Below are positions 1 through 64,000 of a DNA stretch of 64,000 nt, piece after piece (the first letter of the stretch is position 1; each line of letters opens with the position of its first letter). A model generated the notes under the pieces. That model was not told the DNA's origin, did no database searches, and saw only the letters and a program-made list of their open reading frames with translations. Source of the stretch: Alicyclobacillus pomorum DSM 14955 (GTDB lineage: Bacteria > Bacillota > Bacilli > Alicyclobacillales > Alicyclobacillaceae). Made by a program: the position numbers and the translations under genes. Where the stretch lies: the NCBI RefSeq assembly GCF_000472905.1, contig NZ_AXAR01000001.1:124001-188000 (forward strand). The letters run 5' to 3'.

Positions 1-132
1 ATGCGTGACTATCCCTTGATTATGGACTCCACATTACTCTACGCCCTCGTCATTATGGGTATGAACTTGATTGTTGACCTCGTCTACGGGTTCCTTGACC
101 CGCGGATTCGGAAGACTGGGTATGCGGGATAG
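1..132 (+). CDS. dppB: Dipeptide/oligopeptide ABC transporter permease, C-terminal fragment
   Basis: The window opens inside this gene; only the last 43 codons are visible, ending in TAG at 130-132. The visible peptide has one hydrophobic stretch (about residues 9-30) followed by LVDLVYGFLDPRIR, the typical C-terminal end of DppB/OppB-type inner-membrane permeases (last membrane helix plus the YxxLDPRIR tail). The next gene, a DppC-type permease, starts 12 nt downstream, as expected for a dppBCDF operon. The first ATG at position 1 is probably an internal methionine, because DppB proteins are about 300 residues long. The substrate-binding protein is not in the window, so peptide, nickel or other specificity cannot be decided. 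Confidence 0.8.
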   Translation: MRDYPLIMDSTLLYALVIMGMNLIVDLVYGFLDPRIRKTGYAG

Positions 133-144
133 GGGGATAGCGCA

Positions 145-1050
145 ATGGCATTGAAAATGGAAGAACTTGAAGACCGTCAGACGCGGACGTACCAGATACT
201 CAGCCAGCGGCGTTCCACATTTGCGCTGCGGTGGTTTCGCTTTCGCAAAAACCGCTTGGCTGTGGTTGGACTGGTCCTGGTGGTGCTACTTGTCGTTGCA
301 GCCGTGTTTGCACCGATTGTAGCGCCGTACTCGTATACAAAGCCTAATTTTCTCGAGACGTTCAAAGGACCGAGTGCGCGGCACTGGTTTGGGACAGACT
401 CGCTCGGACGCGATGTTTTCAGCCGCGTGATCTGGGCTCTGCGCAGCGCCTGTATTGTCGGTTTCGGCGCGGAAGCCGTCGAACTGACGGTCGGTCTCAT
501 GATTGGCGCGCTTGCAGGCTATTTGGGCGGTCTCGTCGACAACATCCTCATGCGGATTGTAGACATCGTATATGCCTTTCCGAGCTTCTTGTTCAGCATT
601 ATCCTGGTGATGCTTCTCGGACATAACATCTGGGCCATCCTGATTGCAGTCTCCGCAACCAGCTGGGTCGGTATGGCCCGGGTGGTGCGCGGTCAGGTCA
701 TGCGGTTGAAACAGTCCGGGTTCATTGAAAGTGCCCGCAGCATGGGGGCTGGCAACTGGCGCATCATCCGGCGCTACTTGTTGCCGAACTCAATGGGCCC
801 CGTTTTGGTCGCTGTCACCTTCGGGATTCCGGCCAACATGATGACCGAAGCCGGTCTGAGCGTCGTCGGCCTGGGGATTGAGCCACCGACGCCGGACCTG
901 GGACAGATGATTATCGACGGGCAACAGGCGATGTTTTCATACCCGTATTTGATGTGGACCCCTGCACTGTTGTTCGCCATCACCCTCATCAGCTTTACTT
1001 TCGTCGGAGACGGGATGCGGGACGCTTTTGACATGAAGGGAAAGCGCTGA
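145..1050 (+). CDS. dppC: Dipeptide/oligopeptide ABC transporter permease DppC
   Basis: Second inner-membrane permease of the peptide ABC importer, 301 aa. An OppC-type N-terminal region (cytoplasmic about 1-37, membrane helix about 38-60) is followed by the binding-protein-dependent transport domain. The EAA loop that contacts the ATPases is seen around residues 195-215 (ESARSMGAGNWRIIRRYLLP). ATG at 145 follows a GGGGGAT ribosome binding site. It lies between the dppB fragment and the two ATPase genes, so the operon is dppB-C-D-F. Substrate is inferred from family only. A nickel/peptide subtype cannot be told apart from this subunit. Confidence 0.92.
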   Translation: MALKMEELEDRQTRTYQILSQRRSTFALRWFRFRKNRLAVVGLVLVVLLVVAAVFAPIVAPYSYTKPNFLETFKGPSARHWFGTDSLGRDVFSRVIWALRSACIVGFGAEAVELTVGLMIGALAGYLGGLVDNILMRIVDIVYAFPSFLFSIILVMLLGHNIWAILIAVSATSWVGMARVVRGQVMRLKQSGFIESARSMGAGNWRIIRRYLLPNSMGPVLVAVTFGIPANMMTEAGLSVVGLGIEPPTPDLGQMIIDGQQAMFSYPYLMWTPALLFAITLISFTFVGDGMRDAFDMKGKR

Positions 1051-1078
1051 TTTGACGCATTGGGAGGAGGGAGACTTG

Positions 1079-2056
1079 ATGGACCACCCGGTCTTGCACG
1101 TCCGCGACCTGCACGTCCAGTTTGTGACGGACACCGGAACGGTGAATGCGGTGAACGGAGTGAACTTGCAGGTAAAACGAGGATCGACAGTGGGCATCGT
1201 CGGGGAAAGCGGCAGCGGCAAGAGCACTACTATGATGGCCGTGATGCGCTTGCTGTCTACGGGAGCCCGCATTGGTGGACAAGTAGACTTTCTGGGAGAG
1301 AACCTGCTTTCGCTGTCCAAAAAACAGATGCGGAAAATCCGCGGACACAGGATATCGATGATTTTCCAAAATCCTTCGACGTACCTAAACCCAACCAAAA
1401 CGATTGGCAAGCAAATGATTGAACCACTGTTGTATCACCACCTCGCCTCACCGGCTGAAGCGCGTAGGCGTGCAGTTCAATTGTTGGGGGACATCGGGAT
1501 TTCAAACCCCGAGAAGAGATTTGACAACTACCCGTTTGAGTTCAGCGGCGGGATGCTCCAGCGTATGATGATTGGGATGGCCTTGCTGTCTCGCCCTCAC
1601 CTTCTGATTGCGGACGAACCGACAACGGCACTCGACGTGACGGTTCAGGCAGAGATTTTGTGGCTGCTGAAAAAACTGCAGCAGGAGACTGGTATGGCGA
1701 TGGTTCTGGTGACGCACGACCTGGCAGTGGCCGCTCAGGTGTGTGACGAGATCTACGTCATGTACGGAGGAGAGATGGTAGAACATCTGCCTTCCGAGAT
1801 GTTGCTGAAAAGTCAAGCTCATCCGTACCTACAGGGTCTGATTCAATCGATTCCAAAGCTCTCTGGAGAAAAGGGGCGTCTGCCGTACATTCCGGGCCAA
1901 CCCTTAGGGGCGTCTGCCAATCGGCCGACAGGGTGTATTTTTGCGGATCGCTGTGCGTATCGGTTCGAGCGCTGTGCAGAGCGCCCACCGTTGTTGCAAC
2001 TGGGAGAGCGACATGAAGTGGCCTGCTGGAAGGCTGGGGCGGAGGTGAGCGTATGA
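1079..2056 (+). CDS. dppD: Peptide ABC transporter ATP-binding protein DppD
   Basis: ATPase subunit of the peptide importer, about 325 aa. Visible motifs are Walker A (GESGSGKST), Q-loop (FQNPSTYLNP), an ABC signature with a slight variation (FSGGMLQRM), Walker B (LLIADEPTTALD) and the switch histidine (VTHDLA). The oligopeptide C-terminal domain ends with four cysteines (C..C..C..C spacing in the segment after PTGC), found in this family. The open frame extends upstream to a TTG at 1052, but GGAGGAGGGAG at 1062-1072 lies inside that extension and sits 6 nt before ATG 1079, so 1079 is taken as the start. The gene overlaps dppF by 4 nt (ATGA). Confidence 0.92.
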   Translation: MDHPVLHVRDLHVQFVTDTGTVNAVNGVNLQVKRGSTVGIVGESGSGKSTTMMAVMRLLSTGARIGGQVDFLGENLLSLSKKQMRKIRGHRISMIFQNPSTYLNPTKTIGKQMIEPLLYHHLASPAEARRRAVQLLGDIGISNPEKRFDNYPFEFSGGMLQRMMIGMALLSRPHLLIADEPTTALDVTVQAEILWLLKKLQQETGMAMVLVTHDLAVAAQVCDEIYVMYGGEMVEHLPSEMLLKSQAHPYLQGLIQSIPKLSGEKGRLPYIPGQPLGASANRPTGCIFADRCAYRFERCAERPPLLQLGERHEVACWKAGAEVSV

Positions 2057-3057
2057 CTGATGGAGCACCCAGAGCGAATCCGGTGCCGCTGGCAGAGCTG
2101 AAGCGCATGACGAAACGGTTCAGGTCTTCCGGACAGGAGGTCGTCGCTTGCCGCGACATCAACTTGCAAATCACGAAAGGGGAGAGCCTTGGCATCGTGG
2201 GCGAGAGCGGGAGTGGGAAATCAACACTCATTCGTATCCTTCAATTGCTCATCCCGCCCACTGAAGGCCAGGTCTACTTCGAAGGAACGGACCTCACTCG
2301 TCTATCCGCAAGGAGACTGCGGACGTTTCGGAAGAAGATACAGTTTGTCGCTCAGGACCCGTACGGATCACTGTTTCCAAACCTGACGATTGGCCAAAAC
2401 ATCGCGGAACCTCTGGAAATCCATGGGGTTGGAGATCGGCGGTCACGTCGGGAACTGGCGGCGGAGTTGATGGAGACGGTGGGCCTCTCACTGTACAACT
2501 TTCATTCTTTCCCGCATGAGCTCAGTGGCGGCCAACAACAACGCGTCGCCATCGCCAGGGCCTTGGCCTTGTACCCGCAGATGATTGTACTGGACGAAGC
2601 GGTGTCGAGTCTCGACGTGTCCATCCAAGCCCAGATCTTGAACCTATTGCAAGGCCTGAAAGAAGAGCGGGAACTTACGTATGTGTTTGTCTCGCACAAT
2701 TTGGCTGTGATTCGCTTGATGTGCGAACAAACGGCCGTCATGTACTTGGGGCGGATTGTCGAGCAGGGAGAAACCGAGCGTCTGTTTACGGCGCCGTCGC
2801 ATCCGTACACCAGGGCATTGATCAGCGCGATTCCAGCGTTCACTGAGGACGGAGTCACTCCGCTTGGGAAATCCGTCCAATTTGTGACAGGTGTCAGTGG
2901 GTCTAAGCAGGGCGGGCAGGGGTGCGCGTACCACCCGCGTTGCCCGTTTGCAACCAGTCGTTGTCGCGAAGAAACCCCGGAACTTCGGACCCTCGAGAGT
3001 GCTCATCAGGTGGCTTGTCACTACGCAGAGACGATGGCAGACTCCGTCCTTCAGTGA
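2053..3057 (+). CDS. dppF: Peptide ABC transporter ATP-binding protein DppF
   Basis: Second ATPase of the peptide importer, 334 aa. Walker A GESGSGKST, signature LSGGQQQRVAIARAL, Walker B MIVLDEAVSSLD (an unusual DEAVSSLD form that is common in DppF/OppF) and the switch histidine in VSHNLAV are present. The C-terminal oligopeptide-type extension carries CAYHPRCPFATSRC. The start ATG overlaps the dppD stop (ATGA), with GGAGGTGA at 2041-2048 as the binding site, so the two ATPases are translationally coupled. It is the last gene of the dpp operon; no clear terminator follows, and yojF begins 122 nt later. Confidence 0.92.
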   Translation: MTDGAPRANPVPLAELKRMTKRFRSSGQEVVACRDINLQITKGESLGIVGESGSGKSTLIRILQLLIPPTEGQVYFEGTDLTRLSARRLRTFRKKIQFVAQDPYGSLFPNLTIGQNIAEPLEIHGVGDRRSRRELAAELMETVGLSLYNFHSFPHELSGGQQQRVAIARALALYPQMIVLDEAVSSLDVSIQAQILNLLQGLKEERELTYVFVSHNLAVIRLMCEQTAVMYLGRIVEQGETERLFTAPSHPYTRALISAIPAFTEDGVTPLGKSVQFVTGVSGSKQGGQGCAYHPRCPFATSRCREETPELRTLESAHQVACHYAETMADSVLQ

Positions 3058-3179
3058 GGTGCACATAAATGGGTGTGCGTTTCCACAGAGGTGGCCGAAC
3101 TTGCGCGAGACCGACATCATGCCGGATACTATGGATAGAATTGTGTCCTTTACAATGGCTTTGGTGGAGGAGGGTGAGT

Positions 3180-3524
3180 ATGGGCCCGATTGCGAAAGAC
3201 GAGGTGCAGAAAGCGATAGAGCGTTTCATCGGGAAGGACGTGTATCTACACCTGGAGACAACCAACGGGGCGTACGCAGCTCGTCAAGGTGCCATGGCGG
3301 TCTGCGCGTACATACGGAATGGAAAAGTGCAGTTTCACCGGGGTCTCATCACTGGCGACGGTCCGTATCGCGTCGGTTTGAAGATGGACAACGGGTGGAT
3401 TTACGCAGAAGGATTAACGGATTATGAAATTGATGAACAAGGCAGGTTGCTGCTTGCTGGACATGACACGGAGGGACGGCTCGCGGTGGCATTGGAGTTG
3501 AGCGAGCAACCGTTCCCCATGTGA
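3180..3524 (+). CDS. yojF: YojF family protein (DUF1806)
   Basis: Small 114-aa cytoplasmic protein of the YojF family, whose genes sit next to bshB2 in many Bacilli. Its biochemical role is not established. The open frame begins at 3069, but the first 37 codons (rich in Trp, Cys and Arg) do not look like protein. GGAGGAGGGTGA at 3165-3176 is placed just before ATG 3180, which gives the usual family length of about 115 residues. The bshB2 gene follows after 15 nt with its own ribosome binding site, so the pair is probably co-transcribed. Assignment rests on recognised sequence features (MAVCAYIRNGKV, GPYRVGLKM) plus neighbourhood. Confidence 0.8.
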   Translation: MGPIAKDEVQKAIERFIGKDVYLHLETTNGAYAARQGAMAVCAYIRNGKVQFHRGLITGDGPYRVGLKMDNGWIYAEGLTDYEIDEQGRLLLAGHDTEGRLAVALELSEQPFPM

Positions 3525-3539
3525 CAGGAGGGATGAGTC

Positions 3540-4214
3540 ATGGAACGCCACGTGCTGGCTGTGTACCCGCACCCGGACGATGAGACGTTCGGCAAAGCGG
3601 GTACGATTGCCCTGTACACCCGGGCGGGGACTCCCGTGACACTGATTTGCGGCACCCTGGGCCAAATGGGGAGGAATATGGGGAAGCCTTTCTTTGCAAC
3701 CCGTGAAACGCTTCCCATCATCCGCGAGAAGGAATTGCGCGACGCCTGTTCGATTCTCGGCATCAAAGACCTACGCTTGCTGGGATTGCGCGATAAGACG
3801 GTCGAATTTGAAGATCCGGAAGAACTGGCCGACCGGATTTACGAGGTCATTCAGGAGGTAAATCCGTCCGTCATCATGACCTATTATCCTGGTTATGGCG
3901 TACATCCAGATCATAATGCCATGTCTGCTGCAACGGTCTTGGCGGTCAAGCGGTTGCCAAAAGAGAAACGGCCTGTGCTGCATTGTTCTCCGATTGTGGA
4001 CAATCCACACGAGGTGTTTGGGCCGCCGGATGTCGTCTTTGATGTGACGCCGGTCCTGGACATCAAGATGGCGGCCATCAAAGCGCATCGCTCTCAGTCT
4101 GAAGTCATGATGGCGCGCTGGGAACGGGAAGCCGCACAAAGCCCGGAAGCCCGAAAACAATTCGAAGCGTTCATGAGTACGGAATCGTACTGGATTTACC
4201 CCATTGAAGATTGA
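3540..4214 (+). CDS. bshB2: Bacillithiol biosynthesis deacetylase BshB2
   Basis: PIG-L/LmbE-family zinc deacetylase, 224 aa, expected to remove the acetyl group from N-acetylglucosaminyl-malate during bacillithiol synthesis. The metal-binding HPDDE motif is at about residues 11-15, and a second histidine motif HPDH appears in the middle (PGYGVHPDHNAM). Length and the yojF neighbour match Bacillus BshB2 (YojG) rather than other LmbE-like enzymes. ATG 3540 has CAGGAGGGA 6 nt upstream. A hairpin plus T-run terminator lies 14 nt after the stop. Other bacillithiol genes (bshA, bshC) are not in the window. Confidence 0.9.
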   Translation: MERHVLAVYPHPDDETFGKAGTIALYTRAGTPVTLICGTLGQMGRNMGKPFFATRETLPIIREKELRDACSILGIKDLRLLGLRDKTVEFEDPEELADRIYEVIQEVNPSVIMTYYPGYGVHPDHNAMSAATVLAVKRLPKEKRPVLHCSPIVDNPHEVFGPPDVVFDVTPVLDIKMAAIKAHRSQSEVMMARWEREAAQSPEARKQFEAFMSTESYWIYPIED

Positions 4215-4227
4215 ACTCTGTTCACCC

Positions 4228-4250
4228 ACCGCCCATAGGGCGGTTTTTTT
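4228..4250 (+). terminator. Intrinsic terminator after bshB2
   Basis: Stem CCGCCC/GGGCGG (4229-4234 with 4238-4243) and a 3-nt loop, closed by an A-T pair and followed by seven T residues. It ends the yojF-bshB2 unit. Confidence 0.9.
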
Positions 4251-4375
4251 GTGGTATGGTGCCGTGGGGTGTTGCGTGTTGCTTCGGCGCTTGTCAGAGG
4301 TGGTTCGTCGGAAGGGATGTACCACTTGCAAAGTACGAATCAAAATTTTCCTGGTCGGAAACGCCTACGCATCTA

Positions 4376-4403
4376 TTGACACACAATGCTCATGTGCTAC
4401 AAT
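4376..4403 (+). promoter_or_regulatory. SigA-type promoter of the rbs operon
   Basis: A perfect -35 box TTGACA (4376-4381) is separated by 16 bp from a -10 box TACAAT (4398-4403). The rbsR start codon lies about 90 nt downstream, and an operator-like palindrome covers the expected start-site region. Confidence 0.8.
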
Positions 4404-4415
4404 GCATGCATCTGG

Positions 4416-4434
4416 ATGTGGTAACGTTTTCACA
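4416..4434 (+). promoter_or_regulatory. Operator-like palindrome 1 of the rbs operon
   Basis: ATGTGGTAACGTTTTCACA. The core TGTG..AACGTT..CACA is a near-perfect palindrome of the LacI-family type, placed just downstream of the -10 box, where bound repressor would block initiation. The same 19 bases recur at 5497-5515. It also resembles a CcpA cre box with two mismatches, so RbsR, CcpA or both could bind. Confidence 0.7.
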
Positions 4435-4494
4435 GCAGGTGCATCCACTAAAATTCAAAATATGAAAGCGTTTTTATTGCAAGGTGGAAGGCCT

Positions 4495-5487
4495 ATGGCC
4501 ACGATTAAAGATGTTGCACGATTGGCGAATGTGTCCGTTTCAACGGTATCGCGTGTTATTAATCAGAGCGGTTACGTGGGGAAAGAATTTTATGATCGCG
4601 TCGTTTGGGCGATGAAGGAGCTCAACTATCAGCCTAACGCGATTGCCAGAGGTCTCGTCAGTAGAAAGACCGCAACCATCGGTCTCATTGTTCCGGACGT
4701 GGCGAACCCGTTCTTCTCGGACGTCGCACGCGGGGTTGAGGATGAGGCGATTGCAAACGGTTACACCGTTATCTTGTGCAACACAGACTGGAACCTGCAA
4801 CGTGAACAGATGTATGTCAACCTCCTGCAAGGAAAGTGGGTGGAAGGCATTGTTCTGGTGGGAAGTCGGACCCCGGAACACGAATTGGTCGGCCTGCTCA
4901 ATGGACTTCCCATCATTTTGGCGGATCGGAAACCTACTCATTTGAAAAGCGGAGTGTGGACCGACAATGAAGGCGGAGCTTATCTCGCGACGAAACACCT
5001 GATTGAGATGGGGTGTCGGAAGATTGCCCATATTTCGGGTCCTGAGGATTCTCCATCGGCAACAGCAAGGCGAGCGGGATTTCGTCAAGCCATTGAAGAA
5101 CAGGTTGGTGTGTACGGGACCGTCGCTCAAGGGGACTTTCGCTACGACGGTGGGTACGAAGCGGCCATTCAACTGCTCTCTGCAGAAGACGTCCCAGATG
5201 GTATATTCGCCGCGAACGACGTCATGGCCATCGCTGTTGTACAGGCCGCCAATCGGAAGGGGATTCGAATTCCGGAGGATGTTAAACTGGTCGGATACGA
5301 CAACATCCCGATGTCAGAGTACGTCTACCCATCCATCACCACGGTCGAGCAACGAGGTTATGACATGGGACGCATGGCGTCGAAGATTCTCATTGCGCAG
5401 TTGGATGGGCGCGACGATGTGTCGCTTACAAAGGAATTTGAACCGACACTCCTCGTGCGACATTCTACTCGGCTCGATACACCGTAG
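4495..5487 (+). CDS. rbsR: LacI-family transcriptional regulator of ribose genes
   Basis: 330-aa LacI/GalR-family repressor. The N-terminal helix-turn-helix (ATIKDVARLANVSVSTVSRV, residues 2-21) is followed by the hinge and a periplasmic-binding-protein-like ligand domain (TIGLIVPDVANPFFSDVARG, then GIFAANDVMA and the VGYDNIPMSEYVYPSITTV region). An open frame runs further upstream, but this ATG follows AAGGTGGAAGG and the family N-terminus begins here. As first gene of the rbs operon it most likely senses ribose or a ribose phosphate and binds the two identical 19-bp sites flanking its gene, giving autoregulation and control of rbsDACBK. The effector is inferred from context. Confidence 0.88.
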   Translation: MATIKDVARLANVSVSTVSRVINQSGYVGKEFYDRVVWAMKELNYQPNAIARGLVSRKTATIGLIVPDVANPFFSDVARGVEDEAIANGYTVILCNTDWNLQREQMYVNLLQGKWVEGIVLVGSRTPEHELVGLLNGLPIILADRKPTHLKSGVWTDNEGGAYLATKHLIEMGCRKIAHISGPEDSPSATARRAGFRQAIEEQVGVYGTVAQGDFRYDGGYEAAIQLLSAEDVPDGIFAANDVMAIAVVQAANRKGIRIPEDVKLVGYDNIPMSEYVYPSITTVEQRGYDMGRMASKILIAQLDGRDDVSLTKEFEPTLLVRHSTRLDTP

Positions 5488-5496
5488 TTGTGCCGT

Positions 5497-5515
5497 ATGT
5501 GGTAACGTTTTCACA
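5497..5515 (+). promoter_or_regulatory. Operator-like palindrome 2, between rbsR and rbsD
   Basis: Exact copy of the 19-base site at 4416-4434, 10 nt after the rbsR stop. No convincing -35/-10 pair is seen next to it, so it may act as a roadblock, as a second looping site, or on a weak internal promoter. Confidence 0.65.
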
Positions 5516-5567
5516 TTACCCACCCACGGATTGACTGGGGTTCAACGGAGATAGGGGGCATTGCAAC

Positions 5568-5960
5568 ATGAAAGCGTCAGGCATCCTTCATGGAGATATC
5601 TCCGAGCTCGTTGCGCGATTGGGCCATGGGGATGAAATCGTGATTTCCGACTACGGACTTCCTGTTCCGCCAGGGGTTACGCAAATTGACCTTGCGGTGA
5701 AGACGGGGGTGCCATCGTTTCTCGACGTCCTGGAAACGGTGCTGTCCGAGTTGGTCGTAGAACACTGGGTGGTGGCCACGGAGTTACATGATACTCATCC
5801 AGACTTCCTTGCAAAGATCCAGCACCTGTTGAAACCGTTTCCGGAATTCCTGGCTCATGAGGATTTTAAGAAGCGATGTAAACAGGCAAAGGCCATCATT
5901 CGAACAGGTGAGTGGACGCCGTACGCCAATGTCATCTTGCGAGCAGGCGTCCCATTCTAG
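5568..5960 (+). CDS. rbsD: D-ribose pyranase
   Basis: 130-aa RbsD/FucU-family mutarotase that interconverts pyranose and furanose forms of ribose so that ribokinase can use it. Family features are the start MKASGILHGDISELVARLGHGDEIVISD (split here as MKASGILHGD and LGHGDEIVISD), the VPPGV loop and the C-terminal RTGEWTPYANVIL. The length is typical (about 130 aa). AGGGGG precedes ATG 5568 by about 10 nt. It is second in the operon, ahead of the ABC transporter genes. Confidence 0.95.
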   Translation: MKASGILHGDISELVARLGHGDEIVISDYGLPVPPGVTQIDLAVKTGVPSFLDVLETVLSELVVEHWVVATELHDTHPDFLAKIQHLLKPFPEFLAHEDFKKRCKQAKAIIRTGEWTPYANVILRAGVPF

Positions 5961-5977
5961 GACTGGGGGGTGAACCT

Positions 5978-7468
5978 GTGAGTGTGCTGGAGATGAAGGG
6001 GATTTCAAAATCGTTTGGCACGGTAAAGGTTCTGCAGGGCGTGGACCTGCGGCTTGAATCCGGGGAGGTGCTAGCCCTTCTTGGAGAGAACGGTGCCGGG
6101 AAATCCACTCTGATGAAGATCTTAACCGGAGTGTATGCTGCAGATGACGGACAAATTTTCATCGACGGAGAGCCTGTTCACATTCATCGCATTCAGGACA
6201 GTCGAGCGCTGGGCATCGAAATCATCCATCAGGAGTTGAGCCTCTTTCAAAATCTGTCTATCGCAGAGAATTTCCTGATTGGGCATGAAGAGAAGTATCG
6301 AAACACATTTGGTCTGGTGGACTACAAAAAGCTTCACCGTGAAGTGGCAGACGCCCTGCGGCGGGTAGGCTTGCAGCGTCCCACTTCGACGCTCGTTGGC
6401 AGTTTGGGCGTTGGTGAGCAGCAGCTGGTGGAAATCTCGCGTGCCCTCCAGTCCAATGTGCGGTTTCTTATCATGGACGAGCCTACCGCCGCATTGACGG
6501 AGGTCGAAACCGAACGCCTGTTTGAACTGATTCGACAGCTGCGCTCAAACGGTGTAGGCATCATCTACATCTCGCACCGGATGGAAGAGCTGTACCAAAT
6601 TGCTGACAAAGTTGAGATCTTACGGGATGGACAGTTTATCGGCACACGGGTGATGGCGGAGGCACAGGAGCGCGAGCTGATCAGCATGATGGTCGGCCGC
6701 GATGTCGATAATCGTTATCCGCGGGTCCCCACTACGCCTGGGGAAACGCTGCTTGAAGTGAAAGGGCTTACGACGCAATACGTTCGGGACATCAACCTGA
6801 CTGTCCGCGCTGGAGAGGTCGTTGGACTCGGCGGGCTCATGGGGGCCGGGCGGACCGAAGTTGCGCGGGCGCTGATGGGAATCGACAAAGTTACGCGTGG
6901 TGAGATTGTCTTCAAAGGAAAGCCACGGCGCTTTACATCTCCTCGTGAGGCTATTCGGGAAGGAATGGTATTTCTTACGGAGGATAGAAAAAGCGAAGGG
7001 CTCATTCTTCCGTTCAGCGTGCGGGAAAACCTGGCGCTGTCCACACTGGACCAGCGAAAACGCGCCGGACTGGTGAACCGACGTCTGGAAAAGGTGTTTG
7101 CGAGTGACATGGTCAAGCGGCTGCGTATTAAGGTGGCGAATCCCGAGCAAAGCGTTGGCAGCTTAAGTGGTGGCAACCAGCAAAAAGTCGTTCTTGGGAA
7201 GTGGCTTGCACATAATCCTGACCTGCTGATTCTAGATGAACCCACAAGAGGTGTCGACGTTGGGGCGAAGCAGGAAATATACCAACTGATCAATGAGATG
7301 ACCGCAAGCGGCAAAGCCATTCTCATGATTTCCTCAGACTTGCCGGAGCTGCTGGGCATGTGCGACAGAGTGTACGTGATGTTCCAGGGCACCACGCAGG
7401 GTGAGGTGCGGGGAAGTGCCATGAACCAAGAGGACTTCATGACGCTGGCAACAGGAGGGGAGTTGTGA
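5978..7468 (+). CDS. rbsA: Ribose import ATP-binding protein RbsA
   Basis: 496-aa tandem ABC ATPase of the sugar (CUT2) class that energises RbsC. The first cassette has Walker A GENGAGKST, a short signature region (LGVGEQQLVEI) and Walker B LIMDEPTAAL. The second cassette has a degenerate Walker A (GLMGAGRTE) and signature LSGGNQQKVVLGKWL with LILDEPTRGVD, the usual RbsA pattern of one weak site. The open frame could start at 5912, but GTG 5978 follows GGGGGG with good spacing and gives the normal N-terminus (SVLEMKGISKSFG). Its stop overlaps the start of rbsC. Confidence 0.95.
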   Translation: MSVLEMKGISKSFGTVKVLQGVDLRLESGEVLALLGENGAGKSTLMKILTGVYAADDGQIFIDGEPVHIHRIQDSRALGIEIIHQELSLFQNLSIAENFLIGHEEKYRNTFGLVDYKKLHREVADALRRVGLQRPTSTLVGSLGVGEQQLVEISRALQSNVRFLIMDEPTAALTEVETERLFELIRQLRSNGVGIIYISHRMEELYQIADKVEILRDGQFIGTRVMAEAQERELISMMVGRDVDNRYPRVPTTPGETLLEVKGLTTQYVRDINLTVRAGEVVGLGGLMGAGRTEVARALMGIDKVTRGEIVFKGKPRRFTSPREAIREGMVFLTEDRKSEGLILPFSVRENLALSTLDQRKRAGLVNRRLEKVFASDMVKRLRIKVANPEQSVGSLSGGNQQKVVLGKWLAHNPDLLILDEPTRGVDVGAKQEIYQLINEMTASGKAILMISSDLPELLGMCDRVYVMFQGTTQGEVRGSAMNQEDFMTLATGGEL

Positions 7469-8400
7469 TGGGGGATTTCATCCGTCGCTATCATTTAGGA
7501 CCACTGATTGGATTTTTACTGCTATTCATCATTCTTTCAGTTGTATCGCCGCAGTTTATGACCTTCGGCAACCTCCGCAACGTGGCACTGCAGACTTCGG
7601 TGAACATGCTGTTGGCCGTCGGCATGACATTCGTCATCTTGACTTCTGGAATTGACTTGTCAGTCGGCTCCACGTTAGCGATGACAAGTTCGGTGGCAGC
7701 TGGATTGATGGTTACACATGTGCCCATCTGGATTGCTGTGGTGGTCGCTTTGGCCATTGGGCTGCTGGCCGGATTGTTCAATGGGATTTTTGTTGCCTAC
7801 GCCGGTTTGGCGCCGTTTATTGTCACACTGGGAACGATGACGTTGTTCCGGGGGATTACAGAGATTTACACGCACGGAACACCCATTTTCAATCTCCCGG
7901 ACAGTTTTGCTTGGTTGGGTACGGCTCAGCTTGCCGGGATTCCGGTCCCTGTCATCCTCACGGTGATCGTCTTGATTGTCGCCTGGGTGATTCTGGCGAA
8001 GTCCGTTCCCGGTCGTCGCATTTACGCGGTGGGCGGAAATGAACAGGTCGCATACCTCGCAGGGGTGCGCGTCAAAAAGTACTTATTGCTCGTGTACATG
8101 GTCAGCGGCTTTTTGGCGGCCGTCGCTGGCCTGGTGTTAACTTCGCGCCTAGGCTCAGCCGAACCGACAGCGGGTACTGGCTACGAACTGGATGCGATTA
8201 CTGCCGTTGTCCTGGGTGGTACAAGTCTGTTCGGTGGTGAAGGGACACTGGTGGGGACCATCATTGGTGCAGCCATCTTAGGTGTCATTGACAACGGCCT
8301 CAACATCCTGAATGTGAACTCGTTTTGGCAGGACGCCGTCCGAGGCGCCATCATCCTCGTGGCGATTCTGTTGGACCGGAAAAAGACGACAACGATATAA
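7468..8400 (+). CDS. rbsC: Ribose ABC transporter permease RbsC
   Basis: About 310-aa integral membrane permease of the CUT2 family, with the typical alternation of hydrophobic helices. It contains the conserved GIDLSVGSTLAM motif (residues about 62-73) and the C-terminal LGGTSLFGGEGTLVGT loop that faces the ATPase. AGGAGGGG at 7453-7460 serves either GTG 7465 or ATG 7468; ATG 7468 is chosen for spacing (9 nt) and shares its A with the rbsA stop TGA. It works with RbsA and the lipoprotein RbsB. Confidence 0.94.
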   Translation: MGDFIRRYHLGPLIGFLLLFIILSVVSPQFMTFGNLRNVALQTSVNMLLAVGMTFVILTSGIDLSVGSTLAMTSSVAAGLMVTHVPIWIAVVVALAIGLLAGLFNGIFVAYAGLAPFIVTLGTMTLFRGITEIYTHGTPIFNLPDSFAWLGTAQLAGIPVPVILTVIVLIVAWVILAKSVPGRRIYAVGGNEQVAYLAGVRVKKYLLLVYMVSGFLAAVAGLVLTSRLGSAEPTAGTGYELDAITAVVLGGTSLFGGEGTLVGTIIGAAILGVIDNGLNILNVNSFWQDAVRGAIILVAILLDRKKTTTI

Positions 8401-8497
8401 AACCATGGGTTGTGGGGTTTGCAGACGCGTGCTCCTAAAACTCGCGATTCTGCTCAAAATACAAAGGATTTGTATATGAAGAAGGGAGTCATTTGAG

Positions 8498-9463
8498 ATG
8501 AACAAATGGAAAGTCGCAGTAGCTTCTGTACTCGCCGTTGGCGTATTGGCAGGTTGCGGGACGAGTGGAAACACATCAAGTGTCAACACGAGTAGCGGAA
8601 ATTCGACGGGTGGATCTAGCAGTGGAAACGTGACGATTGGGTTTGCCGTGTCCACCTTGAACAATCCGTTCTTCGTTGCCATGCGCGATGGTGTCCAACA
8701 AGAAGCGCAAAGGAAAGGCGTGAAGGTCGTTGTGATGAATGGCAACAACGATCCGTCCACTCAACTCAACCAGGTTCAGGACCTCATTCAGCAGAAGGTC
8801 AGTGCCATTCTGCTGAATCCGACGGACAGTGAAGGGTTGGCACAAGCGGTGAAGATGGCCAACGATGCACACATTCCCGTGATTACACTGGATCGGAGTG
8901 TATCCAGTGGTAAAGTCTCCACATTTATCGCATCGGACAGTGTGCAGGCTGGTAAGATGGCGGCCGACGAAATCATCAAAGCGCTCGGCGGCAAGGGTCA
9001 AGTCGTGGAGTTGCAGGGCGTCATCGGTACCTCGGCGGAACGAGACAGAGAAAAGGGATTTGATGAAGAAATCAAGACCGCGCCGAACATCCAAGTTGTG
9101 GCGAAGCAAGCGGCAGATTTTGACCGCAGCAAGGCACTGAACGTGATGCAGAACCTCTTGCAGGCACATCCAAACGTTCAGGGCGTGTTCGCTCAGAACG
9201 ATGAAATGGCACTCGGAGCTCTGGCAGCCGCCCAACAGGCGAACAAATCGGGTATCAAAATTGTGGGCATCGACGGAGAATCAGAAGCAGTGAACGACGT
9301 CAACAAGGGCCTGCTGTTTGCTGACATTGCGCAACAGCCAAAGAGCGAAGGGGCGCTTGGCGTCGATTACGCCCTGAAGGTCATCGCAGGATCTAGTGTG
9401 CCGGCGACTGTGCCGTCTCCGCTGCACCTCGTTGAGAAGGGCTCCACATTTAAGGGATTCTAA
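8498..9463 (+). CDS. rbsB: D-ribose-binding lipoprotein RbsB
   Basis: 321-aa solute-binding protein for the ribose importer. It has a lipoprotein signal peptide with lipobox LAGC (Cys20), a Ser/Gly/Asn-rich linker (about 21-45), and the type I periplasmic-binding fold (VTIGFAVSTLNNPFF; LNPTDSEGLA; VFAQNDEMALGALAA). It lies 97 nt after rbsC and has GAAGGGAG upstream of ATG 8498. The intergenic stretch shows no clear terminator, so it is probably part of the operon. The protein would be anchored to the outer face of the membrane. Confidence 0.94.
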   Translation: MNKWKVAVASVLAVGVLAGCGTSGNTSSVNTSSGNSTGGSSSGNVTIGFAVSTLNNPFFVAMRDGVQQEAQRKGVKVVVMNGNNDPSTQLNQVQDLIQQKVSAILLNPTDSEGLAQAVKMANDAHIPVITLDRSVSSGKVSTFIASDSVQAGKMAADEIIKALGGKGQVVELQGVIGTSAERDREKGFDEEIKTAPNIQVVAKQAADFDRSKALNVMQNLLQAHPNVQGVFAQNDEMALGALAAAQQANKSGIKIVGIDGESEAVNDVNKGLLFADIAQQPKSEGALGVDYALKVIAGSSVPATVPSPLHLVEKGSTFKGF

Positions 9464-9517
9464 TCCCATGGGGTCCGATGTGGCACATCCGCCAATCGGT
9501 GAAGGGAGGGCCAAGGG

Positions 9518-10534
9518 ATGACGTGCACGCTGGTGGCGGGAAGTATCAATATGGATGTGGTGAACCGTGTGCGTGTTCACCCGAAGCCAGGTGAAACGGT
9601 TCCAGGCCTCGGCTTATCGTATAACCCGGGCGGGAAAGGTGCAAACCAGGCTGTGGCTGTGGCTCGCAATGGTGGTACGGTCCGCATGTTGGCGGCAGTT
9701 GGTGACGACACGTTTTCCACGACGCTGTTGAGCCATCTCGCGACGGAGGGGATTGACACCTCCTGGATTGAACGGGTTTCCGGCCCGGCCGGGATGGCGT
9801 TCATCACGGTGGACGGTGACGGTGAAAATACCATCATTGTCGAGGGAGGGGCCAATGCTCAACTCTCTGTTGCCCACGTAGACGCGGCAGTACGTGCGGG
9901 CGTCCTCGATGGGGTCGGCACGCTGGTGGTGCAGAACGAGGTGCCTTCTACCGTGACATTGCACGTGATGCAGGTGGCGAAAAAGGCCGGGGCGTGGGTG
10001 GTTTTTAATCCTGCTCCCGTCACTGGTGTCACGTTGAAGTGGCTCCGGGACGTGGACATTGTTGTGGTCAATGAAACGGAAGCCGAAGCGTTATCCGGTG
10101 TTTCATATGCTGACGCGCAAGACGTCTTGGACTGGGTGGCACGTGTCATCCAAGTATTTCTCGACGCCGGCGCTCAGTCTGCTGTGGTCACCTTGGGCGG
10201 CCAAGGATCCGTATACGGGACGCGTGTCTCGCAATGGGCGGAAGGCGTATCTGACCGTTCCGTCAGGGTTGGGCAGGAGACCTTCAAAAGAAACGGGCTA
10301 TGCCTTGTGAGACAGCCGGCCTTTTCAGTACCGGTCGTGGATACGACGGCCGCAGGGGACACATTTGTAGGAGCCTTGACGGCTGAGCATTCAAGGACCG
10401 GGGATATTGCGTGGTCACTGCAGTATGCGTCGGCTGCAGCAGCACTGGCTGTCACGAAGTCTGGCGCGCAGACGTCTGTACCCACCAAGGAAGAGGTCTT
10501 GGCATTTTTGGACACACGGTGTAAATCCCAGTGA
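9518..10534 (+). CDS. rbsK: Ribokinase
   Basis: 338-aa PfkB-family kinase making ribose 5-phosphate. It shows the N-terminal signature (GSINMDVVNRV; YNPGGKGANQAVAVARNGG), the ATP-site NETEAEAL and the catalytic DTTAAGDTFVGAL, in which the second Asp is the base. It is some 25-30 residues longer than usual ribokinases; the extra segment lies between VTLGGQGS and the DTTAAGD motif. ATG 9518 has GAAGGGAGGG 7 nt upstream. It is the last gene of the rbs operon, followed by a strong terminator. In B. subtilis rbsK is second; here it is distal. Confidence 0.93.
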   Translation: MTCTLVAGSINMDVVNRVRVHPKPGETVPGLGLSYNPGGKGANQAVAVARNGGTVRMLAAVGDDTFSTTLLSHLATEGIDTSWIERVSGPAGMAFITVDGDGENTIIVEGGANAQLSVAHVDAAVRAGVLDGVGTLVVQNEVPSTVTLHVMQVAKKAGAWVVFNPAPVTGVTLKWLRDVDIVVVNETEAEALSGVSYADAQDVLDWVARVIQVFLDAGAQSAVVTLGGQGSVYGTRVSQWAEGVSDRSVRVGQETFKRNGLCLVRQPAFSVPVVDTTAAGDTFVGALTAEHSRTGDIAWSLQYASAAAALAVTKSGAQTSVPTKEEVLAFLDTRCKSQ

Positions 10535-10551
10535 TGTGTGTATATTCGTCT

Positions 10552-10597
10552 AAAAACCAGCCGTGACTGTGGGGAGTGCCCAACCGGCTGGTTTTTT
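10552..10597 (+). terminator. Intrinsic terminator of the rbs operon
   Basis: ACCAGCCG (10556-10563) pairs with CGGCTGGT (10585-10592), extended by an A-run/T-run pair. The loop is long, about 21 nt, and the hairpin is followed by TTTTTT. Confidence 0.85.
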
Positions 10598-10701
10598 GCG
10601 CTTTCGAAGCTTCCTCTTGAACCGCATATGGAACACTGGCGTCTAACTGCGGACAGCCCATCATACATTGTTATGAACGGATTGTCCAAAGGAGGATGCT
10701 C

Positions 10702-11610
10702 ATGCCTGGAGAAGTGACTGCACTCCTGTGTGCACTCTGTTACTCGTTGACCTACATCTTCCTCCACAAGGCGCAGGCCGATGGTGAGACCATCGATGAC
10801 GGATTGCTTCCGGTGCTTGGTGTAAGTTCCGCAACGTTAGCTGCGGCCCTGGGGTTGCATTACGCCTCGTCTGCCACAGAGTTACACCGGTTGAGCAGCA
10901 TCGGGTTCGCACCCATCCTCTATTGTGCGACAAGTGCATTGTTTGCGACGTTTCTCGGACGGTTTTGCTTGTACGCTGCCATTAGCCAACTCGGGGCCAC
11001 ACGCGGCGTTGTCATCAAGTCATTGGCGCCTGCCGTAACGGTGTTGGTGGCGGTGCTCTGGTTGGGTGAAATTCCCCATCCGCGAGATTGGCTGGGGTTT
11101 GCCCTGTTGGCAGGAAGTATTCTTCTGCTGACGCTGGAACGCATACGGACCGAGGACGAATCTATCGTCCGGGGCGTGACCACCCGTGGACTTGCACTGG
11201 CCTTCGCAGCCGCAGGGTTGCAAGGAACTGGCCACATTATGCGTAAACTTGCGGTGACCAGTACGCTTCCACCGCTGTTTGGCGCAACGCTCGAAGTGGT
11301 TTTTGCACTCTTGTATTACACCGTATACCTCATCTGGTCAGGAAAGTTCAGACAGTACACGGCCTTCTATGTGAAGAGTCGCAGTTTGTACTTGCTTGCA
11401 GCGGGTGTGGCGTCCTCTGCAGCCGTACAGCTCTTTTTCACCGCTTCGCAGACGGCACCGGTGTCCGCGGTGGCGGTTCTGGTCGGCCTGCAGCCCGTGC
11501 TCGTCGTCCTCATCTCCAGCGTGTTTTTCCGGGGACTGGAGCGCATGACCTGGATGACGTACGTCTACGTCCTTTGTATGGTCGTCGGCGTTTCGTTCAT
11601 TGTGGTGTGA
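10702..11610 (+). CDS. EamA/DMT family transporter
   Basis: 302-aa membrane protein of the drug/metabolite transporter superfamily: about ten hydrophobic helices arranged as two EamA repeats, each with the usual helix-loop pattern (TRGVVIKSLAPAVTVLVAVLWLGE closes the first repeat, split by family features; PVSAVAVLVGLQPVLVVLIS closes the second). Export of amino acids or other small metabolites is typical, but the substrate cannot be read from sequence. An ATG at 10696 sits only 1 nt from the GGAGG, so ATG 10702 is preferred (6-nt spacing). Stands alone, with a terminator upstream and a convergent gene downstream. Confidence 0.85.
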   Translation: MPGEVTALLCALCYSLTYIFLHKAQADGETIDDGLLPVLGVSSATLAAALGLHYASSATELHRLSSIGFAPILYCATSALFATFLGRFCLYAAISQLGATRGVVIKSLAPAVTVLVAVLWLGEIPHPRDWLGFALLAGSILLLTLERIRTEDESIVRGVTTRGLALAFAAAGLQGTGHIMRKLAVTSTLPPLFGATLEVVFALLYYTVYLIWSGKFRQYTAFYVKSRSLYLLAAGVASSAAVQLFFTASQTAPVSAVAVLVGLQPVLVVLISSVFFRGLERMTWMTYVYVLCMVVGVSFIVV

Positions 11611-11787
11611 CGAGGGTGTCATTCATGCGTCGAATGAACAACCCGCACGCGCTTCGTTTTGTGGAAGTTTGCGGAAAGATATCCCTCCTCTCTTTGACCG
11701 AATCGCAAAGTGTGACGCAGCGCATAACTCCATAGGGTGATTTTCCCACACGGACATTCGTGCTGTTTTCCCCAGAATGGCGATTCC

Positions 11788-12498
11788 TTACGACAAGCTC
11801 AGCATTTCGTCGTGCAGGCGGGCGTACATCCGTGCCTCTGATTTTGCGATTTGCGCACCGACCGAATACATGGTGTCCAAGTCCTTCGGCTCGGTGAACT
11901 GAACGAGAATGTCTTTGCAAAGCTGATAGTGGTGCGGTTCGTGTTCGTCCGCGTGAACCTCCCAGAACAGAAGGTTGAGCGGCCGCTCTTGATAGGCTGG
12001 ATGCTTCAGCCCATCGGCAATTGCACCCATGACGGTCCCTGCAAACATTTCTGAGCCCAGCCCGACCGCCGCCATGGCCTCAAGTGGCGTTGCCGACCGG
12101 AAAAAGTCAATGAACGTTTGTATCGCGTCGGATACGGCTGAAGACATCGGTTCGCGCGGCATGCCGTTGCCGTCCAATTCGACGTCTGGATACACGGACA
12201 ACAGGAAGGTCTTATACAATTGCTCGTGAGACTTGCCAGGTGCGCCTCGTCCCGCCTCGTCCCATAGGTTATCTGCCAATGGGACCCACCACGTGTCCAG
12301 CGGCGCCATCGCAGAGATGGCTGCGCCCAGCACGCGTGGGAAGTGTCGGCTGTAATACGAATATTGCAGTGCAAAATACTGAATCTGCCGCATTGTGTAG
12401 CGTCCATTGCGCAGATGGGTGAGAAACGCCGCGTTGATAAATTCCTCGTCTACAAGTTTGTTCATGGCTTCTTCCACTTCAACGTACGTCTGAAACAT
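11788..12498 (-). CDS. Haem-oxygenase-fold iron-containing redox enzyme (TenA/PqqC/CADD-like)
   Basis: 236-aa all-helical protein. Its residues fit the haem-oxygenase-like dimetal enzyme pattern: Glu and His candidates in NLWDEAGRG, GLGSEMFAG and the C-terminal WEVHADEHEPHHYQL. Members include PqqC, the Chlamydia CADD protein and several dinuclear iron oxygenases; the reaction here is unknown. The open frame starts at 12537, but GAGGAGGAAAACG just precedes ATG 12498, which gives MFQTYVEVEEAMNKL. No thiamine genes are nearby, which argues against a TenA role. It is a single gene transcribed toward the EamA gene. Confidence 0.7.
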   Translation of the reverse strand: MFQTYVEVEEAMNKLVDEEFINAAFLTHLRNGRYTMRQIQYFALQYSYYSRHFPRVLGAAISAMAPLDTWWVPLADNLWDEAGRGAPGKSHEQLYKTFLLSVYPDVELDGNGMPREPMSSAVSDAIQTFIDFFRSATPLEAMAAVGLGSEMFAGTVMGAIADGLKHPAYQERPLNLLFWEVHADEHEPHHYQLCKDILVQFTEPKDLDTMYSVGAQIAKSEARMYARLHDEMLSLS

Positions 12499-12682
12499 CG
12501 TTTTCCTCCTCGCTTGCTTGGTCTGAGTCTCCCTCATCTTACTTTCATCATGGATAGTCTACCAAACGGCGCATCCACATTTTTTCCACATCATCTACAC
12601 AACGCCTTCAAAACGGTGTGAGAGAATGAGTAGTAGAAATGATAGAATCTGTTCATAGAATCCACCGTAAGGAGGCCGGGTT

Positions 12683-13732
12683 ATGAGAAAGTTGACCACT
12701 CCCCAAGCTGCAGCACTGTTGCTGTGCATGGGCATAGGCGGGTATGCGTTTCTGCACGGACTTCCAACCACACCGGTCAATGATAACCAGACATCGACAG
12801 AATATAAGTTGTCTACAAACCATTGGCATAGACAAGTCGATGTCCAACCAGTACCGACATCCACCGCTTCGCTCACTCCGACGCGAAGGACTGTGCCACA
12901 GTCTTCGGCGACGCCAGTGCAAGACGTCAGCCTGACCGTACCGCAAGAAACCCAGGGCTCTGGAAACTGGGCGGGCTACATCGTGTCGCCCAAGTCGTCC
13001 AGTCACAGATATACCAGCGTGTCTGGCAGCTGGACCGTACCTAACATTACGGGCAACGCGCAATCGATTGCCGCGCAGTGGATAGGTCTCGGAGGTGTGT
13101 CCTCCACGGACTTGTTGCAAATGGGAACGCTGGAGCAGTTTGAGAACGGTCGACCTGTCGCAGAAGTCTTCTGGGAGAAGTTGCCCGCTGCCGCGCAGGA
13201 AGTGATGACGGTGCCGTTTGGATCGACCATACATGCAAGTATATCAAAAGCGTCCGGGTCAACTTGGAATATTGCGTTTACTGCGCACACGCCGGCTGGG
13301 CAAACGCTGAGCAAGACGATTCCAGTCAAGTTGGACGCGACGTACGCGAAGAACATCGGAACGTCCGCGGAGTGGATCAACGAAGATCCCTCGGACGACA
13401 ATGGCAACCTGTACCCGCTGGCGAATACCGGAGAAGTCCAATTTAACTCGACTTTAGTAGACGGACATGCGCTGAACAATGCTGAGAATGAGGTTCAGCC
13501 GGTGGCTCTGGTATCGGATACTGGCCGCGTACTGATGGTTCCTTCTGCCTTAGCGTCAAATGGTGAGTCGTTCACCACAGCCACTGTGAGTACGAATACC
13601 GGGTACGGTCGCAATCGCATGTCACACCGGGCTTGGGGACATTGGCAAGCCCAGGGCTGGGGCAATGACACCGATTACAGTGTTGGGTACTCGTACGTGG
13701 CCCGTGAGGGTTTTGGTTCTCACTGGCGATAA
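12683..13732 (+). CDS. Secreted G1-family (eqolisin) glutamic acid protease precursor
   Basis: 349-aa secreted endopeptidase. It has a signal peptide (about 1-24, MRKLTTPQAAALLLCMGIGG) and a Thr/Pro/Ser-rich propeptide to about residue 90. The catalytic domain then begins with GSGNWAGYIV, matching the SNWGGAI start of mature scytalidoglutamic peptidase. By alignment the catalytic pair is Gln146 (LLQMG) and Glu230 (SAEWINED). Eqolisins work at low pH and resist pepstatin; bacterial members are known from Alicyclobacillus. AAGGAGG lies 9 nt before ATG 12683. It is a single gene, followed by a hairpin at 13796. It supports an acidic habitat for the host. Confidence 0.9.
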   Translation: MRKLTTPQAAALLLCMGIGGYAFLHGLPTTPVNDNQTSTEYKLSTNHWHRQVDVQPVPTSTASLTPTRRTVPQSSATPVQDVSLTVPQETQGSGNWAGYIVSPKSSSHRYTSVSGSWTVPNITGNAQSIAAQWIGLGGVSSTDLLQMGTLEQFENGRPVAEVFWEKLPAAAQEVMTVPFGSTIHASISKASGSTWNIAFTAHTPAGQTLSKTIPVKLDATYAKNIGTSAEWINEDPSDDNGNLYPLANTGEVQFNSTLVDGHALNNAENEVQPVALVSDTGRVLMVPSALASNGESFTTATVSTNTGYGRNRMSHRAWGHWQAQGWGNDTDYSVGYSYVAREGFGSHWR

Positions 13733-13795
13733 TCGATGACACGCTGTGACAAAATCGGCCTTTGCGCATGGCTGTAAAATATTTTTACGTGCTAA

Positions 13796-13826
13796 GAACC
13801 ACCAGTATTGGTGGTTCGTTTGTCTT
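13796..13826 (+). terminator. Probable terminator after the G1 protease gene
   Basis: GAACCACCA (13796-13804) pairs with TGGTGGTTC (13809-13817), 9 bp with loop GTAT, followed by a T-rich but interrupted tail (GTTTGTCTTTG). Confidence 0.6.
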
Positions 13827-13928
13827 TGATTGGATTTTGTTCGGGCGATACAGAAGGGTACAATATCGTGGTGGCGCTCCACATGCGTGGTGCGTTTCTA
13901 TCAGGTGTTCGGAAGGAAGACTGGTACG

Positions 13929-14480
13929 GTGACACGTTTGAATGCGGAGTATTGGATTTCAAAGCTGAACCTGATTCCTCATCCTGAAGGTGGGTATTAT
14001 CGGCGGACGTATCAGTGTGCCGAGAAAATTTCTGACAAAGAACTGTCGGTCGAGTTTTCGGATCAGCGCATGCTTGCAACAAGCATCTATTTTCTCTTGA
14101 CGGTCGACGAGGTATCCAATTTTCATCGGCTCAAGTCGGACGAAATCTGGTATTTCCACGCCGGGGCGCCATTGACGGTGTATGTGATTCACGAAAACGG
14201 GGCGCTCGAAGAGATGCACCTTGGACTCGACCTTGAAAAAGGTCAGGTTCCGCAAGTTACGGTTCCCAAAGGGACGATTTTTGGATCGAAACTCATGGCG
14301 CTGGACGAGCAGACGGAGGACGACTACGCCCTGGTCAGCTGTATGGTCACGCCCGGGTTTGATTACCGAGATTTTGAATTGTTTTCTCGGAGCGAACTCC
14401 TTGCGATGTATCCCCAACACGAAGACATCATCTTGGAGCTGACTCGCGAAACATCGGACGTCCCCTTTGTCACAAGCTGA
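13929..14480 (+). CDS. Cupin-5 family protein (DUF985)
   Basis: 183-aa single-domain cupin of the DUF985/cupin_5 family. Recognisable elements are the N-terminal LIPHPEGGYYRRTY, then SIYFLLT, the barrel motif FHRLKSDEIWYFHAG and the CMVTPGFDYRDFEL end. Relatives are often annotated as uronic-acid-epimerase-like or RmlC-like, but activity is not established. The frame is open from 13830, but GGAAGGAAGA at 13911-13920 points to GTG 13929, which removes a Trp/Cys/Arg-rich non-protein-like extension. It stands alone between two hairpins. Confidence 0.82.
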   Translation: MTRLNAEYWISKLNLIPHPEGGYYRRTYQCAEKISDKELSVEFSDQRMLATSIYFLLTVDEVSNFHRLKSDEIWYFHAGAPLTVYVIHENGALEEMHLGLDLEKGQVPQVTVPKGTIFGSKLMALDEQTEDDYALVSCMVTPGFDYRDFELFSRSELLAMYPQHEDIILELTRETSDVPFVTS

Positions 14481-14514
14481 GGGTGTGTCAGAATGATATG
14501 ATACGAGTATAGAC

Positions 14515-14534
14515 GCTGGGTCATATGGCCCAGC
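14515..14534 (+). terminator. Weak hairpin between the cupin gene and the ECF operon
   Basis: GCTGGGTC (14515-14522) pairs with GGCCCAGC (14527-14534), including one G-T pair, with loop ATAT. No T-run follows, so a terminator role is only possible. Confidence 0.3.
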
Positions 14535-14630
14535 TTATGGATATTGCGCAGGCAGCGTCATTCCTGGCATAGGCCGTGGCGAGCCTGACGACAGGCGTGG
14601 ATGTGGAAGTCGATGGAGGCCGGTGTGTAT

Positions 14631-15506
14631 ATGTCTGATGAACGAGAACCGCTGATCCGCGTCGAACACGTTTCCTTCGGATATACCATGAACGACAAGC
14701 GGACTCTCCCTGTGCTTCGGGACATTTCCTTTGAGGTGCGTCGTGGAGAGTATTTGGCCATCATTGGCCATAACGGATCCGGCAAATCCACGCTGGCCAA
14801 ACATCTGAATGGCCTGTTGGTGCCACAACAGGGAAACGTGTGGGTCGCGGGGATGAACACGAAAGATAAGGGCTTGCGAAAAGAGATTCGCAAGTGCGTT
14901 GGCATGGTGTTTCAACATCCGGACAACCAAATCGTGGCCACCATCGTGGAAGACGACGTGGCGTTCGGCTTGGAAAACATCGGAGTGCCAGCAGACGAGA
15001 TGCGGCAAAGAGTGGATGAGGCGTTGCAGATGGTTGGCATGTTCGCATTTCGCCACCGACCACCGCATCATCTTTCCGGAGGTCAAAAACAGCGCATTGC
15101 CATTTCCGGCATTCTGGCGATGCGGCCAGCGTGTATTGTCCTTGACGAGGCCACAAGTATGCTGGACAGCTACGGTCGGCAGGACATTCTCCGCGTCATG
15201 CGCGCTCTGCACCAACAAGGCATGACGATTGTCACTGTCACGCACCACATGTCCGAGGTGGTGGAGGCGGATCGGGTCATTGTCATGGAAGCGGGCCGCA
15301 TTGTCATGGAGGGCACACCGCGCGATGTGTTTCAGCAACAGGAGCGGCTCCATGAACTACAACTGGACATTCCCGACGCGAGTCGAATTTCGCAGGCGGT
15401 ACATCGCGTGGTGCCAGCGTTTTCAGGGACGTTGATCCGCACGGACGAGGTCGTTGAAGAAGTCGAGAACATGCACCTTCGGACATTGGAGGTGCATGGC
15501 GGATGA
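14631..15506 (+). CDS. ecfA1: ECF transporter ATPase EcfA1
   Basis: 291-aa ATP-binding subunit of an energy-coupling factor vitamin transporter. Walker A GHNGSGKSTLAKHLNG, Q-loop FQHPDNQIV, signature LSGGQKQRIAISG, Walker B IVLDEATSMLD and switch region VTHHMSEV are all present; the DEATSMLD form is typical of EcfA1. An upstream ATG exists at 14601, but GGAGG at 14615-14619 serves ATG 14631. It overlaps ecfA2 by 4 nt (ATGA). The operon continues with ecfA2, ecfT, an S component and a peptidase. Confidence 0.92.
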   Translation: MSDEREPLIRVEHVSFGYTMNDKRTLPVLRDISFEVRRGEYLAIIGHNGSGKSTLAKHLNGLLVPQQGNVWVAGMNTKDKGLRKEIRKCVGMVFQHPDNQIVATIVEDDVAFGLENIGVPADEMRQRVDEALQMVGMFAFRHRPPHHLSGGQKQRIAISGILAMRPACIVLDEATSMLDSYGRQDILRVMRALHQQGMTIVTVTHHMSEVVEADRVIVMEAGRIVMEGTPRDVFQQQERLHELQLDIPDASRISQAVHRVVPAFSGTLIRTDEVVEEVENMHLRTLEVHGG

Positions 15507-16372
15507 CAGACTCCATCATCCTCGTCGAGGACCTGGACCACGTGTACATGAAGAATACGCCGCTTGAGCACCAGGCACTGTACAGCGTGAACATGACGGT
15601 TGCAAGAGGAGAGTGTGTCGCCATCATTGGCCACACAGGGTCTGGGAAATCTACGTTGATTCAGCACTTGAACGGGCTGCAGAGACCGCAGAAAGGGCGC
15701 GTGGTCATTGACGGCCTGGACCTTTCGCAGCGCAAATTGGATGTTCGGGCGCTCCGTCGAAAGGTGGGCCTGGTGTTTCAAAATCCAGAGGATCAGATTT
15801 TTGAGAAATTGGTCGGAGACGACATCGCTTACGGTCCGTTGAAACAGGGACTGTCCATCAAAGAGGTGACGGAGCGGGCAAAATGGGCCATGGAAGTGGT
15901 CGGGTTGTCGTTTGCGGACATGAAAGACAGAGAGACGTTCGCGCTGAGTGGCGGGGAGAAACGGAAGGTTGCGTTGGCGGGTGTTCTTGCCCTGCGCCCC
16001 GAAATTCTCGTCTTGGACGAGCCGACAGCCGGTCTCGATCCGTGCTCGCGCAAGGACCTGCTGGAGCGCATCCGGTACCTCAATCAGTCCGAGAATCTCA
16101 CGGTGGTATTTGTCTCTCACAATATGGAAGAGGTGGCCTACCTCGCCCACCGCGTGTATGTCATGGCGAACGGGCGCGTCGTTTGCGAAGGCACACCGCG
16201 GCATGTGTTTGGCAATGCAGACATCCTGCACAAATACCACATCGGTATGCCGGAGACGGTGGAGATTTTGCACCGGTTGAAGCGAAAAGGATACGCAGTC
16301 AACCCGGAAGCGTACGAGGTTCAGGAGACTGTGCAAGAGATACTATCGATTCTGCCGGCTGCGGGGAGGTGA
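15503..16372 (+). CDS. ecfA2: ECF transporter ATPase EcfA2
   Basis: 289-aa second ATPase of the ECF module. Walker A GHTGSGKSTLIQHLNG, Q-loop FQNPEDQIFE, signature LSGGEKRKVALAG, Walker B LVLDEPTAGLDP and switch VSHNMEEV are present. Start ATG overlaps the ecfA1 stop; ecfT begins 5 nt after its stop. EcfA1 and EcfA2 form the heterodimer that drives EcfT. In B. subtilis the equivalent pair (ybxA, ybaE) sits in the ribosomal cluster; here the module is linked to a dedicated S component. Confidence 0.92.
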   Translation: MTDSIILVEDLDHVYMKNTPLEHQALYSVNMTVARGECVAIIGHTGSGKSTLIQHLNGLQRPQKGRVVIDGLDLSQRKLDVRALRRKVGLVFQNPEDQIFEKLVGDDIAYGPLKQGLSIKEVTERAKWAMEVVGLSFADMKDRETFALSGGEKRKVALAGVLALRPEILVLDEPTAGLDPCSRKDLLERIRYLNQSENLTVVFVSHNMEEVAYLAHRVYVMANGRVVCEGTPRHVFGNADILHKYHIGMPETVEILHRLKRKGYAVNPEAYEVQETVQEILSILPAAGR

Positions 16373-16377
16373 GCTCG

Positions 16378-17217
16378 TTGGCATCTTCATTCGAACTGAC
16401 ACGAAACATTACGGTTGGACAGTACCTACCGACTGGCTCCATCATCCATCGACTCGATCCCCGCTGTAAACTGGCGGCATTTGTCATCCTCATTCTCGGT
16501 ATCGCATTCTGCGGCACCTACGGCTCCAACGTGTTGGCCCTTATTTTGTGTACAGCATTGTTTCCGCTCGCCCGTATTCCCATTCGCTATGGGCTGTCCG
16601 GGGTGAAGCCTGCCATTCCATTCATTCTCATCCTCGCGATTCTGCAGCTGCTGTTTTACGGAAAAGGATTCGGAACCGGCGGGCAAACCTACTTCCACTA
16701 TGGATTTGTGACCATTACGAGCGACAGCTTGCGGCTGGTCGTGGTGTCGGCGATGCGGTTTGTCGAAGTGATTTTCCTATCCAGCGTACTCACGCTCAGC
16801 ACCTCGACGACCGAATTGACGCACGGCATGGAACACTTGTTGATGCCGCTTCGCAAGGTCGGGTTCCCAGTTCATGCGTTCGCGTTAATCATCACGATTG
16901 CCGTGCGCTTTGTCCCGACGTTTGCCCTCGAAATGGAGAAGATGATGAAAGCGCAAGCCTCCAGAGGCGCAGAATTTGGAACGGGTAGCTGGTGGAGAAT
17001 TGTCCAGCGCACCAAAGATATGTTTCCCATCATCATCCCACTGTTCAACGTCGCCCTGAAACGAGCCGAAGACTTGATTTTGGCGATGGAGGCAAGGTGC
17101 TACACACCGACGGATGAACGTACCACCTACAAACGGTACCATGCGTCAGCAAAAGATGTCTTTGCAGTGGTGACCAGCCTAGTCATTGTGGCTGTGCTGT
17201 TCGCCATCCCTGTGTAA
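16378..17217 (+). CDS. ecfT: ECF transporter transmembrane protein EcfT
   Basis: 279-aa membrane scaffold that couples the ATPases to substrate-binding S components. It has hydrophobic helices in the first half and, in the C-terminal coupling region, the two short Ala-Arg type motifs that dock the ATPases (QASRGAEF and MEARCYTP). A long open frame runs in from 15883 but overlaps ecfA2 in another frame; GGGGAGG at 16363-16369 sits 8 nt before TTG 16378, giving the family N-terminus (TVGQYLPTGSIIHRLDPRCK). Confidence 0.9.
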   Translation: MASSFELTRNITVGQYLPTGSIIHRLDPRCKLAAFVILILGIAFCGTYGSNVLALILCTALFPLARIPIRYGLSGVKPAIPFILILAILQLLFYGKGFGTGGQTYFHYGFVTITSDSLRLVVVSAMRFVEVIFLSSVLTLSTSTTELTHGMEHLLMPLRKVGFPVHAFALIITIAVRFVPTFALEMEKMMKAQASRGAEFGTGSWWRIVQRTKDMFPIIIPLFNVALKRAEDLILAMEARCYTPTDERTTYKRYHASAKDVFAVVTSLVIVAVLFAIPV

Positions 17218-17296
17218 ATCCGCAAAATGAGCGAGTGCGGAGTGGGAATCTGCCACAGGGGATTCCAATACACGTGAGAAACATGGAGGATTACAT

Positions 17297-17863
17297 ATGG
17301 AAAAAGGTCTCACAGTCCGTAGGATTGTCATTTCGGGCGTGCTCGGCGCCATCGCGATTTTGCTCGGGGTGACGAGGCTTGGATACATTCCGGTGCCAAC
17401 GGCGGCAGGGAATGCGACCATCATGCATATTCCTGCAGTGATTGGTGGAATTATGGAGGGATGGCCGGTCGGCATGGTCATTGGCCTGATATTTGGTGTG
17501 TCTTCGTTTCTCAACGCGACTGTGCCACTGTTCAAAGACCCCCTCGTCGCCATTTTGCCGCGCTTGTTCATCGGTGTTTTCGCGTACCTCACCTACGTAG
17601 GATTGCGACGGGTGAACCCGTACTTTGCGATTGGTGCAGCTGGGTTTATTGGGTCCGCATCAAACACCATCCTGGTGCTTGGGATGGCCGTGCTCCGCGG
17701 CTACATGACCTTCGGCGTCGCGGTAGGCGTGGCAATTACGAATGGATTGCCGGAAGCTGTCGTATCGGTGATTGTCACACTCGCAGTCGTCGCTTCTTGG
17801 ATGAATCTTGGCACTCGGAAAAAGTCAAAGCTCTCCGACGACAACGCGGCGGGGGACAAGTAA
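17297..17863 (+). CDS. ECF transporter S component (substrate unassigned)
   Basis: 188-aa, six-helix membrane protein of the ECF S-component type (the RibU/PanT-like ECF_trnsprt family). Visible pieces include the N-terminal VRRIVISGVLGAIAILLG, the loop TAAGNATIMHIPAVIGGI and the LKDP-like FKDPLVAILPR segment. These proteins bind a vitamin or precursor such as pantothenate, riboflavin or thiamine precursors; sequence reading alone does not decide which. It lies 79 nt after ecfT with GGAGG before ATG 17297, and its TAA is directly followed by the start of a P1-family peptidase, hinting that the imported compound is an amide or peptide. Confidence 0.8.
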   Translation: MEKGLTVRRIVISGVLGAIAILLGVTRLGYIPVPTAAGNATIMHIPAVIGGIMEGWPVGMVIGLIFGVSSFLNATVPLFKDPLVAILPRLFIGVFAYLTYVGLRRVNPYFAIGAAGFIGSASNTILVLGMAVLRGYMTFGVAVGVAITNGLPEAVVSVIVTLAVVASWMNLGTRKKSKLSDDNAAGDK

Positions 17864-18826
17864 ATGACTGCAGGAAGCATCACAGACGTACCGGGAATCA
17901 AGGTTGGGCATGCGCACAACCATCGCGCGCTCACAGGATGTACGGTTGTCCTTACTGAGCAAGGCGCAGTCTGTGGCGTCGATGTCCGGGGCTCCGCCCC
18001 GGGCACCCGTGAGACCGATTTGCTGCAACCGACTCACATGGTGGAGCGGGTTCACGCCATTCTCTTGTCCGGGGGCAGCGCATATGGCTTGGATGCAGCC
18101 ACAGGCGTCATGCAATTTCTGGAGGAACGTGGCCACGGCCTCCCCGTGGGAGTGGGTGTGGTTCCTATCGTCCCCGCAGCCGTTTTGTTCGATTTGGCCA
18201 TCGGAAACGCGGACGTCCGCCCGGACAAAGAAATGGGGTACGTCGCGGCGCAAAACGCGTCTACAGATTGTGCTGCACAAGGTAACGTCGGGGCAGGCTG
18301 CGGCGCTACTGTAGGTAAGCTGGCCGGCCTTGAACGGGCGATGAAGAGCGGACTCGGTACAGCGTCGCGCACGCTGCCGAACGGTCTGGTCGTCGGTGCC
18401 ATTGTTGCAGTCAATGCCGTAGGGGAAGTGCGACATCCCAAAACAGGCCAAGTCTTGGCAGCACCGCGCGACGACGATGGGAACCTGCTGGACAGCCTGG
18501 ATCTTCTTGTGCGGATGGCCCATCCGCCAGTTTTTCCAGGCACGAACACCACGATTGGCGTGGTGGCATCGAACGCCAACCTGAATAAGGCACAAGCGAC
18601 TAAGGTGGCACAAATGGCGCACGACGGATTGGCGCGCACGATTTATCCGGTGCACACCATGCTCGACGGTGACACGCTCTTTGCTGTGGCAACCGGAGGA
18701 CTGGATGTTCCCGTCGACGTGGTTGGAGCCGTCTCGGCTGAGGTGCTGGCAGACGCGGTGGTGAACGCCGTGAAAGCGGCAGAAGCCGCTGGAGGACTCC
18801 CGTCTTACCAAGACCTGAAGCGATAG
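17864..18826 (+). CDS. P1 family self-processing aminopeptidase/amidase (DmpA/NylC-like, S58)
   Basis: 320-aa N-terminal-nucleophile hydrolase of the DmpA/BapA/NylC superfamily. Members cleave themselves into two chains and then hydrolyse N-terminal residues (often D- or beta-amino acids) or amides. The expected autocleavage is Asn228-Thr229 in PGTNTTIGVVASNA; the GGSAYGLDAATGVM and GNVGAGCGATVGK motifs are clear. ATG 17864 follows the S-component stop without a gap, so translation is probably coupled. A cytoplasmic location is likely because no signal peptide is seen. The natural substrate is unknown. Confidence 0.85.
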   Translation: MTAGSITDVPGIKVGHAHNHRALTGCTVVLTEQGAVCGVDVRGSAPGTRETDLLQPTHMVERVHAILLSGGSAYGLDAATGVMQFLEERGHGLPVGVGVVPIVPAAVLFDLAIGNADVRPDKEMGYVAAQNASTDCAAQGNVGAGCGATVGKLAGLERAMKSGLGTASRTLPNGLVVGAIVAVNAVGEVRHPKTGQVLAAPRDDDGNLLDSLDLLVRMAHPPVFPGTNTTIGVVASNANLNKAQATKVAQMAHDGLARTIYPVHTMLDGDTLFAVATGGLDVPVDVVGAVSAEVLADAVVNAVKAAEAAGGLPSYQDLKR

Positions 18827-18881
18827 GACGGGCGTTCCTCCCGCGGCCACCATGCATTCTTTTCCCGAGGAAATTGTGGTT

Positions 18882-19715
18882 TTAACGGGGCCCAGGTTTC
18901 CATGCGGCAAAAGATCCAAGCACACGTACCTGGTGGTCAAACGTACGCAGGATGGACAACGACTTTTGCATGCGCTCGTCGTGTAGGCCCGCTTCCACGT
19001 CAAATGCGAACTGATAAACGCCAAGTTGTGTCTTCACGGGTCGGGAGGCAATCCAGGACAGGTTGAGCCCGAATGCGGCAAACACGTTGAGAATACTGGC
19101 TAGGACACCGGCGTGTTCCGTAGATGGGAGCACAAGTAACATGGTTTTATCGGCGGTGTCGGGTACAATTTCACCTTTGCGCAGCGTGAGAAAACGGGTG
19201 TGGTTGCTCGCAGCGTCTTGAATGTTGGAGGCAAGAATGGACAATCCAAATTTCTTCGCGGCCCAGGCCGATGCGACAGCACCTACGTCGGATCGGCCCG
19301 ACGTCACAATCTCCTTGGCAGCCGCGGCGGTACTGGTGAAGTGACGCGTAGGCAGGCCGCGTTGCCTGATGAAATTGTGGCACTGGGCGAGGGCGGGGGG
19401 AATCGACCACACTTCCGTAACTTGGTCAATGCGAGTACCAGGCAGTCCAAGTAGCATCTGTTCAATGGGTAGAACGAGCTCGCCACAGACAAACAGTTCG
19501 CCGTGTCGCAGTAGCCCATCCAGGGCCACATTGACCGAGCCATCGATGGAGTTTTCAATCGGCACGATTCCGAACAAGACATCCTCATTCAATATGGCTT
19601 CCAGTACGTCCGGAATGGCGGGGCAGACCACCCATTCCACCGCTTGACCTTGAAAGAAACGAATTGCCGCCTCTTCGCTGAACGTGCCTTCGGGACCCAG
19701 ATACGCCACTTTCAT
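18882..19715 (-). CDS. pheA: Prephenate dehydratase
   Basis: 277-aa enzyme converting prephenate to phenylpyruvate in phenylalanine synthesis. The catalytic domain shows GPEGTFSEEAA, VPIENSIDGSV and the TRF motif (Thr173-Phe175 in SNHTRFLTL). The C-terminal ACT domain (about 190-275) is present, but the phenylalanine-binding motifs differ from the usual ones: GVL (203-205) instead of GAL, and ASRP (223-226) instead of ESRP. This could alter feedback inhibition. ATG 19715 is preceded by TAAGGAGGG. It is a monocistronic gene, convergent with the P1 peptidase gene. Confidence 0.93.
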   Translation of the reverse strand: MKVAYLGPEGTFSEEAAIRFFQGQAVEWVVCPAIPDVLEAILNEDVLFGIVPIENSIDGSVNVALDGLLRHGELFVCGELVLPIEQMLLGLPGTRIDQVTEVWSIPPALAQCHNFIRQRGLPTRHFTSTAAAAKEIVTSGRSDVGAVASAWAAKKFGLSILASNIQDAASNHTRFLTLRKGEIVPDTADKTMLLVLPSTEHAGVLASILNVFAAFGLNLSWIASRPVKTQLGVYQFAFDVEAGLHDERMQKSLSILRTFDHQVRVLGSFAAWKPGPR

Positions 19716-20017
19716 GTCAAAACCCTCCTTACAGATGGGAGCAATCCGCGTACCACGAATACGGGGATGATTTGTACAGCGTCTCGGTGGAGTCTATGTA
19801 AAGTCATGACGCCACAAGCACCTGGCTTCGAAGCAGTCAGCTTTTTGCCGGTGGATGGGAATGGCAAACAGATTCGCCATCGACAGCGTGGATCCCTCCC
19901 GGCGCCTGAACTTGTAGGCGTAGGTCAACTCGGACTTCGTGCAATCACTCTGCAGCCGGATGAAGACATCACACGCTGCATATCCATGGGGTACAATATC
20001 GGGGAAAGGAGATGTGG
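19716..20017. other. Intergenic region between pheA and the nitroreductase
   Basis: About 300 bp separating divergent genes. It contains the pheA ribosome binding site and a possible -10 box TACAAT near 19992. An open frame from ATG 19807 ends by overlapping the nitroreductase start, but it has no good ribosome binding site and no recognisable similarity. No terminator or riboswitch is evident. Confidence 0.5.
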
Positions 20018-20506
20018 ATGATGGAAGTCATGAAAGCCGTTGTGGAACGTCGCAATATTAAGCAGTTTAAGCCGGATCCCGTGGACCGAGACCAGCTGAT
20101 GGAATGGTTGCAGGCCGCGAGTTATGCACCGAACCATCGCATGGCTCAACCGTGGGAAATCGTCTTCATTGGTCCAGAGACACGCGCGAAATTGAATCAT
20201 AAGGCTAATTTTGGGGATGCCCCTGTCGTGATGGCGGTCTTATCGAAGTCCGCATCCACAGCCATCGACAGAGATGAAAACCTCATTGCAGTATCCTGCT
20301 TCATTCAGAATTTCTCGCTGATAGCTTGGGAGGCAGGCGTCGGCGTGCGTTGGACGTCCATTGGGTGGAAACCGGAAACGCACGAGATTCTCGGGGTTCC
20401 TGAAGGGTACGACGTGGTCGGCGTACTCGGCGTTGGTTACCCGGCAGAAGTGCCACAGCCCAAAGCACGAACCCCAATGGTTGAGAAGGTCAAATACTTG
20501 CCGTGA
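20018..20506 (+). CDS. Nitroreductase family protein
   Basis: About 162-aa FMN-dependent oxidoreductase of the nitroreductase family. It has the N-terminal RRNIKQFKPDPV (phosphate-binding arginines of FMN), the ASYAPNHRMAQPWEI substrate/FMN loop and the C-terminal VGVLGVGYPAE. It is on the short side of the family, like many putative NAD(P)H nitroreductases of Bacilli. AAAGGAG at 20005-20011 serves ATG 20018 or 20021; an upstream ATG at 20012 is too close. The physiological substrate is unknown. Confidence 0.85.
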   Translation: MMEVMKAVVERRNIKQFKPDPVDRDQLMEWLQAASYAPNHRMAQPWEIVFIGPETRAKLNHKANFGDAPVVMAVLSKSASTAIDRDENLIAVSCFIQNFSLIAWEAGVGVRWTSIGWKPETHEILGVPEGYDVVGVLGVGYPAEVPQPKARTPMVEKVKYLP

Positions 20507-20564
20507 CGCCGGGGCGTAGGGGATTCACTTTGGTGTGGACATGCTGGGAATGGGAGGGACATGG

Positions 20565-20717
20565 GTGCAGAGATTCGCTCTCTTTGCCATCCTGGTGATT
20601 GTGATGTTCTGTGCGGGATTTGTCCTCTCGAGCGCCTTGAACGCACATCAACGAGCGTCTTCGAAGGTAAGCTTCGACGCCCAGGCGCCGAGCTTCTCAG
20701 TGATACGGGAGATGTAG
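20565..20717 (+). CDS. Small single-pass membrane protein
   Basis: 50-aa product with one strong membrane helix at the N-terminus (FALFAILVIVMFCAGFVLSS) and a short polar tail. GTG 20565 lies 5 nt after GGGAGGGA, a strong ribosome binding site, and a well-formed terminator follows 24 nt after the stop, which together argue that it is a real gene. The frame is open further upstream (GTG 20535, ATG 20541). An overlapping frame from ATG 20561 would read through the terminator and is rejected. No family was recognised. Confidence 0.5.
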   Translation: MQRFALFAILVIVMFCAGFVLSSALNAHQRASSKVSFDAQAPSFSVIREM

Positions 20718-20740
20718 TCTACATACCGAACGTTGCAGGT

Positions 20741-20768
20741 ATCGGGAGCGTTTGGCTCCCGATTTTTT
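20741..20768 (+). terminator. Intrinsic terminator after the small membrane protein gene
   Basis: Nine perfect base pairs ATCGGGAGC/GCTCCCGAT (20741-20749 with 20755-20763) and a T-run to 20768. Confidence 0.9.
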
Positions 20769-20852
20769 GTACATCAAAACAGGATGGCGGCACTCGTTTG
20801 GAGAATTGTTCGAGGCTGGTACATCGGAGGAAGAGGAGGCGCTTAGTGGATT

Positions 20853-21689
20853 GTGTCTAGACGGAAAATCGTTTGGATTACAGGGACGTCCAGCGGATTC
20901 GGGCTGCTGGCAAGCATTGTGCTGGCGCAGGATGGGTGCGAAGTAGTAGCCACGATGCGCAACACGGAGAAGCAAACCGAGTTGATTCGACGGGCGAAAG
21001 AAGCTGCTGTCGCGGATCGGATCCACGTTCGGAAGCTGGATGTCACCTGTGAGTCGGACATCGCGTCGGTGGCCAAAGCGGTTGTGGACAGCTTCGGCCG
21101 TATCGACATCCTCGTGAACAACGCGGGCATCGCCGTTGGTGGGTTCGTAGAGGACGTGGCGATGGACGACTGGCGCAGGCAGTTTGAGACCAACGTATTC
21201 GGTTTGATTGCTTGTACAAAAGCGGTGATCCCGCACATGCGCGCGCAAAGAAACGGAACCATCATCAACATCAGCAGTGTGAGTGGGCGCATCGGGCTGC
21301 CCGCATTCGGACCGTACGCGGCTTCCAAGTTTGCGGTGGAAGGCTTTTCGGAGTCGTTGCGCCTGGAACTGTTGCCGTACAATGTGTACGTCTGCCTGGT
21401 GGAACCCGCCGCGTTCAAGACGAATATCTGGGAAACGAGTTTGGGAAACACGAGCATCCCTGCCTCATCCGCGTATCAAGAGCGCGCACTGCGCATGATG
21501 CAGCAAATCGAGCGTACGGCGCAGACGGCTGGCCATCCACATGAGGTCGCGAGGGTCATCCGCCACATTGCCCGCACGCCTCGACCGAAGTTGCGGTATC
21601 CGGTGGGAAAGGGCAGCCGATTGAGCACTGTTGCGAAGGCCGTGTTGCCGTGGCGCTGGATAGAAAATATGATTGTGAAGCGAATTTGA
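20853..21689 (+). CDS. Short-chain dehydrogenase/reductase (SDR)
   Basis: 278-aa classical SDR oxidoreductase. The cofactor motif TGTSSGFG (residues about 10-17), NNAG, catalytic Ser in ISSVSG and YxxxK (YAASK) are all in place. The C-terminal part (GKGSRLSTVAKAVLPWRWIENMI) resembles SDRs annotated as acting on retinol-, steroid- or lipid-like substrates, but no substrate can be assigned. Start is GTG 20853, the only start after an in-frame stop at 20844; the GGAGG at 20835-20839 is somewhat far (13 nt). An mgtC-like gene follows 75 nt later. Confidence 0.87.
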   Translation: MSRRKIVWITGTSSGFGLLASIVLAQDGCEVVATMRNTEKQTELIRRAKEAAVADRIHVRKLDVTCESDIASVAKAVVDSFGRIDILVNNAGIAVGGFVEDVAMDDWRRQFETNVFGLIACTKAVIPHMRAQRNGTIINISSVSGRIGLPAFGPYAASKFAVEGFSESLRLELLPYNVYVCLVEPAAFKTNIWETSLGNTSIPASSAYQERALRMMQQIERTAQTAGHPHEVARVIRHIARTPRPKLRYPVGKGSRLSTVAKAVLPWRWIENMIVKRI

Positions 21690-21764
21690 GCGGAGCGTTC
21701 TCGCGTCCAACGGCTGGTCAAAGCGGGGAGGTTGCGATAGAGTGGGCAGAGGGGGGAGCAGCTC

Positions 21765-22448
21765 GTGCTTCATCAGGACATCTTGAAGTTAGTCATTGCG
21801 GCCATCCTCGGCATCTTCGTCGGTTTGGAACGGGAGTTGAAGCGGAAGCCACTGGGATTAAAGACCTGTCTAGTCATTTCCGTGTCCAGTTGTTTGTTGA
21901 CCATCGTCTCCATCGATACTGCCACCGCGACCAATGCCGTTTCCAGTGTGTTTCGCGCGGATCCGATGCGGCTGGCGGCGCAGATTGTGAGTGGCATTGG
22001 TTTTCTCGGCGCAGGTGTGATCCTGCGAAAGAACAATGAAGTGATTTCTGGACTCACCACGGCGGCCATGGTCTGGGCGTCGTCGGGGCTGGGCATTGCT
22101 GTGGGTGCAGGGTATTACGCGGACGCCGTCGTCGGCTTGTTACTGATTATTGTCAGTGTGGAACTGGTACCGTTTATCATGCGCCGAGTGGGACCGCAGG
22201 TGCTGCGCGAGAAGGAAGTGGAACTGCATCTTGTGATTCGAAGCAACGTCTCCATGAAAGATATTCTCTCTCGCATTCGCGTCATTGAGAGCCGCATTGA
22301 ACGCATCAGGACGAATAAGGTGAACGAGGGGACGAGGGAAGTGACGTTGTCGTGTATTGTCCATGTCAACGTTCCGTTGACAGAGCTGTATCAAGCGCTG
22401 GAAACGCTCGACGGCGTGCTCAGCATAACCACAACGTCCGTTCATTGA
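21765..22448 (+). CDS. MgtC/SapB family membrane protein
   Basis: 227-aa protein with an N-terminal MgtC domain of four to five membrane helices. The family core GLERELKRKPLGLKT appears near residue 20 and GIGFLGAGVILR near residue 77. A C-terminal ACT-like cytoplasmic domain (about 145-227) follows. MgtC proteins are linked to growth in low magnesium and to modulation of ATP synthase or phosphate uptake. GTG 21765 is preceded by GGGGGGAG. The tRNA-Gln promoter begins immediately after the stop. Confidence 0.87.
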   Translation: MLHQDILKLVIAAILGIFVGLERELKRKPLGLKTCLVISVSSCLLTIVSIDTATATNAVSSVFRADPMRLAAQIVSGIGFLGAGVILRKNNEVISGLTTAAMVWASSGLGIAVGAGYYADAVVGLLLIIVSVELVPFIMRRVGPQVLREKEVELHLVIRSNVSMKDILSRIRVIESRIERIRTNKVNEGTREVTLSCIVHVNVPLTELYQALETLDGVLSITTTSVH

Positions 22449-22449
22449 C

Positions 22450-22479
22450 TTGACAGGCAATCGGCATCCGTGGTAATTT
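22450..22479 (+). promoter_or_regulatory. Promoter of tRNA-Gln
   Basis: TTGACA (22450-22455), 18-bp spacer, TAATTT (22474-22479) preceded by TGG. The tRNA 5' end lies 20 nt downstream. Confidence 0.7.
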
Positions 22480-22499
22480 ACAACCTGTCGCTGGATTGA

Positions 22500-22574
22500 T
22501 GGGGAGTAGCCAAGCGGTAAGGCAACGGACTTTGACTCCGTCATGCGAAGGTTCGATCCCTTCCTCCCCAGCCA
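22500..22574 (+). tRNA. tRNA-Gln (anticodon TTG)
   Basis: A 75-nt cloverleaf. The acceptor stem pairs TGGGGAG (22500-22506) with CTCCCCA (22564-22570), followed by G and an encoded CCA end (22572-22574). The anticodon stem ACGGA/TCCGT encloses the loop CTTTGAC with anticodon TTG, decoding CAA/CAG glutamine. The T-arm GGTTCGATCCC is standard. It is a single tRNA with its own promoter and a terminator downstream. Confidence 0.95.
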
Positions 22575-22641
22575 CAACGCATATTGGTTGCGTCATTGGA
22601 TATCCTTAACGCAGCGGTTCAGCGAGGCCGCTGTGAAGCAG

Positions 22642-22680
22642 AAGAGCACCCTCTTGCGCAGGGTGCTCTTATTTTAGTTT
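22642..22680 (+). terminator. Terminator downstream of tRNA-Gln
   Basis: Eleven perfect pairs AAGAGCACCCT/AGGGTGCTCTT (22642-22652 with 22660-22670), loop CTTGCGC, followed by ATTTTAGTTT. Confidence 0.85.
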
Positions 22681-22846
22681 CTCACCACACAAGACCTATG
22701 TTCTCTCCCAAATGAAAGGATGTAGACGGGTTTTTGTTTTCGTTATATTCTGAGAATAACACTGGATTCGCCCTATCATTCCAAGATATCAGTAGGGTGG
22801 CTGACGTTCTCATGCATAACGGAGCAGGATGCAGGGAGGGACCCAT

Positions 22847-24427
22847 ATGGCGGCCATGAACCTCGGTTATATGTTAAGCCGTTCGGCAGCAGCCTATCCA
22901 AACCATCCGGCCATCATTTATGGCGACTTGGTGTTGACGTACCGGGAGTTTAACGAGCGCGTCAACCGGGTTGCGAGCGCACTGCGCCAACTTGGCCTAG
23001 AACGTGGAGACCGGGTGGCTATCTTTTCGCCGAACCGCCCAGAGATCCTAGAGGTGCTGTTTGCGGCGTGGAAGGCTGGCCTGACAGCCGTACCGATGAA
23101 CTTTCGCCTGCACCATGACGAGGTGCGCTACATTTTAAACCACAGTGAAGCCAAGGTTCTTGTGTTTGCGGGTGTGTATCAGGCGGATATCGACCGTATT
23201 GCTGGGGATCTCACCGCGACTCGTACTGCGGTTTGCCTGGATGGCTTGGAGAACAAGCGACACGGGAATTCTTTCACGGTGCTTGATTATCGCGAGCTGT
23301 TGGACTGTGGGGACGCCGCCGAATGGATGGCGCCGGTGGATGGAGACGACTTGGCTTGGCTTTTTTATACATCGGGTACCACGGGGCGACCCAAAGGGGC
23401 GATGTTGACGCACCGCATTCTTCTGCTGGTCGCTCTGAACGCCTGTGCAGACATTTATCCGTTTGCGCACGACGACATCGGGCTGCATGCGGCACCGCTT
23501 ACCCATGGCTCAGGCATCTATGCACTTCCCATAATTGCGAAGGGGGGTACGAACGTGATCCTCGATGCCCCCCGCTTTGATCCGGAAACGGTGTTCGCTT
23601 CCATTGAAAAACACCGGGTCACCGTGCTTCCGTTTATGGCCCCGACCATGGTGAAGCGCTTGATTGAATCCGAAGCGCGCACCACATACGACTTGCGAAG
23701 CTTGCGATGCATCGTCTACGGCGGCGCACCGATGTACGTGGAGGATCTGGTCGCAGGATTGAAGGTCTTCGGACCGGTGTTTGCTCAGGTTTATGGGCAA
23801 GGGGAATGTCTGATGACGATTACCGGTCTCAGTCGGGAAGAGCACGACCTGAATCATCCTGCACGCCTTGCCTCTGCTGGTACTCCCCGTTTGGGGGTAC
23901 AGGTGTGCATTCAAGATTCGGATGGCAACGCGTTACCCCCGGGGACCGTCGGCGAAATTACCGTTCGAAGTGACCTTGTGATGAAGGGATACTGGCGCAA
24001 TCCGGAGGCTTCTGCCGAGGCGATGGTGAACGGGTGGTTGCGTACAGGAGATATCGGGTACATGGACGAGCAGGGCTACCTGTATATCTTGGATCGGACC
24101 AAGGACATGATTATCAGCGGTGGAAACAACATCTACCCTCGCGAGGTGGAAGAAGTTTTATTGCGTCATCCAGCTGTACAAGAGGTTTGCGTTTTCGGTG
24201 TCCCGGATGCGGAATGGGGCGAGGCGGTCAAGGCCATGGTTGTCTTGAGGCATGGGCACGCGGTTACAGAAGACGAGTTGATTGCGTTTTGTCGAAGTCA
24301 GCTGGCAAGTTACAAGAAGCCTCGGTCGGTAGACTTTGTCGAGGAGCTCCCAAAAAACGCCTACGGGAAGGTGCTCAAGCGTGACCTCCGCGCCAAGTAC
24401 TGGGAAGGGCAGACACGCATGGTGTAG
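22847..24427 (+). CDS. Acyl-CoA synthetase (AMP-forming, long/medium-chain or aromatic acid-CoA ligase)
   Basis: 526-aa ANL-superfamily enzyme that adenylates a carboxylic acid and transfers it to CoA. Motifs are the P-loop YTSGTTGRPKGA, the YGQGE adenylate-binding motif, LRTGDIGYMDEQGYLYILDR (A8 hinge, split as LRTGDIGYMDE and LYILDR), SGGNNIYPREVEE and the catalytic lysine in PKNAYGKVLKRDL. Fatty-acyl and aromatic (benzoate/cinnamate-type) ligases share these motifs, so the substrate is open. ATG 22847 is 6 nt after GGGAGGG; an earlier ATG at 22829 is less favoured. The next gene encodes an MHS-family carboxylate transporter, suggesting uptake followed by CoA activation. Confidence 0.87.
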   Translation: MAAMNLGYMLSRSAAAYPNHPAIIYGDLVLTYREFNERVNRVASALRQLGLERGDRVAIFSPNRPEILEVLFAAWKAGLTAVPMNFRLHHDEVRYILNHSEAKVLVFAGVYQADIDRIAGDLTATRTAVCLDGLENKRHGNSFTVLDYRELLDCGDAAEWMAPVDGDDLAWLFYTSGTTGRPKGAMLTHRILLLVALNACADIYPFAHDDIGLHAAPLTHGSGIYALPIIAKGGTNVILDAPRFDPETVFASIEKHRVTVLPFMAPTMVKRLIESEARTTYDLRSLRCIVYGGAPMYVEDLVAGLKVFGPVFAQVYGQGECLMTITGLSREEHDLNHPARLASAGTPRLGVQVCIQDSDGNALPPGTVGEITVRSDLVMKGYWRNPEASAEAMVNGWLRTGDIGYMDEQGYLYILDRTKDMIISGGNNIYPREVEEVLLRHPAVQEVCVFGVPDAEWGEAVKAMVVLRHGHAVTEDELIAFCRSQLASYKKPRSVDFVEELPKNAYGKVLKRDLRAKYWEGQTRMV

Positions 24428-24534
24428 GTATGTATCTCAAGAGGCCGGGGGATGAGGATGTTGACGTGGCCGAGTGCATGACTGCTTCAGCATCACTGAA
24501 CGGATGGATCTCGAACGGGAGGGGAGGAAGTCCT

Positions 24535-25830
24535 GTGAACAAAATCCGGGTCCTATTTGCCAGCATGGCTGGTTCAATCATTGAGTGGTACGATTTCTAC
24601 CTGTATGGTTCAGCAACCGGCTTGATTTTTTCGACGCAATACTTTCCATCGCACGATCCAGCCATCTCACTGATTCTCGCCTTTTCCACCTTCGGTGCCG
24701 GTTACGCCGCTCGGCCTATCGGTAGTGTGTTATTCGGTCACCTCGGGGATAGGCTGGGGCGAAAGGCGACGCTCATTTATACGCTGGTCGGCATGGGATG
24801 CAGTTCAACGCTCATTGGTCTTCTTCCCACGTACAAGCAAATCGGTTTGCTTGCCCCAATCTTATTAGTGACGTTGCGGCTGATCCAGGGGATTTCCTTG
24901 GGGGGTGAATGGGGCGGAGCCATCCTCTTGGCAACAGAATACGCGCCGAAAGGAGTTCGTGGGCTTTATGGTTCGATTCCACAACTCGGGGTTCCTATCG
25001 GTTTGGTCACTGGGACATTAAGTTTTTCACTCCTCAGTCACTTGGGCACCAACGACCAGTTTATGACATGGGGATGGCGGATTCCCTTCCTCTTCAGTGT
25101 GGTGCTCGTAAGTTTAGCCATCTGGATCCGGAGTGGTATAGAGGAAACGCCCGTCTTTCAGGTGCAGAAGGAACGTGGCGATATCGCACGGCTGCCCATC
25201 GTTGAAGTCATCCGCAGCGATTGGAAAAACGTACTACGTGCCATCGGGTTGAAACTCGGTGACGGGTTCTTCAACGTGTTCTCCATGTCCTATGTGCTTA
25301 CGTTTGCTACCGTATACTTAGGCTATTCTCGTAACACTGCTTTAAACGCCCTGACCATCGGTTCCGCTATCATGCTCGTCACCATCCCGATGGTGGGTTA
25401 CATTTCCGATTTTGTCGGCCGGAAACGCATCTATATCGGGGGATTGATTCTTCTATTCCTTCTTTCGGTTCCTTATTTTTCGTTGATTGGCAAAGGGGCC
25501 GGCTGGTTTCACTTGATGCAGGCGGTCATGCTTGGAGTCATCTGGGCGGCGATTTTCTCTACACAGGGGACGCTTTTCTCCGAACTGTTTCCGGCTCGAG
25601 TCCGTTATACTGGTCTATCGGTTGGTTACCAGATCGCCGCAGCCATTGTTGGTTTTGGCCCACTGATGTGGACATCCATGGCCAAGGCGTATGGTCCATC
25701 GCCGTGGAAATTTGGTGGGTTCATGATGGTAGGGCTTGCTCTCAGCCTCACATTAAGCCTGTTTGCGTCTGGGACGAGACGTATGGCCTACTCGCGTACG
25801 AGGGACCCAGAAATCTCTACGAATTCATAG
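24535..25830 (+). CDS. MFS transporter, metabolite:H+ symporter (MHS) type
   Basis: 431-aa, 12-helix major facilitator of the MHS group (ShiA, ProP, KgtP relatives). Markers are SIIEWYDFYLYG at the start, GHLGDRLGRKATL after helix 2, RLIQGISLGGEWGGA in helix 4 and the second-half motif DFVGRKRIYIGG. These symporters carry organic acids, shikimate or betaines. The frame is open from ATG 24430, but GGGGAGGAAG at 24521-24530 directly precedes GTG 24535 and this start yields the normal MHS N-terminus. The neighbouring acyl-CoA ligase suggests a carboxylic acid substrate. Confidence 0.87.
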   Translation: MNKIRVLFASMAGSIIEWYDFYLYGSATGLIFSTQYFPSHDPAISLILAFSTFGAGYAARPIGSVLFGHLGDRLGRKATLIYTLVGMGCSSTLIGLLPTYKQIGLLAPILLVTLRLIQGISLGGEWGGAILLATEYAPKGVRGLYGSIPQLGVPIGLVTGTLSFSLLSHLGTNDQFMTWGWRIPFLFSVVLVSLAIWIRSGIEETPVFQVQKERGDIARLPIVEVIRSDWKNVLRAIGLKLGDGFFNVFSMSYVLTFATVYLGYSRNTALNALTIGSAIMLVTIPMVGYISDFVGRKRIYIGGLILLFLLSVPYFSLIGKGAGWFHLMQAVMLGVIWAAIFSTQGTLFSELFPARVRYTGLSVGYQIAAAIVGFGPLMWTSMAKAYGPSPWKFGGFMMVGLALSLTLSLFASGTRRMAYSRTRDPEISTNS

Positions 25831-25895
25831 ATCCACGATGAGCCTCGTCGTAGTGAACCGCTCTCCAGTGGAAATTGAAACATCCTTTCGGTACG

Positions 25896-25936
25896 AAAAA
25901 TTGTGAGCCGCAAGGTGCCTTCGACCTTGCGGCTCA
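25896..25936 (-). terminator. Convergent terminator between the MHS transporter and serC
   Basis: A 13-bp perfect hairpin TGAGCCGCAAGGT/ACCTTGCGGCTCA (25904-25916 with 25924-25936). The T-run is on the minus strand (A-run at 25896-25900 on plus), so it mainly ends serA-serC; the stem could also serve the plus-strand gene. Confidence 0.85.
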
Positions 25937-25970
25937 AGAATTAGGTGACCCTTCTCGTCATCAACCCTGA

Positions 25971-27071
25971 TCAATGCTTCTTCTGAAACGCCCGCATGAA
26001 CTCTGCCAAGCGTTCACAGGATGACACTTCCACGGCGTTGTAGAGCGAGGCTCGGAAGCCACCGACAGAGCGGTGTCCGGAAAGCCCGGAAAGCCCAGCT
26101 TCTTTCGCCTCGTTTAGAAACGCAGTCTCCAACTCCTTGGAGGCCAACCTGAATGTCACGTTCATCTGCGAGCGGCTCTCCGGATCAACAACGCCCTGGT
26201 AGAACCCATCGCTGTCGTCGATGGCTGCATACACGAGGTCAGCCTTCACTTTGGCTCTGCGTTCCATTTCCTGCACGCCGCCTTCTTCTTCCACCCATGC
26301 CAGGACACGCTCTACGGCGTGCACGGCAAACACCGGCGGCGTGTTGTACTTGGAATCGTTCTTCAAGTGCGTTGCATATTGCAAAATCTTGGGGACGCCG
26401 CTTGTCGACAGGCTTTCCACCCAATCCTTGCGGACAATCACCACCGTGACGCCGGCGGGGCCGAGGTTTTTCTGCGCGCCCGCGTAAATCAGATGGAAGT
26501 TCTGCACTGGGATGGGTCTCGACAGAATGTCGCTGGACATGTCTGCGACGAGCGGCGCTGACGTTTCGGGGAAGGTTCTCCACTGAGAGCCGACAATGGT
26601 TTCGTTGGATGTGATGTGAACGTACGCATCGTCTGGTGACGCAATGTCTGCGGAGAGACTTGGAATGGACCGATAGCCGACTTCCTTGCTGCTCGCCGCC
26701 ACGCGTACCTTGCCCACCCGGCCTGCTTCATCGTACGCTTTCTCCGACCACTGTCCTGTCAACACGTACGCGCCGGTTCGCCCTTCTTGCAGAAAGTTCA
26801 TGGGAATCATGGCAAATTGCAGGCTCGCGCCACCCTGCAGGAACAGGACGTCGTGTGTGTCGGGAATGTCGAGCAATCGTCGCAATCGCTCTTTCGCGCG
26901 CTCTTGAATCTGTTCATACGCGGGGCTTCTGTGACTGATTTCCAATACGGACAAGTTCAAATCGCCGTACTCTGCAGCATCCTTGCTGATTTGCTCAAGC
27001 ACCGGGCCAGGAAGAGGGCCTGGACCAGCGCCGAAGTAATCCTTCCGAAGCTTCGTCTTCACTGTGTTCAT
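25971..27071 (-). CDS. serC: Phosphoserine aminotransferase
   Basis: 366-aa PLP-dependent aminotransferase for the second step of serine synthesis (3-phosphohydroxypyruvate to phosphoserine). Typical elements are the start FGAGPGPLPGPVLEQI, the EISHRSPAYEQI segment, FLQGGASLQFAM, and the PLP lysine in YAGAQKNLGPAGVT. The open frame extends to 27173, overlapping serA; ATG 27071 is preceded by GGAGGTGGAG and gives the family length. It lies 16 nt after serA on the minus strand, forming a serA-serC operon. Confidence 0.95.
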   Translation of the reverse strand: MNTVKTKLRKDYFGAGPGPLPGPVLEQISKDAAEYGDLNLSVLEISHRSPAYEQIQERAKERLRRLLDIPDTHDVLFLQGGASLQFAMIPMNFLQEGRTGAYVLTGQWSEKAYDEAGRVGKVRVAASSKEVGYRSIPSLSADIASPDDAYVHITSNETIVGSQWRTFPETSAPLVADMSSDILSRPIPVQNFHLIYAGAQKNLGPAGVTVVIVRKDWVESLSTSGVPKILQYATHLKNDSKYNTPPVFAVHAVERVLAWVEEEGGVQEMERRAKVKADLVYAAIDDSDGFYQGVVDPESRSQMNVTFRLASKELETAFLNEAKEAGLSGLSGHRSVGGFRASLYNAVEVSSCERLAEFMRAFQKKH

Positions 27072-27087
27072 CGTCTCCACCTCCGCG

Positions 27088-28668
27088 TTACAGTTCAATG
27101 GACCGGACTTGCACAAGATCTGGGATTTGGCGGACGCGTTCCACAATATCGGCCGGAATCGCTTTGTCGACACTCAGCAGCATGACCGCGTCGCCACCCT
27201 GTTCGTGCCGACCCACTTGCATCCCCGCAATATTGATAGCGGCATCGCCAATCAGCGTGCCAATCTTGCCAATCATACCAGGTTTGTCGCGGTGCAGGGT
27301 GTACAGCAGGTTGCCTTCTGGGGCGACGTCAATTCGAAATCCGTCAATTTCCACAATTTTGGGGCCATAGCCGTTGTACAGGGTACCGGAGACGGTATGC
27401 TGTTCTTCCTTCGTTGCGGCAGTGACGGAAATCATGTTGGTGAAGACTTTGCTGGATTGCCGCACTTCCCGCACATGAATGCCTTTCTCCTTAGCCACGA
27501 CGAGGGCATTGATGAAGTTCACTTCGTCCGCGTACGTCTGTGCGAGCAAGCCCTTGAGGACGGTGCGTGTCAGCAAGGACACGTCGTGGTTCGCAATGTC
27601 CCCGGAATACGTGATGTCCACCTGTACACTTGGATGGAGCAGGAGCTGACCGACGAATTTGCCCAGTTTTTCACCAAGGGTCAGGTAGGGTTGAAGATTG
27701 CGCTTTTGTTCCTCCGTCATGGACGGCAGGTTCACCGCATTGCGGAAAGGCTTGTCAGTAAGAATGTTCACAACTTCCTCTGCGACGGCAACGGCCACCA
27801 GAGATTGTGCTTCTACCGTGGACGCACCGAGGTGGGGAGTCAGGATGACGTTCTCACATGCTCGCAACGGGTGATCCGCAGGCAACGGCTCTTGTTCAAA
27901 CACATCCAGGGCGGCACCTGCGACCTTGCCGATTTGCAGTGCCTCCACAAGCGCTTTTTCGTCGATGATGCCACCGCGCGCGCAGTTGATAATGCGTACT
28001 CCGGGCTTCATCTTGTCGAACGCGTTGACGTCGAGGAGGTGGTGTGTCTCCTTCAGCAGCGGCGTATGGACCGTAATAAAGTCAGCATTGGCAATCGCTT
28101 CATCGAGGGTCACGCGTTGAATGCCGAGAGACTCTGCACGTTCGTCGGTGAGGTATGGATCGTACCCGAGGACGTTCATCTGAAAGGCGAGCGCACGCTT
28201 TGCTACCTCAGTGCCAATGCGCCCCATACCAACGACGGCCAGCGTTTTGCCGCGGAGCTCCACGCCCACAAAGCGTCCCCGAGACCATTTGCCGTCGCAG
28301 ACGGAAACGTACGCCTGTGGAATGTGCCGTGCTAGAGCCAGCAACATGGCGAGTGTGTGTTCGGCTGCCGCAATTGTGTTTCCGTCCGGCGCGTTCACCA
28401 CAACCACGCCTCGGCGCGTCGCAGCGTTCACATCAATGTTGTCAACGCCGACACCCGCCCTGCCGATGGCTCTCAGCTTGGCTCCGGCCGCAATGACTCT
28501 GTCTGTGACCTGGGTCTGGGAGCGGACGAGGAGGGCGTCTGCATCCGCGATTTCCTGCAGCAGCTCGGATTCGGAGAGTCCCGTCCGGACCACGATGTCG
28601 ATGTTTCCGAGACGACGTAGCACTTGCAGACCTTCTTCAGCGATTTCGTCCGTGACCAGGACTTTCAC
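27088..28668 (-). CDS. serA: D-3-phosphoglycerate dehydrogenase
   Basis: 526-aa long-form SerA, the first enzyme of serine synthesis. The NAD-binding motif VVGMGRIGTEVAKRA, catalytic NCARGGIIDE and TPHLGAST are followed by the intervening ASB domain and a C-terminal ACT domain (HRDKPGMIGKIGTLIGDAAI) that usually senses serine. The open frame reaches ATG 28761, but AAGGAGGAG lies directly before GTG 28668, where family members start (KVLVTDEIAEEGL). The 31-codon in-frame upstream extension overlaps structured leader RNA. Confidence 0.95.
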   Translation of the reverse strand: MKVLVTDEIAEEGLQVLRRLGNIDIVVRTGLSESELLQEIADADALLVRSQTQVTDRVIAAGAKLRAIGRAGVGVDNIDVNAATRRGVVVVNAPDGNTIAAAEHTLAMLLALARHIPQAYVSVCDGKWSRGRFVGVELRGKTLAVVGMGRIGTEVAKRALAFQMNVLGYDPYLTDERAESLGIQRVTLDEAIANADFITVHTPLLKETHHLLDVNAFDKMKPGVRIINCARGGIIDEKALVEALQIGKVAGAALDVFEQEPLPADHPLRACENVILTPHLGASTVEAQSLVAVAVAEEVVNILTDKPFRNAVNLPSMTEEQKRNLQPYLTLGEKLGKFVGQLLLHPSVQVDITYSGDIANHDVSLLTRTVLKGLLAQTYADEVNFINALVVAKEKGIHVREVRQSSKVFTNMISVTAATKEEQHTVSGTLYNGYGPKIVEIDGFRIDVAPEGNLLYTLHRDKPGMIGKIGTLIGDAAINIAGMQVGRHEQGGDAVMLLSVDKAIPADIVERVRQIPDLVQVRSIEL

Positions 28669-28680
28669 AGTGACTCCTCC

Positions 28681-28741
28681 TTTGTATACATAGCGCATGA
28701 TATACAAAACCTGGGCACGCTTCTGTAAAGAGGCGCCCAGG
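28681..28741 (-). promoter_or_regulatory. Structured serA leader: terminator-like hairpin and palindrome next to the ribosome binding site
   Basis: Reading the minus strand, CCTGGGC (28741-28735) pairs with GCCCAGG (28716-28710) and is followed at once by TTTT, like an intrinsic terminator. Immediately after comes TTTGTATA (28708-28701) and its inverse TATACAAA (28688-28681), enclosing a GCGC centre and abutting the AAGGAGGAG ribosome binding site. No T-box consensus (AGGGTGGNACCGCG) was found. A small upstream hairpin GAGGG/CCCTC lies at 28774-28787. Confidence 0.5.
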
Positions 28742-28834
28742 CGGTCGGCGAAATGTGTCATTTTGCACTCCCCGAGGGTACTCCCTCATGTTCCGCCAGT
28801 CGTGCAAAACGTAATGTTCTGAACGTTTGTAGTT

Positions 28835-28863
28835 AGCTTAGTCTGCCTATTGAAATGTGTCAA
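28835..28863 (-). promoter_or_regulatory. Possible serA promoter
   Basis: On the minus strand, a perfect -35 TTGACA (28863-28858), a 17-bp spacer and a weak -10 TAAGCT (28840-28835). This would give a leader of about 160 nt before serA. Confidence 0.4.
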
Positions 28864-29017
28864 GAGGCAGACGCTGGCGTCGTCTATCAAAATTGCGTTT
28901 CTATGCCGAATGTAACAGAAATGATAGAATTTCGCGAACCTAACATCTGATGTTGGAACTCAAACATCCGCCCACACATATGATCCAGCACGTCAGATCA
29001 CTGGTGCTGGTGGTTGT

Positions 29018-29928
29018 ATGAATGACAACGAATTGCGTCTTGGTATTGCGCTTTGTGGAGCCGAACTGGCAGGAACTCTGCACGTCGGTGTTCTGTTTGC
29101 ACTCGAGCGACTCGGAATACGACCGACACACATTGCAGGCACGAGTGCGGGTGCCTTGGTTGCCTCGATGTACGCTCATGGATACAGATTCGATGATTTT
29201 AGAAGAGCTGTGAAAAAATTCCCGGGTCTGTTGCTCTTGGACTATGGGTTTCCTATGGTATCGTCGATGTCAAATCTGGTTCGGCACGCTTGGAAAGGGA
29301 AGGACGTCTCCGCACCGAACGGAGTCTTTCGGGGTAAACGACTGCAACGATATGTGAAACGGATTCACCACAATCGATTACCCAAACTTCCCTACTACGT
29401 GGTCGCTACAGACTTGTACACGACAAACACTGTCACATTCACGAATGATTCTCACTGCATTCAAAAGGGATATGCGGAACAAAGCACTGACCTTATCAAG
29501 GAGATTTGCGGTAGCTGTTCGATTCCAGGTTTGTTCACACCTATAAATACAGGAAATGGATGCTTGTCGATGGCGGCGTACGTGAGACGGTGCCGATATC
29601 CATTCTCCGTCAAGTCGGTTGCAACAAAATCATCGCGATTGACGTACAAAACATATCTCAAAATTGGTATCCAGTCACCATGGTGGATGTATTAAAACGT
29701 TCATTGGTGGCGCTGATAGATGAATCTACGGACAGCAGTCATTTGCAAGGGGACGATGTTCTCGTCATCAAACCAGACGTAAAAAGGACGTCGTGGTGGT
29801 CGTGCCGCAAACCCATGAAGAGCAACATTGACCTCGGATATCAGCATGTACTGAATATGCGCCAACAAATCTTTGACTTTCTGTCCGTCAAACAGAACTC
29901 GACGCCTATCCAGCGATGTGCAAAATAA
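29018..29928 (+). pseudogene. Patatin-like phospholipase, frameshifted
   Basis: Two overlapping frames together make one patatin-like protein of about 300 aa. The first frame (from ATG 29018) carries the nucleophile elbow GTSAG and continues to about SIPGLFTP. The second frame, re-entering between about 29540 and 29560, carries the catalytic Asp motif LVDGGVRETVP and the C-terminal part. The change from frame 2 to frame 1 is best explained by loss of one base near 29541-29550 (CCTATAAATAC). If real, the gene is inactive because the Ser and Asp are separated; a sequencing error is possible. The ribosome binding site is weak. An oxyanion-type glycine loop is less regular here (LCGAELAG) than in usual patatins (GGGxxG). 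Confidence 0.7.
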
Positions 29929-29976
29929 CGTTCATAAAAGCAGCCTGGGACACCCAAGGCACAATTGCAACATTAT

Positions 29977-30003
29977 GCGCCCACCAGTCCGACTGGTGGG
30001 CGC
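29977..30003. terminator. Strong hairpin downstream of nifS
   Basis: GCGCCCACCAGTC (29977-29989) and GACTGGTGGGCGC (29991-30003) form a 13-bp perfect inverted repeat around one base. It lies just after the nifS stop and downstream of the broken patatin gene, but no T-run is present on either strand, so termination would rely on the stem alone. Confidence 0.5.
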
Positions 30004-30007
30004 CATG

Positions 30008-31177
30008 TTATCGAGTGAGCTTGCCACGGAGTTGGTGCACTGTCGTGTGCAACGCCTGGACGAAACGTGGAATATCCTCCGCGTGCGTTTCTCGTCCGAG
30101 ACTGATGCGCAGCGATCCGTGAATGTAGCGCGGGTCAACACCCATGGCCTGCAACACGGCAGAGGGTTCCGCTGTACCGGCCGAACACGCCGAACCCGCC
30201 GAGACGTGCACCCCCATCCGGTCAAGTTCCAACAGCACGGCCTCTCCTAACACATCTGCCAAACAGATGTGCAGCACGTGCGGAAGGGTGGGCCATCCAC
30301 TCACGGTATGAAGCACATCGGGCACGTGCAAGGCAATCTCGTCGGCCAGTTGGTCTCGCAACGCGGACAGCCGCTTTGACTCCTGCGCCAATTCACCCAA
30401 CGCCAAGTCCAACGCAACCGCGGCTCCGTGAATCGCTGGTACATTTTCTGTGCTCGACCGCAGCCCGCGTTCCTGCCCGCCACCAAACAGAATCGGTTGT
30501 AGTTTCGCTCGACGGGTGGCAATGAGAATGCCCAACCCTTTGGGTCCGTAAAACTTGTGGGCGGAGCAGGTGAGCAAATCCACACCCAGTTGTCGAAACG
30601 ACACCGGGATCTTTCCGACGGCCTGAACGGCATCGGTGTGCACCAGTATGCCACGTGGCCGGCACAACGCAGCAATGTCTGCCACCGGTTGCAGTGTTCC
30701 CACCTCGTTGTTCGCCATCATCACAGACACCAACTTGGTGTTGTCGCGAAGGGCCTTTTCCAGGTCCGACACCCGGATGACGCCGCTCTCTGGAACGGGG
30801 AGCCACGTGACGTCTACTCCTAGCCTCTCCAGCCGTCGAAAACAGTTCTTCGCCGCAGGGTGCTCGAGCTCGCTTGTGATGACGTGGATGCCATCCCCAG
30901 ATGCGGTGGGGGTCTGCAAGTATTCTGCCAGGGCGCCGAAGATGGCCAAGTTGTTGGCCTCAGTCCCGCTTGACGTGAAGATCACTTCCGTCGGCTTAGC
31001 GTCCAGACACTGTGCGATGCGAGCGCGGGCGAGCTCCACCGTCTGCTTCGCTTTCCGGCCTTCTTCGTGCAAGCTGGACGGATTGCCAAACTGTGTTTCG
31101 TAGACGCTAACCATTTCTCGCAATACTTCCGGGCGCAGCGGGGTGGTGGCGCAGTAATCCAGGTAGAGCGTATCCAT
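30008..31177 (-). CDS. nifS: Cysteine desulfurase, NifS-like (NAD-cluster type)
   Basis: 389-aa PLP enzyme releasing sulfur from cysteine. It has the start YLDYCATTPLRPEV, the ELEHPAAKN region, the PLP lysine in TCSAHKFYGPKGLG and the catalytic cysteine loop SAGSACSAGTAEPS. In B. subtilis the NifS encoded beside the nad genes supplies sulfur for the NadA iron-sulfur cluster, and the same role is likely here. It is the last gene of nadC-nadB-nadA-nifS, 17 nt after nadA. ATG 31177 follows GAGGAGAA. The NadR/NiaR repressor gene that accompanies this set in Bacillus is not in the window. Confidence 0.9.
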   Translation of the reverse strand: MDTLYLDYCATTPLRPEVLREMVSVYETQFGNPSSLHEEGRKAKQTVELARARIAQCLDAKPTEVIFTSSGTEANNLAIFGALAEYLQTPTASGDGIHVITSELEHPAAKNCFRRLERLGVDVTWLPVPESGVIRVSDLEKALRDNTKLVSVMMANNEVGTLQPVADIAALCRPRGILVHTDAVQAVGKIPVSFRQLGVDLLTCSAHKFYGPKGLGILIATRRAKLQPILFGGGQERGLRSSTENVPAIHGAAVALDLALGELAQESKRLSALRDQLADEIALHVPDVLHTVSGWPTLPHVLHICLADVLGEAVLLELDRMGVHVSAGSACSAGTAEPSAVLQAMGVDPRYIHGSLRISLGRETHAEDIPRFVQALHTTVHQLRGKLTR

Positions 31178-31194
31178 AGCTCCGATTCTCCTCG

Positions 31195-32301
31195 TTACGC
31201 GATGGTAAGCATTTTGTCCAACGCGAGTTTTGCGAATTCGGCGACTTCACTCGGCACTTGAATCTGATTGACAACTTCGCCGCGGCAGAGTGATTCCAGT
31301 GCCCAGGTCAGGTGTTCCGGGGAAATGCGCGACATCGTCGTACACGGGCAGACAATCGGATTGAGACTGAGGATGGTCTGCTCCGGGTGCTGTTTTGCCA
31401 ACCGGTGCACCAGGTTCACTTCTGTACCGATGGCCCAGACCGTACCCGGTTTGGCTGCTTCGACTTGGGCGATGATGTACTCGGTCGATCCGAACATGTC
31501 CGCCGCCGCGACCACGTCGTGGTTACACTCGGGGTGAACCAGTACTTGAATCTCAGGGTACTGCTTTCGCAGTGCCTCCACCTGCGCGACATTGAAACGC
31601 TGATGTACGGAACAGAAACCCTTCCAGAGGATGACCTTCACGTGCTGCGGCGTTTGGCCTGGGAGCCACTCGAACTGACCAGTCTGCTGGTTGTAGACGA
31701 CAAGTTCCTTGTCCGTCATGCCCATGTCCAGTGCCGTATTGCGGCCCAGGTGCTCGTCTGGGAAAAACAGCACGCGTTCACCTTGTGCAAGCGCCCAGGT
31801 CAGGATTTTCCGGGCGTTGGACGAGGTACAAACGGCGCCCCCATGGCGTCCGCAGAACGCTTTTAAGACAGCTGCGGAGTTCACGTAGGTGATGGGCACT
31901 GTGGTGCCCCCGAAGACGTCCGTGACCGTTTCCCAACACTCGTCCACCTGGTCTGGGTTTGCCATGTCCGCCATCGAGCAGCCAGCGTTGAGATCTGGCA
32001 AGACAACTACCTGTTCCGGCCCAGTCAAGATATCGGCGGTTTCCGCCATGAAGTGTACGCCGCAAAACACGATGTACTTGGCCGTCGTGTTTTGCGCTGC
32101 GAGCCGTGCCAATTTAAACGAGTCACCGGTGAGGTCTGCGAACTGGATCACTTCATCCCGTTGATAGTGATGCCCAAGGATCAGCAGATCTTGGCCGAGC
32201 GTGGCTTTCGCTTGGGCAATTCGCGCTTGCCACTCAGACGCAGATAACCCCATGTATTCTTTCGGCAATCCAGTTTGGATGGGTATGGTTGCAGTCGTCA
32301 C
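31195..32301 (-). CDS. nadA: Quinolinate synthase A
   Basis: About 368-aa iron-sulfur enzyme condensing iminoaspartate with dihydroxyacetone phosphate to quinolinate. Motifs are LGHHYQRDEVIQFAD, FCGVHFMAETADIL (first cluster Cys), the GFCSVHQRF region and the terminal NPIVCPCTTM, matching the Bacillus long-type NadA with its [4Fe-4S] ligands. An ATG at 32316 has no ribosome binding site, whereas GGAGGT at 32309-32314 (plus-strand coordinates) is 7 nt before GTG 32301, so the latter is chosen. It sits 27 nt after nadB. Confidence 0.94.
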   Translation of the reverse strand: MTTATIPIQTGLPKEYMGLSASEWQARIAQAKATLGQDLLILGHHYQRDEVIQFADLTGDSFKLARLAAQNTTAKYIVFCGVHFMAETADILTGPEQVVVLPDLNAGCSMADMANPDQVDECWETVTDVFGGTTVPITYVNSAAVLKAFCGRHGGAVCTSSNARKILTWALAQGERVLFFPDEHLGRNTALDMGMTDKELVVYNQQTGQFEWLPGQTPQHVKVILWKGFCSVHQRFNVAQVEALRKQYPEIQVLVHPECNHDVVAAADMFGSTEYIIAQVEAAKPGTVWAIGTEVNLVHRLAKQHPEQTILSLNPIVCPCTTMSRISPEHLTWALESLCRGEVVNQIQVPSEVAEFAKLALDKMLTIA

Positions 32302-32328
32302 GATATCTACCTCCATGTTGGTCAGTTT

Positions 32329-33861
32329 CTAATGGGTAGGGACCGTCGCATACGTACATGGTTGTTGCAGTCGAGTGTCCACGCAGTCCAGTGCCGACTC
32401 CGTCTTAGGAAAATCGGATCGATAGTGGGCGCCGCGGCTTTCTTCGCGCAACAGCGCGCTCTGGACAACGAGCAGCGCCGTGTACACTGCTGCAGCGTGG
32501 GGGTACCTATCCTGCAACGCAAGTAAGTTGGACAACCCATGCTGCAGTTGAGCGCCGTCTCGGACGATGCCTGCACATGTCCACATCACGTCCTGTACTT
32601 GGCTCAGTAACTCGGGTGGAGGTGTGGTAAATCTTGTCACTGGTTGTAGCGAATCGGGTGCCTCAAGCGGCATTTCCTCCGTGTCCTGTAATACGAGCGA
32701 CAATTGGTGCGCCATCACCAGACATTCGAGCAGTGAGTTGCTCGCCAGCCGATTCGCTCCATGCAAGCCGGTGCTGGAGACTTCGCCAACCGCGTACAAT
32801 CCGGGAACACAGGTTTCACCGGCCAGTGTGGCTTCCACGCCGCCCATCATGAAGTGGGCAGCTGGAGCAACCGGCAGCAAGTCGCGCTCTGGGTTGTAGC
32901 CGCGCGCCAGGCAGCCGTTGAAAATGGTAGGGAACCGCGCCTGAAAGTCGTCCACCTTCCGTGCATCCAGGTACACAGGTTCGCCGCGTTGCAAGGATTC
33001 ATAGATGGTTCGAGCAATAACGTCGCGCGGAGCCAGGTCTTGCATGGGGTGGAAGGCCATCAAGCGGCGACCATCCCTGTACACCAAGTGCGCCCCTGCG
33101 CCGCGAACCGCTTCTGAGATGAGAAAGCGTGGATTACAGTCCGCGTCGAGCGCGGTTGGATGAAACTGGACAAACTCAAGGTTTCGAACGGTTGCACCCA
33201 CCGAGTGCGCTAAGGCAATACCGTCTCCGGTGGAACCCGGAGGGTTGGTTGTCCGCGCATACAGCTGTCCAGCTCCTCCTGTGGCCAGAACAGTCCCGCG
33301 GCGGGCACGTATCCACAGCTCTTCACCGCTGTTCGCATCCGTTGCGAGCACACCTGCGACGCGCCCGTTGGCATCGACAAGTAAACTATTCACGGCGTGG
33401 TGGTTGAGATGAACGATGTTCAGCTCGTCACCAAGGCGTGCGTGGAGACTCAACATCACGTTTTTCCCGCTCGCATCTCCCCCGGCGTGCAGGATGCGCC
33501 GCCGAGAGTGTGCCCCTTCCAATCCCAACGAGAGGCGCCCTGTCTTGCCATCCACATCAAACGACACGCCTAGGCGCTCAAGCCAGCGCACCCTATCTGG
33601 TGCTGCGCCTGCCACATCCGCTACCACAGCGGGATGGCACAGCCCGTGTCCCGCGTTCAACGTATCCGCCACGTGGAGTTCTACGCTATCCCCGTGGTCG
33701 ACGGCGGCGGCGATGCCTCCCTGCGCCCAGTAGGAATTGCAGCCTGTGACAGGCTCTTTGGAGACAACGGCGACGTCACCCCATTGGCACAGTTCCAGGG
33801 CGGCGGCGGTGCCTGCCAGTCCACAGCCGACAATGACGAAGTCAAACGCGAGGCGGTTCAT
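32329..33861 (-). CDS. nadB: L-aspartate oxidase
   Basis: About 510-aa FAD flavoprotein of the succinate dehydrogenase family that oxidises aspartate to iminoaspartate. It shows FAD motif VGCGLAGTAAALEL, SYWAQGGIAAAV, active-site FVQFHPTAL and the C-terminal FAD segment HGANRLASNSLLECLV. Of two ATGs at the start, 33861 is better spaced from AGAAGGG than 33867. Its start overlaps the end of nadC by 20 nt, so the two are tightly coupled. Confidence 0.94.
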   Translation of the reverse strand: MNRLAFDFVIVGCGLAGTAAALELCQWGDVAVVSKEPVTGCNSYWAQGGIAAAVDHGDSVELHVADTLNAGHGLCHPAVVADVAGAAPDRVRWLERLGVSFDVDGKTGRLSLGLEGAHSRRRILHAGGDASGKNVMLSLHARLGDELNIVHLNHHAVNSLLVDANGRVAGVLATDANSGEELWIRARRGTVLATGGAGQLYARTTNPPGSTGDGIALAHSVGATVRNLEFVQFHPTALDADCNPRFLISEAVRGAGAHLVYRDGRRLMAFHPMQDLAPRDVIARTIYESLQRGEPVYLDARKVDDFQARFPTIFNGCLARGYNPERDLLPVAPAAHFMMGGVEATLAGETCVPGLYAVGEVSSTGLHGANRLASNSLLECLVMAHQLSLVLQDTEEMPLEAPDSLQPVTRFTTPPPELLSQVQDVMWTCAGIVRDGAQLQHGLSNLLALQDRYPHAAAVYTALLVVQSALLREESRGAHYRSDFPKTESALDCVDTRLQQPCTYATVPTH

Positions 33862-34738
33862 TTCCATCCCTTCTTTCTCCAGCGGTCACGCCTTGCGCCC
33901 CGTCAATGGTGATATCAAGCCCCACGTCGACACTGGTGGCACCATGAGTGAGCGCACCCATGGAGATGTAATCGACTCCAGTATTTGCAACGGCACGCAG
34001 CCGCTCGACACTCATATTTCCGGACGCCTCCAGGGGCACTTTGCCTGCGGTCATTCGAACCGCTTGCTCCATGGTGGGGCAGTCCATGTTGTCCAGCAAA
34101 ATCATGTCTACATCGCACTGCAGCGCTTCTTCCAGCTGGGACAGGGTGTCTACTTCCACTTCGACGCGAGTGGAAATGCTGGCGTACAGTCGCGCGCGGC
34201 GCACGGCTTCCCGGACGCTGCCGGCCAGGGCGATGTGGTTGTCCTTAATGAGTATCATGTCGTCGAGCCCGAATCGGTGGTTGTGGCCGCCACCCATTCG
34301 CACTGCGTACTTTTCGAGCGTTCGCCACCCCGGGGTCGTCTTCCGGGTATCGAGAAGCTTGGCCTTCGTGCCTTCCAGTTCCGCAACCGCTCGTGCAGTG
34401 GCCGTCGCAATACCCGTAAGGCGGGCGAGAAAGTTCAGCGCCGTGCGCTCACCGGACAGCACGGAGAGGGCGGGGCCTTCCACCTGACACACGAGCGCCT
34501 TCTCAGACAGGTGCGTGCCGTCCGATATGGCAGGAATCACCTGCACGCGGGGATCGAGCGTTTGAAATACGGCCTGTACCACAGGCAACCCCGCGACCAC
34601 GGCTGGCTGCTTGATGTAGATGGCTGCAGCGGCACTCCACTCAGGGTCCATGATGGCTTCCGATGTCTGATCTCCACGGCCGATGTCTTCCTGCAATGCA
34701 AGTCGAATCAAACGATATACAGAATCTAATAGAATCAC
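33842..34738 (-). CDS. nadC: Nicotinate-nucleotide pyrophosphorylase (carboxylating)
   Basis: 298-aa quinolinate phosphoribosyltransferase, which makes nicotinate mononucleotide. Family segments include LQEDIGRGDQTS, TRKTTPGWRTLEKYAV, GGGHNHRFGLDDMILIKDNH and ISMGALTHG. The open frame begins at 34810, but GGGAGGT sits just before GTG 34738 and yields the family N-terminus (ILLDSVYRLIRLAL). It is the first gene of the NAD operon and has a 12-bp palindrome about 50 bp upstream. Confidence 0.94.
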   Translation of the reverse strand: MILLDSVYRLIRLALQEDIGRGDQTSEAIMDPEWSAAAAIYIKQPAVVAGLPVVQAVFQTLDPRVQVIPAISDGTHLSEKALVCQVEGPALSVLSGERTALNFLARLTGIATATARAVAELEGTKAKLLDTRKTTPGWRTLEKYAVRMGGGHNHRFGLDDMILIKDNHIALAGSVREAVRRARLYASISTRVEVEVDTLSQLEEALQCDVDMILLDNMDCPTMEQAVRMTAGKVPLEASGNMSVERLRAVANTGVDYISMGALTHGATSVDVGLDITIDGAQGVTAGERRDGNEPPRV

Positions 34739-34786
34739 CAGAACACCTCCCGGCGGTGAATCAAGCAATCGAATTTGTATGAACAT

Positions 34787-34798
34787 GTGTATATACAC
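34787..34798 (-). promoter_or_regulatory. Perfect palindrome upstream of the nad operon
   Basis: GTGTATATACAC, a 12-bp perfect palindrome in the nadC promoter region. It could be an operator for a NAD-responsive repressor such as NadR/NiaR, but it does not clearly match the published site and no clear promoter boxes were found. Confidence 0.35.
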
Positions 34799-34964
34799 TT
34801 GTAACCTCAACTAATGTACACCCTGGATGCGAAAATGACCAGACTTTGTCGACATCGAATGTGCTGCCATTCGAATTTTCAATGGGAGGCAGACGACTTC
34901 CGATGAACCACAATGGGGGAATTCACTATGATAAACGTGACAGCTAGCGAAACGGGGTGTTGTT

Positions 34965-35735
34965 GTGGAGCATGAAAAACGATTGGTCCAACAGCAATTT
35001 GGAAAAACGGCGGCGTCGTATGTAGCGAGCCGTACGCATGGTGATGAGGCATCGCTATCTCAACTGATTCAGATGCTCCATCCACAAGCGACGTGGATTG
35101 GCCTCGATATCGCCACAGGCGGTGGACATCTGGCGGGAGCCCTGGCTCCTCATGTCACCTGGATGTTTGCGACAGACATCACGCCGGACATGTTAGCCGC
35201 TGCAAGAGGTCACCTGACAAAAAACGGGTGCACCAATGTGGGATATGTGGTAGCAGATGCGGAGCAACTCCCGTTTCTGGAGGACAGTTTTGACGTAGTC
35301 ACGTGCCGCATTGCAGCACATCACTTCCCGAACCCAAAGGCGTTTGTGGCAGAGGTCCGCAGAGTGTTAAAACCAGGTGGTCGGTTTCTGTTGGTGGACA
35401 ACGTGGCTCCAGAGGATGACGACTGCGCGCAGTTTCTCAACACGTTTGAAAAGATGCGCGACATCAGCCACGTACGGTGTTTGAAAGTCTCGGAGTGGAC
35501 TGGAGTGTTCCAGGAACAAGGTTTGACTGTGGTTCGGCAGGAGCAGAAGAGAAAAACACTGGAGTTTGAGCCGTGGATGGAACGCATGGCTGAGAGCGAG
35601 GAGCACAGGCAGGCGGTTGAGCAGTATCTGCTACAGGCAACCGAAAAGCAGAAACAAACATTTTCCATTGATGTCTCTGAAGGAAGAGTTTCGCAATTTG
35701 CGATGGACGAATGGGCGGTTGTTTGTGAAGGATAG
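34965..35735 (+). CDS. Class I SAM-dependent methyltransferase
   Basis: 256-aa methyltransferase of the UbiE/type 11 class. The SAM-binding motif I is GLDIATGGGHLAGALAP, followed by the motif II acidic residue region (FATDITPDML) and EQLPFLEDSFDVVTCRIAAHHF (split: EQLPFLEDSFD and CRIAAHHF), then RVLKPGGRFLLVD. The C-terminal half varies and may define the acceptor, which is unknown. GTG 34965 is preceded only by a weak GGGG. It stands alone, with a convergent small gene downstream. Confidence 0.85.
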   Translation: MEHEKRLVQQQFGKTAASYVASRTHGDEASLSQLIQMLHPQATWIGLDIATGGGHLAGALAPHVTWMFATDITPDMLAAARGHLTKNGCTNVGYVVADAEQLPFLEDSFDVVTCRIAAHHFPNPKAFVAEVRRVLKPGGRFLLVDNVAPEDDDCAQFLNTFEKMRDISHVRCLKVSEWTGVFQEQGLTVVRQEQKRKTLEFEPWMERMAESEEHRQAVEQYLLQATEKQKQTFSIDVSEGRVSQFAMDEWAVVCEG

Positions 35736-35745
35736 CGGATATCCA

Positions 35746-35766
35746 GAGGGGGCCAGTGGCCCCTTC
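35746..35766. terminator. Convergent hairpin without T-run
   Basis: About nine pairs around GGGGCC (35749-35754) and GGCCCC (35758-35763), loop AGT. It lies between two converging genes; no T-run follows. Confidence 0.4.
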
Positions 35767-35771
35767 ACGAA

Positions 35772-36032
35772 TTACGACGGATTCAGGTCGGACAGCGTGT
35801 CTTGCGCATCCGCAAGCTCCGCGCGTGCCTCTTCAAGCGCTTGTTTGTTGTCGGAGTTCACAGCGGATTCCACGGCGTTACCGGCCTTCTCGACGGCATT
35901 CGAAGCTTGATCTACCGCGGTGTCGGTCGGATGGGACTCCGCCTGGTGAACTGCCCGCGTCGCTTTGGCGACAGAAGCCTGAGCCTGGGAGAGTGGGCTT
36001 TGCGACTGCATGCTGGTTGATTCCTTCGCCAA
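35772..36032 (-). CDS. Small Ala/Ser/Glu-rich hypothetical protein
   Basis: 86-aa hydrophilic protein rich in Ala, Ser, Glu, Gln and Asp, with heptad-like patterns (VDQASNAVEKAGNAVESAV, LEEARAELADAQDTLSDL) suggesting helical coiled coil and no membrane segment. TTG 36032 lies 9 nt after AAAGGAG, which supports it as a real gene. No family was recognised; composition resembles small stress or spore-associated proteins, but that is only an impression. Confidence 0.55.
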   Translation of the reverse strand: MAKESTSMQSQSPLSQAQASVAKATRAVHQAESHPTDTAVDQASNAVEKAGNAVESAVNSDNKQALEEARAELADAQDTLSDLNPS

Positions 36033-36164
36033 TTCTCACCGCTCCTTTCCATGGACTGCTTCAGTTCCTTAATGTGAGCAGGAATGGTCATTTTATGTGC
36101 TCACATGGAGATCCCACTTTGGCGGGAGCGGTTTCGACGGAAGTGTAACGCCAGAATGGCTACG

Positions 36165-37088
36165 TCATCGGTGTGCCAACATCCATTGGAGAATGTCTGC
36201 AGCGACCTCGTCGCGATTCAGCTCGTTGAGCATCTCATGGCGCCCATCCCGGTACAACTTGACGGAGACGTCTGAAAATCCAGCGTTGTAGAGTTGGCGG
36301 ACGTACTTCCGCACGCCCTTCCCGTGTCCGCCCACCGGATCTTTCTCTCCAGAGAAAATGAACATTGGGAGGTCTTTCGGCGTGTTGGCCAGCGTTCGCG
36401 CGGACAGTGCCTCCATCAAACCGGCATAGAAGTGGTAGAACGATTCGTTGGTAAACGGCTGTCCACAATACGGGTCTTGGGTGTAGCGGTCGACTTCATT
36501 GGCGTCGCGGGACAGCCAGTCGAAATCGGTTCGAGTGGGTTTGAACGATTGGTTGTACCTGCCAAAGACCAAGCGGTTTAGACTTTTGCTGCGCGCGGTG
36601 AATCCTTTGGAACGCATCTTTCGTTTGGCGAGGTGCATGCCGACACGTACCGCTACGCGAGGAGGAGACCCGGTCCCGGAAAGGATGGCGCCTGCCACAG
36701 TGTCTCCGTACTTTCCGAGGTACAGCCGCACGAGGAAGGAGCCCATGCTGTGGCCCAATACATACACAGGTAGGGCCTGGTGTCGCGTACGAATCACGTC
36801 GTTCACTGTCTTGATGTCTTCGGCCATGCGCCGGAACCCGTCAGGACCAATGTCCCCAAGCAACTCGGGGGATGGCGCCGTCTGCCCGTGCCCACGCTGG
36901 TCGTGCCCGTATACGACATAGCCATGTTCTGTTGCGCACGCAGCAAGTCGGGCGTACCGGGCGGCCGTCTCGCTCATGCCGTGGACAATGTGCAAAATCC
37001 CAACGGGGGAATCCTCGTCGGGGGACCACTGATAGACAAACAGCTTCTGACCGTCCCAGGTCGGAACGGTAAAGGTCTGTTCCTGCAC
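36165..37088 (-). CDS. Alpha/beta hydrolase (lysophospholipase/monoacylglycerol lipase-like)
   Basis: About 307-aa serine hydrolase of the PldB/Hydrolase_4 group. It has the oxyanion region IVHGMSETAARY, the DQRGHGQT strand turn, the nucleophile elbow GHSMGS, and acid and His candidates in KDPVGGHGKG and DGRHEMLNEL. Lysophospholipid or monoglyceride substrates are typical. ATG 37118 has no binding site; GAGGAGG eight bases before GTG 37088 makes the latter the likely start. No signal peptide is seen, so it acts in the cytoplasm. Confidence 0.85.
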   Translation of the reverse strand: MQEQTFTVPTWDGQKLFVYQWSPDEDSPVGILHIVHGMSETAARYARLAACATEHGYVVYGHDQRGHGQTAPSPELLGDIGPDGFRRMAEDIKTVNDVIRTRHQALPVYVLGHSMGSFLVRLYLGKYGDTVAGAILSGTGSPPRVAVRVGMHLAKRKMRSKGFTARSKSLNRLVFGRYNQSFKPTRTDFDWLSRDANEVDRYTQDPYCGQPFTNESFYHFYAGLMEALSARTLANTPKDLPMFIFSGEKDPVGGHGKGVRKYVRQLYNAGFSDVSVKLYRDGRHEMLNELNRDEVAADILQWMLAHR

Positions 37089-37226
37089 AGAGGGCACCTC
37101 CTCGCTATGAACGGTCATGTCTGGATTGGTCGTACGTTGACGCTGCCGTTAAAAATTCGAATCTCTACGATGAATTATACGAGTGACTGAGATATGATGC
37201 TATCAAGGAATGAAGGGGGCGTAGTG

Positions 37227-38363
37227 GTGTATTCAACCATCCTGTTTGATATCGACGGTGTCATGTTGAGCGAAGAGCGGTACTTTGACGCATCTGCACT
37301 GACCGTGTACGAGATGCTGTGTAGCGACGACTGGTTGGGGCTCCGTGTCGACGGACTGCCGGATTTCACGGTGCAACCAGATGATGAACACATCCAGCAC
37401 ATTCGATCCACGGTCTTTGCGAACGACGCTGTGCTGGACACCATGAAGTCGGCCGGTGTCAATGCAAACTGGGATATGGTGTACTTGCAGTTCATGTACC
37501 AGTGGTACCGTTTGCTGCGAGAGGTGTCAATCTCCAAGCCGCACTGGCGGCAGGTTCGGGATGCGCTGGACGAGTCCTGGGGACACGAGTCCATTCGCGC
37601 GGTGGGTTCGATTTTGAGAGAACACGGGTGCAGCATCCAGCCAGAATCGTTCGCAGCGTTCTCTCAACGTTTTGGAGATTGTGCCGATAGGGCGGCGATG
37701 TTCACGAAGATTGAACAGTGGTTTGCCGAATTGTTCGAATCCGAAGGGCAGCTGGCTGACGACTTGCAGACCGTGTACGACCTCGGTGTCGACGTGTTTC
37801 AGGCCTGGTACTTGGGTGACGAATACAGCGCGGGGCCTGCCGTCGGAAAACACGGGTTCGTCCAGCAGGAAATCCCGCTCGCAGCGCCGGAATCGCTTGC
37901 TGCGCTGTTTGAACTCTGTACCAAAACGGGTGCCACCTTGGGCGTCGCGACCGGGCGTCCGCAGATTGAAACGGAAGTACCGTTTCACGTGTACGGGTGG
38001 GAACGGCACTTCCCGAAAAATCGGATCACGACTGCCTCAGACGTGCGCCAAACGGAGCAGCGGTACCCGCATTTGCGGCCCTTGTCGAAGCCGCACCCTT
38101 TCTCCTACGTGAGAAGTTGGCTCGGCACCAACGCTGAATCCGCTCTTGCACAGACGTTACCGCTTCCGACCGAAGTGGGCCAAAGCATTCTCATCGTCGG
38201 CGACTCGGTGGCGGACTGGAAAGCTGCCAGGTCCATGGGGTGTCACTTTGCCGCTGTGTTGACGGGGCTGACCGGCGCGCAAGCTCGTCAGACGTTCGAA
38301 CAACTGGGGTGTGAGTACATTCTTAACAACGTTCTCGACCTCGCACAGGCGTTACACCTCTAG
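37227..38363 (+). CDS. HAD family hydrolase
   Basis: 378-aa haloacid-dehalogenase-type phosphatase. Motif I is FDIDGVML with the nucleophile Asp near the N-terminus, motif II is GVATGRP, motif III Lys is in SKPHPFSY and motif IV is VGDSVADWKAARSMG. A large helical cap (about residues 25-220) separates motif I from the rest, making the protein longer than most class I HADs. AAGGGGG precedes GTG 37224 and GTG 37227; the second has better spacing. Its end overlaps the end of the opposite-strand DUF4931 gene by 12 nt. Substrate unknown. Confidence 0.8.
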   Translation: MYSTILFDIDGVMLSEERYFDASALTVYEMLCSDDWLGLRVDGLPDFTVQPDDEHIQHIRSTVFANDAVLDTMKSAGVNANWDMVYLQFMYQWYRLLREVSISKPHWRQVRDALDESWGHESIRAVGSILREHGCSIQPESFAAFSQRFGDCADRAAMFTKIEQWFAELFESEGQLADDLQTVYDLGVDVFQAWYLGDEYSAGPAVGKHGFVQQEIPLAAPESLAALFELCTKTGATLGVATGRPQIETEVPFHVYGWERHFPKNRITTASDVRQTEQRYPHLRPLSKPHPFSYVRSWLGTNAESALAQTLPLPTEVGQSILIVGDSVADWKAARSMGCHFAAVLTGLTGAQARQTFEQLGCEYILNNVLDLAQALHL

Positions 38364-39137
38364 GCGCTCTTGCTCGACGAAGTAGCGCTCCTTGATTTCC
38401 TCCGCGACTTCGTCAATGCGGTCTGACACTTGCGGGATGCCAAATCCTACATACAGTGGTGAAGTGACGAAGCGAGGCACTATTTTCACGCGCCACTCGC
38501 CATGTAACCCATAGAAAAACAGATTGTAACTGTTGCAGTTTCGGCTGAAGTGATTCATGATGTAGTGCACCGCGATTTGCGTGAAATCGGCGCAGTCATC
38601 GAGATATCGAAGGTCGTCCAGAAGGACGTTGAATTCTACAAATCCGACGCGCGGCAGGGTGGATACGTTCAACTCCACCCCTTGCCGCTTGGCGATGACA
38701 ATTCCCGTGAACTGCGACTCTTCCACATGTTGCATGGCGTCCACATACTTCAATCCGACAATCTGCATGTGTGGGTGACGAATGGTTCCGCCCGAGTACG
38801 GTCCGTGATTCTTGTAAAACAGGACGGAGGCGTAGTCCCCGCTGTCGGACATGTCCTGCCATTTCGCGAATGCGAAACGGAACAGGCGATGCAGGTGATC
38901 CGGCGTGTACAGGGACAGGTCGGAGTCACACTCATGGGTTTCAATGATGACGGTTTGCAACGTATCTTCCAGCACCGGATACTTGTTTTTCAACCAAATG
39001 ATATTGCCCTCTTCTGCGAGAATTCCAGACAGTTGAGAACGGTTACAAAATGGACACGCGGTCTCGCGATTCACGATGCTTTCTGGCTTTTGCCGTCCGA
39101 TGTGCGAGTTAAAGCGCAGGTGTGTGTTCGAAGACAT
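38352..39137 (-). CDS. DUF4931 family protein (HIT/GalT-like)
   Basis: 261-aa protein. An N-terminal zinc-type CPFC pair and the HPHMQIV motif (His-x-His-x-Gln, the nucleotidyl-histidine motif of galactose-1-phosphate uridylyltransferase and HIT proteins) place it in the HIT/GalT-like superfamily; I recognise it as DUF4931, found in Bacilli. A nucleotidyl transferase or hydrolase activity is possible but unproven. GGGAGGAA precedes ATG 39137 and a -10-like TATAAT (minus strand, 39175-39170) lies upstream. It overlaps the HAD gene tail to tail. Confidence 0.75.
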   Translation of the reverse strand: MSSNTHLRFNSHIGRQKPESIVNRETACPFCNRSQLSGILAEEGNIIWLKNKYPVLEDTLQTVIIETHECDSDLSLYTPDHLHRLFRFAFAKWQDMSDSGDYASVLFYKNHGPYSGGTIRHPHMQIVGLKYVDAMQHVEESQFTGIVIAKRQGVELNVSTLPRVGFVEFNVLLDDLRYLDDCADFTQIAVHYIMNHFSRNCNSYNLFFYGLHGEWRVKIVPRFVTSPLYVGFGIPQVSDRIDEVAEEIKERYFVEQERLEV

Positions 39138-39517
39138 CCAGATTCCTCCCTGTCCGCGCGGATGACCCTATTATACCTTCATCGATTTGAGTGCCGATCC
39201 ACTTTCGTGGTATGGGCAAGGTCTGCGCATCGCATAGATTCTCTCTGGCGCGCAGACACTACAACGCATGCGGCCAGGCAAAAGCGGGTCCAAACGGTCA
39301 ATTTTTCATGGCTTTCTCGTGACATTTTCGTGGCGGTCACCATCATGGATGGTCAAAACATTTGTGTGCTATGATCCATTGCGGTACTTTTATAGCAGAG
39401 GCCAGCGTGTCGCAAGATGTCTGAGTATGTTGTGCGAACAGGCGAAAAAACTCGGACACGCCTTGTAGAGCCGTTGACTGTAGCGGTGAATGTATTCGGT
39501 GAAGGAGAGCTCCAGCC
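39138..39517. other. Divergent intergenic region between DUF4931 gene and hemQ
   Basis: 380 bp without a supported gene. It holds a minus-strand TATAAT (39175-39170) for the DUF4931 gene and a plus-strand extended -10 box TGCTATGAT (39367-39375) that probably drives hemQ, giving a leader of about 130 nt. No riboswitch or repeat was recognised. Confidence 0.5.
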
Positions 39518-40264
39518 ATGAACGAAGCCGTGCAAACAATAGAAGGTTGGTACACATATCACGATTTTCGCAAAGTGAATTGGTCTGCGTGGAAGGCCGC
39601 GAGTGCGTCGGATCGTCGACAAGCGTTGGACGAGCTGCTCAGCTTGTCTAGAGAATTCGCGGATGACGCAAAAAACAAGCGGGGGGCCTACGGACAGTAC
39701 GCCATTGCAGGGCACAAGGCAGATTTGCTATTCTTGCACATGCGCCCCACCCTCGATGAGCTCAATGAGGTCAAGGCCCGCTTCCAAAAAACGCGGTTTG
39801 CGGATTACACGACGGATTCGTACTCTTACGTGTCCATCGTCGAACTCAGCGCATATTTGGCCAAGCCGGGGGTGGATGTCGACTCCGACCCGTACCTGCA
39901 GAGCAGACTAAAGCCTACGCTTCCAGATACACAGTACGTGTGCTTCTATCCAATGAACAAGCGCCGTCAAGGCGAGGACAACTGGTACATGTTGTCGCTG
40001 GAAGAACGTCGGGAAATGATGAAGAGCCACGGCCTGATTGGGCGGAGTTATGCAGGTAAGGTGACGCAAATCATCACAGGGTCAGTCGGTCTGGACGACT
40101 GGGAATGGGGTGTCACCCTCTTCAGCGAGGATGCATTGCAGTTTAAGAAATTGGTGTACGAGATGCGCTTTGATGAAGCGAGTGCGCGGTTTGGTGAATT
40201 TGGACCGTTCCTCGTTGGAAACAAGTTGACGGACGCAGCCTTGGAACGTTTGCTGCAAGTATGA
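39518..40264 (+). CDS. hemQ: Coproheme decarboxylase (HemQ/ChdC)
   Basis: 248-aa chlorite-dismutase-fold enzyme that completes haem synthesis in Gram-positive bacteria by converting coproheme III to haem b with peroxide. Residues expected for function are the radical tyrosine Tyr144 in FYPMNKRR and the proximal haem ligand His171 in [12 protein letters not shown]. The [19 protein letters not shown] segment (given as [16 protein letters not shown]) is conserved. ATG 39518 is preceded by GGAGAG. Its stop overlaps an ATG of the following trhO frame, so the two genes are probably co-transcribed. Confidence 0.93.
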
Positions 40265-40296
40265 CGACAACATTGGAACAGACAGGTGAATGTACA

Positions 40297-41199
40297 GTGA
40301 ACGACCGAGACACACAAGCGTACCAAGTGCTCTTGTACTACAAGTACGTGAAGATTGATAACCCTGAGGAATTCGCGAAAGACCACTTGGAGTTCTGCAA
40401 GGCAGTGGGTCTGCGTGGGCGAATCCTCGTGGCGCACGAAGGCATTAACGGAACGGTGTCGGGCACGGTGTCGCAAACCGGACAGTACATGATGCACATG
40501 CATGCGGATCCGAGGTTCCGCGACATGGAATTCAAAATCGAGCCGACCAACGGACATGTATTCAAGCGCTTGTCTGTGCGGCCCAGGAAGGAAATTGTGC
40601 ATCTTGGACTCGAAGACGATATCGACCCGAATCAGTTAACGGGCAAGTACCTCGAGCCGAAAGAGTTCTACGAAATGCTGAACCGCGAGGACGTTATTGT
40701 GCTCGATGCTCGGAACGACTACGAATATGACATCGGTCACTTTAAAGGGGCGATTCGCCCGAATGTCAGGACGTTTCGTGAGTTACCCCAGTGGATTCGG
40801 GAGAACCTCACACAGTACAAAGATAAGAAGGTCATCATGTACTGTACGGGCGGCATTCGGTGCGAAAAACTGTCTGGTTTTCTGTTGCGCGAGGGATTTC
40901 AGGATGTTTCGCAGCTGCACGGGGGCATCATCCGGTACGGCCAGGATCCCGAAGTGCAGGGGAAAGGGTTTGAAGGCAAGTGTTACGTCTTCGACGAGCG
41001 CATCTCAGTGCGCGTCAATCGGTTGGAAGACAAAGTGGTGGGCCAGTGTCATCACTGTGGAAAGCCGGAAGACCGATACATCAACTGTGCTTATCCACCG
41101 TGCCACAAACAATACATTTGCTGTGAAGCGTGTGAAACTGAACACGAAGGATTTTGTTCGGACGAGTGCAGAGAACTGGCACTGCAGAGCCAACGGTAA
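40297..41199 (+). CDS. trhO: tRNA uridine(34) hydroxylase, rhodanese-like (TrhO/YbfQ)
   Basis: About 300-aa protein of the UPF0176/TrhO family that hydroxylates U34 of certain tRNAs. It has an N-terminal acylphosphatase-like domain ([15 protein letters not shown]), a central rhodanese domain with active loop CTGGIRCEK, and a C-terminal cysteine-rich part ([31 protein letters not shown]). GTG 40297 lies 7 nt after AGGTGA, a good ribosome binding match. An in-frame ATG at 40261 overlaps the hemQ stop (ATGA) but lacks its own site; it would add 12 residues. The stop codon lies in the loop of its own terminator. Confidence 0.9.
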
Positions 41200-41216
41200 C
41201 GTTGGCTCTGTTTTGT
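41185..41216 (+). terminator. Terminator of hemQ-trhO containing the trhO stop codon
   Basis: CAGAGCCAACG (41185-41195) pairs with CGTTGGCTCTG (41200-41210), 11 perfect pairs, then TTTTG. The loop GTAA contains the TAA stop of trhO. Confidence 0.88.
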
Positions 41217-41321
41217 GTCCAGCATTTTCGTGTGGATTGGCGCGAGTTGAAATATCATGTTCCAATGGGTCAAATGCAAGGTATGTACAATATTCGCGTC
41301 ATTGCGTTGCCTTCGCAAGCC

Positions 41322-41921
41322 TCAGAAGATGGACCATCCAAGTTGGCGGAAGAAGTCGGCCAGGAGGTACAACGGAAGCCCTACGACGGTAAAGTAATCT
41401 CCGTGGATACCCGTGACAAGGGTAGAACCGAGGCCTTGTATGGCGTACGCTCCCGCCTTGTCCATGGGTTCTCCGCTTTTGACATAGCGAGTGATCTCTT
41501 CCCGAATCAGTGGCCGCATGGTCACTTCCGTTCGCGAATGGCTGACCAGCGTCCTCGCATCTGGGATCCGCCAGACACACAGTCCGGTATATACTTCGTG
41601 GGTTCGTCCTTGAAGCATCGTCAGCATGTCCTCGGCATGCGCTTCCGATGTAGGTTTGCCCAGGATTTGTCCGTCGAGGACGACGATAGTATCTGCGCCA
41701 ATGATGACGGTATCACGCTGCGTTGCTTGATACTTCGCTGCGATTGCGGACGCTTTACGGCGGGCCAAAGTCTCGACGAAAGCAGACGGCGGGATCTGTT
41801 CTGCAATGTGTTCATCCGCGTCGCTGACCTCGGCCCGAAAGGGTAGGCCGAGCGTACTGAGCAGTTCTTTTCGCCGTGGAGATCCGGAAGCGAGTACAAT
41901 GTCAGGGTTTGTTGTGGTCAC
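41322..41921 (-). CDS. maf: Maf family nucleoside triphosphate pyrophosphatase
   Basis: 199-aa Maf protein. The phosphate-binding ASGSPRRKELL is at residues about 11-21, the catalytic aspartate is in IGADTIVVLDGQILGKP, and the C-terminal GAYAIQGLGSTLVTGIHGDYFTVVGLP is clear (split here only as GAYAIQGLG and VVGLPLYLL). Maf enzymes hydrolyse dTTP, UTP and modified nucleotides, limiting misincorporation. GTG 41921 has AAGGTGA 6 nt upstream. The gene is monocistronic and not next to mreB or radC, its frequent neighbours. Confidence 0.93.
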   Translation of the reverse strand: MTTTNPDIVLASGSPRRKELLSTLGLPFRAEVSDADEHIAEQIPPSAFVETLARRKASAIAAKYQATQRDTVIIGADTIVVLDGQILGKPTSEAHAEDMLTMLQGRTHEVYTGLCVWRIPDARTLVSHSRTEVTMRPLIREEITRYVKSGEPMDKAGAYAIQGLGSTLVTGIHGDYFTVVGLPLYLLADFFRQLGWSIF

Positions 41922-42064
41922 GAGATTTCACCTTGCTTTCGCGCTTCTGTGTTTTATCTTCTCCAGTATACTGCGCAGTAACCAGTGGTCTACACCGGAT
42001 GAGCCGATGGAGGAACTTGAAGCACCGGAGTTTGGACGACTGGAGTGGCTGATGGGACAGGTAG

Positions 42065-42095
42065 AAAAGGGGCTGCCCGTGTGCAGCCCCTTTTT
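42065..42095. terminator. Bidirectional terminator downstream of tlp
   Basis: GGGGCTGC (42069-42076) pairs with GCAGCCCC (42083-42090), flanked by an A-run and a T-run, so it can end transcription from both sides. It is 15 bp after the tlp stop. Confidence 0.88.
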
Positions 42096-42109
42096 CTGGG
42101 TGTGTGCGG

Positions 42110-42340
42110 TTACTTCAGATACTGCTGCGAATCCGATTCATCCGCAATTTCTTCCCGTAGCCCTTCAATGGCCCGTTCTCGGCGGTCGTTTTTGGCTTCC
42201 AGCGCCTCGCGGTCCTTCGCGTTCATTTCGTCGCTGTGCGCCTTGAGGAAGTCTTCGGACTCCCGCAGATTTGCCATGGTATTCTGGATATTGTTCGCAA
42301 TGCGGTCCACATTGTCGCTCCGATCATCCGGCTTTGGCAT
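42110..42340 (-). CDS. tlp: Small acid-soluble spore protein Tlp
   Basis: 76-aa highly charged protein with the Tlp family start PKPDDRSDNVDRI, a middle NTMANLRESEDFL and the end KNDRREARAIEGLREEI-type region (as NDRRERAIEGLREE). Tlp is packed in the spore core of Bacillus-group endospores, where it is a minor small acid-soluble protein; expression is normally forespore-specific. AAGGAGAG lies 8 nt before ATG 42340. It is a single gene with its own terminator. Its presence supports an endospore-forming host. Confidence 0.88.
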   Translation of the reverse strand: MPKPDDRSDNVDRIANNIQNTMANLRESEDFLKAHSDEMNAKDREALEAKNDRRERAIEGLREEIADESDSQQYLK

Positions 42341-42487
42341 ACAGGCACTCTCCTTCGCGTTGATGGACTGGGGTTGTGGGACTCACAGAACGATATTCTG
42401 CGCACCCATCACCGATTTATGTGGGCGTGGACCGTTACTTTTTGGCGGCCTGGGCTCAGAGATCTGAAGTAAGGAGGATACACGGTA

Positions 42488-43798
42488 TTGCAGACGTCTT
42501 CACGGCAACGGAAACTACATACGTTAGATGCGGTCGCACTCACCGTTGGAAGCATGGTCGGTGCGGGCATTTTTTCCGTCCTCGCGCTGACGGTGAAGAC
42601 GGCGGGAGTCTCTGCCATCGCGGCATGGGTACTCGTCGTCGTACTGAGTTTGCCCATGGCCCTGACATTCAGCGACCTAGTCGGCGTCCTCAGTCAGTCA
42701 GGTGGTCCCTACGTCTACATCCGGGACAAGTCCAGACCTTGGCTGGGTCTGTGGACGGCCTGGTTGTTTTTCGTGTCTGCCGCGGGAGCGGCGCAAGCGC
42801 TGTTCATCGCCCTCACCGGAATGCTCCGGGAGTTGGGGGTGCACCATGTGTTCGGGTGGAGCAGTCTCATCGTACTGATATTAGCAGGTGTCACGTCTGT
42901 GGGCATTCACATGGGCGCCCTCGTTCAACGTGTCCTCACCATCGGCACTGTCGGACTGCTCGTGTTGTGCATTGTCATTGGATGCATGCATCCTACGCAA
43001 GTGAGCCTGGCGCGCTCGTCTGATTGGGCCATCCACCTCGGTCTCCCTCGTGATGTGTTGCAGGCTACGTTTTTTGCGTTTTGGACTTATTCCGGTTGGG
43101 AGGCGGTTGCGGTACCGTCTGGCGCATACAAAAGTCGGCGTTCTTTGGCCTTTGGAATGATCATTGGGTCTTTGCTGGTCGGCGTACTGTACATCCTTGT
43201 AGCCTGTTCCGCCATTGCTTCCGTACCGGTGGACCAGCTGTCGCGCTACACCAACCCCCTGATCTTGGTCGGGCGATTGTGCGGACCGGTTGCGTCGGCA
43301 GTGATAGGGTGGGGGGCGTTGGTGGTGGTTGTCGGTTCCCTACTCTCTTGGCTGATTGCCACCACGACACTGGTACAGGCGACGACGCGCGATGGACTAC
43401 TGCCACTGCCACGCTCGTGGAGATGGTATCGGGGTGAGTACCATCCTCTGGTTCCTTGGGGCATTGCGCTCGTGCTTGTGCTGGGGTCTCGGCTTCCCAT
43501 CTTCTCTGCCGCGGTGGCGGCTAGTTCGCTGACTGCGCTGATTGGCTATGCTGTCGTCTTTGCGGTCGCCCTATTTGATTCAGAGCCGTGGGGAGGCGTC
43601 TTCCGCAATCACGGAAAGCGCAGGGTGTTCGCAGCGCTCTCCCTATTGACGACCGTTCTGTTTATCGTCTTCAGCGGTTGGAACAACGTCTGGCCGGCCC
43701 TTGTGTTGGCTCTCTGTGGTGCAGCCCTGTTGTGGTTGCGGAGAAAGTACTGGTCACCGCCTGTTCCATCCATCACGCGTACAGAGCGTACATCATAA
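42488..43798 (+). CDS. Amino acid permease (APC superfamily)
   Basis: 436-aa, about 12-helix transporter. The first helix has the APC substrate motif VGSMVGAGIFS, and a conserved FAFWTYSGWEAVAVPSGAY region is seen in the sixth helix zone (quoted as FWTYSGWEAVAVPSG). Amino acids or polyamines are the usual substrates; this cannot be narrowed. AAGGAGG precedes TTG 42488. Flanked by the tlp gene (divergent) and a uracil permease gene 87 nt downstream with its own ribosome binding site. Confidence 0.85.
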   Translation: MQTSSRQRKLHTLDAVALTVGSMVGAGIFSVLALTVKTAGVSAIAAWVLVVVLSLPMALTFSDLVGVLSQSGGPYVYIRDKSRPWLGLWTAWLFFVSAAGAAQALFIALTGMLRELGVHHVFGWSSLIVLILAGVTSVGIHMGALVQRVLTIGTVGLLVLCIVIGCMHPTQVSLARSSDWAIHLGLPRDVLQATFFAFWTYSGWEAVAVPSGAYKSRRSLAFGMIIGSLLVGVLYILVACSAIASVPVDQLSRYTNPLILVGRLCGPVASAVIGWGALVVVVGSLLSWLIATTTLVQATTRDGLLPLPRSWRWYRGEYHPLVPWGIALVLVLGSRLPIFSAAVAASSLTALIGYAVVFAVALFDSEPWGGVFRNHGKRRVFAALSLLTTVLFIVFSGWNNVWPALVLALCGAALLWLRRKYWSPPVPSITRTERTS

Positions 43799-43885
43799 AT
43801 CCCATCGCATGGTTTCGTACCGCTGTACTATCGCTGCTCAGAACGGTATATTAGGGTGGGCTTCGGAATCATCGAAGGGGGATTT

Positions 43886-45070
43886 ATGAGTATGGAAAGA
43901 TTTTTGCGGGCCATTCCGTTGTCCGTGCAGCACGTGTTTGCGATGTTTGGATCCACAGTGTTGGTGCCGTTCCTCACTGGGCTGGATCCGGGAAGCACAC
44001 TGGTCGCGAGTGGCCTTGGCACGCTGATTTTTCATTTCATCACGCGAGGGAAGGTGCCGACGTACCTCGGCTCATCGTTTGCATTCATTGCACCGCTCAC
44101 TCTCTACGTGACAAAGAATCAGTCACCTGGACAAGCTGCGGCAGGTCTCATTGCTGTCTCCGTGGTGTACGCAGTGGTTTCGCTGCTTGTGGCCGCCTTT
44201 GGATTCCACCACATTCGCAGGATCATTCCGCCAGTCGTCGTTGGACCGGTCGTTTCCATCATCGGCTTGTCGCTCGCGACCACGGCGGTTACGAACATGG
44301 CTGCGAAGCACTGGGATGTCGCTATTGTCAGTCTCGTAGTGGCTATCGTCGCTTCGTTGGCTGGCCCCCGCCAAATGCGGATCATTCCTCTACTGATGGG
44401 CATTATTGTTGGGTATCTGTACGCTCTTGCGCGCGGGCTCGTTGATTTTTCCAGCTTGAGTAAAGCACCTGTGATTGCCGTTCCGCACTTTGTGTTGCCG
44501 CACTTCACAGGCGACGTGATTCTCGCGATGGCACCGATTGCGCTTGTGACCATCATCGAAGATCTCGGTCACATGTTCGTGTTGAACGAGATCATTCAGC
44601 GCGACGTGACAAAGAATCCTGGATTTTCCAGCATTCTGATTGGCAATGGCTTAGCCACAGCCGTGTCCGCGTTAATAGGTGGACCCGCTCAGACAACGTA
44701 CGCGGAGAACCTAGGGGTGCTTGCGATTACTCGCCAATTCTCCAGTCGCATCATCGAGGGTGCTGCTGTCATCGCCATCATCCTCGGATTGTTTGGCAAA
44801 GTGGGTGCCTTGATTCAGACCATTCCCACGCCTGTGATGGGTGGCATCAGCATTCTGTTGTTTGGCATGATTGCTGCCATGGGTATCCGCCATGTGATTG
44901 AAGAGAAGGTCAATCTTGCCAACATGAAGAACCTGGTTGTGGTCGCCATCATTTTCATCATCGGTGTCGGTTATCCGAACAACGGAATCGCGTACGCGAC
45001 GCTGGCCGGCCTGCTGGTATATTGGATCATTCCGGACTTTACAGTGGACAAAAAAGAGAACCACGAATGA
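43886..45070 (+). CDS. uraA: Uracil permease (NCS2 family)
   Basis: 394-aa, 14-helix nucleobase:cation symporter-2. The start PLSVQHVFAMFGSTVLVPFLTG, the helix-8 LGHMFVLNE-type region and especially GGPAQTTYAENLGVLAITR match UraA/PyrP uracil transporters rather than the xanthine/urate branch. The frame is open from 43856, but AAGGGGG at 43874-43880 fits ATG 43886. It is not linked to pyr genes here, and no PyrR-type leader was noticed upstream. A terminator follows 46 nt after the stop. Confidence 0.88.
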   Translation: MSMERFLRAIPLSVQHVFAMFGSTVLVPFLTGLDPGSTLVASGLGTLIFHFITRGKVPTYLGSSFAFIAPLTLYVTKNQSPGQAAAGLIAVSVVYAVVSLLVAAFGFHHIRRIIPPVVVGPVVSIIGLSLATTAVTNMAAKHWDVAIVSLVVAIVASLAGPRQMRIIPLLMGIIVGYLYALARGLVDFSSLSKAPVIAVPHFVLPHFTGDVILAMAPIALVTIIEDLGHMFVLNEIIQRDVTKNPGFSSILIGNGLATAVSALIGGPAQTTYAENLGVLAITRQFSSRIIEGAAVIAIILGLFGKVGALIQTIPTPVMGGISILLFGMIAAMGIRHVIEEKVNLANMKNLVVVAIIFIIGVGYPNNGIAYATLAGLLVYWIIPDFTVDKKENHE

Positions 45071-45116
45071 GTGACGTGGTGATTTTCATTGGGACATGGC
45101 ATAGAAGTGACCGGAC

Positions 45117-45152
45117 AAAGCGGATGGGTCCATCGTCGACCCGTCCGCTTTT
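45117..45152 (+). terminator. Terminator after uraA
   Basis: AAAGCGGATGGGTC (45117-45130) pairs with GACCCGTCCGCTTT (45138-45151) with one G-T pair, loop CATCGTC, and a short T-run. Confidence 0.88.
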
Positions 45153-45246
45153 ATCGTATTGACCGATGTTTCGCGCGTGTAATCAAAGCGTCGTCGGGGT
45201 ACCCTACATGTTGGTTCGGGTCCGCCATCAGCGGAGGGAGATGCCG

Positions 45247-45444
45247 ATGACATCGAGGAGAAAGTCGATTGGACGCGGTGACGAAGCTTCAGGGCCTGTA
45301 ATGGACCCACTCGCGAGTCAAAGTATGGCTCGCGGCGAAAGTGTGGAGAAGCTGATGAACCATCGCTTTGGCACTCCTGAACAGGGCAAGTACTCGCGCC
45401 GGCTTGGTGGCGAGTACGGATCTTCCGTCAGCAACTTGCAGTAG
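45247..45444 (+). CDS. Small basic hypothetical protein
   Basis: 65-aa hydrophilic protein beginning MTSRRKSIGRGDEAS and ending with YSRRLGGEYGSSVSN. It is rich in Arg, Gly and Ser and is probably unstructured or nucleic-acid binding. GGAGGGAG at 45234-45240 is 6 nt before ATG 45247; the earlier ATG 45241 is too close. It has terminators on both sides. No family was recognised; size and composition would fit a spore-associated small protein, but there is no direct evidence. Confidence 0.5.
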   Translation: MTSRRKSIGRGDEASGPVMDPLASQSMARGESVEKLMNHRFGTPEQGKYSRRLGGEYGSSVSNLQ

Positions 45445-45506
45445 TTGCAGTCGCACAGTTTGCGTCTTGATTCAAAAGTCAGACGAAAACGGCGGCACCC
45501 TAACCG

Positions 45507-45537
45507 ATTCACCCCCGGGCTATGTCCGGGGGTGAAT
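45507..45537 (+). terminator. Strong hairpin after the small basic protein gene
   Basis: ATTCACCCCCGG (45507-45518) and CCGGGGGTGAAT (45526-45537) form 12 perfect pairs with loop GCTATGT. No T-run follows. Confidence 0.55.
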
Positions 45538-45664
45538 GAGCTCAGGGATCTGTCGTTTCTACCCGCGATTCAACGAGGCGTAGTTTTTCCGGTATACTTG
45601 AGATCATGGGGCCATGATATGATGATGTTCAGGGCGAGTCCAACCTGTCGCTGAAGGAGTTTCT

Positions 45665-46837
45665 ATGAAAAAGCCGCTTGTATTGTACTGTATCAGCGAG
45701 GTGTTTCTCAGTCTCGGTCTGGGGATTGTACTCTACGCGCTCCCGTTTTTATATAAATCGGCCGGGTTATCTGATGCGACCATTGGATTGCTCTTGGCCA
45801 CCAATGCTGCGGTGTCGGGCGTTTCTGCACTGTTGCTCGGATCTGTTGCGGACCGAATTGGCGCCTCCAAAGTTGTGAAAATTGCTACATTGCTGCTGGG
45901 ATTGAGCTATCTATTCACGGCATTCGGTCACCGTGCCTCGATGTGGCTTGTCACATCAAGTGTGTCCGGGCTAGGCGGTGCATTGCTCACCTCGACGGAG
46001 AACGTGGTGCTCACCGCGTTGACGCAGAACCAGGAGAAGGCGCGTCTACTTAGTCGATTTTTCGCCATGTACACGTTTGTGATGGGCGTTGGATCCATTG
46101 TGGCGGGCCCCATTTGCGCGTACGCATCGTACCGGGTCGCGATATTCCTCGGAGCGGCCATTGCCCTTGTGGCTCCTGTCATTCGATACTTTGTCCGAGT
46201 GGAAGATGTCACATCGTCGCGAATGTTCAAATTGCCTTCCCGAAGGCTGCTGGCGATGTGCGCGTACGCGATGATCTTCGGGATTGCCACCGGGCTGTTT
46301 AATCCGTTTGCGACGCTGATTTTGAAGGCCCAGTTCGGCATTGGTGACAACATCGTCGCGCCCATTTCCGCAGCATCCACGCTGATGATGTCGCTGGGGG
46401 GCTTTGCCGTGGCGCCATTGCTTCGCCACCTCAAGCATGAACGGACGCTGTTGCTCAGCTTTGCGCTATCCATCGTCTTTACGTTGGGGCTTGGATTACT
46501 CGGGAACGTGTACGCGTTCTCGGGACTGTATCTGTTGCGGACGGCGTCAACCAGCGTTCCCGGGTCTATTGTGGATGCGACGTTCCTGAACATCACCACG
46601 CCGACGGAGTACTCACAGATGTTCGGGGTGCGTATTTTCGGCAACAATGTCGGAACAGCCATTGGATCTCTTGGAGGAGGATATTTGTTGACCAACGCAG
46701 GGCGTAGCGTCCTCTACGCCACGTCAGCCGTAGTGTTCGCTGTCGCGTGTACCTATCTGATGATCCTGCTCCGCAAACTGCGTCACACAAGTGCCATGAC
46801 GTCGGTCCCTTTGCAGGATTCGTCGATGTCTAAGTAG
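45665..46837 (+). CDS. MFS transporter
   Basis: 390-aa, 12-helix major facilitator. A loop 2-3 motif GSVADRIGASKVVK resembles MFS motif A, and a large middle loop (about residues 180-195) divides the halves. It resembles drug-efflux-type MFS proteins, but the substrate cannot be read. GAAGGAG lies before ATG 45665. A UPF0178 gene begins 10 nt after the stop, so the two are likely co-transcribed. Confidence 0.83.
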   Translation: MKKPLVLYCISEVFLSLGLGIVLYALPFLYKSAGLSDATIGLLLATNAAVSGVSALLLGSVADRIGASKVVKIATLLLGLSYLFTAFGHRASMWLVTSSVSGLGGALLTSTENVVLTALTQNQEKARLLSRFFAMYTFVMGVGSIVAGPICAYASYRVAIFLGAAIALVAPVIRYFVRVEDVTSSRMFKLPSRRLLAMCAYAMIFGIATGLFNPFATLILKAQFGIGDNIVAPISAASTLMMSLGGFAVAPLLRHLKHERTLLLSFALSIVFTLGLGLLGNVYAFSGLYLLRTASTSVPGSIVDATFLNITTPTEYSQMFGVRIFGNNVGTAIGSLGGGYLLTNAGRSVLYATSAVVFAVACTYLMILLRKLRHTSAMTSVPLQDSSMSK

Positions 46838-46847
46838 GAGGAATTGG

Positions 46848-47312
46848 ATGTTGCTTGAGGTGTTTGTAGATGCCGACGCCATGCCCCGGGACGCCTTGCA
46901 GACCATCCTGAAGATGGCACCCGAACATGGCGCTCGGGTGGTGACCGTGAGTTCCATCGCACACGACGTTAGGTCGCAAGAACACATCACCGTGGATTCC
47001 TCGCCGCAGGCGACGGACATGAAGATCATCAGCCTCATCCAACGTCGGGGCAGCACACTGGTCATCACCCAGGACTACGGCTTGGCTGCACTTGCGCTCG
47101 GGAAAGGTGCAGCGGCTCTATCTCCGACAGGTTTAGAATTTACCGACCAGAACATCGACCGATTGTTATTGGAACGCGAGTTGAGTGCGAAACAACGACG
47201 AGCCACTGGCCGCAGCAAAGGTCCAAAGGCGCGGACGGAGGCGGATGGAGAAAGGTTCCGTGATGCGTTGCAGCGCATCCTGGAAAGGTTGTCGCCCGGA
47301 GCATCGAGGTAA
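46848..47312 (+). CDS. yqxD: UPF0178 (DUF188) family protein, YaiI/YqxD-like
   Basis: 154-aa protein of the DUF188 family, which has a PIN-like fold and is suspected to be a nuclease. Start region VFVDADAMPRDALQTIL, the central TQDYGLAALALGKGA and the FTDQNIDRLL segment are family hallmarks, with acidic residues (Asp8, Asp10) that could bind metal. GGAGGAATTGG precedes ATG 46848. The basic C-terminal tail (KQRRATGRSKGPKAR) may contact nucleic acid. Function is unproven. Confidence 0.83.
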   Translation: MLLEVFVDADAMPRDALQTILKMAPEHGARVVTVSSIAHDVRSQEHITVDSSPQATDMKIISLIQRRGSTLVITQDYGLAALALGKGAAALSPTGLEFTDQNIDRLLLERELSAKQRRATGRSKGPKARTEADGERFRDALQRILERLSPGASR

Positions 47313-47503
47313 CCCACAACCATTTTCGGGCACACGCGTGTGATCCAGAACATCATCTGGGTGCAACATCTGACGAAATGACATCTACGCTAGTGATGGC
47401 CGTTTCGGGGTGTGTCAACTCCTGAATCAATAGGTTTTCGAGGCGTTCGATATACGTGGTTTCACATTGCTGTTCCAACAATGGCGTGTGAAGACATGTG
47501 CGC

Positions 47504-47923
47504 TCACCCTTTTTCTACCCATTGTCCATCGGGGGGATCCGGAAACGCTTTGTGTGAGCAATTGCACCACATGGAAGGATAACGATGCTCCGAAAAGCGC
47601 ACTTTCCCGCAATGACTGCAGCGGTATCTGACCGCAGGTGTAACCTTCACCACCAGTCCCGTTTCCGATGGTGCCTGAGTTAAGGAACTTGGAGACCAGT
47701 GCACTGGCAGGGTCTCCACCTGCTGCTCGCGGGTAGGGAACTGAACGACGACTTTTTTCCCCTCCGCATTGAAAAAGGTTCGCTTTCCACCGTAGTGCTT
47801 CACGGCGTTGTGCCGGGAGGCAGCTTCCACATAGTGGACGAAAACGGTACCGGATGTGTCAGTGTTCGCATCCCCGCATGCAGTTCCTGTTAATCGGTAC
47901 CATCGGAATGGGGTGGATGTCAT
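47504..47923 (-). CDS. Hypothetical protein with cysteine-rich C-terminus
   Basis: 139-aa protein. The C-terminal part has CSHCG and, about 17 residues later, CNC, a spacing that could bind zinc; the N-terminal half is mixed alpha/beta and polar. AGGTGAT at 47931-47937 (plus-strand coordinates), a 7-base ribosome binding match, is 7 nt before ATG 47923, which supports it as a real gene; earlier in-frame ATGs lie upstream of or inside that site. Not recognised as any family. It is transcribed alone. Confidence 0.5.
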   Translation of the reverse strand: MTSTPFRWYRLTGTACGDANTDTSGTVFVHYVEAASRHNAVKHYGGKRTFFNAEGKKVVVQFPTREQQVETLPVHWSPSSLTQAPSETGLVVKVTPAVRYRCSHCGKVRFSEHRYPSMWCNCSHKAFPDPPDGQWVEKG

Positions 47924-48068
47924 GGTGGTCATCACCTGCTTCATTGCGTTTCGAAGAAATAGACGAAATCATGGGCGTGAACGTCACACGTTTTACTGTG
48001 AAATTTTTGTGATGAGCTTTGTGTAGAGTGTACGCCCCATCGTCGCAAGTCATGCCGCAGTTGCGCCT

Positions 48069-49370
48069 TTACGGTTGTTCAACTGGTTCCACGGAAGATA
48101 CGGCAGCGTACTCCGCCGCGCTAGCCCCCGCCAAATGTCCGGTGGAAAACGCCACCGTGATATTGTAGCCGCCGGTGTGTGCGTGAACGTCCATCACTTC
48201 GCCGCAGAAAAACAGTCCTTTACACACTTTGGATGCCATCGTCCTTGGATCAATTTCTTTCACGGACACGCCTCCGCCGGTGACGGTGGCTTGAGCCAAC
48301 GGTAGGGTACCGGTTATCGCCACGGGGAACCGCTTCGTCTGTTTCGCAACCTCCTCCAACTTGACATTCTGGATGTCTGTCATCGGGATATCTCTGGCGA
48401 TGCCGAGCGTCTCGAGCACTACATGCGCCAGTCGCTCAGGGAGCAAATCTGACAAGACGTTACTGAGATGACGCTTCGGTTGTGCGGATTTGCGATGAAA
48501 CAGTTCATCCACCAACTCCTGAAGACTGCGTTCGGGGTGCCCATCCACCTGAGCAAGTAACCGTATCCCAGGCCGCTTGCGATGTGTCGTGGATACATAG
48601 TGACTGCAGCGCAAAGCCACAGGGCCACTGAGCCCAAAGTGGGTGAACAACAGGTCTCCATGTTCGACGGTGAGCTTTTTCTTCCTATCATCAAGAAGGG
48701 TGACCGTTGTGTTGCGGACGGACAACCCTTGCAGTGCGCGTTTGCGGATGAACCATTCGTCGCTGGTCAGTGGGACTTCCGTGGGATACGGCGGCACAAT
48801 GGTGTGTCCCACAGCTCGCGCCCAAGGATACGCGTCACCGGTGCTTCCCGTCTTGGGAACGCTGCAACCGCCAGTGGCTATCACAACGGCTTTCGCTGCG
48901 ACCAACGCGTGGCGATGGGTGGACACGCCTGCAATGCGGCCGTTGTCTGTCACCAGGCCTGTCACGGGGCAGTTCTCCCAAATCTCCACTCCCACATCGT
49001 ACACTTTGTTGACCAGCGCCTGTACCACGGTGGCCGCTTTATCAGTGACCGGAAAGACGCGGCCTCTGTCCTCTTCTTTCAGCCTGATGCCTAATCCTTC
49101 GAAAAATGCCCAGACATCTTCGTTGGAAAAACGGTGCAAGGCAGAGTGTAGGAAGCGGCCGTTACCCGGAATGTTTTGTATCAATTCTGGCAACGGCTTT
49201 GCATTCGTGACGTTGCAGCGGCCGCCGCCAGAAATACCAAGTTTTCGTCCAAGTTTGTTTCCCTTTTCAATCAGCAGGGTGGAGGCGCCGGATGTTTGAG
49301 CCGCGATGCTTGCCATCAACCCCGCTGGACCTCCACCTACCACAATCACGTCAAATGCTGGCGTTACCAT
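48069..49370 (-). CDS. NAD(P)/FAD-dependent oxidoreductase, HI0933/BaiN-like
   Basis: 433-aa flavoprotein. FAD motif VVGGGPAGLMASI at the N-terminus, then GNKLGRKLGISGGGRCNVTNA (in parts GRKLGISGGGRCN) and the C-terminal FFCGEVMDVHAHTGGYNI. This is the HI0933/YtfP (BaiN/RdsA) family; some members reduce bile-acid intermediates, most have unknown substrates. The frame is open from 49643, but the N-terminal 91 codons do not fit the family, and GAGGA precedes ATG 49370. It is divergent from the alcohol dehydrogenase gene. Confidence 0.88.
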   Translation of the reverse strand: MVTPAFDVIVVGGGPAGLMASIAAQTSGASTLLIEKGNKLGRKLGISGGGRCNVTNAKPLPELIQNIPGNGRFLHSALHRFSNEDVWAFFEGLGIRLKEEDRGRVFPVTDKAATVVQALVNKVYDVGVEIWENCPVTGLVTDNGRIAGVSTHRHALVAAKAVVIATGGCSVPKTGSTGDAYPWARAVGHTIVPPYPTEVPLTSDEWFIRKRALQGLSVRNTTVTLLDDRKKKLTVEHGDLLFTHFGLSGPVALRCSHYVSTTHRKRPGIRLLAQVDGHPERSLQELVDELFHRKSAQPKRHLSNVLSDLLPERLAHVVLETLGIARDIPMTDIQNVKLEEVAKQTKRFPVAITGTLPLAQATVTGGGVSVKEIDPRTMASKVCKGLFFCGEVMDVHAHTGGYNITVAFSTGHLAGASAAEYAAVSSVEPVEQP

Positions 49371-49633
49371 GTGCTCATTCCTCATTTCGTGCTGTACCAT
49401 CCACAGTGTACCCTGCGGTGGGCTGAAATGCCACGTCTGAGGATGCACGGAGAGGAGGCGCGGATGGTCCCCTGCGATTTCAACATCGACGCCCATTTCG
49501 GTACAATATAGGAGCACCATGTGTTGCCACTGGGCAGGTTTCATCAGCGATTTGCAAAACGTGAGCAACATCTCGTCGTGCTGCACCACGCTCGTGTCAT
49601 TTTGCAAATCGGTTACATAGGAGGGGTTTCGGA

Positions 49634-50803
49634 ATGAATCCATTTAAGTTTTATAACCCGACCACACTGTACTATGGAAAGGGACAAATCGAAGCGCACC
49701 TGGCCGAGGAAGTGACAAAGTATGGAAAGAAAGTGCTGTTGGTCTACGGCGGGGGCAGCATCAAGCGGTTTGGACTCTACGACAAGGTGGTCGGCATTTT
49801 GCAGAACGCCGGCGTCGAGATTTTCGAATTGCCTGGTGTTGAGCCGAATCCACGGTTGACGACCGTGTACAAGGGGATTGATATCTGCCGCAAAGAAGGC
49901 GTCGACCTGGTCCTGGCGGTCGGTGGCGGATCCGTACTCGACTGCTCGAAAGCGATTGCCATGGGCGTCAAGTTTGACGGCGATGTATGGGATGTGTATC
50001 AACGCAAAGTACAGGCCCATGACGCATTACCGCTCGGCACCATCCTCACGCTTGCCGCAACAGGGTCTGAGATGAACGCAGGTGGCGTCATTACCAATTG
50101 GGAGACCAAAGAGAAACTGGGTGGCGGAGCCGCTCCGTATACGTTCCCGAAGTTTTCGTTTTGCGATCCAGAGAATACCTTCACAGTCCCGCGCGACCAG
50201 ACCGTGTACGGGATTTGCGATATGCTCATGCACAGCTTTGAGCACTACTTCCACCCAACGCCCAATACGCCGTTGCAGCAACATCTCATTGAAGCGGTCA
50301 TCACGACAATTATTGAAAATGCACATGCAGTGCTCGAAAACCCGACCGACTACGACGCACGCGAGACCATCATGTACTGTAGCACGATGGCCTTGAACGG
50401 GATGATCAGCATGGGCTTGGAGGGCGACTGGGCGAGCCATAAGATTGAACACGAAATCAGTGCGATTTACGATATTCCGCACGGGGGTGGATTGGCCATC
50501 ATCTGTCCGAACTGGATGGAGTACGTGATGGATACGAATCCAGAGCGCTTCGCCAACCTCGCCGTACGCGTCTTCAAGGTCAATCCAGAAGGAAAGTCGC
50601 AGGAAGAGTTGGCTCGGCTGGCGATTGACAAAGTGCGCGAGTTCTTCAAGTCCATCGGCGCTCCGACGCGACTGGCTGACTACAACATCGGGGACGAGCA
50701 TTTGGAACGCATGGCCGAACAGGCGGTTCGCTTTGAGCCGATTGGTCACTTTAAGAAACTCGGCAAGGAGGACGTATTGGCGATTCTCCGGAAGTGCTTG
50801 TAG
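49634..50803 (+). CDS. Iron-containing alcohol dehydrogenase (YugJ/BdhA-like)
   Basis: 389-aa group III alcohol dehydrogenase, NAD(P)-dependent butanol-dehydrogenase type. Cofactor motif [11 protein letters not shown]; metal ligands expected in [12 protein letters not shown] (Asp and His) and [21 protein letters not shown] (His pair; shown in part as [14 protein letters not shown]). GGAGGGG lies before ATG 49634. It is a single gene with a strong bidirectional terminator. Physiological substrate probably an aldehyde or alcohol of 2-4 carbons, by family. Confidence 0.9.
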
Positions 50804-50835
50804 TTCCAAGCGTCATCTCGGTGAACCGTATGATA

Positions 50836-50874
50836 AAGCCTACGCGGGGATCACACCCCGCGTAGGCTTGTTTT
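50836..50874. terminator. Bidirectional terminator between alcohol dehydrogenase and PBP genes
   Basis: AAGCCTACGCGGGG (50836-50849) pairs perfectly with CCCCGCGTAGGCTT (50856-50869), 14 bp, with T-rich tails on both strands. It touches the end of the converging PBP gene. Confidence 0.9.
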
Positions 50875-52987
50875 ACTGCGTATTTTCGGGCTGCTTGTAG
50901 GCAGGTGAATCAAACCAACTGGATGGAATGCTCGAGTTGATCCACTGGTTTTGCGGGAAGAACTCGTGATGTTCTTTGAAGTAGTCGTCCATCATCTGAC
51001 GAGCGATGGGCACCGCAGTGACGGCACCGTAGCCGGCACCAGGCACCATGACTGCCACCGCCACCTGCGGGTTGTCGTACGGGGCATAACCGATAAACAC
51101 GGAGTTGTTGACTTTATGACCATTCATACTGATTTCCGCCGTACCCGTTTTCCCGGCCGCTTTGTAAGGCGCATTGCCGAATACAGGGTACGCTGTCCCG
51201 TCCGATTCGTTGCACGCGTCGTACATCCCTTGTTGCACAATGCTCAGGTAGGTTGGGTTTAAGTTCAACTGCTGTAGCACTTTCGTCTGATAGGTCTGTA
51301 TCGGCTTGGCGTTTGTGCCTTGTAAAGTTTGCTCCATTCCCGGTGGATAGACGGCTTTCAACAGGTGAAGTTGAAGTTTCTTGCCGTTATTCGCAATCGT
51401 GGAAACGTACTCCGCCAATTGAATGGGCGTAAATTGCTGAGACTGACCGAATGCCATGAATGCCAAGTCAGCCGGTGAACCGTAATTCGGAAACGATCCT
51501 GTCGTTTGCAGACTCTTTTCTACCTTTGGCACATCGATTGGCACGGTCTGTCCGTTGTTCTCCATGTAGAAACGCCCGGCCACTTCCCCTAATAGGTCTA
51601 TGCCTGTCTTCACACCGAGTCCGAATCGCATCTCACCTTGAATCAAGGTCATCAGACCTTTGATGAAGTAGGTGTTACGCCACGTCTGTAAGTTTCCGCC
51701 GTCCGGGTAACCACCACTTGTCGGGGAGCTGCCGAACCAGTGCCCTAGATTCAGCCCGAGGGTGTAGAAGAACCTGTCGTCAGAAACTGCGATGGCGCGC
51801 GTGTCACTCACGGGTCCGTACGACGCGTCCTCGGGCATTCTAAATGTACCGATGTATTGGTAGTTCGGAGAGTCGTCGAAGATGGTGTCCGGCGTCACGA
51901 CACCGTGCTCTAAACCTGTCAACAAGTTGGCCGGCTTTACCGTCGAACCAGGATAGAGCGGGCTTTGAATCACGTTGTTGAGTTGTGCACCTGAGCTTTT
52001 CAAATACTGCGCGTGTTTCAAGAAGTCGCCGTTGATGAACCAGTTGGGGTCGTAGTACGGGTAGCTCACCATGGCCAGTACTCCGCCGGTTTTGAGATCA
52101 ATCATTACGGCTGCACCGTCGGTAATTTGGGTATTGTTTTGGCTTTCGTACGACTGAATTGCGTTCAATACGGCGTTTTGCGCATCTGCTTGCAAGGTGC
52201 CATCCAGCGTCAACTGAATGTTGTCGCCAGCAACCGGCGGTGGATCATACCCCAGGTTTTCCGTGGTGTCGTTGAGCAAGTTCACTTGCTGCGCTTGGTA
52301 ACCAACTTTTCCTTGTAAGTACTGTTCATAAACGCGCTCAATGCCCGTTTCACCGACTTGTTGGATGCGAAGGTAGTGTTTCTGGTTTAAAAAGTAGTTT
52401 TGGTCATTTGACAAAATCGGTCCGACGTAGCCCAGGACTTGTGCAGCGAGATCGCCATAGGGGTAGACGCGCTGACCGTTCATTTGCACGCTAATTCCAG
52501 GAAGGTCGCTATGATGTTCGCCGATGAACGAAAGCTGTGCCTCCGTCACTTTGTCGTTGGCAAACAACCGCACGGTGGCGTCTTGTGGCAACGCACTCAT
52601 CTGGTTCACGACGTCTTGTGGCGTCGTATGAAATACCGGTGCCAAAATGTCTGCCATCTTTTGAATCATTTGCGGGCTGTCGTTGACGTGCTTGATACGA
52701 GTCAGGTAAACGTTGTACGTCGGTTGGTTGTACGCAATCAAATTTCCGTTGGTGTCGTAGATTCGACCGCGTGCAGGCAAGGTGGGGACCAATTGCATGG
52801 AGTAATTCATGGCTTGTGCACGCATGTTGGCACCTTGTGAAATTTGCAAGTATCCTAGTCGCAAGATCAGCGACGAAAACGACAGGAACACCAACCCGTA
52901 CAGGACGTTCACACGAAATACTTGGGACCGTTTTCCACGCTGGGTTGGTTCCTCCTTGAACTTAGACTTTCTTCGCAGGCGTTTCAT
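50873..52987 (-). CDS. Class B penicillin-binding protein (PBP2-like transpeptidase)
   Basis: 704-aa peptidoglycan transpeptidase. It has a basic cytoplasmic tail, one membrane anchor (about 27-50), a dimerisation domain (PARGRIYDTNGNLIAYN) and the transpeptidase domain with active-site STVK (Ser348-Lys351) and KTGTA (613-617). The middle SxN motif, expected where AIAVSDDRFFYTLG is found, reads SDD (402-404), so its Asn is replaced by Asp. A GGGGAGAGG site precedes ATG 52987. It acts on the outer membrane face in elongation, sporulation or spore cortex; the precise PBP type is not decided. Monocistronic. Confidence 0.88.
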   Translation of the reverse strand: MKRLRRKSKFKEEPTQRGKRSQVFRVNVLYGLVFLSFSSLILRLGYLQISQGANMRAQAMNYSMQLVPTLPARGRIYDTNGNLIAYNQPTYNVYLTRIKHVNDSPQMIQKMADILAPVFHTTPQDVVNQMSALPQDATVRLFANDKVTEAQLSFIGEHHSDLPGISVQMNGQRVYPYGDLAAQVLGYVGPILSNDQNYFLNQKHYLRIQQVGETGIERVYEQYLQGKVGYQAQQVNLLNDTTENLGYDPPPVAGDNIQLTLDGTLQADAQNAVLNAIQSYESQNNTQITDGAAVMIDLKTGGVLAMVSYPYYDPNWFINGDFLKHAQYLKSSGAQLNNVIQSPLYPGSTVKPANLLTGLEHGVVTPDTIFDDSPNYQYIGTFRMPEDASYGPVSDTRAIAVSDDRFFYTLGLNLGHWFGSSPTSGGYPDGGNLQTWRNTYFIKGLMTLIQGEMRFGLGVKTGIDLLGEVAGRFYMENNGQTVPIDVPKVEKSLQTTGSFPNYGSPADLAFMAFGQSQQFTPIQLAEYVSTIANNGKKLQLHLLKAVYPPGMEQTLQGTNAKPIQTYQTKVLQQLNLNPTYLSIVQQGMYDACNESDGTAYPVFGNAPYKAAGKTGTAEISMNGHKVNNSVFIGYAPYDNPQVAVAVMVPGAGYGAVTAVPIARQMMDDYFKEHHEFFPQNQWINSSIPSSWFDSPAYKQPENTQ

Positions 52988-53353
52988 GTCTGCTCAACCT
53001 CTCCCCGGTGTATTCTCTTGACTCTATCACCGTTTACGAGTCCCCATGAGCGCTCGACACCTCGGGCATTGACTATCATACATGGTGTGAGGCAATGTAG
53101 ACACACGTCGAAGCCCCAATACCTGGTGCACAGTACGAGGCGGGACGATGGTCAAAAATTTCCTGTTATCTGTAAGGGTTTCTAGTTAATTTCACATTAT
53201 CAACACGTGCCTACATTTTCAACACGTTGTTCCACTTGATGAGATTCTAGAATATGGATAAAATTTTTCAGCTAGCGTACTAACAATTCACAGTAAACAC
53301 AAACGGTGTACTCGACAGATCGGGTACACCGTTTGTTGCAACACTCCACAGGA
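52988..53353. other. Intergenic region with paired CAACACGT repeats
   Basis: 366 bp between two minus-strand genes. It contains the rocB terminator (53301-53334) and an AT-rich stretch with two direct copies of CAACACGT (53201-53208 and 53220-53227), 19 bp apart, in the upstream region of the PBP gene. No protein gene is supported; a clear promoter pair was not found. Confidence 0.4.
53301..53334 (-). terminator. Terminator of the RocB-like gene
   Basis: AAACGGTGTAC (53301-53311) pairs with GTACACCGTTT (53324-53334), with four further inner pairs and a CAGA loop. The tail on the minus strand is only moderately T-rich. Confidence 0.75.
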
Positions 53354-54895
53354 TCAGTCAACCGTTTTGACCAGATTCCACAGCAGCGACGGCAGGTGTC
53401 TGAATGTATACGTCATTTCCACGGACTCGTCGGGGCGGTGGGCCCCAACTCCGTATGTGCCTATCATCAGCGTCGGGGCCGTCCGCCGAGGTCCGGGCGT
53501 CGCGGTCACTTGGCAAGGATAATTGGAAACGAACGTGGCGTCCTCCCAGTCCGGTGACGCAGTGAGGAAACTGAGGTCAGAGATGTACGGAAAATAGGTG
53601 TGCAATTTAAATTTCTCACCCGTCTTTGCCGAAAATGCGTGCAACGTCTCAGTCAACAACTTTGCTACGGTTACGCCACTGTCAACTTTCGGGATAAGTC
53701 CTGCTGCAAAGTACACCACAACACACGGGCCCTTCACACCAATCTTCTCTAAGAGGGTCTCGGTCATGAGGCGGGATCGTTCTTGGACATCGGTACTGAG
53801 CGTCAAAGAATCATGGTAGGATTTCATATCATCTCGAACCTGGTCATTGGCAAGGTTCCAAAGGTCCTCATAGGTGTAAACAGGGATGTCACTTGGGGAA
53901 TAGGCGGGATATCGGGTCTGAAATTCCTGGATGGCCCTGCGCACGGTTCTTACGAATAATGTAAGTTGTTCACTGGGCGTTCTCTCCATATGAAAGAGAT
54001 TGTAATACGCTGATGCGGAGAGCGCCGTCTGGACATCGTAGTTCGATTTGCCATCGCGTTGAAATAGGCACGTTGGGGCAGGGCATCGCTCCGCGGCAGA
54101 TGTGTCTCGCAGAGCATCGTTGTACACCACGTGTCCTGTGATGTTGGCCAGGAGTACGTTTGGATCCAGTCCGTTTTCTGGCTCGGCCGCGTGGCTTGGT
54201 ACACCGCGTACGTACACCCCGAGGAGAAGTTTCCCTATGCTGCCGAGGTATATGTGTTTCGCGCCACCATCCCCGAGCAAGGGAGAAGTGTAGTCCGTGT
54301 TGATGGCCATCTTGAGTTCTATGCCTTCGGCCTCGAGGTATTCATCTAACCACCCAGAGAGGGTTTTGACACCCAGAGAGCTCACTTCCTCGTCAGGTGT
54401 GGCAGAGAAAAATACGTGTTGTTCACACTCTGAATCGGCCAGTGCCTCAAACGTTGTGAGTGCTGCAGCCACACCGGATTTCATATCCACCGATCCACGT
54501 CCAAATAGCCAGGAACCCGTCTTGGCGCGTTCGGCTGCTTCCGGTCCCAGTACGCCCTGACTTACGGCTTGGGTGAGTTCTAGTGGGCGGCACGCGAGAG
54601 ATTCCAATGCGCCGTAATCCGAGGTACCCACCGTGTCGGTGTGCCCGAAAAGCAGAACGCCGGATGGTTTCTTGCCCACGAGGTGTGCAATCAGGGTCGG
54701 GCGAAAGAGGGGATCATCCTTCGAGGGGATCATGAAAAGGCGCATGCGGCCCGACTGATACGCCTTGTGACGCGTCAGCCGGTGGTGTAGGTACTCCACA
54801 ATGGTGGTTTCACCAGACGAGCCAGTGACGGACGGAATGGCGACGAGGTCAATGGTCAGGTCGCGGGTCGGTGCAAAGAAATCGCTGGGTTTCAT
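53354..54895 (-). CDS. rocB: M20 family peptidase, RocB-like
   Basis: About 513-aa zinc peptidase of the M20 family, most like RocB (arginine utilisation protein). Zinc-site elements are LLFGHTDTVG, the aspartate in GRGSVDMKSGVAA, FFSATPDEEVSS and a C-terminal histidine region. RocB is tied to arginine breakdown, but no other roc genes are here and the true substrate is unknown. The frame opens at 54997; ATG 54895 (MKPSDFFAPTRDL) is preceded by GGAG at a long spacing, and ATG 54916 is an alternative. Flanked by terminators on both sides, so monocistronic. Confidence 0.78.
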   Translation of the reverse strand: MKPSDFFAPTRDLTIDLVAIPSVTGSSGETTIVEYLHHRLTRHKAYQSGRMRLFMIPSKDDPLFRPTLIAHLVGKKPSGVLLFGHTDTVGTSDYGALESLACRPLELTQAVSQGVLGPEAAERAKTGSWLFGRGSVDMKSGVAAALTTFEALADSECEQHVFFSATPDEEVSSLGVKTLSGWLDEYLEAEGIELKMAINTDYTSPLLGDGGAKHIYLGSIGKLLLGVYVRGVPSHAAEPENGLDPNVLLANITGHVVYNDALRDTSAAERCPAPTCLFQRDGKSNYDVQTALSASAYYNLFHMERTPSEQLTLFVRTVRRAIQEFQTRYPAYSPSDIPVYTYEDLWNLANDQVRDDMKSYHDSLTLSTDVQERSRLMTETLLEKIGVKGPCVVVYFAAGLIPKVDSGVTVAKLLTETLHAFSAKTGEKFKLHTYFPYISDLSFLTASPDWEDATFVSNYPCQVTATPGPRRTAPTLMIGTYGVGAHRPDESVEMTYTFRHLPSLLWNLVKTVD

Positions 54896-54965
54896 GAGTG
54901 CGTCAGCTCCAATCATCAGTCGCTTGTCCCTATAGTACACCATACTGGTGGCTTCACGACTCAAA

Positions 54966-55002
54966 TCAAAAAGGTGTACCAGACGTATCTGGTACACCTT
55001 TT
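54966..55002 (-). terminator. Terminator of acnA
   Basis: A 15-bp perfect hairpin, AAAAGGTGTACCAGA (54969-54983) with TCTGGTACACCTTTT (54988-55002), loop CGTA. On the minus strand it is followed by a T-run, 16 nt after the acnA stop. Confidence 0.92.
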
Positions 55003-55017
55003 GTTTATGCGGACAGT

Positions 55018-57738
55018 TTACTTCACTTCCTCGGCAACGAAGTTGCGGAGCACCGTTTGCAGAATACCGCCGTTGCGGTAGTACTCGATTTCAATGTTGC
55101 TGTCCAGACGGAGCGTTACCGTGAAGGAGAACTTGCTGCCGTCTTCACGTGTCGCCTCGACCAGGAGGTCTTGGCGTGGCTTCAGCTCACCTTGCAAACC
55201 GTGGATATCAAATGTTTCACGTCCGGTGATACCCAGCGATTGCGCGCTTTCGCCGTTCTTGAACTGGAGCGGCAGAACGCCCATACCGACCAGGTTGCTG
55301 CGGTGGATGCGTTCAAAGCTTTCTGCGATAACCGCCTTCACGCCGAGGAGCCTGGTGCCCTTTGCAGCCCAGTCGCGGGAAGAACCGGTGCCGTACTCTT
55401 TGCCAGCGATGACCACGAGGGGCACGCCGTTTTCCTGATACTTCATGGATGCGTCGTAAATCGGCATGACTTCGTCGGTCGGTAGGTACTTCGTCACGCC
55501 GCCTTCGGTACCCGGAGCCACTTTGTTGCGAATGCGGATGTTCGCGAACGTACCACGCATCATCACTTCGTGGTTCCCGCGGCGAGAACCGTAGGAGTTG
55601 AAGTCCACCGGGCTGACGCCATGCTCGGTCAGGTACTTGCCAGCCGGGCTGTTTGCCGCAATGGAGCCTGCAGGCGAAATGTGGTCCGTCGTGACGGAGT
55701 CACCGAGCAGAGCCAACACTTTCGCGCCCTCGATGTCGCCCGACTCCGGCAGTTCAGCGGACAGGCCCACGAAGAACGGCGGCTCTTGAATGTACGTGGA
55801 CGTTTTATCCCAGTCGTACAGGTCGCCTTCTGGCGTCGTCAGCGCGTTCCAACGTTCGTTGCTCGTGAAGACGCCTGCGTACCGTTGCTTGAACAAGTCT
55901 GCGGTCAGTACGTCGGAAATGACGTCCTGTACTTCCTTCGATGTCGGCCAGATATCCTTCAGGTACACCGGCTGCCCGTTCTTGTCGGTACCCAGTGGCT
56001 CGTTGAGAAGGTCGATGTCGACCGTGCCGGCCAGCGCGTACGCAATGACGAGCGGCGGTGATGCCAGGTAGTTGGCACGTACCAGCGAGTGAATGCGGCC
56101 TTCGAAGTTGCGGTTACCGGAAAGCACGGCGGATACCAAAAGGTCGTTCTCTTTGATGGCGTTGCCGACTTCATCCGGCAGCGGGCCGGAGTTACCAATA
56201 CAAGTGGTGCAACCGTAACCAACGATGTCAAATCCGATTTGAGAGAGTGGCTCGAGCAATCCTGCGCGTTCCAGGTAGTCCGTTACCACTTTGGAGCCAG
56301 GCGCAAGGCTCGTCTTGACGTAGTTCGGCGGTGTCAAACCGCGTTCGACAGCCTTCTTCGCCACCAATCCAGCCCCAATCAAGACGGACGGGTTGGACGT
56401 GTTGGTGCAGCTGGTGATGGCCGCAATGACAACCGCCCCTGGCTTCATGACGTCTTCCTTGCCATTTCGCTTGACGGTCACAGCCTTGTTAACTTGCTCG
56501 TCAGAGAGGCCGAAGCCACCCTTGTCCAGCGGCTTTTGCAACGCGTCTTCGAAGTTTGCCTTCATGCTCTTCAGTTCAATCTTGTCCTGCGGGCGTTTCG
56601 GACCAGCCAGGGTCGGAGTCACTGTGGACAGATCCAGTTCAATGGTGTCGGTGAATACCGGGTCTGGCGTATCGTCCGTACGGAACAAGCCATTCGCCTT
56701 GGTGTACGCTTCGACCAGTTGCACGAGCGCTTCGTCGCGGCCAGTGTTGCGCAGGTAGTTGAGCGTTTCCGCATCGACTGGGAAGAAGCCCATGGTTGCA
56801 CCGTACTCAGGTGCCATGTTGGCTACGGTCGCGCGGTCAGCCAAGCTGATATTGCTCAGCCCGGAGCCGTAGAACTCGACAAACTTGCCGACGACACCCT
56901 TCTTGCGGAGCATGTTCGTGACGGTCAGCGCCAAGTCGGTCGCCGTTGCCCCTTCCGGCAGTTGACCGGTGAGCTTGAAGCCGATGACTTCCGGCATCAA
57001 CTGGTAGAGCGGTTGACCGAGCATGCACGCTTCCGCTTCGATGCCTCCAACGCCCCAGCCGAGCACGCCGATACCGTTGATCATCGTTGTATGTGAGTCG
57101 GTTCCGACGAGGCTGTCCGGGAACACAACGGTTTCGCCGTCCACTTCTCGTTGTGCAACAACGGTGGCGAGGTATTCCAAATTCACCTGGTGGACAATAC
57201 CGGTGCCGGGCGGAACCACGCGGAAGTTGTTAAACGCTTTTTGTGCCCAGCGGAGGAATTTGTAGCGTTCTTCGTTGCGTTCAAATTCCTTATTGATATT
57301 GAATTCCAGCGCTTCGCGAGATGCGAACGCATCGACCTGAACCGAGTGGTCAATAACGAGATCCACAGGGATCAGCGGGTTGATGCGCTTCGGATTGCCA
57401 CCAGCGCGGTGCATTGCAGCGCGCATCGCAGCCAAGTCGACCACCGCGGGAACGCCGGTGAAGTCTTGCAACAAGATACGTGCAGGTTTGAACGGAACTT
57501 CAGACGCTTGCGGGGATGCAGCGTTCCAGTTTGCGAGTTCGCGAATGTGGTGTTCGAGGATAGCGCGGTCGTCAAACTGACGTACGACGGCCTCGAGCAG
57601 GATTTTGATGGAGAACGGCAGCTTGGAGACAGGGCCGATGCCTTTGTCTTCAAGCGCGGCCAGGTTGTAGTAGGTGTACGTTTTGTCACCCACAGTCAAC
57701 GTGCCGCGGACGCCAAACGGGTCACGTTTGTCTGTCAT
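55018..57738 (-). CDS. acnA: Aconitate hydratase
   Basis: 906-aa aconitase A of the IRP1/AcnA type, interconverting citrate and isocitrate in the TCA cycle. Cluster cysteines are in [11 protein letters not shown] and [11 protein letters not shown]; other hallmarks are [26 protein letters not shown] (as VGTDSHTTM) and [15 protein letters not shown] and [16 protein letters not shown]. The start at 57738 (MTDKRDPFG) follows GGAGGGAA; an upstream ATG at 57768 is less likely. As in Bacillus it may also bind RNA when iron is low. Monocistronic, ending in a strong terminator. Confidence 0.96.
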
Positions 57739-58044
57739 GTGTGATTCCCTCCACTCTCTGTGTTTCAATGATGCCTGTGTTCATTTTCGCAAATCATTCC
57801 GCGGTCTGTCGAACCAGGATCAGATTTGCCGATAGAAGAATCCTGTTTTCCGATGCCCCTGACGAGGTCCGGAGCAGGGTTTGGGGAGCGCGCAGACGAA
57901 TACTGATACCCAATGCGCTTCCCATGGTGAGTAGAATGAGTTCAGTCAATTGTCACTCTACTACCGATGCAGTACATATTGCAAGCTGTGCAGGTGGGAA
58001 TACCAGGCTTTTCAAGTGGATTTCAGACGAGGGGAGAACCGGGT
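57739..58044. other. Divergent promoter region between acnA and the AlaX gene
   Basis: 306 bp. A plus-strand promoter is likely at 57950-57978: TTGTCA (57950-57955), 17-bp spacer, TACATA (57973-57978), about 67 bp before the AlaX start. The acnA promoter could not be placed with confidence. No gene or repeat is seen. Confidence 0.55.
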
Positions 58045-59283
58045 TTGGGCATAGGAGAAGAACGCCTGTACTATGCGAATAGTTACTTGTGGGAGTTCCA
58101 GGGGACAGTGGTGGACGTGCGACGAGATGGTGAAAAATGGCATGTTCGATTGGATGCTTCCGCATTCTATCCCACATCAGGCGGTCAGCCACACGACACG
58201 GGAACGCTCAATGACGTCCCTGTGATAGACGTATTTACTGAAGATGGCGCCGTGTTTCATACCGTCACCAAGCCGTTGTCCGTGGGCGAACACGTGGTTG
58301 GCCACATTGACGGAAAGCGGCGGCTTGACTTCATGCAGCAGCACTGCGGCCAACACATTCTCTCTCGCTGTTTTGAAGATTTGATGGATGTCGATACGGT
58401 CGGCTTTCATATCGGCGGTGAGTGGGTGACCATTGATCTCGACGTACAGAGTCTCTCTTGGTCTGACGTTGAACGCGTGGAGTGGCGAGCGAACGAAGTC
58501 GTTTGGGAGAACCGCCCGGTATATGCAAGGTTCGTAAATCCAGAGGAACTCGCTCATTTCTCCCTGCGTCATCCGCCAAAAGTGACAGAGGACATTCGCA
58601 TTGTCAGCATCGACGGATTTGACGACAACGCGTGCGGTGGCACGCATCCGTCTGCGACGGGCGCTGTCGGTGCCATCAAAGTGGTGAAGGCGGAAAGTAT
58701 GAAGGGAAAGGTGCGACTTTCTTTCGTCTGCGGTGCGCGCGCACTGGCTGACTTTCAGAGAAAAACGTCGGTTCTGCGCGAAGTCGGCCAAGCATTGTCC
58801 ACAGGCGTGGATGAGTTGGTGCTCACCGTGCAGAAACTGCAGGCAAACGCGGTGAGCGCGCAAAAACAAGTTGAGGAGGCCAAAGAGGCACTCGCTGAGG
58901 CGACGGCTCGCGAGCTCAGTGCCCACGCTACTGTGCTTGACAACGGTACCCACGTCGTGTTGCACGCGCTGGACGGAAACCTGGATTTTGCTGACTTGAA
59001 GCGGTTGGGTGCAAAGGTCCGCGAGGCTTTTGTGGAACAAGTGCCCGCCTGTATTGGAGTGGTTGGGGTAGCGGGTGAGCGGCTGATGGTTCAGTTACTG
59101 TCTAGTGCCCCCTCTGTGCATGCGAACGAGTGGTTTGCAGCGTCTGTGGTTCCGCTCGGGGGAAAAGGCGGCGGTAATCGGCAGGCAGCGCAAGGATCCG
59201 TTCCCTTGTCCACTGAGGTGACCGTGCAAGATGTGTTGCAACGTCTACATTCTACTTTGACCAAGGAAAACCCCGGTCTGTAG
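58045..59283 (+). CDS. Alanyl-tRNA editing protein, AlaX long form
   Basis: About 412-aa free-standing editing protein related to the C-terminal part of alanyl-tRNA synthetase. It removes serine or glycine wrongly attached to tRNA-Ala. The zinc-binding residues are in QQHCGQHILSR (HxxxH) and NACGGTHPSATGA (Cys and His); the barrel start is YLWEFQGTVVDV. A coiled-coil (KQVEEAKEALAEA) and a DHHA1-type glycine-rich end (LGGKGGGNRQAAQG) make it the long AlaX class. The frame opens at 57967, but GAGGGGAG is 8 nt before TTG 58045. Its TAG stop lies in the loop of its terminator. Confidence 0.87.
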   Translation: MGIGEERLYYANSYLWEFQGTVVDVRRDGEKWHVRLDASAFYPTSGGQPHDTGTLNDVPVIDVFTEDGAVFHTVTKPLSVGEHVVGHIDGKRRLDFMQQHCGQHILSRCFEDLMDVDTVGFHIGGEWVTIDLDVQSLSWSDVERVEWRANEVVWENRPVYARFVNPEELAHFSLRHPPKVTEDIRIVSIDGFDDNACGGTHPSATGAVGAIKVVKAESMKGKVRLSFVCGARALADFQRKTSVLREVGQALSTGVDELVLTVQKLQANAVSAQKQVEEAKEALAEATARELSAHATVLDNGTHVVLHALDGNLDFADLKRLGAKVREAFVEQVPACIGVVGVAGERLMVQLLSSAPSVHANEWFAASVVPLGGKGGGNRQAAQGSVPLSTEVTVQDVLQRLHSTLTKENPGL

Positions 59284-59295
59284 CACCGGGGTTTT
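59267..59295. terminator. Bidirectional terminator containing the AlaX stop codon
   Basis: AAAACCCCGGT (59267-59277) pairs with ACCGGGGTTTT (59285-59295), loop CTGTAGC holding the TAG stop. Symmetrical A and T runs let it serve the converging methyltransferase gene, which ends at 59294. Confidence 0.88.
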
Positions 59296-60436
59296 ACCGT
59301 TCCTTGGGCGGGGGAAGTGGGCCGAGGTACTGATACAGGTTGGTCTGAATGCGGCCGTTGTAAAGCTTGCGTTTTTTATCGGCTGGCTTCCCGTACATTT
59401 TTTCGAATTTCGTGTGGGACGTGATGATGAACGCGGACCACGTGTCGAGTCTGCGAAACGCTCTGCCCATCGCGCGGTAGAGATTTTCGACTTCCCACTG
59501 GTCACCGAGACGTTCTCCGTACGGTGGGTTGGTCACGATACAGCCGTACTCTGCATTGGACGAAAATTGTCCGGCATCTTGTTTCACAATCCGCACGCAC
59601 TCAGCGACACCTGCTTTTCGGCAGTGGTACTCTGCGAGGCTCAACACTTCACTGTCAATGTCGCTTGCCACGATGTCGAGGTCGACGTCTTTGTTCGTCG
59701 CCGCAAATGCACGAGTGCGCTCGTCTGTCCACACCTCGGTCGGTATCCACGGCCATCGTTCGCTGGCGAATTCGCGTTGCAATCCGGGAGCGATGTTCTT
59801 GCCAATCATCGCCGCCTCAATGGCGATGGTGCCCGAACCGCATAGCGGATCAGCAAACGGGCGGTGAGGCTTCCACCAACTGAGCAGCACCAATGCGGCG
59901 GCCAAAGTTTCCTTGATGGGCGCTTTCGCGCTGAGCTTGCGATAACCCCGCTTGTGGAGACCCGCGCCACTGGTGTCTAAGGTGATCATGGCCTGATCCG
60001 AATGAATGGAAACTTCAATGCTGTATGTAGCGCCTGTTTCTGGGAAGGTCTGTCGCCCGTACTTGGCGCTCAGTTTGTCGACAATGGCTTTCTTCACGAT
60101 GCGTTGACAGGCCGGCACGCTCGACAGCTGTGACTTCACCGACCGGCCTTCCACTGGAAAGTGGGCGTTTTCCGGTAATAAGTCTTGCCATGGTAGCGCT
60201 TTGGTCCCTTCAAACAACTCATCGAACGTCTTGGCCTGAAATTGGCCGACTTTCACCAACACCCGATCCGCGGTGCGCAACCACAGGTTGCACCGCGCGA
60301 TGGCGCTCTCATCACCGGAGAACTCGACGTAGCCGTTAAAGGCCCGGGCATCCTCATAGCCGAGGCCCAGCAATTCTCGTTTGAGGACCGACTCAATCCC
60401 CATCGGGGTCGTTGCGACGAATGTGAACTTGGTCAT
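59294..60436 (-). CDS. THUMP-domain class I rRNA methyltransferase (YpsC/RlmL-like)
   Basis: 380-aa enzyme with an N-terminal ferredoxin-like/THUMP RNA-binding region (about 1-155) and a Rossmann methyltransferase domain. SAM motif ADPLCGSGTIAIEAA and catalytic NPPYGER identify N2-guanine methyltransferases related to the N-terminal half of RlmL; B. subtilis YpsC is the nearest named protein. The 23S rRNA target is inferred. AAGGGACGG precedes ATG 60436. It follows tagO by about 33 nt in the same direction, so they may be co-transcribed. Confidence 0.9.
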   Translation of the reverse strand: MTKFTFVATTPMGIESVLKRELLGLGYEDARAFNGYVEFSGDESAIARCNLWLRTADRVLVKVGQFQAKTFDELFEGTKALPWQDLLPENAHFPVEGRSVKSQLSSVPACQRIVKKAIVDKLSAKYGRQTFPETGATYSIEVSIHSDQAMITLDTSGAGLHKRGYRKLSAKAPIKETLAAALVLLSWWKPHRPFADPLCGSGTIAIEAAMIGKNIAPGLQREFASERWPWIPTEVWTDERTRAFAATNKDVDLDIVASDIDSEVLSLAEYHCRKAGVAECVRIVKQDAGQFSSNAEYGCIVTNPPYGERLGDQWEVENLYRAMGRAFRRLDTWSAFIITSHTKFEKMYGKPADKKRKLYNGRIQTNLYQYLGPLPPPKER

Positions 60437-60469
60437 TGGTTCCGTCCCTTCAAAATACTGCTCTGGTCT

Positions 60470-61432
60470 CTAACGTTGCAAAAGAACAATAATCATGGAA
60501 GCCAGCGAGCAGCAGGCGCTCAAGAGATACATGAATGTCACCGCCTGCACCTGTGAGAAACCGGCATTCAACAGTCTGTGGTGACCGTGCGTTTTATCCG
60601 GCTTGTACACAGGTTTGCCTGCCATTGCGCGCCGTATAACCACCCGCACTGCGTCGAAAATCGGAACGCCGAGCGCCAATATCGGCACGAAGATGGAGAT
60701 GACGGTTGCGGACTTGAATGCGCCAATCACTGCAATGGCTGCGAGCAGGAAGCCCAGCAAAGTAGAACCGGCGTCACCCATGATGATGCGCGCCGGGTAG
60801 AAGTTGTGGCGGAGAAAACCCAACGCAGCTCCAGCCACCGCTGCCGCCCAGATGGCCGAGTTGGTGTCGCCTTTCACGAGCGCGATAAACATCAACGTCA
60901 CGGCAGATATACAAGCGATGCCGGCGGCCAGTCCATCCAGTCCATCGAGAAAGTTGAACACGTTGATGACGCCGACAATCCACACGATAGTGACGGCCAC
61001 GGAAACGAAGTGGGGGAACTGAACAAAGCCGTGCGTGCCAAATGGACTAGAAAAACCGCGAACTGTTCCCCCGAATAGGGCAACCAGCGCGGCGGCTGCA
61101 ATTTGCATGAGGAGGCGGGGCCATGGAGAAAAATCCTTAGCGCGCGACTTGTAGTAGTCATCGACCAGGCCGATGCCGAAAAGCAAGCACGCGCCCATGA
61201 GAATGCCGAAGTAAACGTCCGGCAGGCTCCCGTGTAATACCGTAACCCAGGTCGCTGCAAGGACGAACGCAGCAAACATCGAGACGCCGCCAAGCAAAGG
61301 CAGGGGCGACTTGTGAACTTTGCGCTGATTCGGTTGGTCTACGAAGTTCCAGCGAAACGCTAGACGCCGGATGTAGGGGATGGTGGCCCAGCTCACAATG
61401 AAGGCAATGAGCCCGCTCATCCAGACAAACAT
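60470..61432 (-). CDS. tagO: Undecaprenyl-phosphate GlcNAc-1-phosphate transferase
   Basis: 320-aa polytopic membrane enzyme of the MraY/WecA/TagO family that starts teichoic acid or other cell-wall polymer synthesis by loading GlcNAc-1-phosphate on undecaprenyl phosphate. Motifs are QRKVHKSPLPLLGG, the magnesium-binding DDYYKS, NVFNFLDGLDGLAAG, MGDAGSTLLGF and the cytosolic HGHHRLL of the WecA/TagO branch (MraY lacks it). ATG 61432 follows GGAGGG with 6-nt spacing; the longer frame from 61492 is not supported. Confidence 0.92.
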   Translation of the reverse strand: MFVWMSGLIAFIVSWATIPYIRRLAFRWNFVDQPNQRKVHKSPLPLLGGVSMFAAFVLAATWVTVLHGSLPDVYFGILMGACLLFGIGLVDDYYKSRAKDFSPWPRLLMQIAAAALVALFGGTVRGFSSPFGTHGFVQFPHFVSVAVTIVWIVGVINVFNFLDGLDGLAAGIACISAVTLMFIALVKGDTNSAIWAAAVAGAALGFLRHNFYPARIIMGDAGSTLLGFLLAAIAVIGAFKSATVISIFVPILALGVPIFDAVRVVIRRAMAGKPVYKPDKTHGHHRLLNAGFSQVQAVTFMYLLSACCSLASMIIVLLQR

Positions 61433-61522
61433 GGAACACCCTCCAATCGTTTTCGTTGCCAATGGATGTTGTGCCAGACGCTCACACGCCAAAGTGTTCT
61501 GTCCTACATGGTGGACATGGTT

Positions 61523-61999
61523 CTACCATTTCTCTTTCACGACCAGTGATTTTGTCTCGCCGTTGTCCATGTGAACGGCCACACTCACCCTGCCGTCAAC
61601 CCGGTTGTAGTGGGCTTCCGCAACAGGGATTTGGACTTTCGTCGTGGGGTTCACGTAGACGACAGTGAGGACAGAACCGCGGTCGTACTGCACGTATTTT
61701 TGCATCATATCAATCGTGAACGAGGCTTTTTCGGAGTCAGGAACTGGGTGGTCGAGTTGAAGAACGTACGACATGGGATCCAGTCCCGTACCGCTGTCTA
61801 TTTCCACCAGTTTACCGACGTGGTTCGACGTTACGTATCCCATGAAGGAGTGCTTGTGTTCAGCCAAGCGCTGTGTGGTAATGGACTTCATGGCGATGTA
61901 CAGGAATCCCATCATGACGAGGATGCCTACGAAGACCACCAACATGTACAGGCGGCTTCGCTTTTCGCGCCTTTGTGGTTCTGAGGGTGTCGACAGCAT
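61523..61999 (-). CDS. Membrane-anchored hypothetical protein
   Basis: 158-aa protein with a short basic N-terminus (QRREKRSRL), one membrane helix (about residues 18-37, LYMLVVFVGILVMMGFLYIA) and a beta-rich outer domain containing several short Val/Tyr strands. ATG 61999 has AAGGGTGAGAGGA upstream, while the open frame extends to 62125. Not recognised as a family. It lies upstream of tagO on the same strand (90 nt), with a minus-strand -10-like TATAAT (62057-62052), so it may be the first gene of a tagO unit and have a cell-envelope role; this is inference. Confidence 0.6.
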   Translation of the reverse strand: MLSTPSEPQRREKRSRLYMLVVFVGILVMMGFLYIAMKSITTQRLAEHKHSFMGYVTSNHVGKLVEIDSGTGLDPMSYVLQLDHPVPDSEKASFTIDMMQKYVQYDRGSVLTVVYVNPTTKVQIPVAEAHYNRVDGRVSVAVHMDNGETKSLVVKEKW

Positions 62000-62459
62000 T
62001 CCTCTCACCCTTCCGCGACGAGTCGTGTCTACATTCACTCGTCCGAGGCTGATTATACTCCAAGTGCACCCATCGCATCTATACAAGTCACGGTTGTCTT
62101 GGCCAATTTGTCGCCGGATAGCCACAACTTAGACACACTCGTTTTCTCTCTATTTGCAACGGCCGCACAGGTACGTCGATACTACATTACTTGACGCCTG
62201 TGCGTCGGCCTATGGTAAACTGTACCTATCTCTTTGCGGGACTGTGCCGTTCTATTCGCCTCATGCGGTTTCGCGTACTCATCCTGTGTGTCACCGGATC
62301 CATGTGAAACGTCGGTTGTCAAACCTATCATGCGCAATGGATATGGTCAGTAGAGAATGAATACGCTGTCAATTTTGAGATTATTTTGATAGGTGAGGAC
62401 GCGAAGACTTCGTGCGAGTCTCATGAGCAAACGGTGATACCAGCCGAGGAGGGTGTAGT
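62000..62459. other. Divergent intergenic region upstream of the cytochrome oxidase operon
   Basis: 460 bp with no supported gene. On the plus strand TTGACG (62191-62196) and a -10-like TAAACT (62216-62221) are 19 bp apart, a weak promoter candidate for coxB; a second candidate TTGTCA lies at 62316-62321 with a poor -10. On the minus strand TATAAT (62057-62052) may serve the gene ending at 61523. No terminator or riboswitch is evident. Confidence 0.45.
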
Positions 62460-63128
62460 GTGGTCGATGCAGCATCTTGGCTTCCAACTGAACTGACACC
62501 GATGTCTCATAGCTTAGACGTTCTGTTTGACGTTGCGTTGGGTGTTGTCACGTTCTTCTTTGTCCTAGTGGAAGTTTTGCTAGTCACGTTTCTCATTCGT
62601 TATCGGCGCACCAAGACCAATCAAACCGGAGTGAACGTGCACGGCAACAACAGGCTTGAAGTCATCTGGACACTGATTCCTGCGGCCATTCTTGTCTGTA
62701 TGGGGGTTTACTGCGTGAAGGTGGTCTACGCCTTACAAACGCCCCCTGCGAAACCGGAAGTGATTAAGGTGACGGGGCACATGTGGTTCTGGGAGTTTCA
62801 GTATCCGAACGGTTTGACAACAAAGAATGACTTACGCGTCCCTGCCGGCGAAAACGTCCTGTTTGAGATTCACTCAGCCGATGTGATTCACGGGTTTTAC
62901 ATACCGGCTGTTCGAATTCAACAAGATGCGTTGCCTGGTCGGCAGACCGAATTCTGGATGAATGCGGACACTGACAAGGTCGGTCAGGTATTTGACGTGC
63001 CGTGTGACCAGTTCTGTGGTTCGGGGCACCCCATCATGGATGCCAAAATGACCGTGATGTCCCCAGCAGATTACGAGCACTGGGAACAAACCCAACTTCA
63101 GAAGCAAAAGCAGAACTCTGGGCAGTGA
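62460..63128 (+). CDS. ctaC: Cytochrome c oxidase subunit II
   Basis: 222-aa copper-A subunit of a haem-copper oxidase. Two membrane helices (about 25-48 and 68-92) are followed by the outer cupredoxin domain. The binuclear CuA site is intact: His144 (VIHGFYIP), Cys182, Cys186, His190 and Met193 in PCDQFCGSGHPIM. There is no lipoprotein cysteine and no fused cytochrome c domain, unlike the caa3-type CtaC of Bacillus, so electrons must come from a separate cytochrome c or similar donor. GTG 62460 follows GAGGAGGG. Subunit I follows after 67 nt. Confidence 0.9.
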   Translation: MVDAASWLPTELTPMSHSLDVLFDVALGVVTFFFVLVEVLLVTFLIRYRRTKTNQTGVNVHGNNRLEVIWTLIPAAILVCMGVYCVKVVYALQTPPAKPEVIKVTGHMWFWEFQYPNGLTTKNDLRVPAGENVLFEIHSADVIHGFYIPAVRIQQDALPGRQTEFWMNADTDKVGQVFDVPCDQFCGSGHPIMDAKMTVMSPADYEHWEQTQLQKQKQNSGQ

Positions 63129-63195
63129 GCATCAGCCGCAAGTAGCGTCTGTATTATCTGAGTAATCATACAACTTGCACGAAGGTGGTGGCACA

Positions 63196-64000
63196 ATGGA
63201 GGCAGCGGTTCAGGCGCCGCGTAAGTCATTCATCCGCGAGTGGGTGATGACGGTCGACCACAAGAAGATTGGCATCATGTACGGAGTCACCTCGCTCTTC
63301 TTCTTCCTCCTCGCTGGTTTGTTTGCGCTTCTCGTTCGGACAGATTTGTTGGTTCCGTCTGGCTTGTTTTCTCCGCAAACGTACAACGAATTCTTCACGA
63401 TGCACGCAACCATCATGATTTTTGCCGTCATCATTCCATTGTTGACCGGCGCGTTTGGCAACTACTTGGTACCTTTGATGATTGGCGCGCGCGATATGGC
63501 GTTCCCGCGAATGAATGCCCTGAGCTACTGGCTGTATCTCGCGTCGGGTGTCGTTCTGTTATTCAGCATGTTCTTTGGCATGCCGGATGCGGGCTGGACA
63601 TCTTACCCGCCGTACAGCATACAGTCGCAAGGCCCCGGTATTGATCTGTGGGTAACGGCGATTCACATCGCTGGTTTGTCTTCCATTCTCGGTGCTATCA
63701 ACTTCGTGGTGACGATACACAAGATGCGGGCGCCGGGTATGACGTACAACCGTATGCCGCTGTTTGTGTGGAGCATTTTGGTCACCGCCTACATGCAGAT
63801 CTTTGGTACCCCGGCATTGGCGGGGGCAGTGACGACGTTGCTGGCGGACCGTCATTTTGGCACTGTGTTTTACGACGCCACCGCTGGCGGAGATCCAATG
63901 TTGTACCAACATCTGTTCTGGTTCTATTCGCACCCGGCAGTGTACATCATGATTTTGCCAGGGTTCGGGATTATTTCTGAATTATTGCCGGTTTTTTCGC
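63196..64000 (+). CDS. ctaD: Cytochrome c oxidase subunit I, 5' part (A2-type)
   Basis: First 268 codons of the catalytic subunit; the gene runs off the window. Helices begin after [11 protein letters not shown]. The low-spin haem ligand is His70 ([11 protein letters not shown]), the D-channel region shows [11 protein letters not shown], and helix VI reads [10 protein letters not shown] with CuB ligand His246 and the cross-linking Tyr250. The A1-type glutamate (HPEVY) is replaced by Ala, and the preceding YSHP motif marks an A2-type haem-copper oxidase. GAAGGTGGTG lies before ATG 63196. Further ctaE/F genes are expected downstream. Confidence 0.92.

Follow-up and report, generated by a model that had tools for sequence, protein, structure and literature searches.

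The gene at positions 12683–13732 of the window (the whole 64,000-nucleotide stretch of Alicyclobacillus pomorum DSM 14955 DNA analyzed here) encodes a glutamic peptidase of family G1 (the eqolisins), and its product is a genuine bacterial member of that family, ordinary among its relatives. The reading frame, the family, the predicted fold, and the positions of the catalytic pair (Gln146 and Glu234) were established in this analysis. By analogy with characterized relatives, from which secretion, processing, a pH optimum in the acid range, resistance to pepstatin, and a role in nutrition are all extrapolated, the protein is very probably a secreted or surface-attached endopeptidase of a bacterial subfamily designated here type II; it would be acid-active, self-processing, and insensitive to pepstatin. 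Several points count against this reading: no assay of a type II enzyme was recognized in the literature consulted; type II proteins depart from the fungal scytalidoglutamic peptidase (SGP) and from the other bacterial proteins (type I) at two positions in the active-site region (SGP D43 and W67); the N-terminus has no clear cleavage site and could remain as an anchor; and NCBIfam models did not match the protein.

Gene and Genomic Context

The coordinates and strand of the first-pass annotation stand: the frame runs for 349 codons from an ATG at 12683 to a stop codon at 13730–13732. The following features were assigned.

12669–12675 (+): ribosome-binding-like AAGGAGG, 7 bases 5′ of the ATG, by direct sequence reading
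12683–13732 (+): type II eqolisin (family G1 peptidase) precursor, 349 amino acids; PF01828, E 1.3e-22; SGP in PDB, E 3.7e-4; AlphaFold2 model, VIA-align Z 24.4 to 2ifw
12707–12754 (+): hydrophobic N-terminal stretch, about residues 9–24, a candidate Sec signal or membrane-retained signal anchor; Kyte-Doolittle means in 15-residue windows reach 1.99
12761–12955 (+): putative variable pro-region, about residues 27–91; poorly conserved to about residue 86 in 39 type II rows, ten-residue pLDDT means below 70 to residue 80
12956–13588 (+): catalytic beta-sandwich domain, residues 92–302, aligned to SGP residues 2–206; pLDDT means 93–99 (residues 91–300)
13118–13120 (+): catalytic Gln146, aligned with SGP Q53; Gln in 84 of 86 rows, with two gaps
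13370–13372 (+): Glu230, the non-catalytic counterpart of SGP E132; among 86 rows, 82 have Glu here and 4 have Asp
13382–13384 (+): catalytic Glu234 (not Glu230), aligned with SGP E136 and the second Glu of the aspergilloglutamic peptidase motif; Glu in 86 of 86 rows
13589–13729 (+): Gly/Trp/His-rich C-terminal tail, residues 303–349, predicted disordered from 309 (pLDDT below 50 for 309–349)
13796–13817 (+): terminator-like hairpin, a 9-pair stem followed by a T-rich tail

The divergent upstream neighbor (11788–12537, −) encodes an iron-containing redox enzyme or TENA/PQQC-like protein (PF14518, 9.4e-14), which also weakly resembles a CADD folate protein, under that model's cut-off. Because this neighbor runs in the opposite direction and the downstream gene lies beyond the hairpin, the eqolisin gene is probably transcribed alone. 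The hairpin is weak on its own, since the region contains three terminator-like sites and shuffled sequence 1.5 on average; two sigma-70-like sites occur between 12400 and 14000 against a shuffled mean of 1.2, and no promoter is claimed.

Thirteen window genes (the eqolisin and 12 neighbors) were compared with 14 regions of relatives and three Clostridium loci, and no operon partner of the eqolisin emerged among them. A conserved neighborhood was rejected: only one compared region, from the same genus (L093), retains window neighbors. There, an EamA gene lies directly upstream of a type II eqolisin and a prephenate dehydratase gene downstream; the other ten window neighbors tested were not found in that 12 kb stretch. 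ABC ATPase matches in two further regions (L002 and L096), at 26–31% identity, probably belong to other transporters. In the window, a sugar-type ABC transporter ATPase, permease, and periplasmic binding protein are followed by a pfkB-family kinase (5912–10534), by arrangement a ribose-type uptake operon. A ZMP/ZTP riboswitch (RF01750, 72.1 bits) at 28728–28813 (−) overlaps the start region of an open reading frame on the same strand (27088–28761).

Family Assignment and Two Bacterial Subfamilies

The Pfam eqolisin model PF01828 matches residues 95–262 with 80.8 bits against a curated cut-off of 22.3, bearing out the earlier assignment to the G1 eqolisins; an NCBIfam scan of the protein gave no match. 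A profile built from 50 relatives found both chains of the fungal aspergilloglutamic peptidase (AGP) in PDB, the heavy chain at 5.5e-22 and the light chain at 4e-6. Relatives have up to 71% identity over 211 core residues, and no second eqolisin was found in the genome when it was searched by family model and by protein. In pairs with four relatives, dN was 0.26–0.29; dN/dS was undefined for three of the four, since synonymous sites are saturated, and dS was 2.9 for the fourth. Codon differences from these relatives fall mainly at the third position (130–145, versus 37–64 at positions one and two), a bias that shows coding constraint and nothing further.

Among the matches listed, 92 loci yielded 84 distinct proteins after removal of eight duplicates; these, the window protein, and SGP make up an alignment of 86 rows. 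The two proteins with a gap at Gln146 (L018 and L078, the latter truncated where its contig stops) entered neither tree and are counted in neither type. In the first tree (84 rows, with SGP as outgroup), 39 rows including the window protein grouped at 99 SH-aLRT; these constitute type II. Type I denotes the remaining 44 rows outside that set, in a part of the tree where the deepest forks did not resolve and the L039 branch is very long. A second tree of 81 rows, excluding SGP, L039, and L011 for long branches or partial sequence, separated 38 from 43 rows at 100/100; the program warned that bootstrap convergence was incomplete, and with type labels taken from the first tree this second tree is not an independent test. 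The window protein lay on the type II side in both trees.

The two types differ in several features of the alignment. The spacing from the catalytic Gln to the catalytic Glu is 88 residues in 30 of the 39 type II rows and 84 to 89 in the others; in type I, 42 rows out of 44 have a spacing of 81–85, and the remaining two are L039 (92) and L043 (88). All 39 type II proteins lack cysteine from the core onward and extend 96 to 212 residues beyond the catalytic Glu; in type I, 30 of 44 have 73 residues there. At the position of SGP D43, every type II row has Gly, and all but one of the 44 type I rows have Asp; at that of W67, Phe occurs in every type II row and Trp in every type I row. The window protein has Gly (G137) and Phe (F163) at these positions, carries TQGSGNW where type I has a GW-x-S-type start of the mature domain, and has the spacing of 88. 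Since prokaryotic eqolisin clades I and II, which may or may not be the types used here, have been described (PMC6154417), the split may already be known.

The one bacterial member named as characterized in the literature consulted is PepG1 of Alicyclobacillus sp. DSM 15716 (MEROPS G1; PMC3009609). It resembles the window protein in its G1 dyad, predicted beta-sandwich, lack of disulfides, pre-pro arrangement (putative in the window protein), and bacterial host, and its single cysteine lies in the signal peptide, as C15 of the window protein lies in the hydrophobic N-terminus. Its mature protein, however, starts NFGWSASNWxGY and has a spacing of 82 (PMC3009609); the window protein has TQGSGNWAGY and a spacing of 88. 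SASNW is present in eight type I rows, and PepG1, placed by its published N-terminus and residue numbers alone, fits type I; a PepG1-like placement was not what the trees gave for the window protein.

The three named relatives found are type II proteins of Clostridium ljungdahlii, C. ragsdalei, and C. thailandense (48–59% identity in best segments). The Clostridium proteins L002–L004 have 57–62% core identity to the window protein, with the same motifs and spacing; unlike it, they have a short C-terminal tail, and their hosts are anaerobes, of which the acetogens usually grow best near pH 6 (PMC11365079). The C. kluyveri eqolisin in Table 1 of PMC3009609 can be likened to type II by spacing only.

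Putative Export and Processing

A signal peptide and a propeptide had both been proposed for this protein. The short basic N-terminus and the hydrophobic stretch that follows it fit a Sec signal or a signal anchor, and by eye many type II relatives have a comparable stretch; no AxA-type cleavage site is seen by eye, so that the signal peptide stands only in part. The propeptide is likewise putative, its evidence being position: about 65 residues, variable among homologs, lie between the hydrophobic stretch and the catalytic domain. C15, within the hydrophobic stretch, is the only cysteine of the protein, and the core has none. The C-terminal tail also varies among relatives and is short in three Clostridium rows.

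It is possible, though rather unlikely, that the N-terminal stretch is an uncleaved anchor that would hold the enzyme at the cell surface until self-processing releases it. Besides the want of a clear AxA site after the stretch, this is favored by the long Gln-rich or Ser/Gly-rich linkers between stretch and domain in several type II relatives and by one relative (L015) in which cell wall binding repeats precede the eqolisin domain. On the other side, some type II relatives (e.g., L060 and L074) have cleavage sites that are acceptable by eye, and the signal peptide of PepG1 is predicted to be cleaved; the mature PepG1 enzyme was obtained in soluble form, albeit from a construct in which the signal peptide came from a subtilisin (PMC3009609). 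In L015 (1297–3072, −) the type II domain lies behind the repeats (PF04122, 3.4e-42); its PF01828 match (9.8e-21) was listed for the C-terminal piece scanned alone and was absent from the whole-protein scan.

Under the preferred reading of a secreted or surface-attached enzyme, the hydrophobic N-terminus would direct export by the Sec pathway and the pro-region would keep the precursor inactive. In acid, the precursor would then cut itself a short way ahead of the conserved SGNW stretch and release an enzyme of about 28 kDa; the computed mass of residues 91–349 is 27.7 kDa. AGP and SGP precursors self-activate in acid, and PepG1, whose purified form is 28 kDa, is active at pH 2–5 and insensitive to pepstatin (PMC3009609).

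Fold and Active Site

An AlphaFold2 model was computed with 50 alignment rows. Its mean pLDDT is 77, with ten-residue means of 93–99 over residues 91–300; values drop below 50 in most of residues 1–56 and throughout the final 41. Foldseek ranked SGP first (2ifr, 3.3e-13). VIA-align 2, run on Foldseek's top 1000, aligned core residues 92–302 with SGP (2ifw) at an rmsd of 2.3 Å over 192 residues, followed by AGP (Z 18.6), B. subtilis YncM (16.4), neprosin (16.2), and CPAVM1 (16.2). The two seven-stranded antiparallel sheets of the G1 fold are matched by the predicted model overall, not by a strand-by-strand sheet assignment.

SGP (also SCP-B; 1s2b, 2ifw, 2ifr) shares with the window protein the fold, the dyad (Q53/E136 in SGP), and E69, at 25% identity over 138 aligned positions. 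In contrast to SGP, the window protein lacks cysteine in its core, has D43 and W67 replaced by Gly and Phe, and carries a tail after the domain that is predicted to be disordered. AGP (1y43, 3trs), the best profile match in PDB, has the same fold and dyad; unlike the window protein it is fungal, with a two-chain mature form and a conserved disulfide (PMC3009609, Table 1). Neprosin, a glutamic prolyl endopeptidase (7zvb), has a similar sandwich and a catalytic Glu; it differs in being a plant protein with a Glu/Glu dyad and 9% identity (PMC9343461).

The general sandwich is shared, at lower scores, by glucanases, lectin-like proteins, and carbohydrate-binding proteins, and the equivalents of SGP D43 and W67 are replaced, so a non-peptidase homolog that retains the beta-sandwich, such as a binding protein, might be imagined. 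This is very improbable: both catalytic residues and the equivalent of SGP E69 (E165) are retained in all 39 type II rows, and SGP stands at Z 24.4, while below AGP the entries for YncM, neprosin, and CPAVM1 score 14.4–16.4 and the next 13.7. As for the replaced positions, simulation of D43A in SGP disrupted inhibitor binding, G43 was called acceptable, and W67F, found in 12 sequences, was judged functional (PMC6154417).

The catalytic pair is Q146/E234, as judged from the SGP alignment, the published Gln–Glu spacings, and the conservation of E234 in all 86 rows. In the first-pass annotation the pair was Q146/E230, to be confirmed by placing both at catalytic positions in a family alignment. 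Q146 is so placed, opposite SGP Q53; E230 is not, being opposite E132, with the catalytic E136 opposite E234. The assignment to the family is unaffected. Q146 and E234 are also among the 17 invariant columns of an alignment that comprised 50 of the 85 proteins.

Published precursor numbering gives Gln-to-Glu distances of 83 for SGP, 86 for AGP, 82 for PepG1, and 88 for Clostridium kluyveri (PMC3009609, Table 1), and E190 of the SCP-B precursor, less 54, is mature position 136 (PMC9343461). Counted along the SGP and AGP chains, these distances lead to the second Glu of the motif AE(F/W)I(I/V)ED and to no other, the first lying at 79 in SGP and 82 in AGP; in the window protein the second Glu (E234) lies 88 residues from Q146, the C. 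kluyveri spacing, and the first (E230) lies 84. Although E230 belongs to this conserved motif and 82 of the 86 rows have Glu there, a Q146/E230 dyad is scarcely credible, given that the catalytic Glu of both SGP and AGP aligns with E234, that the published spacings disagree with the first Glu, and that E230 gives way to Asp in four rows where E234 is always Glu. The natural Asp at the E132 position occurs in type II relatives L011, L016, L017, and L047, the first three of which are on long tree branches. The correction matters, as a mutant of E230 would probe the wrong residue.

With Q146/E234 as the dyad, Glu234 in the cleft of the sandwich would act as the general base that polarizes water, assisted by Gln146, as in the mechanism described for SGP (PMC9343461). 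The enzyme would cut extracellular proteins at acidic pH, insensitive to pepstatin, and may have a nutritional role.

Distribution and Habitat

Matches to PF01828 above the curated cut-off occur in 32 of 41 genomes of the family of the window's organism, in 52 of the 398 genomes sampled from its class (55 when counted at E ≤ 0.001), and in 11 of 398 sampled genomes of its phylum, its own genome included in each count; none occurs in 14 control genomes. Type II, counted by a bit-score gap (94 or more versus 80.1 or less), is present in about 30 of the 41 family genomes, in one (G419) as fragments only. The description of glutamic proteases as mostly fungal is thus dated, the more so as a bacterial member was characterized in 2010 (PMC3009609).

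The gene suggests an acid-active exoenzyme. The stronger statements that it directly attests secretion into an acidic environment, and that it is the best habitat marker in the window, go too far and were rejected as worded: type II genes with the same full dyad are present in C. ljungdahlii, C. ragsdalei, and C. thailandense. The first two are counted as acetogenic; acetogens usually have a growth optimum near pH 6, and C. kluyveri one near neutral (PMC11365079). An eqolisin alone is therefore a weak habitat marker and does not prove an acid niche. Two considerations count against the rejection: C. thailandense is an acetogen from peatland soil, which is possibly mildly acid, and acetogens lower the pH of the medium in which they grow.

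Ten type I eqolisins of one family (code f2: L007, L009, L010, L085, and L087–L092; genomes of 6.4–7.5 Mb) have a net positive catalytic core, with Lys+Arg at 11.4% versus Asp+Glu at 5.3% (mean of the ten rows), unlike the other five groups compared. Because of these cores, membership in family G1 does not imply a single acid-adapted composition.

The genome of A. pomorum also has four matches to the kumamolisin-type S53 activation domain (PF09286), on contigs C9, C24, and C36 (L107–L110), with a pair on C36 separated by about 8 kb. Among the 14 control genomes this family is present in one, that of the acidophile Sulfolobus acidocaldarius. Taken together, the eqolisin and the four kumamolisin-type pro-domains make an acid niche plausible.

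Type II as a Subfamily

Glutamic peptidases are a small catalytic class, with one bacterial member named as characterized in the literature consulted. No assay of a type II enzyme was recognized in the literature on eqolisins and glutamic peptidases, as represented mostly by titles and the opening lines of abstracts; the subfamily split, which assigns the window protein to type II, points to a cheap experiment.

As a tentative proposal, which we hold to be somewhat less likely than its opposite, type II may be a functionally distinct subfamily, tethered to the cell surface through disordered linkers and an anchor at the N-terminus; the Gly and Phe that replace D43 and W67 would alter its substrate cleft and thereby give it a specificity or pH range unlike those of PepG1 and the fungal enzymes. 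If this is true, the distinct type II would be the more widespread form in the bacterial family to which A. pomorum belongs, and one common to acetogenic clostridia.
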